A program made the translations under genes and the position numbers. The notes under the pieces were generated by a model. That model saw only the letters and a list, made by a program, of their open reading frames with translations. It had not been told where the DNA came from and ran no database searches. Of a stretch of 33,256 bases of DNA, positions 1 to 33,256 are shown in pieces; position 1 is the first letter of the stretch, and each line of letters begins with the position of its first letter. The DNA comes from Marinosulfonomonas sp. (GTDB lineage Bacteria; Pseudomonadota; Alphaproteobacteria; Rhodobacterales; Rhodobacteraceae): positions 1 to 33,256 of the forward strand of contig JAHRVC010000133.1 of assembly GCA_019090885.1 (NCBI GenBank). The letters run 5' to 3'.

Positions 1-161
1 ACACAAGCCACCAGAATAAGCAGAACGGCGCGTTCAAAATCGCCGTGAAATCCCAACCGGATGGCCGTTAGCCCGGCGCAAATTGCCGCAATCGTCAACA
101 GATTTGGCAGCAACTGGACAATTGCCAGTTCGGCCTTTGGCTTGCTTTTAGATCGGGCCAT
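1..161 (-). CDS. pssA: CDP-diacylglycerol-serine O-phosphatidyltransferase, N-terminal part
   Basis: Only the first 53 codons are inside the window; the gene runs off the left edge. The ATG at 161-159 begins MARSKSKPKAELAIVQLLPN and continues into a hydrophobic stretch with LLPNLLTIAAICAGLTAIR, typical of the first membrane segment of bacterial phosphatidylserine synthases of the CDP-alcohol phosphatidyltransferase family. The catalytic DGxxAR motif lies beyond the visible part. The enzyme joins CDP-diacylglycerol and serine at the inner membrane, making the substrate of the decarboxylase encoded just upstream. Its start lies two bases after the psd stop, so the two are surely co-transcribed. 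The assignment rests on this short stretch plus the psd neighbour. Confidence 0.8.
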   Translation of the reverse strand, partial: MARSKSKPKAELAIVQLLPNLLTIAAICAGLTAIRLGFHGDFERAVLLILVAC

Positions 162-163
162 GG

Positions 164-856
164 TCAGCCAGTCCGCCCGTCGCGCGTCGCTTCGTTTGAC
201 GTCAGATCAGCCAGAACGGTTTCCCCGGCGACCATAGTTTGCCCGATGCTAACCAAAGGATGCACACCGGCGGGCAGATACACATCCAGCCGAGAACCAA
301 ACCGAATAAGACCAAAGCGTTCGCCAGTTTGCAGCGATGTTTTTTCGGTTACGAAACAAACGATACGTCTGGCCACCAGACCGGCAATCTGTACAACTGC
401 AATCTGGCGCCCGTCGGCCATCTCGATACACAGGCTGTTGCGTTCATTGTCTGCACTTGCTTTGTCCAGCGAGGCATTGAAAAACTTGCCTGGCCGATAA
501 GCAATTGATCTGATTTCACCACCCACCGGGGCCCGGTTCACATGGCAGTTAAAGACGTTCATAAAAACGCTGACCCGGGTTAGCGCGTCTGACGACATTC
601 CCAATTCGGGCGGCGGAACAGCAGCCTCAATCAGCGAGATGATGCCATCGGCCGGGCTGACGATCAGCCCGTCGCGCGTTGGCGTCGTTCGTTTGGGGTC
701 GCGGAAAAAATAGTAGCACCAGACAGTTAGCAAAACACCGATCCAGCCCAGTATATTTGACACCAGAAAAAGAAGCGCCGTAATGGCCGCAAAGATAGCC
801 ACAAACCGGATGCCTTCACGGTGCATCGGTTTCAGAAAAGTTCCCAACATTGTCAT
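164..856 (-). CDS. psd: Phosphatidylserine decarboxylase (short, PSD-A type)
   Basis: About 230 residues, the length of the short phosphatidylserine decarboxylases common in alphaproteobacteria. It converts phosphatidylserine to phosphatidylethanolamine at the inner membrane using a pyruvoyl group made by self-cleavage. Visible: hydrophobic N-terminal segment ([20 protein letters not shown]), the conserved VSPADG stretch, [13 protein letters not shown], and near the C-terminus [11 protein letters not shown], whose Gly-Ser pair is the expected cleavage and pyruvoyl site. I prefer the ATG at 856; a GTG at 871 would add five residues and an ATG at 850 would remove two, and none has a strong ribosome binding site. 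It is followed two bases later by pssA. The 125 bases before it, up to the end of pgm, hold no recognised gene. Confidence 0.93.
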
Positions 857-981
857 GGATCGAAGCGTCACTATTTTGGAATTGATTGAACGATTACTAC
901 CCCAAGTGTGTCTTAACTTTCAACGCCATAAAACCGACCACCCTGCGTTCGGGCGTTATTACCGCTCTGCTAGGCCGTTCC

Positions 982-2616
982 TTAGGTCATCACATCGGGT
1001 TCATCGCGGCCAATCAGGGCCTGAATCCGGGTGATTTCGTGGATCGCACTTTTCACCGCCTGCAATGCAGCTTGGGTTTCAACCGAATGATCCGCATCGC
1101 GATCAACATATTGCTCAAGGTATATCCGAAGCGTCGCACCCTCTGTCCCAGTCCCTGACAGGCGTAAGACGGCGCGTCCCTGCCCTTTAAAATGAACAAT
1201 GATGCCCTGATTTTCGCTGACCGATTGGTCCACGGGGTCAACATATCTAAACGTTTCACTTGCAACCACTTGCATACCGAAAAAACTTTCCCCGACTAGT
1301 CCGGGCAGATTGGTTTCCAGTTCGCGCATCAACTGGTTTGCGGCCTCTACCGGCACAGCTTCATAGTCGTGGCGAGAATAGTAGTTGCGCCCGAATTCCT
1401 GCCAGTGATCTGTCATAATTTCAGCCACGGACTGGCCACGTTCAGCGATAATATTCAACCACAACAGCACCGCCCACAGCCCGTCCTTTTCGCGCACATG
1501 GCTTGACCCCGTCCCAGCGCTTTCTTCGCCGCAAATGGTCACCCTGCCCGCGTCCAGAAGATTGCCAAAAAACTTCCATCCGGTTGGCGTTTCAAAGGCT
1601 TCGATCCCCAGCTTTTCAGCGACCCGGTCGCAGGCACGGCTTGTTGGCATCGAGCGGGCAACACCGGCAAGCCCGGCTTTGTATCCCGGTGCCAGATGCG
1701 CGTTGGCCACCAAAACCGCCAGACTGTCCGACGGCGTGACGTAAATTCCGCGCCCAACGATCATGTTTCGATCCCCGTCACCATCCGAAGCCGCACCGAA
1801 TTCCGGGGCATTGCCTGACATCATCAGGTCAACCAGCGGCTTGGCCCATACCGGGTTTGGATCGGGATGACCGCCACAAAAATCCTCTGACGGAATTGCG
1901 TTCAAAACACTGCCTTCCGGTGCGCCAAGACAAACTTGTAAAATTGCGCGGGCATAGGGCCCTGTGACCGCATGCATGGCGTCAAAACGCAGTGAAAACC
2001 CAGACGCAAAAAGCGCGCGAATTTTGCCAAAATCAAACAGCGTTTCCATTAGATCCGAATAGGCGCTTACCGGATCGATAACGTCGACCTGCATGTCACC
2101 AATTGCATGTTCGCCTACTTTTGAAAGGTCGATATCAGGAGCGTCCGCAATCGGATAACTGCTGATCGTAAGCGTCTGATCATACATCTCCGCGGTTATA
2201 CCTTCTGGCGCAGGTCCACCATTGGGCGTGTTGAATTTCAAACCAAAGTCCTGGTCGATCCCGCCGGGGTTATGGCTGGCCGACAGGATGAACCCACCAT
2301 CGGTTTCATTCAAACGGATCAAATGCGAAACTGCGGGCGTCGACAGCAGGCCATCTTGCCCCACCAAAACCCGCGAAACACCATTGGCAGCCGCCATCTT
2401 TAGGATTTTCTGGATCGCCGTAGCGTTGAAAAACCGCCCATCACCACCAAGCACAAATGTCTTGCCGGATCCGCCGCCGATTGCGTTGAAAATCGCCTGA
2501 ACGAATCTTTCCAGATAATCAGCCTGCATGAAAACGCGGGTTTTCTTACGCAAACCCGAGGTGCCGGGCTTTTGCCCCTCGAACGGTTTACAGGCAACAT
2601 TTAGGAAATTCGTCAT
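982..2616 (-). CDS. pgm: Phosphoglucomutase (alpha-D-glucose specific)
   Basis: A 544-residue protein of the alpha-D-phosphohexomutase family, interconverting glucose-1-phosphate and glucose-6-phosphate in the cytoplasm. It opens with the characteristic KPFEGQKPGTSGLRKKTRVF. Key motifs: SASHNPGG at about residues 112-119 (phosphoserine S114), the metal-binding DGDGD at 278-282, the sugar-binding GEESAG at about 363-368, and near the end RLSGTGTEGATLRIYLE, the phosphate-binding loop. Length matches eukaryotic-like bacterial Pgm (about 545). A GGAG ribosome binding site lies seven bases before the ATG. The fructokinase gene lies 102 bases upstream on the same strand, so the pair could feed sugar phosphates into storage or polysaccharide synthesis. 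All catalytic motifs are intact. Confidence 0.95.
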   Translation of the reverse strand: MTNFLNVACKPFEGQKPGTSGLRKKTRVFMQADYLERFVQAIFNAIGGGSGKTFVLGGDGRFFNATAIQKILKMAAANGVSRVLVGQDGLLSTPAVSHLIRLNETDGGFILSASHNPGGIDQDFGLKFNTPNGGPAPEGITAEMYDQTLTISSYPIADAPDIDLSKVGEHAIGDMQVDVIDPVSAYSDLMETLFDFGKIRALFASGFSLRFDAMHAVTGPYARAILQVCLGAPEGSVLNAIPSEDFCGGHPDPNPVWAKPLVDLMMSGNAPEFGAASDGDGDRNMIVGRGIYVTPSDSLAVLVANAHLAPGYKAGLAGVARSMPTSRACDRVAEKLGIEAFETPTGWKFFGNLLDAGRVTICGEESAGTGSSHVREKDGLWAVLLWLNIIAERGQSVAEIMTDHWQEFGRNYYSRHDYEAVPVEAANQLMRELETNLPGLVGESFFGMQVVASETFRYVDPVDQSVSENQGIIVHFKGQGRAVLRLSGTGTEGATLRIYLEQYVDRDADHSVETQAALQAVKSAIHEITRIQALIGRDEPDVMT

Positions 2617-2718
2617 ATCATTACTCCGGTCGCGGCATTTGCTGATCTTTAACCGGGCCTTTCACATTCAAACTGTGGCATACGCTTGGCGCTGCCGCAG
2701 CTTTTCGACGGGCTGTTG

Positions 2719-3657
2719 CTAGAAAACCGCCAAAACCTCATCCGCCCAAGGCGGGTTTGCGCCCGAGCGGGATACTGTCACGGCTGCGACCTTTGAACCG
2801 TGAAGCAGAGCATTTTTTAGATCGACGTCACGAATGCCGTCCAGCGTGCTTTTTGACAAAAACCCACTGTCAGACAAGCTTGCCAAAAAACCAGCGTTGA
2901 ACGTGTCGCCTGCCCCAACAGTATCGACGACCTTCACGAGTTGCGCAGGAACCTCGACAATCTGACCATCGCCAAAAAATGCGCCGGCACCATCACGACC
3001 CTTGGTCAGAACCACGATTTTTGGCCCCATGGCGCGCAACTGCGAAACCTTGTCGTTCAAACTGGTATCGCCTGGAACAATCCAGTTCAGGTCTTCATCG
3101 GACACTTTCAAAATGTCGGTATGGGCGATCATCTTATCCAGACGCGCCCGGTATCCACTGTCATCTTTGATGAAACTTGCGCGGATGTTTGGGTCAAGTA
3201 TGATGACTTTGTCCTTGGCTTCCCGAACTGCCAATGCTGCATAAAAATCCGCGCAGGGTTTGCTTATCAGGCTTATGCCGCCAAAATACATCGCCGTCAC
3301 ATATTCGGGCACATCCGGCATCTCGCTTGGCCCCAACATCCGCCCGGCTGTGTTTTCATCATAGAAGGTATAACGCGCCTGCCCGCCTGCAAGCTGCACA
3401 AAGGCCAGTGTCGTTGGCCGGTCAGAAGTTATCAAAAACCTAATATCGACATTGCTAGCAACCAATGCGCCGCGCAATTTTTCGCCAAACAGATCAGTTG
3501 AAATACCCGACAGAAAGCCGGTTTTTGCACCCAATCGGCCCAGCGCAATTGCTGTGTTGAAAACAGCGCCACCAGAGTGCGGCGTGAAACCAGACTCGCC
3601 AGCTTCGTTTGGCGACGGGATCATGTCGATCAGGGCCTCTCCGCAACACAGGATCAT
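2719..3657 (-). CDS. PfkB-family carbohydrate kinase, probably fructokinase
   Basis: A ribokinase/PfkB-fold sugar kinase of 312 residues from the chosen ATG at 3657. This start gives MILCCGEALIDMIP, where related fructokinases begin, and has GAAAGG about eight bases upstream; the next in-frame start, at 3687, would add ten unconserved residues. Visible motifs: N-terminal GEALIDMIP and GGAVFNTAIALGRLGA (sugar binding) and the C-terminal VVDTVGAGDTFNAGFL, containing the catalytic Asp and the anion hole of the ATP site. Fructokinase (fructose to fructose-6-phosphate) is the best guess from the resemblance of the N-terminal half and the pgm neighbour; another ketose or nucleoside substrate cannot be excluded. 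Confidence 0.85.
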   Translation of the reverse strand: MILCCGEALIDMIPSPNEAGESGFTPHSGGAVFNTAIALGRLGAKTGFLSGISTDLFGEKLRGALVASNVDIRFLITSDRPTTLAFVQLAGGQARYTFYDENTAGRMLGPSEMPDVPEYVTAMYFGGISLISKPCADFYAALAVREAKDKVIILDPNIRASFIKDDSGYRARLDKMIAHTDILKVSDEDLNWIVPGDTSLNDKVSQLRAMGPKIVVLTKGRDGAGAFFGDGQIVEVPAQLVKVVDTVGAGDTFNAGFLASLSDSGFLSKSTLDGIRDVDLKNALLHGSKVAAVTVSRSGANPPWADEVLAVF

Positions 3658-3790
3658 CGGCTTGGCCTTTCTATTCACTGATGACAATCGGCGGCATCCG
3701 ATCAGAACCGGAACACAACAAAAATTCGCCCCTAACCGAAAAGGTATCCGACGTTCAGGTCAAGTTGGAATGCACAATAATTCGGCTGAA

Positions 3791-5704
3791 TCAATGGGTG
3801 GTCGCCGAAACTCTCCTGGCGCGGCGGACATCCCAGACGATCAATGCACCACAAAGAACCAAACCGGGAAGATGTAGCATTGGGGAAATCAACAGCAACA
3901 AAACCGCGCCAACGATCCGCAAGGCAACCTCAACCATTGTCAACTTGGATCGGTCATACGCGCTGAGCGCACTGGACATCATCCAGATTGCAAGGCCGCT
4001 GCGCAGGACGATCCAGATGAAATCCCCCAAAGCGAATTGTTCGACCAGCAGCAGGGATGGGTAAAAGGCGAAAATGAACGGGATGATGAATTGTGCCAAT
4101 CCCAGCCGAAACGCCATCATCGATGTGGCAAACGGATTGGCCGCCGCGATCGGCGCCGCCGCATAGGCCGCGATTGCAACCGGCGGCGTCAGGGATGAGG
4201 CAACGCCATAGTAAAAGACGAACATATGCGCGGTCAGTGTGGACACGCCAAGTTGCTGCAAGGCCGGCCCCATCACCAGCACGATGATTAAATAGGCGGG
4301 CAATGTTGGCATGCCCATGCCCAGCACCAGCGCGCCGACCATCGCCACAAGCAGCGCCGAAAACAGGCTTTCACCGCGCAGATCGTTAATCACATTGGCC
4401 AGCTTCAGACCAAGACCAGTGGAATCAAGCGAACCCACGATTATACCAATCGCCGCAATGCCGATCAAAAGTGTGGCGCCAGAGCGCCCGCCGGTAACAA
4501 AAGAATTCAGAACGCGTAGCGGTTCACGCCGCACCTCTGGGTTCAGGATCGACAGGATCAGCAGCGACATGACCGCGTAAAACCCGGCGCGTGATGTTGA
4601 ATACCCCATCAGCAAACTGCTGATAACCACGCCAATAGGGACAACGAACATGATCGAATTGACCAGATCGACCCGGGTTATATGGTCTTCGATTTCCAAC
4701 GGTTGCACCTCGATCCCACGCCGGCGGGCTTCGACGGTGACGGACGTGAACAACGAGAAATAGTAAAACAGTGCCGGCACGATAGCGGCTGTAATTATCA
4801 CCAGATAGCTGATCCCGATAATGTCTGCCATCACCAGTGCTGCGGCCCCCATGATCGGCGGCATGATCTGCCCGCCGCTCGAGGCGGTGGCCTCAATCCC
4901 GGCGGCAAAAGCCGGGGGAAAACCGCGTTTTTTGATCATCGGTATGGTAAAGGTTCCGGTGCCGACAATATTGGCCACGGTGCTGCCTGACATTGTGCCA
5001 AACAGGCTAGAGGCAACAATCGCCGCATGCGCCGGGCCGCCGCGTGTGCGTCGTGTTATCAGGAACGCAAATTTCAAAAGCGTGGCACCCGCCCCCGTGC
5101 CTTCAAGTAACGCGCCAAACAGGATATAGACGAAAACGGTGTTAATAACGATATTGGTGATCGCCCCGAACACGCCCTTGTTGGTGTTGTACCAAAGGGA
5201 TTCTGCGACTTCTCGAATGCTGAAACCAGCGTGGGCCATAAGGCCCGGCAAATTTTGGCCAAACAGCAGATAAAGTACCGCGAGGCCGGAAACGATTGCC
5301 AAGGCAGGCCCCCAAATCCGGCGGCAAAGCTCGACGAAAACCGCAACCCCGACAAGTGCCGGGATCGCATCGGCGCTGGTCACGTCGTAAAAGTTCGCTT
5401 CTAACTCGGCCTGCACGACATAAAACGACCAAATCGACCAGAAACCGGCGACAAGCAGGATCACATCCGACCCCTGCCAAATTGCGTTGACGGTGCTGGA
5501 CCGGGACTGCCTGCGGGCCTGTCTTGCGACAGCCAATGCTGCAATCAACGACAGAAACAACGCGCCCGCCCTGTGCAGCTTGGGGTCAATCAGATCAACG
5601 CCAGTTGAATAGACCGCGATTGCCCCAAGAACAAATGAACAGATCCATAAAGCGGCAGCCCAGATCTTGGTCAGCTTCCAGTCAGATGTCAGGGCATCGG
5701 CCAT
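3791..5704 (-). CDS. TRAP transporter fused permease (4TM/12TM, TAXI-associated)
   Basis: A 637-residue, very hydrophobic protein in which the small (DctQ-like) and large (DctM-like) TRAP membrane subunits are joined, the form that accompanies TAXI binding proteins. It would carry a solute inward driven by a sodium or proton gradient. Residues 1-130 hold about four membrane segments; the remainder is the DctM-like part, with SSLFGTMSGSTVANIVGTG at about 232-250 and FPPAFAAGIEATASSGGQIMPP at about 262-283, the conserved core region of the family. A second conserved region is GMGMPTLPAYLIIV. An AAGGA ribosome binding site lies nine bases before the ATG. The binding protein gene lies 116 bases upstream, with a hairpin between them. 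The substrate is not deducible. Confidence 0.93.
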   Translation of the reverse strand: MADALTSDWKLTKIWAAALWICSFVLGAIAVYSTGVDLIDPKLHRAGALFLSLIAALAVARQARRQSRSSTVNAIWQGSDVILLVAGFWSIWSFYVVQAELEANFYDVTSADAIPALVGVAVFVELCRRIWGPALAIVSGLAVLYLLFGQNLPGLMAHAGFSIREVAESLWYNTNKGVFGAITNIVINTVFVYILFGALLEGTGAGATLLKFAFLITRRTRGGPAHAAIVASSLFGTMSGSTVANIVGTGTFTIPMIKKRGFPPAFAAGIEATASSGGQIMPPIMGAAALVMADIIGISYLVIITAAIVPALFYYFSLFTSVTVEARRRGIEVQPLEIEDHITRVDLVNSIMFVVPIGVVISSLLMGYSTSRAGFYAVMSLLILSILNPEVRREPLRVLNSFVTGGRSGATLLIGIAAIGIIVGSLDSTGLGLKLANVINDLRGESLFSALLVAMVGALVLGMGMPTLPAYLIIVLVMGPALQQLGVSTLTAHMFVFYYGVASSLTPPVAIAAYAAAPIAAANPFATSMMAFRLGLAQFIIPFIFAFYPSLLLVEQFALGDFIWIVLRSGLAIWMMSSALSAYDRSKLTMVEVALRIVGAVLLLLISPMLHLPGLVLCGALIVWDVRRARRVSATTH

Positions 5705-5766
5705 TCAAAATTGTCCTTTTGGGGATTGCCCGGCAACGGAACCGTTCCAACTGGCAAACATCGCGA

Positions 5767-5795
5767 AGCGCCCGATACCATTCCGACCGGGCGCT
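5767..5795 (-). terminator. Hairpin between the TAXI binding-protein and TRAP permease genes
   Basis: A perfect inverted repeat: arms AGCGCCCG at 5767-5774 and CGGGCGCT at 5788-5795, loop of 13 bases. It lies 26 bases beyond the stop of the binding-protein gene. On the minus strand, the transcribed direction, there is no T-run after the stem; the T-run at 5799-5805 is on the opposite side. It therefore looks more like a 3' mRNA-protecting or partial-attenuation stem than a full terminator. Confidence 0.55.
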
Positions 5796-5820
5796 GCATT
5801 TTTTTGATGTCTGAACGGGT

Positions 5821-6831
5821 CTATTGCGGCGGAATCAGGCTTTCCGGCACATCAAACCCTGCCTCTTTGTAATAACGATATGCACCTTTGTGCAAAGGCG
5901 CGTTAACCGCAACAAAAGCCGTTTCACGGCTGATATCCTTCAGGAAATTTGCCGTAGCATGAACGTCATCCAGGTTTTCCCAGAACGCCTTGGTTGCTGC
6001 ATAAATCACGTCTTCGGACATGCCCACATGGGTGCCAACGAACTGAAAGAAACCCAACCCATTAACGTCACCTTCTGTCAGCTGACCCTCGTAGACACTA
6101 CCGGGAAAAGTTACCAATCCACGCCCCGGGCGCGCCAACAGGCCTTTCATTTCATCGTCTTGTAGTTTTTCATCTGTAATAGACAGCAGCCGGAATTCGC
6201 CCGACAGGCCGAATTGTTGTATCTGCGCAGATCCGACCTCACCCGGCTGCACCAATACGTCAACATTGTCATCCGCGAGCGCGGTAAGGCCTTCACCCCA
6301 CGACAGCTTAATTCCAGTGTAATCTTTATCGACTTCCAGGCCGCTCATAATTTTGATGATTGTGGCCGAAGTTACAGACGCAGATCCCGAAGGGGGCCCC
6401 AAATAGACTTTGCGCCCGGCAATGTCAGACCAGTTTTCCACCCCGGACCCGGCCTTGGTCAGGACGTGATACATACCAGCCTTAAATCCCACGATCGAGC
6501 GAAGGTTCGCCGCCATCTCGGGTGCATTTTCGACTTTAGTATACATCGCTTTGCCGCCCGCCATCAGGGCGACAAGGCCAGGAACACCAGAGTAGAAATC
6601 AAGATTACCCCGGCCGGAATTCAGCATTGCTTTGGTCATCGTCTGGCCAGCGTTGACCTGAATGTCGACACCGGCTTTGCGGGCCTGATTTGCAAACGCT
6701 ACGAACATGACGTGGGTTGAGCCACCCGCACCGGCTGTTTCGCCTTTGTAGATTTCGGCATTTGCAGATGTTGCAACGACCAGTGAACTTATCGCAGCCA
6801 GACCAATCGCCCGGATATTTGAAATATTCAT
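5821..6831 (-). CDS. TAXI-family TRAP transporter solute-binding protein
   Basis: A 336-residue periplasmic binding protein, first gene of the TRAP operon. The N-terminus is a signal peptide (hydrophobic core IRAIGLAAISSLVVATSA, probable cleavage after SANA at residue 25). The mature start IYKGETAGAGGSTHVMFVAFANQA and the later KVYLGPPSGSASVTSATI are typical of the TAXI (TRAP-associated extracytoplasmic immunogenic) family, which captures small carboxylates or amino acids such as glutamate in known cases. A strong GGGAGGAA ribosome binding site lies four bases before the ATG. The fused permease follows after 116 bases. The LysR gene just upstream on the same strand could influence it by read-through, but its own AT-rich upstream region suggests a separate promoter. 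Confidence 0.93.
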   Translation of the reverse strand: MNISNIRAIGLAAISSLVVATSANAEIYKGETAGAGGSTHVMFVAFANQARKAGVDIQVNAGQTMTKAMLNSGRGNLDFYSGVPGLVALMAGGKAMYTKVENAPEMAANLRSIVGFKAGMYHVLTKAGSGVENWSDIAGRKVYLGPPSGSASVTSATIIKIMSGLEVDKDYTGIKLSWGEGLTALADDNVDVLVQPGEVGSAQIQQFGLSGEFRLLSITDEKLQDDEMKGLLARPGRGLVTFPGSVYEGQLTEGDVNGLGFFQFVGTHVGMSEDVIYAATKAFWENLDDVHATANFLKDISRETAFVAVNAPLHKGAYRYYKEAGFDVPESLIPPQ

Positions 6832-7003
6832 TTATTCCTCCCAGAATTTTATCTGGGCAGACTACATGTAAAACCGGCCTCAACAATAATATTATCAATA
6901 TATATTTGGAAGGCCGTCCTGGTTTTTCAATCGTTTCCCCTTCTTTCTTGAATTTGTTCGTCTGGTGCTCAGTTTCGTCGGGGCTATTCTAAGAACGATA
7001 CAG
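6832..7003 (-). promoter_or_regulatory. Upstream region of the TAXI-TRAP operon
   Basis: This 172-base gap between the LysR stop and the binding-protein start contains no gene. It holds the ribosome binding site GGGAGGAA, a small inverted repeat (CCAGA at 6841-6845, TCTGG at 6852-6856) overlapping the leader, and a markedly AT-rich patch at about 6884-6906 including the perfect palindrome ATAATATTAT at 6886-6895, a reasonable position for a promoter. No clear -35/-10 pair could be fixed. Confidence 0.3.
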
Positions 7004-7912
7004 TCATCCCTTTTTAGTAAACGGATCGGATGGCGTATGCAGGCGCAGGTGGCGCATAAAAGCCCGCGCAACTCTTGGCAGGGGCCGTTGATCTGAAATT
7101 GCAAAATAGCTGCGGTATTCGATTTGCGATGCAAAAGGCAGAAACGTCAGCTCTTGCGAGCGATAATGGAAAACCGGGAACGGGTTCACGACTGCAAGCC
7201 CCAGCCCTTCTTTAGCCAGATCTACAGCAGCAAAAGACGTCGATACCTCGGCCACAATGCGGGGCGTGCTGCGGGCCTGTTTCAGGATTTTTTCCAACTG
7301 GGTTCGCCGGGCATGGCGGTAGGTGAATGCCACAAACGGTTGGCCGTTCAAATCATCGGGATAGATAACCTTTTTCTTCGCGAGCGGATGGTCCGAGATC
7401 ATCGCGCAAACCGCACTTGAAATCCGGTAGGGTTGCAGTTTGACGCCATCGCGATGCAACTCGACACCCGTCAGGCCCAGATCAAACCGATCATCCAGAA
7501 TGCCGCGGATCACTTCGTCAGACGTGTTCACCTCAAGGCTCACAAAGAAATGCGGGTTGGTGCGCAGGAAACTGGTGATGTGAGACACCAGAAACCGGTG
7601 CGCGAAACTTGGTGGGGCGATGATCCTTAACGTTTCCTGAACTGGCACGGTGGGGCCATCAATTCTGTCCAGCGCCTCAAACAGCGGGTCAAGACGACGG
7701 TTCAAGCGTACGGCTTCTTCTGTTGGACGTAAACGTCCAGCCTCGCGTTCAAACAATATCCGACCGCTGCGTGCTTCTAGGCTGGTAATCGAGCGGCTGA
7801 TCGCGGATTGAGACAAGCCCAGCCGGTCCGCCGCCGCTGTCGTCGTGCCAGTCTGCAAAAGTGCGCGAAGTGCCTGATATTCAGGCAGGCTGTGCCAAGA
7901 TTTGGGCGCCAT
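7004..7912 (-). CDS. LysR-family transcriptional regulator
   Basis: A 302-residue LysR-type regulator. Residues 9-67 form the winged helix-turn-helix (YQALRALLQTGTTTAAADRL, then LSQSAISRSITSLEARSG and LFERE), followed by a type-2 periplasmic-binding-like effector domain from about residue 90 (LRIIAPPSFAHRFLVSHITSF). GAGGAAAG lies just before the ATG. It is transcribed away from the dipeptidase-ABC operon, and the 114-base gap between them holds a perfect T-N11-A palindrome at 7944-7958, the classical arrangement for a LysR protein that controls the divergent operon and itself. The likely effector is a peptide or amino acid product of that operon (inference). Control of the downstream TRAP operon is possible but unsupported. 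Confidence 0.93.
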   Translation of the reverse strand: MAPKSWHSLPEYQALRALLQTGTTTAAADRLGLSQSAISRSITSLEARSGRILFEREAGRLRPTEEAVRLNRRLDPLFEALDRIDGPTVPVQETLRIIAPPSFAHRFLVSHITSFLRTNPHFFVSLEVNTSDEVIRGILDDRFDLGLTGVELHRDGVKLQPYRISSAVCAMISDHPLAKKKVIYPDDLNGQPFVAFTYRHARRTQLEKILKQARSTPRIVAEVSTSFAAVDLAKEGLGLAVVNPFPVFHYRSQELTFLPFASQIEYRSYFAISDQRPLPRVARAFMRHLRLHTPSDPFTKKG

Positions 7913-7943
7913 GAGCTTTCCTCTGCAAAATCTTCATACTAGC

Positions 7944-7958
7944 ATGAGTATAACTCAT
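7944..7958. promoter_or_regulatory. Candidate LysR operator (perfect T-N11-A palindrome)
   Basis: ATGAGT-ATA-ACTCAT: two perfect six-base arms around a three-base centre, containing the T-N11-A core typical of LysR-type recognition sites. It lies 32 bases from the LysR start and 68 bases from the dipeptidase start, and six bases upstream of a candidate -35 (TTGACT), where activating LysR proteins usually sit. Confidence 0.6.
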
Positions 7959-7964
7959 AATGTT

Positions 7965-7995
7965 TTGACTCGCCCATGAAAAATTCCCGTGTAAG
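7965..7995 (+). promoter_or_regulatory. Candidate promoter of the dipeptidase-dipeptide ABC operon
   Basis: A good -35 element TTGACT at 7965-7970 is followed after 18-19 bases by a poor -10 (GTGTAA or TGTAAG, 7989-7995). A strong -35, a weak -10 and an operator just upstream fit an activator-dependent promoter. The exact -10 is uncertain. Confidence 0.35.
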
Positions 7996-8026
7996 CTAAT
8001 GTCTTAACATTTGGTGGGGAACCCAA

Positions 8027-9088
8027 TTGGCAGACTATCAGACTCCAGTCATTTTCGACGGGCACAATGATGTTCTGTTGAAACTCTATAAGGCAGGCGG
8101 CATTTCCGCTGCCGAAAGCTTTGTTACCGGAACCAGTGGTGCGATAGACGCGCCGCGCGCCAAAGCAGGTGGGTTTGCTGGCGGCTTTTTTGCCGTTTAC
8201 GTACCCTCACCCGTCGGCCTGAAAAGCAAATTTGATGAGATGATCAAACCGGCCTACGATCTGGCCCTGCCCGAGCCGATTGAGTGGGAAGACGCGCTAC
8301 CGGTGGTGATGGCACAGGCAGCGATCCTGTTTGATCTGGAAAAACGTGGCGCACTGAAGGTTTGCCGCACCGTTGCCGAAATCCGTGAAACAATGGCCGC
8401 TGGCCTGATGGCCGCGATTTTTCATATTGAAGGGGCCGAGGCGATCGACCCGGACCTGCACACGCTTGAGGTTCTGTATCAGGCCGGGTTGCGTTCAATC
8501 GGTCCGGTCTGGAGCCGCGAAACCATTTTTGGCCATGGCGTTCCGTTTCGCTACCCCAGTGATCCAGACACCGGACCGGGGTTAAGCGATCATGGTCTGC
8601 GGCTGTTAAAGCGCTGCAATGAACTGGGCATCATGATTGACCTGTCGCATCTGAACAGTGCGGGTTTCTGGGATGTCGCGCGCCATTCAACGCAACCGCT
8701 GGTCGCCACCCATTCCAATGCACATACGATCTGCCCGCATGCCCGCAACCTGACCGACGATCAGCTTGCCGCAATTCGCGACAGCGACGGTATGGTCGGA
8801 CTGAATTTCGCCGTGGCCTTTCTGCGCGACGACGGGCGGATGCTGGCGGATGTTCCGCTAAGCCAGATGTTGCGCCATCTTGATTATCTGATTGATAAAC
8901 TGGGCGAAGACCGGGTTGGCCTTGGTTCAGACTATGACGGGGCGATCGTGCCAAAGGATGTAACAACCCTGGCCGACCTGCCCAACCTGAGACAGGCGAT
9001 GGCAAAGCACGGGTATGACGACGCATTAATGGCCAAGCTTTGCCACGAAAACTGGATGCGTGTTCTGGAAAAAACCTGGGGGGAATAG
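8027..9088 (+). CDS. Membrane dipeptidase (peptidase family M19, renal dipeptidase-like)
   Basis: A 353-residue zinc amidohydrolase of family M19, which cleaves dipeptides, often with a D-residue or dehydro residue at the C-terminal side. Metal-ligand motifs are in place: DGHNDVL (His-x-Asp, residues 10-16), FHIEGAEAI (bridging Glu), DLSHLN and ATHSNAH (His ligands), and LGSDYDG (Asp). I see no signal peptide, so it is probably cytoplasmic. The start is TTG at 8027, chosen because GGTGGGGA at 8013-8020 is well spaced before it and the reading begins right at the conserved domain. It is the first gene of an operon with a dipeptide-type ABC transporter, suggesting that imported dipeptides are its substrates. 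Confidence 0.92.
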   Translation: MADYQTPVIFDGHNDVLLKLYKAGGISAAESFVTGTSGAIDAPRAKAGGFAGGFFAVYVPSPVGLKSKFDEMIKPAYDLALPEPIEWEDALPVVMAQAAILFDLEKRGALKVCRTVAEIRETMAAGLMAAIFHIEGAEAIDPDLHTLEVLYQAGLRSIGPVWSRETIFGHGVPFRYPSDPDTGPGLSDHGLRLLKRCNELGIMIDLSHLNSAGFWDVARHSTQPLVATHSNAHTICPHARNLTDDQLAAIRDSDGMVGLNFAVAFLRDDGRMLADVPLSQMLRHLDYLIDKLGEDRVGLGSDYDGAIVPKDVTTLADLPNLRQAMAKHGYDDALMAKLCHENWMRVLEKTWGE

Positions 9089-9139
9089 CCCCAAGAATTC
9101 GCAATTTTATTCGTAACTAAAACAGGAGAGGTTCTAAAA

Positions 9140-10741
9140 ATGAATGTATTTAACAGACTTCTGACCAGCGCCGCATTTGGCGTTGCCGTCGGATTAACAT
9201 CTTTCGCCGCGGTGGCAGATACGCCGCCAAATATGTTGGTAATTGCCAACCGGATTGACGACGTCACGACACTTGACCCGGCGCAGTCCTTTGAATTTGC
9301 CGGTGGCGATGCCAGCCGCAATATTTACAGCCGTCTGGTGAATTTCGATCCAGCCGACCTGAGTGCCGGTTACAAACCTGATCTGGCCGAAAGCTGGGAC
9401 GTGTCCGAGGATGGCAAGACCATCACATTCCACATGCGCCCGGGTGTAAAATTTGCCTCTGGCAATCCGGTTACCGCAGCGGACGCCGAATTTAGCCTGC
9501 GCCGCGCCGTGACACTTAACAAAACACCGTCGTTCATCCTGACACAGTTCGGGTTTACGGCTGAAAATGTTGGTGACACGATCAAAGCCACCGACGATAT
9601 GACCCTGCAGATCACCACCGACAAGCGCTATGCGACGTCGTTTGTGCTGAATTGCATGACTGCCACCATTGGCGGCATCGTCGACATGAAAACCGTGATG
9701 GAGCATGAAGCCGACGGTGATCTGGGTAATGAATGGCTGCGCACGAACACAGCCGGTTCCGGCCCTTATGTTCTGGGTAGCTGGAAACCGAACGAAAGCC
9801 TGACGCTGACGGCAAATCCCGATTATTATGGCGGCGCACCTGCCATGGAACGGGTGGTTGTTCGCCACATTCAGGAAAGCGCAACACAGCGTTTGCTGCT
9901 TGAAAAAGGCGACATCGATATTGCCCGCAACCTGAACCCGGATGATGTTGCGGGTCTTGGCGGGGTGGACGATGTCAAAATCGCCAACGAACTTCGCGGG
10001 CGTCTGATGTATATCTCGCTCAACCAAAAGAACGAGGCATTGTCCAACCCCAAAGTCGTCGAGGCGATCAAATATCTAATCGACTATGACGGCATGGCAA
10101 ACAGCTTTCTCAAGGGTCAGTATACAGTGCATCAGGCCTTCTTGCCGCGCACCTATCTGGGCGAGATTGCCGACAAGCCATATTCATTGAACATCGAAAA
10201 AGCCAAGGCGCTGCTAGCCGAAGCTGGCTATGGCGACGGGTTTGAAATTGGCCTGTTTGTGCGTGAAGCGCAGGAACGCATCGAGATCGCCACTAGCCTG
10301 CAAAACACCTTTGCTCAGGCTGGCATCACGGCGACGATGACAGTGGGAACCGGCAAACAGATCCTTGGTGTTTACCGCTCGCGCGAGCATGACATCTATG
10401 TTGGCGCTTGGGGCCCGGATTATCCGGATCCAAACACCAATGCTGGTACATTTGCCTTTAATCCGGACAACTCGGATGAAGCAGGCGCAACTGGTCTTTT
10501 GGCATGGCGCAATGCTTGGCACATTCCTGAAATGTCCAACGCAACACTGGCAGCCGTCGAAGAAGGCGACCGCAACACACGGGGCAAAATGTATGAAGCC
10601 CTGCAGCGCGAACATCAGATGGTGTCACCATTCGCAGTTATGTTCCAAAAGAACGAGCAGAACGGCCTAGGGTCCGAAGTTGAAGGGTTCTCAATGGGTG
10701 GCGCGATTACTGGTGCAGGTTACTGGAAAGTTACCAAGTAA
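9140..10741 (+). CDS. Dipeptide/oligopeptide-type ABC transporter substrate-binding protein
   Basis: A 533-residue periplasmic binding protein of family 5 (DppA/OppA group). Signal peptide at residues 1-29 (hydrophobic core AAFGVAVGLTSFAAVA, cleavage after AVA). Typical family stretches: VTTLDPAQSFEFAGGDASRNIYSRLVNFD near the N-terminus, LAESWDVSEDGKTITFHMRPGVKFASGNPVTAADAEFSL and later GSGPYVLGSWKPNESLTLTANPDYYGG. A strong AGGAGAGG ribosome binding site lies upstream. It is followed immediately by the permease gene, with a terminator-like hairpin at the junction. Family members bind peptides but also nickel, haem or glutathione; the dipeptidase gene favours peptides here. Confidence 0.93.
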   Translation: MNVFNRLLTSAAFGVAVGLTSFAAVADTPPNMLVIANRIDDVTTLDPAQSFEFAGGDASRNIYSRLVNFDPADLSAGYKPDLAESWDVSEDGKTITFHMRPGVKFASGNPVTAADAEFSLRRAVTLNKTPSFILTQFGFTAENVGDTIKATDDMTLQITTDKRYATSFVLNCMTATIGGIVDMKTVMEHEADGDLGNEWLRTNTAGSGPYVLGSWKPNESLTLTANPDYYGGAPAMERVVVRHIQESATQRLLLEKGDIDIARNLNPDDVAGLGGVDDVKIANELRGRLMYISLNQKNEALSNPKVVEAIKYLIDYDGMANSFLKGQYTVHQAFLPRTYLGEIADKPYSLNIEKAKALLAEAGYGDGFEIGLFVREAQERIEIATSLQNTFAQAGITATMTVGTGKQILGVYRSREHDIYVGAWGPDYPDPNTNAGTFAFNPDNSDEAGATGLLAWRNAWHIPEMSNATLAAVEEGDRNTRGKMYEALQREHQMVSPFAVMFQKNEQNGLGSEVEGFSMGGAITGAGYWKVTK

Positions 10742-10762
10742 TGGCGATGGCCACACAAACAG

Positions 10763-10790
10763 AAAAAGGGCGGCAGATGTCGCCCTTTTT
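10763..10790 (+). terminator. Intrinsic-terminator-like attenuator hairpin at the binding-protein/permease junction
   Basis: Perfect ten-base arms AAAAAGGGCG (10763-10772) and CGCCCTTTTT (10781-10790) around an eight-base loop, ending in a run of six T at 10786-10791 on the transcribed strand. It starts 22 bases after the stop of the binding-protein gene and has the form of an intrinsic terminator. It would let the binding protein be expressed more than the membrane and ATPase subunits. The ATG at 10777, the likely permease start, lies in the loop and its AAGGG ribosome binding site lies in the left arm. Confidence 0.65.
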
Positions 10791-11799
10791 TCAACAGATC
10801 ATAGGGATTGCCAAGGTCCTGTTGTCGATTGCGGCAACGATGCTTGGCCTGTTATTTGTCACATTCTTTATTGGCCGGGTAATGCCGATTGACCCAGTTC
10901 TGTCGATTGTGGGCGAACGGGCCACCAAAGAAGTTTACGACGCGGCCTATATCAAGCTTGGCCTTGATAAACCGCTGATCGTGCAGTTTTTCAAATATGT
11001 TGTCGATGTGGTTCAGGGTGATTTCGGTCAGTCCCTGCGTACCGGATTTCCGGTTTCCGACGACATCAAACGCCTGTTCCCCGCCACGCTTGAACTGGCG
11101 ACGCTCGGCACGCTAATCGGCGTTTTTGTCGGGGTTCCACTGGGCGTAATTGCCGCCGTCAAACGCGGCTCTTGGATCGATCAGGTCGCCCGTGTCGTCG
11201 CCCTTATCGGCTATTCAATGCCGGTGTTCTGGCTGGGCATGATCGGATTGCTGGTGTTTTACGGGCAATTGGGATGGATCGGCGGGCCGGGGCGGCTTGA
11301 TATTTTCTACGAAGACATCATCCCGACTGTCACCGGCATGATCCTGATTGATAGTGCCCTTGCGCAGGACTGGGGAATATTTCGCAACGCGATTTCGCAC
11401 ATTATCCTACCTGCCTGTCTGCTGGGGTATTATTCGCTGGCCTACCTTAGCCGGATGACCCGCTCGTTCATGCTGGAACAGATGAGCGCGGAATATGTCA
11501 TCACCGCGCGGGTAAAGGGCCTGTCAGAATGGGCCGTGATCTGGAAGCACGCTTTTGGCAATATCCGGGTGCAGCTGATCACCGTCATCGCCCTTAGCTA
11601 TGCAGGCCTGCTGGAAGGATCGGTTCTGACCGAGATCATCTTTGCTTGGCCCGGCATTGGGTCCTACATCACAACCTCGCTGTTAAGCGCCGATATGAAC
11701 GCGGTGATGGGCGGGACGGTCGTCGTGGGGCTGGTATTTGTATTGCTGAACATATTCTCGGACCTGCTTTACAAGGTCTTTGATCCCCGTGCGAAATAG
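10777..11799 (+). CDS. Dipeptide-type ABC transporter permease (DppB-like)
   Basis: First inner-membrane subunit of the peptide importer, about 340 residues with six membrane segments. Family motifs: the N-terminal segment with IDPVLSIVGERATKE, the LGLDKPLIVQFFKYVVDVVQGDFGQSLRTG stretch typical of DppB, and the cytoplasmic EAA loop EYVITARVKGLSEWAVIWKH that docks on the ATPases. I chose the ATG at 10777 because AAGGG lies six bases upstream and the protein then starts 12 residues before the first membrane segment. An ATG at 10741, overlapping the previous stop as TAATG, would add 12 residues encoded through a terminator-like hairpin. The choice is open. Confidence 0.92.
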   Translation: MSPFFQQIIGIAKVLLSIAATMLGLLFVTFFIGRVMPIDPVLSIVGERATKEVYDAAYIKLGLDKPLIVQFFKYVVDVVQGDFGQSLRTGFPVSDDIKRLFPATLELATLGTLIGVFVGVPLGVIAAVKRGSWIDQVARVVALIGYSMPVFWLGMIGLLVFYGQLGWIGGPGRLDIFYEDIIPTVTGMILIDSALAQDWGIFRNAISHIILPACLLGYYSLAYLSRMTRSFMLEQMSAEYVITARVKGLSEWAVIWKHAFGNIRVQLITVIALSYAGLLEGSVLTEIIFAWPGIGSYITTSLLSADMNAVMGGTVVVGLVFVLLNIFSDLLYKVFDPRAK

Positions 11800-11808
11800 G
11801 CCTGACAG

Positions 11809-12723
11809 ATGAGCGAAACCCAATCCCTGCGCGCATGGCTGCTGACCGAAACGCCAACCTCGCGTCGTCATGCGAAACTGTCGGCGATTTATCATGCTTG
11901 GTTGTCGTTTCGCACCAATACCATGGCAATGATTGGCCTAATAATTTTGGTTCTGCTGGTTGTGGTCGCGGTTGTAGCGCCGTGGCTGGCACCGGCTGAT
12001 CCGTTTGCACAGACGTTGGCCAACCGGTTGCAACCGCCCGGCACCGACGGCCATATTCTGGGAACTGACAGCCTTGGGCGCGATCTGATGAGCCGGCTGA
12101 TCTATGGCTCTCGGATCACGCTGTATATCGTCGGGCTTGTCGCATTGATCGCACCGATCACCGGACTGCTGGTTGGGACAGTCGCAGGCTATGTCGGCGG
12201 CTTCACCGACATGGTCCTGATGCGGATCACCGATATTTTTCTGGCCTTTCCCCGGCTGGTTCTGGCGCTGGCCTTTGTGGCAGCACTGGGCGCGGGTATC
12301 GAAAATGCCGTTTTGGCCATTTCGCTGACGGCATGGCCGCCCTATGCACGGATGGCGCGCGCCGAAACGCTGACCATTCGCTCATCCGACTACATCAGTG
12401 CGATCCGCCTGCAAGGTGCCGGTCCGCTGCGCATCATTACCAAGCACATCTGGCCGCTCTGCATTTCCTCGCTGATCGTGCGGGTCACACTGGATATGGC
12501 CGGGATCATTCTGGCGGCGGCTGGCCTTGGATTTTTGGGCCTTGGCGCGCAACCACCTTCGCCCGAATGGGGCGCAATGATTTCCGAAGGGCGGCGGTTC
12601 ATACTGGATCACTGGTGGGTTGCCACCGTGCCGGGGCTGGCGATTTTCACGGTATCGCTGGCGTTCAACCTGCTGGGGGACGGGCTGCGCGATGTGCTGG
12701 ACCCGAAGGATAGCGAAAAATGA
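11809..12723 (+). CDS. Dipeptide-type ABC transporter permease (DppC-like)
   Basis: Second permease of the importer, 304 residues. A cytoplasmic N-terminus carries the OppC_N-type region (LSAIYHAWLSFRTNTMAMIGLIILVLLV), followed by LAPADPFAQTLANRLQPPGTDGHILGTDSLGRDLMSRLIYGSR, a hallmark of DppC, and about six membrane segments. The EAA loop is DYISAIRLQGAGPLRIITKH. It starts nine bases after the DppB-like stop, with only a weak ribosome binding site (TAGG), and its stop overlaps the start of the next gene by four bases (ATGA), so translation is probably coupled. Confidence 0.94.
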   Translation: MSETQSLRAWLLTETPTSRRHAKLSAIYHAWLSFRTNTMAMIGLIILVLLVVVAVVAPWLAPADPFAQTLANRLQPPGTDGHILGTDSLGRDLMSRLIYGSRITLYIVGLVALIAPITGLLVGTVAGYVGGFTDMVLMRITDIFLAFPRLVLALAFVAALGAGIENAVLAISLTAWPPYARMARAETLTIRSSDYISAIRLQGAGPLRIITKHIWPLCISSLIVRVTLDMAGIILAAAGLGFLGLGAQPPSPEWGAMISEGRRFILDHWWVATVPGLAIFTVSLAFNLLGDGLRDVLDPKDSEK

Positions 12724-13574
12724 CCCTGCTGGATGTTGAAAACCTTTGGGTGAAATTTCCGTCACGCCACGGCGTTTTTGATGCGGTGCGCGGCGTGTCT
12801 TTTACACTGGGGCAGGAACGTCTGGGCATCGTGGGCGAAAGTGGGTCTGGCAAGTCAATGACGGGGCGCGCAATCCTGCGCCTGATCCGCCCGCCGGGAA
12901 TTGTGACCGCCGATCAGATATCGCTGGAAGGCGAAGATCTGATGCAGAAATCCGAACGCGAGATGCGCGACGTGCGCGGCCAACGCATTTCGATGATCAT
13001 GCAGGATCCCAAGTTTTCGCTGAACCCGGTGATGACTATTGGCGACCAGATCATCGAAGCTTACCGGATGCACAATTCCGCAAGCAAATCCGAAGCCTAT
13101 AAAAAATCCCTAGATATGCTGAATGCGGTGTCCATCCGTGACCCCGAGCGCGTCATGCGCGCCTACCCGCATGAGATGTCGGGCGGCATGGGGCAGCGGA
13201 TCATGATTGCGATGATGCTGATCCCGAACCCGCAAATCCTGATTGCGGATGAGCCGACCTCGGCACTGGATGTCTCTGTGCAACGGCAGGTTCTTTCGAT
13301 CATGGACAAGCTGGTAACAGATCGTGGCATGGGGCTGATATTCATCAGCCACGACCTGAACCTTGTGGCGGATTTTTGTGACCGGGTTCTGATCATGTAT
13401 GCGGGCCGAATTGTCGAGGTTTGCGATGCCGACAAGCTGCATGATGCCCAGCACCCCTACACCCGCGGATTGCTGAATTCGCTGCCACGTCTGGACGCAC
13501 CCTGTGACCGGTTGGAGGTTTTGAAACGTGATCCCGAATGGTCCAAAACCCCAAGCGTGAGCGCGCGGATATGA
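12720..13574 (+). CDS. Dipeptide-type ABC transporter ATP-binding protein (DppD-like)
   Basis: ATPase of 284 residues. Walker A GESGSGKS, signature MSGGMGQR (a variant of LSGGQ with Met for the final Gln), Walker B ILIADEPTSALD and the switch histidine in FISHDLNLVADF are visible. DppD proteins usually reach about 320-330 residues with a C-terminal cysteine-containing extension; here the protein stops soon after the HPYTRGLLNSLP motif, so the extension is mostly missing. It overlaps the gene before by four bases and the gene after by four bases from the chosen start of that gene. It pairs with the next ATPase to drive uptake. Confidence 0.93.
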   Translation: MTLLDVENLWVKFPSRHGVFDAVRGVSFTLGQERLGIVGESGSGKSMTGRAILRLIRPPGIVTADQISLEGEDLMQKSEREMRDVRGQRISMIMQDPKFSLNPVMTIGDQIIEAYRMHNSASKSEAYKKSLDMLNAVSIRDPERVMRAYPHEMSGGMGQRIMIAMMLIPNPQILIADEPTSALDVSVQRQVLSIMDKLVTDRGMGLIFISHDLNLVADFCDRVLIMYAGRIVEVCDADKLHDAQHPYTRGLLNSLPRLDAPCDRLEVLKRDPEWSKTPSVSARI

Positions 13575-14311
13575 CAATGTTGGATATCCAAAACCTAAAC
13601 GTCTGGTTCGGCCATGGTCGCGACCGGGTGGACGCTGTCAAAGGCGCGACATTTTCGGTGGATCGCGGTGACAGTTTTGGTCTGGTTGGTGAAAGCGGGT
13701 CGGGGAAATCTACGATCTTGCGCGCGGTCACCGGGCTTGCGCCAGACTGGAGCGGTTCGATAAAACTGGATGGCACGGAACTGGCCGGACAACGGGAAAA
13801 GGCGTTCTACAAGACCGTGCAAATGGTGTTTCAAGACCCCTACTCATCACTTCATCCGCGCCATTCCGTCGATCAGGTATTAGGTGAAACACTGTATCTG
13901 CATGGGTTCAAGGACATTGATACACGGGTAGTCAAACTGCTGGACGATGTTGGTCTTGGCGGCAAATTCCGGTTCCGTTATCCGCATCAACTGTCGGGCG
14001 GTCAACGCCAGCGCGTTGCAATCGCGCGCGCACTTGCGCCCGAACCAGAGGTATTATTGTTGGATGAACCGACCTCGGCGCTGGACGTATCAGTTCAGGC
14101 AGAAATTCTGAATTTGCTGGTCGACTTGCGAACTGAAAATAAGCTGACATTCCTGATGGTGTCCCATGATCTGTCAGTTGTCGGCCATATGTGCGAACGG
14201 CTGGCCGTGATGAAAGACGGTGAAATCGTTGAGATTATGGAAGTCGAGGCACTGCGCAAGATGCAGGCAACCCATCCTTATTCTCAGGAACTTTTGGCCG
14301 CCTCGGTTTAA
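13571..14311 (+). CDS. Dipeptide-type ABC transporter ATP-binding protein (DppF-like)
   Basis: Last gene of the importer operon, 246 residues from the ATG at 13571. This start overlaps the preceding TGA as ATGA, matching the other junctions, and begins MTMLDIQNLNVWFG right at the nucleotide-binding domain; an upstream start at 13538 would add 11 residues. Walker A GESGSGKST, signature LSGGQRQRVAIARAL, Walker B LLLDEPTSALD and switch histidine VSHDLSVVGHM are all canonical. It ends at HPYSQELLAAS, shorter than the usual DppF of about 320 residues, with no C-terminal extension. The stop is ten bases from the convergent gph-like stop and no clear terminator is visible between them. Confidence 0.92.
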   Translation: MTMLDIQNLNVWFGHGRDRVDAVKGATFSVDRGDSFGLVGESGSGKSTILRAVTGLAPDWSGSIKLDGTELAGQREKAFYKTVQMVFQDPYSSLHPRHSVDQVLGETLYLHGFKDIDTRVVKLLDDVGLGGKFRFRYPHQLSGGQRQRVAIARALAPEPEVLLLDEPTSALDVSVQAEILNLLVDLRTENKLTFLMVSHDLSVVGHMCERLAVMKDGEIVEIMEVEALRKMQATHPYSQELLAASV

Positions 14312-14320
14312 GCGTCGCGA

Positions 14321-14983
14321 CTAACAAGTGATTTCGGCAGTTCTGGCTTGATCCACTAGCGTTTCAAAGCCCTCAAAATGAAACACACACTCAAAATCCT
14401 CAACCGGGGTTTTTCGATATCCTTGCGTGAACAGCGCGAAAGGCACCGCTGCGGCCAAGGCGGTATTTGCATCAACTTCACTGTCGCCCACATAAAGACG
14501 CGGCCCATCGCCAAGCTGCTCAAAGGCCGCCAAAAGAGGTTTCGGATCAGGTTTGCGAACCGGGAACGTGTCGCCACCGATGACAACCTCAAAGAACCCG
14601 TCCAATTGAAACGCCGACAAAATAGTTTGCGTCGGTACCGCTGGTTTGTTTGTGCAAATCCCCAACCGAACGCCCCTGTCGCGCAACACGGACAGGGCGT
14701 CCAAAACCCCGGGATAGAGCATGGTCAGATCAGATGAATGCGCATCGTAGTCGGTCACGAACCGGGCCGTAAGTGCCGAAAGGGACACAGCCGATTGATC
14801 CAACCCGGTCGCCTTGGCCAGTTTGGCCACCAAAACAGGCACGCCGTTACCAATAAAGGATTTCACCTGTGCAAGGCTTAGCCCGCTATGCCCCTCGGCC
14901 TGCAACAGCCGGTTCGCCGCTGCATGTAAATCGGGCGCGGAATCGATCAGCGTTCCGTCAAGATCAAAGACAATTGAAGACAT
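14321..14983 (-). CDS. gph: HAD-family phosphatase, probable phosphoglycolate phosphatase
   Basis: A 220-residue haloacid dehalogenase-type phosphatase from the chosen ATG at 14983, which starts MSSIVFDLDGTLIDSAPDLH with GGAAA upstream; a GTG at 15013 would add ten unconserved residues. Catalytic motif I is DLDGT (D7, D9), motif II ICTNKPA, motif III lysine in VRKPDPKPL, motif IV VGDSEVDANTA; the helical cap lies between motifs I and II. These, especially DSAPDLH, fit the Gph group, which removes phosphate from 2-phosphoglycolate arising from DNA repair or photorespiration-like reactions. Other small phosphate esters are possible. The MFS gene lies upstream on the same strand, 86 bases away from this start. 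Confidence 0.85.
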   Translation of the reverse strand: MSSIVFDLDGTLIDSAPDLHAAANRLLQAEGHSGLSLAQVKSFIGNGVPVLVAKLAKATGLDQSAVSLSALTARFVTDYDAHSSDLTMLYPGVLDALSVLRDRGVRLGICTNKPAVPTQTILSAFQLDGFFEVVIGGDTFPVRKPDPKPLLAAFEQLGDGPRLYVGDSEVDANTALAAAVPFALFTQGYRKTPVEDFECVFHFEGFETLVDQARTAEITC

Positions 14984-15069
14984 GTAAGATTTCCAAATTT
15001 TGACAAGGATCACCCATAGGCACTTTACCGCCCCTGTTCCAGCCCTGACCGGGCATCGCTATATCGTCA

Positions 15070-16299
15070 CTAAATTGGTTCTTTGTCTACTGACGGCCGC
15101 ATGATGTAGATTGCCAGCGCTACCGTTGCCCCAAGCCCCACGACGCCGAAACCAACGCCCGTGACCGCCAGACTGGTCGCTTCGGCAGTGATGCCAAACA
15201 GGAACGCCCCAAGCGCCGGACCAACCCGATAAACCGCCGTATAAAGGCTAAGCACCCGACCGAGGCGTTCCTGTGGCGTGCGAATTTGAACGAAAGTCAT
15301 TGCCGCAATGTTCGATGACGCCATTGAAGCCCCGTGAACAACCAGAAAAAACAGGGCCAGCCCAAAGTTCTGCGTCAGAGAAAACGCAATCAGTGAAAGG
15401 GCAAAAAACGCCGAAGTCACGAAAATCTGGCGCAAGGCGGCCATTGTTGCGCGCGCCTTGGACAAGGCCAACGCGCCGATAATAGCACCCCCGCCAAGGG
15501 CGGCATTCAGCGCACCCAAGCCGACTTCGCCCATGTCGAATGCCAGTTCAGAAAAGGCCGGGAAAAGTTCATTCGCGGGTCGCAACAAAAGTCCCTGCGC
15601 AAATTGCAAAAGGATAATGCCAAAAATAATCGGTGTGGCCATCACGTCGCGAAACACCTTTAGCGTGCCAGCCTTTGGCATTGGTGCACGGGCCGGAGAT
15701 TGCCGTGGCACGTCCCGGATCACATGCAGCACACGGGCAAAGACCAGAAAGCAGATCGCTGTGATAGCAAACACAATGGTTGCGGAGGATACCAACAACA
15801 GACCCGCAGAAATCGCCGGGCCAATCAGCCGCGACAGATTGAACCCTGTCGAGTTCACCGCCAGTGCAGAGGGGAGCAAATGCGGCGGCGCCAAAAAAGA
15901 GGCCATTGATAGTCGTGCCGGCAACAGGAACCCGTTAATCGCACCAAAGAACACCATCGCCCCGACGATCGCCCCCGGCGTCAACGCGCCGGAATAGTGC
16001 AGAACCGCGAGTAGTATCGACACAAATGCGTTGGCGATCTGACCCCAGTACATCACCCGCGTCGTCGAAATTCGATCCGCAAGCCTTCCGCCCAAAATGC
16101 CGGTGAAAATCGAAGGGAAAAGTTCGGCAAATGCAATGGCACCCAGCCATGCTTCGGACCCAGTCAGCGTCCAGACAACCCAGCCGATGGCGATCCGCTG
16201 CATCCACAGGCCAATCGTCATGGTAATATGACCGGCCTGATAAATCGCGAAAGGGCGGATGGCGAACACCGCAGACAAATCTTGAAAACGTGAACGCAT
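15070..16299 (-). CDS. MFS transporter (EntS-like, MFS_3 type)
   Basis: A 409-residue protein with about 12 hydrophobic segments, belonging to the major facilitator superfamily group that includes enterobactin exporters and related efflux proteins. The N-terminus FAIRPFAIYQAGHITMTIGLWMQRIAIGWVVWTLTGS and the loop GGRLADRISTTRVMYWG (the MFS motif A region between segments 2 and 3) are characteristic, as is the TPQERLGRVLSLYTAVYRVGPALGAFLFG motif in the second half. Direction is probably export; the substrate is unknown. No convincing ribosome binding site is seen before the ATG. Upstream DNA holds several inverted repeats that could be operators. Confidence 0.88.
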   Translation of the reverse strand: MRSRFQDLSAVFAIRPFAIYQAGHITMTIGLWMQRIAIGWVVWTLTGSEAWLGAIAFAELFPSIFTGILGGRLADRISTTRVMYWGQIANAFVSILLAVLHYSGALTPGAIVGAMVFFGAINGFLLPARLSMASFLAPPHLLPSALAVNSTGFNLSRLIGPAISAGLLLVSSATIVFAITAICFLVFARVLHVIRDVPRQSPARAPMPKAGTLKVFRDVMATPIIFGIILLQFAQGLLLRPANELFPAFSELAFDMGEVGLGALNAALGGGAIIGALALSKARATMAALRQIFVTSAFFALSLIAFSLTQNFGLALFFLVVHGASMASSNIAAMTFVQIRTPQERLGRVLSLYTAVYRVGPALGAFLFGITAEATSLAVTGVGFGVVGLGATVALAIYIMRPSVDKEPI

Positions 16300-16621
16300 C
16301 AGTGGTTATTCATTTCGGTTCCAACGCAGTGGGAAACATTTTTCTAGCTGCGGGCGAAAAGTGTCCGCAATCGCCGGACAGTAATAAAATGACGGGCGAT
16401 TGCACATAGCTTACCCAAAATAAACTCAGCTTTTTGCAGCCTGATTTAGTTTTGAGATTCGGAACTGCAAATCAAGACCCGAAAAATTCTCGGCTAAGGC
16501 AGCGACAACTTTGCAAGCGGCACCTTGCAAAAAATCTCCTATATTGCGACAATACCATCAACACCTGAGCGCAATTTTATGCGGTTGAACGGTGACGGTC
16601 ACCCGAAGGATCAAATAAGTA
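16300..16621. promoter_or_regulatory. Non-coding region between the divergent MFS and unknown membrane-protein genes
   Basis: About 320 bases with no credible gene. It contains three notable inverted repeats: TGTCCG (16362-16367) with CGGACA (16375-16380); GCAATCGCC (16367-16375) with GGCGATTGC (16395-16403); and TTTGCAAG (16510-16517) with CTTGCAAA (16524-16531). The right arm of the last overlaps a possible plus-strand promoter (TTGCAA at 16526-16531, then GACAAT at 16548-16553, a 16-base spacer). The region presumably carries the promoters of both flanking genes; a short leader RNA is possible but unproven. Confidence 0.4.
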
Positions 16622-18088
16622 GTGCAGGCGCCCGACCCCAGCCCAAATTCCGCGCAAGTCGCGTTGAGCGCACCCCAACAGCAAACCAGGCCCAAAGGAA
16701 ATGTTGTGGTCGGCGTGCTTTTGTTAACACTGATGACCTTTCAAGGTTTAAGCGGCTGGTTCGGGCTTGAATGGGTTCAACTGCCAAGTGTCGGCATTCT
16801 TCTAACGATCGTCATCTACACGCTAATCAAGGGAAACAAGACGGCGCGGGTCTTTATCTTGATTGCCGCATTTTGCGGTATTCTGGCAGTTTTTCTACTT
16901 GATGCACCTCTGCCAACAATCTGGGACGGGATAAAGCGCGCCTTGTTTTTTCAGGCATTTCTGACGGCGCTGTTCACGTTGCAAGAAGCCGCGCTGCGTT
17001 CAAAAATGCTGCACAACATTGGGCACTTTCTGATCAATCAACCGGTTCGCCGACGCTCGTTCCTATTGGTCATCGGAACCAATGTGATGGCGTTGATGAT
17101 GAATATCGGTGCGCTTGTAATGATTGGGTCAATTGCCAAAGCAAGCGAAGCGACCGGGCAAACAAATATAAAATCCGACTCGCTTGAAAAAAGGCAACTG
17201 CCACTGGCAGCGTTACGGGGGTTTCCACCGTCATCAGTTTGGTCCCCGCTTGCGCTTCCGCCGGTATTTCTAGCGACATTCTACCCCGACGTAGAGCTTT
17301 CGACAGTTATGCTTTACGGCGCAGGGATGTCGGTGCTGCTTTTGTTACTTAGCTTTTTAGTAATCTCCATCGAAGTCTGGATGGCGACCAGATCAGGGAA
17401 AGTTATAGAACCCGATTATGCTGCCCGAACCCGGTTTCCGACCGAAAGCGTGTCGATGCTCGCAGGAACGCTGGTTATGATCTTTGGGTCCATCGTGTTC
17501 TTTTCTAACTTGCTGGATATCAGCGTGGCTATTTCGGTGATCTTGATCATTCCGGCCACGTCGATCATTTGGCTTTTGCTGATGTGCCGGTTCAACTTGA
17601 AAAAGTTTGTGCAAGATCCGGCGCGCAACATGATCTGTTTTCGGTTGCCACAGCAGGTATCTGAAACCAGCGTCATCGTATCGGCGGCCTTCATGGGGCC
17701 AATCCTGTTGGAAATTCTGCCTGTGGAAATATTGGCAAATTACATCATTGCCAATTCCATTGCGCCGGCGTTTTTTGCAGCCGTTGTATTCTTTGGAATG
17801 ATCGGGATGGCGATGGTGGGCGTCAATTCTGTGCTGTCCACAACGATCGCGCTTGCCGTTGCGGGCAACCCGCTGGCATTTGGATTAGAGCCTATTGCCT
17901 TGATCCTTGTGATCCTCACCGCCTGGGCACTGGCCTCGCAGTTAACACCTTTTTCGACCACAGCCATTATGGTTTCCAGAATATTCGATGTCGCCCCGGC
18001 CAAACTGGTCTTTCAATGGAACGGATTGTTGTGGACGCTGACGATGCTGATCGCGGCGGTTGTTTTTATTGTTTGGGGAATGTGGTGA
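16622..18088 (+). CDS. Polytopic membrane protein, possible ion-transporter-superfamily permease
   Basis: A 488-residue membrane protein I do not recognise by name. A hydrophilic N-terminus of about 26 residues is followed by roughly a dozen hydrophobic segments. The general plan, with two similar halves and conserved loops such as NVMALMMNIGALVMIGSIAKA, LRGFPPSSVWSPLALPP in the first half and GVNSVLSTTIALAVAGNP and SQLTPFSTTAIMVSRIFD in the second, recalls transporters of the ion-transporter (DASS/ArsB/CitM) superfamily, so a carboxylate or anion carrier is a reasonable guess. The start is GTG at 16622, the first start after an in-frame stop; AAGGA lies 11 bases before it, slightly far. The gene stands alone between divergent and convergent neighbours. 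Confidence 0.75.
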   Translation: MQAPDPSPNSAQVALSAPQQQTRPKGNVVVGVLLLTLMTFQGLSGWFGLEWVQLPSVGILLTIVIYTLIKGNKTARVFILIAAFCGILAVFLLDAPLPTIWDGIKRALFFQAFLTALFTLQEAALRSKMLHNIGHFLINQPVRRRSFLLVIGTNVMALMMNIGALVMIGSIAKASEATGQTNIKSDSLEKRQLPLAALRGFPPSSVWSPLALPPVFLATFYPDVELSTVMLYGAGMSVLLLLLSFLVISIEVWMATRSGKVIEPDYAARTRFPTESVSMLAGTLVMIFGSIVFFSNLLDISVAISVILIIPATSIIWLLLMCRFNLKKFVQDPARNMICFRLPQQVSETSVIVSAAFMGPILLEILPVEILANYIIANSIAPAFFAAVVFFGMIGMAMVGVNSVLSTTIALAVAGNPLAFGLEPIALILVILTAWALASQLTPFSTTAIMVSRIFDVAPAKLVFQWNGLLWTLTMLIAAVVFIVWGMW

Positions 18089-18098
18089 CCTTGCCCGG

Positions 18099-18938
18099 TC
18101 ATTTCACCTGACCCAGCGACAGACCGCGCGCAATATGGCGACGCACCAAAATTATCATCGCGATGCCGGGGATCAATGTCAGAACACTGGCCGCTGACAA
18201 CAAGCCGATATGCCCGCCACCCAAAACGCTGCCTGCCCGCCCCATCACGGCACCGATGGGTTTGGCGTTAACCGTTGTCAGCCCGTTTGCCAGCAACAGT
18301 TCTATCCACGAGAACATGAAGCAGAAAAACGCTGTGACACCAATTCCGGGCGCGATCTGCGGTAGCAGTATTTTCAGGAAATACGCCGGGCGGGAATAGC
18401 CGTCGACCTGCGCAATCTCGTCCATTTCGCGCGGGACCGACGATATGAAACCTTCCAGTATCCAGACCGAAATAGGCACGTTGAAAAGGCAATGCGCCAC
18501 GGCCACGGCGATATAGGTATCAATCAGGTTGAGCGATGAAAATACCTGCACGAACGGCACCAACAGCACCGCCGGGGGAGTCATTCGGCTTGCCAGAAAC
18601 CAAAAGAACATGTGCCGGTCGCCAACAAAATGATAACGCGAAAATGCAAACGCCGCCGGGATCGCCACCGTGACCGAGATAACCACATTCAGCAGCACAT
18701 AAATGGCCGCATTCAGATAGCTCAGATACCAACTGGGGTCAGAGAATATGACCATGTAGTTGCCCAGTGTCGGCGCATCAGGAAGCAAGGACATCGTGCC
18801 TAAAATTTCCTGCTGAGACTTAAAGCTCATATTGATCAGCCAATAGATCGGGATCATCAGGAAAATGATGTAAAATACCGGCACAAGCGAGGCGCGGTGT
18901 TTTCCGGGGATGGCTATATTGCGCATATCCTTACCCAT
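18099..18938 (-). CDS. Carbohydrate ABC transporter permease, MalG type (second GlpQ-like copy)
   Basis: A 279-residue inner-membrane permease with six membrane segments, last gene of the glycerol operon. It closely resembles GlpQ encoded at 21577-22374: shared stretches include LMIPIYWL/LMLPIYWL, VAHCLFN/LAHCLFN, VWILEGF, FFCFMFSW and AKPI.AVM. The EAA loop has the usual form (MDEIAQVDGYSRPAYFLKILLPQIAPGIG). The ATG at 18938 overlaps the end of the preceding permease by eight bases; an ATG at 18926 is an alternative. No second ATPase or binding protein is nearby, so this permease probably uses the GlpS/GlpT ATPases. Substrate could be glycerol or a related polyol. Confidence 0.9.
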   Translation of the reverse strand: MGKDMRNIAIPGKHRASLVPVFYIIFLMIPIYWLINMSFKSQQEILGTMSLLPDAPTLGNYMVIFSDPSWYLSYLNAAIYVLLNVVISVTVAIPAAFAFSRYHFVGDRHMFFWFLASRMTPPAVLLVPFVQVFSSLNLIDTYIAVAVAHCLFNVPISVWILEGFISSVPREMDEIAQVDGYSRPAYFLKILLPQIAPGIGVTAFFCFMFSWIELLLANGLTTVNAKPIGAVMGRAGSVLGGGHIGLLSAASVLTLIPGIAMIILVRRHIARGLSLGQVK

Positions 18939-19788
18939 TCCGCCGCATCATAATGTTGAACAGCGACCAGCAAACCAACAGGATGATCAGGAAATAGATG
19001 ATCGACATCGCCCCGGCTTCACCCAGATCAAACTGGATCGAGGCCGTCTGAACAAGGTCGAGCGACAGGAACGTCGTCGATTTTGCCGGGCCACCACGGG
19101 TAAGCAAAAAAGGCTCGGTGTAGATCATGAAACTGTCCATGAAACGCAGCAATACGGCGATCAGCAGGACGTGTTTGATCTTCGGGATCTGGATATAACG
19201 AAACACCGCCCAACCGCTGGCACCGTCAACTTCGGCGGCCTGATAATAGGCAAAGGGAATGGATTGCAGCCCCGCATAGCACAACAGCGCGATCAGGCTG
19301 GTCCAATGCCAGACGTCCATAAGCACGATCGTCGCCCAAGCAACAAACACATTGTCCAGATCGTAATTCAAACCAAGCCCGGCAAATGTCGCGCCCAGCA
19401 GCCCTGCGTCCACATCGACCAGCACTTTCCACACGAAGCCGACGACCAGCCACGGGGTTAGCAGCGGAATGGCCATCAGAACGATGTAGATGTTGGACAT
19501 CATTCCTTTGTCGGGCATGCGGGTGGCTACAAAAAGGCCCAAGGGAACCTCGATGCACAGCACAATTGCCGAGAACGCGAGGCTGCGGAAAAGCGAGGCC
19601 TGAAAATCCGGCGATCGCAAAACTTCCTGAAACCACCGGGTGCCGACCCAAACGAACCGATCGCCAGCGAACACGTCTTGCACTGAGTAATTCACAACCG
19701 CAGCCATCGGCAGAGCAGCAGCAATCAGCACCATGATCAGTGCCGGTATGACCAGAAACCACGCCTTGTTGCTGGTTTTCTTTTCCAT
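18931..19788 (-). CDS. Carbohydrate ABC transporter permease, MalF type (second GlpP-like copy)
   Basis: A 285-residue permease with six membrane segments that is a close relative of GlpP at 22371-23231: both have VVNYSVQ near the N-terminus, MDVWHWTSL, an EAA loop with YYQAA..DGAS.WAVFR.IQ.PK, and IAVLLRFMDSF.IYTEPF. It starts 16 bases after the glpK stop with a G-rich GGGGGGA ribosome binding site, so it is transcribed with glpK. Together with the following MalG-type permease it forms a second membrane pair in the glycerol locus. It is intact, with no sign of decay. Confidence 0.9.
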   Translation of the reverse strand: MEKKTSNKAWFLVIPALIMVLIAAALPMAAVVNYSVQDVFAGDRFVWVGTRWFQEVLRSPDFQASLFRSLAFSAIVLCIEVPLGLFVATRMPDKGMMSNIYIVLMAIPLLTPWLVVGFVWKVLVDVDAGLLGATFAGLGLNYDLDNVFVAWATIVLMDVWHWTSLIALLCYAGLQSIPFAYYQAAEVDGASGWAVFRYIQIPKIKHVLLIAVLLRFMDSFMIYTEPFLLTRGGPAKSTTFLSLDLVQTASIQFDLGEAGAMSIIYFLIILLVCWSLFNIMMRRNG

Positions 19789-19804
19789 CGTCCCCCCGGG
19801 GGCT

Positions 19805-21298
19805 TCACGCCATTATTGTGGCCGCCACCGCTCGTTTCCAAGCATCGTATTTTTTGTCCCGCGTGGCTGCATCCAGTGCGGGTTCAAACCGGCGATCAAG
19901 CGCCCAGCTTTTTGAAAATTCTTCCTGACCCGGATAAAACCCGGCCTGCATTCCAGCCAGCCATCCGGCCCCCAATGCGGTGGTTTCCAGCACCTTGGGC
20001 CGGTCCACCGGGCCGCCGATAATGTCGGCAAGGAATTGCATCGTCCAGTCGCTGCCGCTCATCCCGCCGTCGACCCGTAAAACGGGTGCGTCGCCCAAAA
20101 CCTCCCAATCGGCATACATAGCCTCGAGCAGGTCACGGGTTTGGAACCCCACACTTTCAAGGGCCGCGGCCGCCATTTCGGCCCGCCCGGAATTTCTTGT
20201 CAGACCAAAGACAGCGCCCCGACAATCCGCATTCCAATAGGGCGCACCCAACCCGGTAAAAGCCGGGACAATGATAACGTTTTCGGACGGGTTTGAATCC
20301 TGCGCAAGCGCCTGTGTCTCGGATGCCCGGCCTATGATTTGCAGCCCGTCGCGCAACCATTGCACCACCGCGCCGGCCACGAAGATCGAGCCTTCCAGTG
20401 CATAGGTCGGTTTGCCGTCCAACTGGTAGGCGATTGTGCCCAGCAGGCGGTTCTTGCTTTTTACCAGCCGCTCACCGGTGTTGAGCAGCGCAAAGCACCC
20501 GGTGCCATAAGTGGATTTCAACATGCCGGGCTTGAAACACGCCTGCCCTACAGTGGCAGCCTGTTGGTCACCTGCCACGCCTAAAATCGGAATCTCGCGG
20601 CCAAACAAATCGGTCGATGTCTTGCCAAAATCCGCTGCGCAATCGAGCACCTTGGGCAGCATCGCTTTGGGTATGTTCAAAAGCGCCAGCAGTTCATCAT
20701 CCCAGACCCCGTCGCGGATATTGTAGAGCAGCGTTCTGGCCGCATTGGTCGCATCCGTCACATGCGACGCGCCGTCGGTCAGCCGCCAGATCAGAAAACT
20801 GTCGATGGTGCCAAACAGCAGTTCACCCGCGTCCGCCTTGGCGCGTGCCCCGTCCACATTGTCCAATATCCAGGCAAGCTTTGTTCCCGAAAAATATGGA
20901 TCCAGCAGCAGACCAGTTTTTTCTGTGACCATTCCCTCATGACCGGCATCTTTCAGGCGCGCACATAAATCCGCCGTGCGCCGATCCTGCCAGACAATGG
21001 CATTGTGAACTGGCTTGCCTGTTGCCCGGTCCCAAACCACCACAGTTTCACGTTGATTGGTGATGCCGATGGCGACAATCTCGGCCGCATTTGCATCGGC
21101 CTTTTTGATCGCTTCGTGGCAAACTGCTGCGGTCGAGGCCCAAATGTCTTCCGGGTCATGTTCGACCCAGCCGGACGCCGGAAAATGTTGCTGAAACTCC
21201 TGCTGCCCGGTGGAAACCGGTGACAGGTTCTTATCAAACAGGATCGCCCGACTGGAGGTCGTGCCCTGATCAATCGCCAGAATATATTTACCGGTCAT
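19805..21298 (-). CDS. glpK: Glycerol kinase
   Basis: A 497-residue FGGY-family kinase that phosphorylates glycerol with ATP in the cytoplasm, trapping it as glycerol-3-phosphate. Visible motifs: [13 protein letters not shown] (phosphate loop 1) at residues 8-20, [13 protein letters not shown], the FGGY-type segments [13 protein letters not shown] and [18 protein letters not shown], and the C-terminal [22 protein letters not shown] and [18 protein letters not shown]. Length matches E. coli GlpK (about 500). The ATG follows the stop of the DUF2160 gene with no gap. The glycerol importer lies upstream, GlpD is encoded divergently nearby, and an extra permease pair follows. Confidence 0.97.
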
Positions 21299-21577
21299 TC
21301 AGACTTTCCAAAAACAGAACCCGCCCCAAAGGATCGCGATTCCAAGGGGCACCCATAGCGGCGTCCCAAAGATACCCAGCCAAGCCAGAAAAATATAGGC
21401 CGATCCAAGAAGCGTTATGAACAGCCGATCGCCACGCGTGGTTGTCAGGCCCAAAATTCCATCCCGCTCGTTACCACCGGGGTTGCGCACCTCGAGCACC
21501 GCCATCAGCGCGATGGCACTAAAAATTCCGATAAAGACAAAGGCTGTGGGCCAGGTCCATGCCATCCAGCTCAGCAT
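21299..21577 (-). CDS. Small membrane protein of the glycerol ABC transporter operon (DUF2160)
   Basis: About 92 residues with three hydrophobic segments: WMAWTWPTAFVFIGIFSAIALMAVLEV, then RLFITLLGSAYIFLAWLGIFG and LWVPLGIAILWGGFCFWKV. It matches the DUF2160 family, which occurs in glycerol ABC transporter operons (I believe named GlpU in Rhizobium). The function is not established; a role in assembling or regulating the GlpP/GlpQ complex is inference from conserved position. The ATG at 21577 overlaps the GlpQ stop by one base; a GTG at 21580 would add one residue and give a four-base overlap. glpK follows directly. Confidence 0.88.
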   Translation of the reverse strand: MLSWMAWTWPTAFVFIGIFSAIALMAVLEVRNPGGNERDGILGLTTTRGDRLFITLLGSAYIFLAWLGIFGTPLWVPLGIAILWGGFCFWKV

Positions 21578-22374
21578 CACACTCTCCCAAGGGCAAAGCC
21601 CTTTGCTATGTAGTTTCGCACGAAATAAATCACGATTGCACCGGGGATGATCGTCAGCACACCGGCGGCGGCCAGCAGGCCCAGTTCAAATCCGGCGCTA
21701 GAGGACGTCTTGGTCATGACTGCCGCAATCGGCTTGGCGGCAACCGCCGTCAGGGTTTTGGCAAGCAGCAGTTCGACCCACGAAAACATGAAACAAAAGA
21801 AGGCCGCAACACCGATGCCTGCTTTGATCGTCGGTACGAAAATTTTGATGAAAAAAGCAGGGAACGAATAGCCGTCCACATAGGCCGTCTCATCCAGTTC
21901 TTTGGGAACACCGGACATGAAACCTTCAAGGATCCAGACGGCAAGGGGAATGTTGAACAGGCAATGGGCCAAGGCCACGGCCAGATAGGTGTCAAATATC
22001 CCGACCGACGAATAGAGCTGAAAAAACGGTAAGGCAAAGACTGCCGCCGGGGCCATTCGGTTGGTCAGCAACCAAAAGAACAAGTGCTTGTCACCAAGAA
22101 AGGTATATCTGGAAAATGCGTATGCCGCCGGCAAAGCGGCAGCCAGCGAGATCACCGTGTTCAGCGACACATAGGCGATCGAATTGATATAGCCCCAGTA
22201 CCAGCTTGGGTCGGTGAATATTGTTCGATAGCTTTCAAGGGTCCATTTCTGCGGGAACAGTGAAAACCCGCCAAGGATTTCGTTCGTGGTTTTCAGGCTC
22301 ATCGCCACCAGCCAATAGATCGGCAGCATCAGAAACAAGATATAAATTATAGGGACCAGCGCGCGCAGCTTCAT
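21577..22374 (-). CDS. glpQ: Glycerol ABC transporter permease, MalG type
   Basis: A 265-residue inner-membrane permease with six membrane segments. The EAA loop, ELDETAYVDGYSFPAFFIKIFVPTIKAGIG, is canonical for the MalG side. It belongs to the GlpSTPQV glycerol uptake system known from rhizobia; the assignment comes from its place between GlpP and the DUF2160/glpK genes. The start overlaps the GlpP stop by four bases. It has a close second copy at 18099-18938. The name glpQ here is the ABC permease name, not the E. coli glycerophosphodiesterase. Confidence 0.92.
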   Translation of the reverse strand: MKLRALVPIIYILFLMLPIYWLVAMSLKTTNEILGGFSLFPQKWTLESYRTIFTDPSWYWGYINSIAYVSLNTVISLAAALPAAYAFSRYTFLGDKHLFFWLLTNRMAPAAVFALPFFQLYSSVGIFDTYLAVALAHCLFNIPLAVWILEGFMSGVPKELDETAYVDGYSFPAFFIKIFVPTIKAGIGVAAFFCFMFSWVELLLAKTLTAVAAKPIAAVMTKTSSSAGFELGLLAAAGVLTIIPGAIVIYFVRNYIAKGFALGRV

Positions 22375-23231
22375 TCTTCATCCCTCATCATGATCGTGTA
22401 GAACAGCCAGGACACCAGCAGCGTCACAGCAAAATAAATCAGCGACATCGCCGCAGCAGGGCCAAGGTCAAACTGGCCAAGCGCCGTTTTCACCAGATCG
22501 ATTGACAGCAGAGTTGTGGAATTACCCGGCCCGCCACCGGTCAGCACGAACGGCTCTGTGTAAATGTTAAAGCTGTCCATAAAGCGCAGCAGCACCGCAA
22601 TTGTCAGCACCCGTTTCATCTTGGGCAACTGGATATGCCGGAACACCGCCCAGGACGATGCGCCGTCGATTTTCGCCGCCTGATAGTAGGCGTCGGGAAT
22701 TGAAATGATGCCTGCGTAGGCCAGCAAAACCACCAGCGACGTCCAGTGCCACACGTCCATCGTGATGATTGTCGCCCAGGCGGCAAAGGGGCTTTGCGTC
22801 ATATCATAATCGATGCCCAGAACCGTATTTAGCGTATAGCCCGCCAGACCAATATCGGGCAGCGTGAAGATGTTCCACATCGCACCGACAACGTTCCACG
22901 GTATCAACAGCGGCAGCGCCATCAGCACCAGACAGACCGAAACCCAAGGCCCGCTGCGCGGCATAGCCAGCGCAATGGCCACACCAAGCGGAATTTCAAC
23001 CGCCAGAATTATACCGGTAAACATTGCCTGCCTGCCAAGCGCACCGTGGAACCTTTCCGAGCGTAAGACCTGTTCAAACCAATCCAACCCTTGCCAGAAA
23101 AACAGGTTATTCCCAAAGGTTTCCTGAACCGAGTAATTGACAACAGTCATCAGCGGGATCAGGGCGTTAAAGGCCACCAGAATCAAAACTGGAAGAACAA
23201 AAAGCCAGCCTTTTTGGTTTTGCGTTTTCAT
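22371..23231 (-). CDS. glpP: Glycerol ABC transporter permease, MalF type
   Basis: A 286-residue permease with six membrane segments from the ATG at 23231, which overlaps the GlpT stop as ATGA and gives MKTQNQKGWLFVLP; a longer reading from 23258 would overlap glpT by 31 bases and is less likely. The EAA loop is DAYYQAAKIDGASSWAVFRH. Conserved regions typical of MalF-type sugar permeases include LMALPLLIPWNVVGAMW and YTEPFVLTGGGPGNSTTLLS. It pairs with GlpQ to form the glycerol channel. A second copy lies at 18931-19788. Confidence 0.92.
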   Translation of the reverse strand: MKTQNQKGWLFVLPVLILVAFNALIPLMTVVNYSVQETFGNNLFFWQGLDWFEQVLRSERFHGALGRQAMFTGIILAVEIPLGVAIALAMPRSGPWVSVCLVLMALPLLIPWNVVGAMWNIFTLPDIGLAGYTLNTVLGIDYDMTQSPFAAWATIITMDVWHWTSLVVLLAYAGIISIPDAYYQAAKIDGASSWAVFRHIQLPKMKRVLTIAVLLRFMDSFNIYTEPFVLTGGGPGNSTTLLSIDLVKTALGQFDLGPAAAMSLIYFAVTLLVSWLFYTIMMRDEE

Positions 23232-24307
23232 GGCACGGCCCGATCTGTTGCGATCCATCCATCCGCGTAAACGCGGGTTTTGGCCGGATCAAACTTAAGG
23301 TGAATTTCCTGCCCCGGCTCAAAATTGTCCTTGTCGCTGACCGCGTTGACTTTGATGTCACCGACACGTGCCTCGACCACGGTGTGGCGCCCGATATTGG
23401 TCGCTTTGCGAACGGTTGCTTTTAACCCGGTGCTCGCAATCGAAACAAATTCCGGTCGCACCCCAATCTCGGTTTTGGCACCTGCTACATCGCCAATAGC
23501 ACCTTCAAGCGCAATTTTCTGACCGTCAAAATAGGCCGCGCCGTCCCGGACCTCGCAGGGCAGAACATTCATGCCCGGCGAGCCGATAAAATGGCCGACA
23601 AACGTATGCGCCGGACGCTCGAATAATTCCACCGGCGTGCCGATCTGCACGATCTCACCGTCTTGCATGACGACAACTTGATCGGCAAACGTCAGTGCCT
23701 CGGTCTGATCGTGAGTCACATAGATCATCGTGACGTTAACCTTTTGGTGTAGCTCTTTCAGCTTTGAGCGCAGCTTCCATTTCAACGCCGGATCAATCAC
23801 GGTCAGCGGCTCATCAAACATGATGACGTTCACATCGTCACGCACCAATCCACGGCCCATCGAAATCTTTTGCTTGTTGTCAGGCGTCAGGCCAGAGGCG
23901 CGCTGATCGAGCATATCATCAAGCTCCAGCATTTCTGCGATCTCTCTCACACGCTGATCAACACGGGCCTCTTCAACCCCGCGATTGCGCAAAGGAAACG
24001 CAAGATTATTATAGACCGTCATCGTGTCGTAGATCACCGGAAACTGGAAAATCTGCGCAATATTGCGTGCGTTCGGTTCAGTTTCAGTGACATCAGTGTC
24101 GTCAAACAGGATCTGCCCCTCGCTTGGCTGCAACAGGCCGGATATGATGTTAAGCAACGTGGACTTGCCGCAGCCCGACGGACCAAGCAGCGCATAGGCG
24201 CCCCCATCCTGCCATTCCAGATCAATCTCTTTAAGCGCGTAATCTTCCGGTTTTTTCGGATTTGGATAATAGCTGTGGCGCAGGTTCTTTAGCGTGACTT
24301 TTGCCAT
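23228..24307 (-). CDS. glpT: Glycerol ABC transporter ATP-binding protein GlpT (degenerate signature motif)
   Basis: A 359-residue MalK-type ATPase with a C-terminal OB-like (TOBE) regulatory region. Start at ATG 24307 gives MAKVTLKNLRHSYYPNP and overlaps the GlpS stop by one base; the open frame upstream to 24358 is not needed. Walker A GPSGCGKST at residues 42-50, Walker B VIMFDEP at 161-167 (Glu166) and switch His199 in YVTHDQ are intact. The signature is not: where LSGGQ is expected the protein has LTPDN (140-144, about 23876-23890), followed by KQKISMGRG, and the D-loop reads TVID. It probably works as a heterodimer with GlpS, whose signature is normal. Confidence 0.93.
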   Translation of the reverse strand: MAKVTLKNLRHSYYPNPKKPEDYALKEIDLEWQDGGAYALLGPSGCGKSTLLNIISGLLQPSEGQILFDDTDVTETEPNARNIAQIFQFPVIYDTMTVYNNLAFPLRNRGVEEARVDQRVREIAEMLELDDMLDQRASGLTPDNKQKISMGRGLVRDDVNVIMFDEPLTVIDPALKWKLRSKLKELHQKVNVTMIYVTHDQTEALTFADQVVVMQDGEIVQIGTPVELFERPAHTFVGHFIGSPGMNVLPCEVRDGAAYFDGQKIALEGAIGDVAGAKTEIGVRPEFVSIASTGLKATVRKATNIGRHTVVEARVGDIKVNAVSDKDNFEPGQEIHLKFDPAKTRVYADGWIATDRAVP

Positions 24308-25383
24308 TACAGCGCCCCCTTCGCCGCCAGTTTTCCAGACGCGTCGAAATAAAAGCACTCTCGCGGGTCCAGATGGAACACATGATGCTGGCCGATATCA
24401 TAAGGATGAACACCCGCAGAAACGGCCAGCCATATTTCGTCGTCGACGCGGAAATGTGCGACGCTCTCTGACCCGCTAAGTTCTGTGATCTCAACAACCC
24501 CTTCAATCGCGACATCCGCGCCGGGCATCGCCATGGGCGTTACAAAATGCGGGCGAACGGACATGGAATATTCGCCATCGGCCAGTTCGGTTGCGCTTCC
24601 GGTCGCAGCCCAGGAAACCTGATCGTTCAGGCGAATATCGGTGCCCGATTTTATAACTTGTGTGGTGTTGATTGGCGGATCGGAAAACACTGCGGAGGCT
24701 GTTTTCAGACATGGGTTCCGGTAGACGTCTTTGGTCGCTCCGAATTGCACAACACGGCCCTGATGCATCAGCCCGGTATGCCCACCAAGTAACAAGGCCT
24801 CGCCCGGTTCCGAGGTTGCATAAACCACAATCGCGCCGCGCCCGGCAAAAAGATCCGGCAATTGATCACGCAGTTCTTCGCGCAATTTATAATCAAGATT
24901 AGCCAGCGGTTCGTCCAGAAATACAGCTTTGCTTTCTTTAACAATCGCACGCGCCAGCGCGCATCGTTGTTGCTGCCCGCCGGACAGTTCCTCGGGCATG
25001 CGTTTTAGCATTGGTCCCAGTTGCAGGATGTTAGCGGCTTCTTCCACCCGTCCAGCGATTTCCGATTTAGCAACACCAGCAACTCGCAACGGCGAGGCGA
25101 TATTTTCGAAAACCGTCATATGCGGGTAGTTCATGAAAAACTGGTGCACCAACGAAATGTTGCGTTTCTGTGGCGATACGCCGGTTACATTTTCGCCATC
25201 CATCCAAACTTCGCCGGACGTGGGTTTTTCCAACCCTGCCATCATCTTGATAAGCGTGCTTTTCCCGGCGTTCGTTGCGCCCAGAAGAATATTGAAGCCC
25301 CCCGGCTCCAGCTTTAGCGATGTCTCAAATATATGCGTTTCCGCGCCAACTTTTTTGGAAACCTGTCTTAATTCCAGCGCCAT
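24307..25383 (-). CDS. glpS: Glycerol ABC transporter ATP-binding protein GlpS (switch histidine replaced)
   Basis: A 358-residue MalK-type ATPase with a C-terminal TOBE-like region. The ATG at 25383 is chosen because GGGGAA lies just upstream and the protein then begins MALELRQVSK; a start at 25419 would add 12 residues. Walker A GATNAGKST at residues 35-43, signature LSGGQQQR at 133-140 and Walker B AVFLDEP at 153-159 (Glu158) are present. The H-loop histidine is missing: the YVTHDQ position reads YATSEP, Ser191 (24811-24813). It is the complement of GlpT, which keeps the histidine but lacks the signature. glpS follows glpV after a 119-base gap containing a hairpin. Confidence 0.93.
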   Translation of the reverse strand: MALELRQVSKKVGAETHIFETSLKLEPGGFNILLGATNAGKSTLIKMMAGLEKPTSGEVWMDGENVTGVSPQKRNISLVHQFFMNYPHMTVFENIASPLRVAGVAKSEIAGRVEEAANILQLGPMLKRMPEELSGGQQQRCALARAIVKESKAVFLDEPLANLDYKLREELRDQLPDLFAGRGAIVVYATSEPGEALLLGGHTGLMHQGRVVQFGATKDVYRNPCLKTASAVFSDPPINTTQVIKSGTDIRLNDQVSWAATGSATELADGEYSMSVRPHFVTPMAMPGADVAIEGVVEITELSGSESVAHFRVDDEIWLAVSAGVHPYDIGQHHVFHLDPRECFYFDASGKLAAKGAL

Positions 25384-25458
25384 TTCATTCCCCGAATTCC
25401 GGCTTGTTCCGTTTAGCATGTCGTTCGCCGTTCGGACCTGTTGTCTTGTGGTGGCCGA

Positions 25459-25478
25459 TCGGGGCCCAAAGGCCCCGA
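25459..25478 (-). terminator. Hairpin between glpV and glpS
   Basis: A perfect hairpin with eight-base arms TCGGGGCC (25459-25466) and GGCCCCGA (25471-25478) and a four-base loop, 24 bases beyond the glpV stop. It is very GC-rich but on the transcribed strand has no T-run after it. It is likely a 3' stabilising or partially terminating stem that raises the level of binding protein relative to the membrane complex. Confidence 0.6.
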
Positions 25479-25502
25479 CTGTTTTCTTTGATCAAATAAG
25501 GA

Positions 25503-27239
25503 TCAGTTCTTAGCCCAACGAGCAACAAGATCGTCATAATTGACAGTGACGCCCTGTGGCTTTTCGTTAGAGAGTTTTGCTTTCGCGCCGCCCTTACCCA
25601 GCCATTCCGAAGGATCTTTTTCTTCGTTCAGACGCGGACCACAACCACCGTAAACATTCGCAGCTTCGTCTGCGACTTGCATCCGGGCCATCGTGATGTC
25701 CATTTCACTTGCCAAACGGTCCATCGCCTCTTGCGGGGTAAACGCACCAGAGTTCACGTCACCGATTTGCTGCCACCAGATTTGGGCCAGCTTTGGATAA
25801 TCGGGCACGTTAATACCTGTAGGTGACCACGCAACACGGTCAGGAGAGCGATAAAACTCCACCAATCCACCAAGATTTGGGGCACGATCAGTGAATGACG
25901 CATGGCGAACAGTGCTGTCGCGAGTGAAGGTTAGACCCACGTGGCTTTTGCGCACGTCCACCGTCTTGGAAGTGACAAACTGTGCATAAAGCCAAGCCGC
26001 TTTGGCGCGATCAATCGGTGTCGACTTCAGGATCGTCCAGGAACCAACGTCCTGATAGCCAACCTTTTGGCCTTCTTCCCAGTATGGGCCATGAGGCGAC
26101 GGTGCCATGCGCCACAAAGGAGTGCCCGCATCATCAACTGTGTTGTTACCGTCGGATTTTGGCTTGACCATATCAGCGGTAAAAGCAGTGTACCAAAAGA
26201 TCTGCTGGGCAACGTTGCCTTGGCTGAGTGCTGGAAGTGACTGATAGAAGTCATAGCTGGCAGCACCAGGAGGTGCATAGGCACGCAGCCATTCGTCCCA
26301 TTTGCGGATCGCATAGACGGCCGCAGGTCCGTTGGCAGCACCACCGCGGCTGACGCTTGCGCCGACCGGGTTACAACTGCCCGCTTCCATACGGATGCCC
26401 CATTCGTCGATTGGAACGCCGTTTGGTTCACCCTTGGAACCAGCACCTGCCATCGACAGCCACGCATCGGTCATCCGCCAGCCCAGATCGGGTGCGCGCT
26501 TGCCATAATCCATGTGGCCGTAAATTGCGGTTCCGTCGATTTCCTTCACATCTTTGGAAAAGAACTCGGCGATATCCTCATAGGCGGACCAGTTAACCGG
26601 AACACCCAACTCATAGCCGTATTTAGCTTTAAACTGTTCTTTCAGGTCTGCACGGTCGAACCAGTCTTTGCGGAACCAGTAAAGGTTAGCAAACTGCTGG
26701 TCGGGCAACTGATAAAGGTCGCCATCCGGGCCGGTTGTGAACTGAATGCCCATGAAATCACCCAGGTCCAGCGTCGGGCTGGTCACGTCAGCAGCTTCGC
26801 CTGCCATAAAGTCGGTCAGGTTATAGGCTAGTTGCAGGCGCGAGTGGGTGCCGATCAAATCGGAATCGTTAACATAGGCGTCATAAAGGTTTCGCTGCGT
26901 CTGCATTTGCGTTTGCACAGCCTGAACCACTTCACCCTCACCAAGGATTTGGTGATTGACCTTAATACCGGTGATTTCCTGAAATGCCTTGGTCAGAACG
27001 TCAGATTCATAGCTATGCGTCGGAATACCTTCCGACAACACGTTAATCTCCATTCCGGCATATGGCTTTGCGGCGCTGATGAACCATTCCATCTCTGCAA
27101 TCTGCTCATCTTTGCTGAGCGTGGATGGCTGAAACTCCTGATCAATCCATTTATTTGCGGCGTCCATGTCAGCGATCGCCATTGGTGCTGACGCAACGAC
27201 GGCGAATGCCGCGGTTGCGGACAAAAGATACTTGCGCAT
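25503..27239 (-). CDS. glpV: Glycerol ABC transporter substrate-binding protein
   Basis: A 578-residue periplasmic binding protein, unusually large for the sugar-binding (family 1) group but normal for GlpV. Signal peptide MRKYLLSATAAFAVVASAPMAIA, cleavage probably after AIA at residue 23. The mature part has typical binding-protein stretches (EINVLSEGIPTHSYESDVLTKAFQEITGIKV, LPDQQFANLYWFRKDWFD) and a C-terminal CGPRLNEEKDPSEWLG region. A very good GGGAGGAG ribosome binding site lies five bases before the ATG. It is first in the operon, divergent from glpR. Binding of glycerol is inferred from neighbours glpSTPQ, glpK and glpD. Confidence 0.94.
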   Translation of the reverse strand: MRKYLLSATAAFAVVASAPMAIADMDAANKWIDQEFQPSTLSKDEQIAEMEWFISAAKPYAGMEINVLSEGIPTHSYESDVLTKAFQEITGIKVNHQILGEGEVVQAVQTQMQTQRNLYDAYVNDSDLIGTHSRLQLAYNLTDFMAGEAADVTSPTLDLGDFMGIQFTTGPDGDLYQLPDQQFANLYWFRKDWFDRADLKEQFKAKYGYELGVPVNWSAYEDIAEFFSKDVKEIDGTAIYGHMDYGKRAPDLGWRMTDAWLSMAGAGSKGEPNGVPIDEWGIRMEAGSCNPVGASVSRGGAANGPAAVYAIRKWDEWLRAYAPPGAASYDFYQSLPALSQGNVAQQIFWYTAFTADMVKPKSDGNNTVDDAGTPLWRMAPSPHGPYWEEGQKVGYQDVGSWTILKSTPIDRAKAAWLYAQFVTSKTVDVRKSHVGLTFTRDSTVRHASFTDRAPNLGGLVEFYRSPDRVAWSPTGINVPDYPKLAQIWWQQIGDVNSGAFTPQEAMDRLASEMDITMARMQVADEAANVYGGCGPRLNEEKDPSEWLGKGGAKAKLSNEKPQGVTVNYDDLVARWAKN

Positions 27240-27263
27240 CTCAACTCCTCCCTAAGTTTTTTC

Positions 27264-27312
27264 CACAGAAATTCTGTGCGTCAATTTTCACTTGAACATT
27301 TTCGCAAGTCAA
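27264..27312 (-). promoter_or_regulatory. Candidate glpV promoter with palindromic operator-like sequences
   Basis: On the minus strand TTGACT (27312-27307) and GAAAAT (27289-27284) are separated by 17 bases, a plausible promoter. The -10 overlaps a near-palindrome AATTTTC-ACTT-GAACATT (plus strand, 27283-27300) whose GAACAT half resembles the GlpR half-site of E. coli. The expected start of transcription lies in or next to a perfect palindrome CACAGAA-A-TTCTGTG at 27264-27278. A repressor, presumably the divergently encoded GlpR, could bind one of them. A plus-strand promoter for glpR may overlap (TTGAAC 27292, TAGAAT 27313, spacing only 15). Confidence 0.4.
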
Positions 27313-27394
27313 TAGAATATATCTTGTCGCTTCTAGGTCGAAATCGTTTTCAATTTAAGCACAATGCCCGTAAAATGAAGGAAAAACGTCCAGA

Positions 27395-28162
27395 ATGGAA
27401 CTAACCGACCGGCAAATGAACATTTTGGCTGAGATCAGATCCGATGGCCGCGTCGAAGTTGATGGGCTCGCAGATTCGTTTTCGGTAACGACTCAGACCA
27501 TACGCCGCGACCTCGCGCAACTCTGCGATCGCGGGTTGGCGGCCAGAACTCATGGTGGCGCAAAACGATTGTTGTCGGTTTCCAATGTAGGCTATGAGGA
27601 TCGCCGCCGGATACAAATCGACGTCAAAGAGCGTTTGGGTATCTGCGCTGCGTCGCTGATACCATCTGATTGCTCAATCACGCTAAACATCGGCACAACC
27701 ACCGAACAGGTCGCCTATGCCTTAAGTGAACACAGCGACCTAGTAGTGCTTTCAAACAATGTGAACATCATCACCGCATTTATGGGGTCAAAAATGAAAG
27801 AGCTAATCCTTGTGGGCGGATCCGTGCGCCAAAGCGACGGGGCGATTGTTGGCGCGGACGCCGTTGAATTCATTTCCCGTTACAAGGTGGATTACGCGGT
27901 GATCGGTGCGTCCGCCCTTGATAGCGATGGGGCAATCCTGGATTTTGACACCCGCGAAGTTTCTGTTGCCAGAGCAATCCTGAAAAATGCCCGCACCAAA
28001 ATACTGGTTTGCGATTCCACGAAGTTTGAGAAATCAGCGCCAGTGCGGATATGTCATGTTGGGGATCTCGACTATTTCGTAACGGACGTTAAGCCACCCG
28101 ATAGTTTCGTTGCGGCGGCTGGTCTGGAAGATACGAAAATTCTGCTGGCGGATAGGCCATGA
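27395..28162 (+). CDS. glpR: DeoR-family glycerol-3-phosphate regulon repressor
   Basis: A 255-residue DeoR-type regulator. The N-terminal winged helix-turn-helix covers about residues 5-58 (RQMNILAEIRSDGRVEVDGLADSFSVTTQTIRRDLAQLCDRG), and the rest is the DeoR sensor domain, with LNIGTTTEQVAYAL, LVGGSVRQSDGAIVGADA and the C-terminal LVCDSTKFEKSAPVRI that bind a phosphorylated ligand. Glycerol-3-phosphate as inducer is inferred from the genes around it. AAGGA lies 12 bases before the ATG, rather far. Its stop overlaps the glpD start by four bases. It is divergent from the glpV operon and likely represses both directions. Confidence 0.93.
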   Translation: MELTDRQMNILAEIRSDGRVEVDGLADSFSVTTQTIRRDLAQLCDRGLAARTHGGAKRLLSVSNVGYEDRRRIQIDVKERLGICAASLIPSDCSITLNIGTTTEQVAYALSEHSDLVVLSNNVNIITAFMGSKMKELILVGGSVRQSDGAIVGADAVEFISRYKVDYAVIGASALDSDGAILDFDTREVSVARAILKNARTKILVCDSTKFEKSAPVRICHVGDLDYFVTDVKPPDSFVAAAGLEDTKILLADRP

Positions 28163-29739
28163 ATACCACCGTAACCCCCACAAAAGGCGGCGTTGTTTTT
28201 GACCTTGTCGTCATCGGCGGCGGAATTAACGGTTGCGGCATTGCCCGCGATGCCGCCGGCAGGGGCCTGTCGGTTCTTCTATGTGAAAAGGATGATCTGG
28301 CGCAGGCCACGTCTTCGGCGTCGACCAAACTTTTTCACGGCGGCTTGCGATACCTTGAGTACTTCGAATTCGGTCTGGTGCGCAAAGCCCTGCGCGAACG
28401 CGAAGTCCTGTTAAAGGCGATGCCCCATATTTCCTGGCCGATGCGCTTCGTACTGCCATACGACCCCGAACTGGTCTATCCGGCGGATGCGTCGACTTTG
28501 GGCAAAATCCTACGGTTCACGATGCCATTCCTGGGTGGGCGACGCCCGGCCTGGCTGGTGCGCGCGGGCCTGTTTGTTTACGATTATCTAGGCGGGCGAA
28601 AGATCCTGCCGCCGACTCGAACCCTGAATATGAGCAACGACAAAGTCGGAAAGCCGCTCAAACCAAAGTTCAAGAAGGCGTTTGAATATTCCGATTGCTG
28701 GGTGAATGATGCGCGTCTGGTCGTTCTAAACGCCCGTGACGCCGCCGATCATGGCGCGGATATTCGCACACGCACGCTTTGCATTGGTGCCGAGAGGGAT
28801 GGCAAACTTTGGCGCGTCACCCTTCACGACACTGCGCGGGATAAAACAACCACGGTGATGTGCAGGGGGATCGTCAACGCCGGTGGCCCTTGGGTAAGTG
28901 AGATTTTGCAGGGGCGACTGCGCCAAAACACCTCGACAGGAATTCGCCTTGTGCGGGGCAGTCACATTGTCACGCGCAAACTGTTCGATCACGATCAGCC
29001 GTATTTCTTTCAGCTATCGGATGGGCGGATCATTTTCGCCATTCCCTATGAACAAGATTTCACCCTGATCGGAACCACGGATCAGGATCACGACGGCGAT
29101 ATGGGCGAGGTCCATTGCACGCCGCAAGAACAGCGTTACCTGTTGGACGCTGCCAACGACTATTTCCAGCAGCAATTGACGGATGATGATGTCGTCTGGA
29201 CGTATTCCGGCGTGCGACCATTGTATGACGACGGGGCTTCCAGTGCCACGTCTGCAACAAGAGATTACGTTTTGACAGTGATCGACGCGGACGGTCAGGC
29301 GCCATTGTTGAACGTGTTTGGCGGCAAGATCACAACCTATCGAAAGCTGGCGGAAGAAGCACTTGCAGACCTGAAACCCTATTACCAGGGCATGGCGGGT
29401 AATTGGACGGCAGAGGCGCATTTACCCGGCGGGGATTTTCCGGTTGATGGCTTTGATGCTCTGGTTTCGGACCTGATGGGCGAATACCCGTTCTTAACTT
29501 TGGATTGGGGCACCCGAATGGTCCGCCTATACGGAACCTTGGCCCGTGTAGTTTATGATGGCGCCGATACGCTGGCCGATCTTGGGCAAGACTTTGGCGC
29601 AACCCTTTTTCAGCGCGAAGTGACGTGGCTGGTGGAACAGGAATGGGCGACCAGTGCTGACGACATCCTTTGGCGGCGCACCAAACTTGGCCTACGGATG
29701 TCTAACGATCAGATTGCGGCGCTTCAGGAAAGCCTTTGA
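28159..29739 (+). CDS. glpD: Aerobic glycerol-3-phosphate dehydrogenase
   Basis: A 526-residue FAD enzyme that oxidises glycerol-3-phosphate to dihydroxyacetone phosphate and passes electrons to the quinone pool at the inner membrane. The N-terminal dinucleotide-binding motif is DLVVIGGGINGCGIARDAAG at about 15-34, followed by the family signature TSSASTKLFHGGLRYLE and a second conserved region GTTDQDHDGD. Length fits aerobic GlpD (about 500-530). The start overlaps glpR by ATGA. The gene converges with the malonyl-CoA synthetase gene, with only 15 bases between stops. Confidence 0.96.
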   Translation: MNTTVTPTKGGVVFDLVVIGGGINGCGIARDAAGRGLSVLLCEKDDLAQATSSASTKLFHGGLRYLEYFEFGLVRKALREREVLLKAMPHISWPMRFVLPYDPELVYPADASTLGKILRFTMPFLGGRRPAWLVRAGLFVYDYLGGRKILPPTRTLNMSNDKVGKPLKPKFKKAFEYSDCWVNDARLVVLNARDAADHGADIRTRTLCIGAERDGKLWRVTLHDTARDKTTTVMCRGIVNAGGPWVSEILQGRLRQNTSTGIRLVRGSHIVTRKLFDHDQPYFFQLSDGRIIFAIPYEQDFTLIGTTDQDHDGDMGEVHCTPQEQRYLLDAANDYFQQQLTDDDVVWTYSGVRPLYDDGASSATSATRDYVLTVIDADGQAPLLNVFGGKITTYRKLAEEALADLKPYYQGMAGNWTAEAHLPGGDFPVDGFDALVSDLMGEYPFLTLDWGTRMVRLYGTLARVVYDGADTLADLGQDFGATLFQREVTWLVEQEWATSADDILWRRTKLGLRMSNDQIAALQESL

Positions 29740-29754
29740 AGCCGCCAACTCGCC

Positions 29755-31266
29755 TTAAGTAAACAGGTCAGAATATTCGTCGCGCAGCAGATTTTTCTGC
29801 ACTTTGCCCATTGTGTTACGCGGCAGGGCGTCGACGACGGTTAATTTGCGCGGGCGTTTGAAACCGGCAAGGGACGCCTCAACTGCACCCTGCACCACCG
29901 CCAGATCAAGGCTCGTTTGCGGATCCTGCACCAGCACACCAACAACCGTTTCGCCAAAATCCGGATGCGGCACGCCGACAACAGCGCTTTCTAGTACGCC
30001 CGGCTGATCATCCAGAACCAGTTCAACTTCTTTGGGGTAGACATTGTAGCCACCGGTAATGATCAGGTCTTTGTTGCGCCCGATAATCTGCACATAGCCA
30101 TCGTCGCTGATCATCCCCAGATCGCCGGTAATAAAGAACCCGTCGGCGCGCAGTTCTTCGCGGGTTTTTTCCGGCATCTGCCAATAGCCGATAAATACAT
30201 TCGGGCCGCGGACTTCAATCTGGCCAATCTCACCCACAGGCAGGCTGGCGCCAGTTTCGGCATCGGTGATCTTTACCTCGACACCGGGCAGCGCAAATCC
30301 GACCGTCCCGGCGCGCCGCTCCCCGTCATAGGGGTTCGAGATCAGCATGTTGGTTTCGGTCATGCCGTAGCGTTCCAATATCCGGTGGCCAGTGCGTTCC
30401 TCGAACCGCTCATGAGTTTCGGCAAGCAGAGGGGCGCTGCCGGAAATGAACAGCCGCATATGGGTGGTCAGAGCGCGATCAAACCGGGCGTCGGCCAATA
30501 GGCGGGTATAAAACGTCGGCACCCCCATCATCGAAGTTGCTCGGGGCAATTGCGCAATCACCGCCTCGCTATCGAACTTTGGCAAAAGGATCATCGAATT
30601 ACCTGCCAAAAGGCTGACATTGATCGCCACAAACAATCCGTGTGCGTGGAAAATCGGCAAAGCGTGCAACAGGCAATCATCGGCTGTAAAACGCCATTCG
30701 CTAACCAGTGTCTCGGCATTTGACAGCAGGTTCCCCTGTGTCAGCATTGCGCCTTTTGAGCGCCCGGTGGTCCCGGATGTATATAGGAATGCCGCAAGAT
30801 CATCGATGTCGCGCGCGACCGTTTCAAAGGTTGTCGACAAGCTGGCAGCGATGTCCGCAAAACTGCCCTGCCCTGCCCCGTCCAGCGTTTCAATCCGCGC
30901 GTCCGTGTCACGCAACACAGGTTCAAGCGCGGGCTGCGTGGCTGGATCACACAGGAATAGGCGAGCACCACTGTTTTCCACGAAATACTGGATTTCGCTG
31001 GCGGTGTAAGCAGTGTTAAGCGGCAAAAAAACCACCCCCGCCTGCACGCAGGCCGCATAAACGGCCAGCGCTTCGGGCGACTTTTCGATTTGAATAGCTA
31101 GGCGATCACCCGGTTTCAACCCACACGCGACCAGCGCATTTGCAAAGCGCGCTGCCATTCTCAAAAACGCGGCGTGGGTAATTAATTGCCCATCCGCCAG
31201 CAACAGGAAATCGGTTGATTTCCCTTCGTGAACGGCAAAAAGGGCTTCAAAAAGCGGGTTCGTCAC
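29755..31266 (-). CDS. matB: Malonyl-CoA synthetase (acyl-adenylate-forming)
   Basis: A 503-residue AMP-binding synthetase. It has the P-loop-like YTSGTTGRSKG at 162-172, the adenylation motif RYGMTETNM, the GDLGMISDDGYVQIIGRNKDLIITGGYNVYPKEVE hinge region and a catalytic lysine at 488 in TMGKVQKNLL. The N-terminal MTNPLFEALFAV and overall length match MatB, which activates malonate (and often methylmalonate) with ATP and CoA. The start is GTG at 31266, with AAGGA eight bases before it. It follows mmsB by 42 bases, suggesting one operon; methylmalonate activation would connect with the valine degradation genes (inference). Confidence 0.85.
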   Translation of the reverse strand: MTNPLFEALFAVHEGKSTDFLLLADGQLITHAAFLRMAARFANALVACGLKPGDRLAIQIEKSPEALAVYAACVQAGVVFLPLNTAYTASEIQYFVENSGARLFLCDPATQPALEPVLRDTDARIETLDGAGQGSFADIAASLSTTFETVARDIDDLAAFLYTSGTTGRSKGAMLTQGNLLSNAETLVSEWRFTADDCLLHALPIFHAHGLFVAINVSLLAGNSMILLPKFDSEAVIAQLPRATSMMGVPTFYTRLLADARFDRALTTHMRLFISGSAPLLAETHERFEERTGHRILERYGMTETNMLISNPYDGERRAGTVGFALPGVEVKITDAETGASLPVGEIGQIEVRGPNVFIGYWQMPEKTREELRADGFFITGDLGMISDDGYVQIIGRNKDLIITGGYNVYPKEVELVLDDQPGVLESAVVGVPHPDFGETVVGVLVQDPQTSLDLAVVQGAVEASLAGFKRPRKLTVVDALPRNTMGKVQKNLLRDEYSDLFT

Positions 31267-31308
31267 AACAGCTATCCTTAGTATTTGTTTTTAGGCTCAG
31301 ACTGGCAG

Positions 31309-32181
31309 TCAGCCATCATGCCCTTGCTTGCCAAGGTATGGCAGCATTGCCGAGAAATCCTGCCCGGTTCCACCATCCTTCACGAACTGATCGTAAAGCT
31401 TCAGCGCCAGCGCCCCCATCGGCGTCGCGGCATCCACATCCTCGGCCGCTTGCTGGCTTAGGTTCAGGTCTTTGAGCATCAGATCAGACGAAAACCCCGG
31501 CTGATAATCGTTGTCGGCAGGCGATTGCGGGCCAATTCCCGGTGCGGGGCAATAGGCATTCATCGACCAACTGTAGCCAGAAGACGTGGACACCACATCA
31601 AACATCTTTTCGCGCGACAGGCCCAGTTTGTCGGCAAGGGCAAAGGACTCACAGGTCGCGATCATCGTCGCGCCAAGGATCATGTTGTTGCAGATTTTAG
31701 CCGCCTGACCCGCCCCGCTGTCACCGCAATGAACGGACTTTTGGCCCATAATTTCGAACAGTGGTTCTGCTTTCGCGTAGGCATCAGCCGAACCGCCCGC
31801 CATGAATGTCAGCGTGCCACCGCTTGCGCCACCGACACCGCCCGAGACGGGCGCGTCCACCGCCAGCAAGCCCGCCGCTTCTGCGTCGGTAGCCACGGCG
31901 CGGGCACTTGCCACGTCAACGGTTGAGCAATCTGCAAACAAAGCACCCTTGGGGGCAGCTGCAATGACGTCAGCCGCCACTGCGCGCAGGATCGCGCCAT
32001 TCGGCAACATGGTGATGATTGCTTCGGCGCTGCCGACGGCTTGTTCAAGAGAACTGGCAACTGCAACGTTGTCTGCCGTGGTCCCGGCAACATCGAACCC
32101 GATCACTTCGTGCCCGGCGTTCGCCAGATTGGTGGCCATCGGGGCACCCATGTTGCCCAGTCCGATAAATCCAATTTTCAT
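31309..32181 (-). CDS. mmsB: 3-hydroxyisobutyrate dehydrogenase
   Basis: A 290-residue NAD-dependent beta-hydroxyacid dehydrogenase that oxidises 3-hydroxyisobutyrate to methylmalonate semialdehyde in valine breakdown. The Rossmann motif is IGFIGLGNMGAPMATNL at residues 3-19; the substrate motif DAPVSGGVGGASGGTLTFM at about 109-127 and the catalytic lysine 162 in GAGQAAKICNNM complete the active site. A GAGAGGAA ribosome binding site precedes the ATG. It lies 27 bases after a gene for the enzyme making its substrate, strongly supporting the call. Confidence 0.93.
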   Translation of the reverse strand: MKIGFIGLGNMGAPMATNLANAGHEVIGFDVAGTTADNVAVASSLEQAVGSAEAIITMLPNGAILRAVAADVIAAAPKGALFADCSTVDVASARAVATDAEAAGLLAVDAPVSGGVGGASGGTLTFMAGGSADAYAKAEPLFEIMGQKSVHCGDSGAGQAAKICNNMILGATMIATCESFALADKLGLSREKMFDVVSTSSGYSWSMNAYCPAPGIGPQSPADNDYQPGFSSDLMLKDLNLSQQAAEDVDAATPMGALALKLYDQFVKDGGTGQDFSAMLPYLGKQGHDG

Positions 32182-32208
32182 TTCATATTCCTCTCATTCC
32201 AAGGTGTA

Positions 32209-33240
32209 TTAAAATTCCAGATCGCGCGGCTCGGCGGGCGATTTCATTTTGGCTAATAAGCTGCCGGGCACATCACTGATTGTCGGATATTTCCACTTTG
32301 GGCTGCGATCCTTGTCGATGATCGCCGCGCGAACACCTTCCAGAAATTCCCCCAATTCAGAACAGCGCGTAACCAACCTGAATTCTGCAATTAGCGCCTG
32401 CTCGACTTTGGTCATTTCACGCGCCTGCCGGATCAGATCAAACGTCAATAACATCGACACCGGCGCGCCAGCGTTCATTTTTTTCAGTGCAGAGCGTGCC
32501 CAGTCATCGTCCCGCCCGGCAAGCATTTGAAAAACTTCGCCCAGTGTTTTCGCGGTAAAAAAGGCGTCAATTTCGTCCTGACTCTGCGCCAGTCGGGACT
32601 CGCCCGCCTTTGTGACGTGCTGCTCCAGAACCGCGACATTGCCGGTCTCAAAAATATCGCTTTTCAGCGCCGCCAAACCATCGGATTTCACCAGACAATC
32701 CGCAAAACCGGCATAGATACAATCCGCCCCGTCCATTCTGTTGCCCGTCAGTGCCAGATATTCGCCAGAATGCCCGGGGCTGCGCGCCAGCACATACGAC
32801 CCACCCACATCCGGGATCAACCCGATCGCACATTCCGGCATGGCAACGACAGTGCGCTCGGTCACAACGCGATGCGAGGCATGCGCCGACAGACCAACGC
32901 CACCGCCCATTGCGATACCATCCATAATCACCACCAGCGGCTTGGGGAAATTGGCGATCCGCGCGTTCATCAGATATTCTTCGTGCCAGAATTCCTGACT
33001 GGCAGCAAAATTTCCGGCCCGGCCTTTGGCGTATAGGTCTGCCACATCTCCACCAGCGCAAAAGGCCCGATCACCGACCGCATCCATCAGAACAATCGAG
33101 ATTTCTGGGTCCTGCGCCCAACGCACCAGCATCGGATCAATCGCACGCACCATAGCATGGCTCAGCGCATTCAGCGCCTTGGGCCGGTTCAGGGTAATCC
33201 GGCCCGCGCGCCCGGTTATGCGGATGTTAATATCGCTCAT
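32209..33240 (-). CDS. Enoyl-CoA hydratase/isomerase family, probable 3-hydroxyisobutyryl-CoA hydrolase
   Basis: A 343-residue crotonase-fold protein. Length, the extended C-terminal region, and the GGDV (63-66), GGGVGLS (112-118) and MPECAIGLIPDVGGSYVL stretch with Glu136 and Asp144 match the 3-hydroxyisobutyryl-CoA hydrolase group rather than ordinary hydratases of about 260 residues. It would release 3-hydroxyisobutyrate from its CoA ester in valine catabolism, directly before MmsB. GAGG lies nine bases before the ATG. Further valine genes may lie beyond the right edge. Confidence 0.9.
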   Translation of the reverse strand: MSDINIRITGRAGRITLNRPKALNALSHAMVRAIDPMLVRWAQDPEISIVLMDAVGDRAFCAGGDVADLYAKGRAGNFAASQEFWHEEYLMNARIANFPKPLVVIMDGIAMGGGVGLSAHASHRVVTERTVVAMPECAIGLIPDVGGSYVLARSPGHSGEYLALTGNRMDGADCIYAGFADCLVKSDGLAALKSDIFETGNVAVLEQHVTKAGESRLAQSQDEIDAFFTAKTLGEVFQMLAGRDDDWARSALKKMNAGAPVSMLLTFDLIRQAREMTKVEQALIAEFRLVTRCSELGEFLEGVRAAIIDKDRSPKWKYPTISDVPGSLLAKMKSPAEPRDLEF

Positions 33241-33256
33241 GTAATGCCTCTAACGG

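Follow-up and report, generated by a model that had tools for sequence, protein, structure and literature searches.

Binding-protein-dependent importers need far more of the binding protein than of the membrane part. To our knowledge, the way in which one operon delivers this ratio is known in few species.

Differential operon decay in Escherichia coli involves protective 3′ hairpins with Term-seq and decay data behind them (PMC5927463); 17 of the 26 lie inside the downstream open reading frame, on average 107 nt into it, and lack a U tract. The same paper also mentions malE-malF and Rhodobacter capsulatus puf, in which the binding-protein mRNA (malE) or another upstream segment is stabilised by an intergenic hairpin between cistrons. 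In cellulolytic Clostridia, stem-loops located 3′ of the substrate-binding protein (SBP) gene set the SBP-to-translocator ratio; the source (PMC9045158) describes them as intergenic, of low U content, with long GC stems, and shown to terminate transcription. In Vibrio cholerae, OppZ spares oppA and lowers oppBCDF through control at oppB of the oppABCDF operon, acting as an sRNA together with Rho (PMC7398697).

The hairpin described here lies directly 3′ of an SBP gene and within the first codons of the adjoining permease gene. It resembles the E. coli decay hairpins (PMC5927463) in being stable, positioned 3′ of an upstream gene, often inside the downstream coding sequence, and conserved in relatives. 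It is unlike them in that its left arm begins a median of 17 nt past the SBP stop with the permease start abutting that stop, its arms are compensatorily rewritten across the family, the window carries a T run, and the evidence is computational. It shares with malE-malF and puf an upstream segment that would be stabilised, although it would itself be translated as part of the permease; likewise, it resembles the Clostridial stem-loops in position and in the predicted effect on the transporter ratio, but is overlapped by the permease frame, and its capacity to terminate is putative. The outcome we propose, a spared binding protein and lowered membrane components, matches that of OppZ, whereas the proposed mechanism differs. 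This is a known kind of control, here at a new and well conserved site, and a probable effect of the hairpin is a surplus of binding protein over pump. A literature search of limited coverage found no paper on this SBP–permease junction, which does not prove absence; the excerpts of reports on a Ruegeria pomeroyi sRNA (PMC4809877) and Rhodobacter PNPase (PMC7866481) hold nothing on the hairpin site.

Gene context and anatomy of the hairpin

The window (the whole 33,256-base stretch of DNA that was analysed) is one contig of a 2.96-Mb draft genome; judged by the permease, the named records most similar to it belong to Rhodobacteraceae/Rhodobacterales. The operon, on the forward strand, consists of an M19 membrane dipeptidase gene (8027–9088; Pfam PF01244, E 5e-90), the SBP gene (SBP_bac_5, 9140–10741; PF00496, E 4e-88), permease B (BPD_transp_1, 10741–11799; PF00528, E 3e-39), permease C (11809–12723; OppC_N and BPD_transp_1) and, at its end, two overlapping ABC ATPase genes (12720–13574 and 13538–14311; ABC_tran). 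The dipeptidase neighbour suggests a dipeptide-related substrate, a provisional assignment since the SBP gene reached no NCBIfam equivalog cut-off. Further along the forward strand is a 488-residue open frame with a GTG start (16622–18088), which has no Pfam match and ends just before convergent permease genes.

The SBP stop codon (TAA, 10739–10741) overlaps an ATG at 10741 in the sequence TAATG (10739–10743), which is the most likely permease start; a second in-frame ATG at 10747–10749, also 5′ of the hairpin, is an alternative that has a comparable start in some close relatives. Perfect 10-bp arms, AAAAAGGGCG (10763–10772) and CGCCCTTTTT (10781–10790), begin 21 bases after this overlap and enclose a loop at 10773–10780 when only the perfect stem is considered. 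In the RNAfold minimum-energy structure (−19.5 kcal/mol) the stem extends to 13 pairs, with a left arm at 10762–10774, which covariation also supports, an AGAU tetraloop at 10775–10778 and a right arm at 10779–10791. The last six bases of the right arm are a T run (10786–10791), which is paired in the full fold: the left arm's A run takes up five of the T, and the last one pairs with a G. If translation starts at 10741, permease codons 8–17 are written in the hairpin.

The hairpin is real: its z score is −5.9, the 39-nt stretch folds better than every one of 200 shuffled versions, and it is the sole perfect inverted repeat of at least 10 bp with a loop of 3–8 bases in the 33,256-base window, comparable repeats numbering one in total across 20 dinucleotide shuffles of the window. 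The ten-base perfect arms and six T that an earlier note on this DNA had placed 3′ of the SBP stop are confirmed. The AAGGG (10766–10770, left arm) and the in-frame ATG at the loop (10777–10779), which the note took for ribosome binding site and start codon, are also present, with the G of that ATG sitting in the closing pair of the minimum-energy fold. A consensus terminator scan of positions 6000–18000, part of a wider terminator and promoter scan whose hits stayed at the level of shuffles, is no evidence by itself (15 matches against a shuffle mean of 14.8), and it placed the hairpin site on the minus strand. Rfam gave no match at the gathering threshold in the window.

Conservation among related junctions

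Permease searches returned matches in 54 of 394 family genomes (E < 1e-150) and in at least 160 of 390 order genomes (E < 1e-120); the order-level set comprised 14 new loci and 80 further places among the matches listed. A total of 177 loci yielded 138 in which a same-strand SBP gene precedes the permease and permease identity exceeds 50%, leaving out 22 with an opposite-strand SBP gene (used as a control), 4 without an SBP match and 13 with permease identity below 50%. Those with a possible permease start between −4 and +12 nt relative to the SBP stop, the window included, are hereafter denoted class A (97 loci); those with a longer SBP-to-permease distance are denoted class B (41 loci at 40 distinct places, since L004 and L082 are the same). 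A named set of 41 loci comes partly from the same genomes as the other set, as with L208 and L031. In the one genus relative, a 73% complete genome, no orthologue reaches the search threshold.

By scanning minimum, a hairpin below −18 kcal/mol is present at the junction in 93 of the 97 class A loci (mean −22.6), as opposed to 4% of 1,990 stretches taken from these loci as background (average −11.8). In the energy profile (36-nt stretches, 96 of the 97 loci) position +20 relative to the SBP stop has a mean of −21.5 kcal/mol, with 98% of loci below −14; the sampled positions from −400 to +56, excluding +14 to +26, have means between −4.6 and −12.4. The median left-arm start is +17 nt. Within the named set, 36 of 41 loci lie below −18 and all 41 below −15. 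Unusual stability directly 3′ of the SBP gene and conservation of structure, also within coding sequence, are the properties expected of a boundary hairpin, and both were found.

The pairing is conserved by compensation. Across an alignment of 83 of the 97 class A junctions, a non-redundant set with identity below 85% over 78 bases, 92.1% of cells pair (77.2% when shuffled) and 131 cells are compensatory, with both sides changed (44.6 when shuffled). The covariation score is 0.538, compared with 0.260 for shuffles and at most 0.236 when slid; the pairing collapses once the partner is slid by a single base. Compensatory change occurs in 9 of the 10 pairs, a value equalled by 54 of 500 shuffles, and the case for covariation consequently rests on the other measures. 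Whole arms have been rewritten, for instance GGGGAGGG/CCCTCCCC in L003, AAGAGGCAGCC/GGCTGCCTCTT in L087, and GAAGGACGGC/GCCGTCCTTC in L075.

The loop start codon is not conserved. Only 4 of the 97 class A loci (L001, L003, L075, L125) and one of the 41 named loci (L229) combine an in-frame loop ATG with a purine-rich left-arm site, and 17 of 97 have any ATG, GTG or TTG within the hairpin; a conserved start codon in the loop is rejected on these counts. The first permease start exactly abuts the SBP stop in 72 of 97 loci and overlaps it, as in the window, in 7. For 49 of the 97, no ATG, GTG or TTG other than the one near the SBP stop lies between that stop and residue 27, where the membrane domain of the permease begins. 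Given the rarity of the loop ATG and the 49 loci with a junction start alone, the permease of the window most likely starts at 10741 or 10747, and ATG 10777, the start proposed in the earlier note, is not upheld. That reading was a natural one, as NCBI annotates the permease start in the loop in Sagittula sp. P11; the annotated start is at the SBP stop in Thalassococcus sp. S3 and 133 nt after it in Salipiger sp. CCB-MM3. These RefSeq starts of the orthologous permease lie 0, 32 and 133 nt after the SBP stop (L348, L349 and L350), possibly owing to a junction start without an ordinary ribosome binding site; caution is warranted, as automatic start-site calls can disagree at such junctions.

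Association with the SBP stop codon

The hairpin goes with the SBP stop, and three contrasts tie it to the SBP message. The first is provided by loci with the same permease but with the SBP match (nearby, not necessarily cognate) on the opposite strand (L144, L147, L158 and 19 others). Here, the mean energy of −12.6 kcal/mol is at background level, with 4 of 22 loci below −18 and 18 of 22 lacking the hairpin. A structure belonging to the permease start is rejected on this control.

Class B supplies a second, imperfect contrast. A hairpin of −18 kcal/mol or lower begins within 30 nt of the SBP stop in 32 of 41 loci, and the best hairpin ends 5′ of the first possible permease start in 24 of 41. 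At the coding site itself the mean is −15.8, with 16 of 41 below −18, against −22.4 and 91 of 97 for the same measure in class A. The contrast is blurred because the coding-site energy is still low, class B is GC-richer (65% against 60% in class A), and a possible start precedes the hairpin in 16 of 41 loci. The clearest class B case, L094, keeps the peptide RRRAPLAPWF, yet folds to −15.3 in its codons and to −25.8 in the spacer.

The third contrast comes from other operons of three genomes, the window's own and two complete relatives, with 30 permease matches considered in each (out of 44, 54 and 82). Hairpins of −18 kcal/mol or lower are found near the stop in 25 of 31 SBP-to-permease junctions, whereas 10 of 52 junctions after other genes reach this value (Fisher p 4e-8); the median energies are −23.3 and −12.5. 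The six SBP-to-permease junctions without such a hairpin are L204, L297, L298, L318, L325 and L338. Excluded were the loci of the operon described here (L178, L291, L319), loci with no upstream open reading frame (L289, L192, L194), and L203, which has a hairpin and an SBP-like gene without a Pfam match. The 31 SBP genes are Pfam-confirmed; among the 52 others seven are ATPases and one has no Pfam match, the remainder being classed by composition and motifs, with L309 and L346 probably spurious frames. In the window's own genome, for which 30 of the 44 permease loci were considered, such a hairpin closely follows the SBP stop, in most cases with few T, at 8 of the 9 other SBP-to-permease junctions confirmed by Pfam (L179, L180, L183, L190, L191, L193, L198, L205); the exception is L204, an SBP_bac_11 gene.

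Two paralogous junctions, L293 and L324, have hairpins at +26 to +54 and +32 to +60 and possible permease starts at +6 and +12, respectively; in these the hairpin may lie inside the permease frame. The window also holds a second SBP gene (SBP_bac_1, 25503–27239, reverse strand), whose stop likewise has a hairpin behind it, at a distance of 23 bases (25458–25479), with 9 pairs and no T run; the next gene is an ATPase, not a permease.

Proposed role and alternatives

We consider it probable, though by no means certain, that the hairpin is a 3′ boundary element of the SBP mRNA that is overlapped by the first permease codons. In this model, ribosomes would finish the SBP, the upstream cistron, at the stop codon (10739–10741) and some would restart on the overlapping permease start; those continuing past the junction would melt the hairpin and make permease. 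On transcripts that are not translated into permease the hairpin would form just beyond the footprint of the terminating ribosome. The median left arm position of +17 nt presumably clears a ribosome ending at the SBP stop. An endonuclease would then cleave the poorly translated downstream part, and the hairpin, marking the end of the SBP mRNA, would block 3′-to-5′ exonucleases, such that a stable SBP-only mRNA accumulates and the SBP is made in excess over the permease and ATPases.

The computational observations that this model draws on are the hairpin itself, its compensatory conservation, the association with SBP stops, a permease start conserved 5′ of it and the mostly short T run. We infer the cleavage, exonuclease blocking, translation restart and resulting SBP:permease ratio; the decay steps are modelled on the E. 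coli, malE and puf cases (PMC5927463). The suggestion in the earlier note of a hairpin directly 3′ of the SBP gene that would set the SBP-to-permease ratio is supported, the effect on the ratio being probable, and its idea that translation from 10741 may open the stem fits the anatomy.

Two alternatives locate the significance of the stem in the permease protein or in its start codon. The hairpin could be a by-product of a conserved Gly-Arg/Ala-Pro-Leu N-terminal peptide, whose GC-rich codons pair by chance. Some residues do recur (48 of 55 have R at position 11, and 30 of 55 have P at position 15), and synonymous versions outfold the background (null means average −14.5 against −11.8). When the permease start of each class A locus was recoded 100 times with codons from pooled usage, however, the native sequence folded far better (mean z −2.76 over 97 loci), beating all 100 versions in 40 loci and all but at most five in 80; in 10 of the 97 loci the native rank is poorer than 10 of 100, with L009 the extreme at 57. 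Moreover, residues 8–18 show only 14–44% pairwise identity, except position 11 (76%), while 92% of cells pair, and L094 retains the peptide without a strong fold in its codons. Peptide-driven pairing is rejected on the synonymous-codon null, and the by-product explanation as a whole appears exceedingly improbable. It is also very unlikely that the stem is a translational gate, in which the permease is made from ATG 10777 and its ribosome binding site, locked in the left arm, is opened by translation from 10741. The AAGGG does lie 6 nt before that ATG, three other class A loci (L003, L075 and L125) have the same layout, and the loop start is the one annotated in Sagittula sp. P11. Nevertheless, the layout is confined to 4 of 97 loci, 49 of 97 offer only the start near the SBP stop ahead of residue 27, and the hairpin follows SBP stops in other operons too.

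The remaining alternatives concern what the stem does to ribosomes or polymerases. That it mainly slows or lowers restart of permease translation at 10741, with the SBP mRNA end secondary, is in our view improbable: at a median of +17 nt the stem does start close to where a ribosome positioned at the junction start would end, and early-frame structures can lower translation, a dual role having been raised for E. coli (PMC5927463), but the hairpins of L191 (+7 to +36, first start +97) and L326 (+2 to +39, first start +117) lie far 5′ of the permease start, and the hairpin is missing in the 18 of 22 permeases with an opposite-strand SBP gene noted above. An internal intrinsic terminator, or attenuator, at which some polymerases stop at 10786–10791 so that fewer transcripts reach the permease, is rather unlikely; on this account the hairpins of relatives would be weak terminators with short U tracts. 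The earlier note's terminator reading holds for the window, which has an A5, the GC-rich stem core and T6 expected of an intrinsic terminator, and a Carafa-type score of 31 (a score treated as lenient for GC-rich stems). It holds less well for relatives. The six T of the window are the longest run among the 97 class A loci, where the longest run is at most three in 85 and at least five in 6; runs of at least five are found in 8 of the 41 named loci, with six T in L224 and L237. The hairpin is kept in 93 of 97; the group-wide conserved feature is the hairpin, not the tail. With the same lenient score, 69 of the 97 class A loci and 37 of the 41 in the named set exceed 0, which keeps the attenuator alive, and the Clostridial internal terminators with low U content and long GC stems (PMC9045158) also count in its favour; against it, the E. 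coli boundary hairpins lack a U tract and show no significant Rho-dependent termination (PMC5927463). In the window genome the six T probably also cause partial, intrinsic termination close to position 10791, and, given that this is the longest T run, termination may matter more there than decay.

Returning to the boundary element, its location inside the permease gene means that restarting ribosomes would have to melt the stem, a possible link between permease translation and what becomes of the message. A stronger form of this idea, which we regard as doubtful, is that the overlap itself constitutes a one-shot switch for each mRNA: either restart melts the hairpin, or the ribosome leaves and a stable SBP-only message results. 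If true, restart would commit that mRNA to the whole transporter, the efficiency of one stop–start junction would set both permease translation and SBP mRNA life, and the retention of the hairpin inside the permease frame, rather than in a spacer, in many relatives would be explained.

In a widespread group of marine and environmental bacteria, the junction gives a clear example of an RNA element that covaries, together with a protein stretch whose codons are shaped by RNA pairing. It also suggests a rule, that a hairpin follows SBP genes, which is testable in Rhodobacterales.

In Kiloniella and Pseudovibrio, which we take to lie outside Rhodobacterales, hairpins of different sequence are found after possible permease starts near the SBP stop (L238, L239, L240, L242 and L244).
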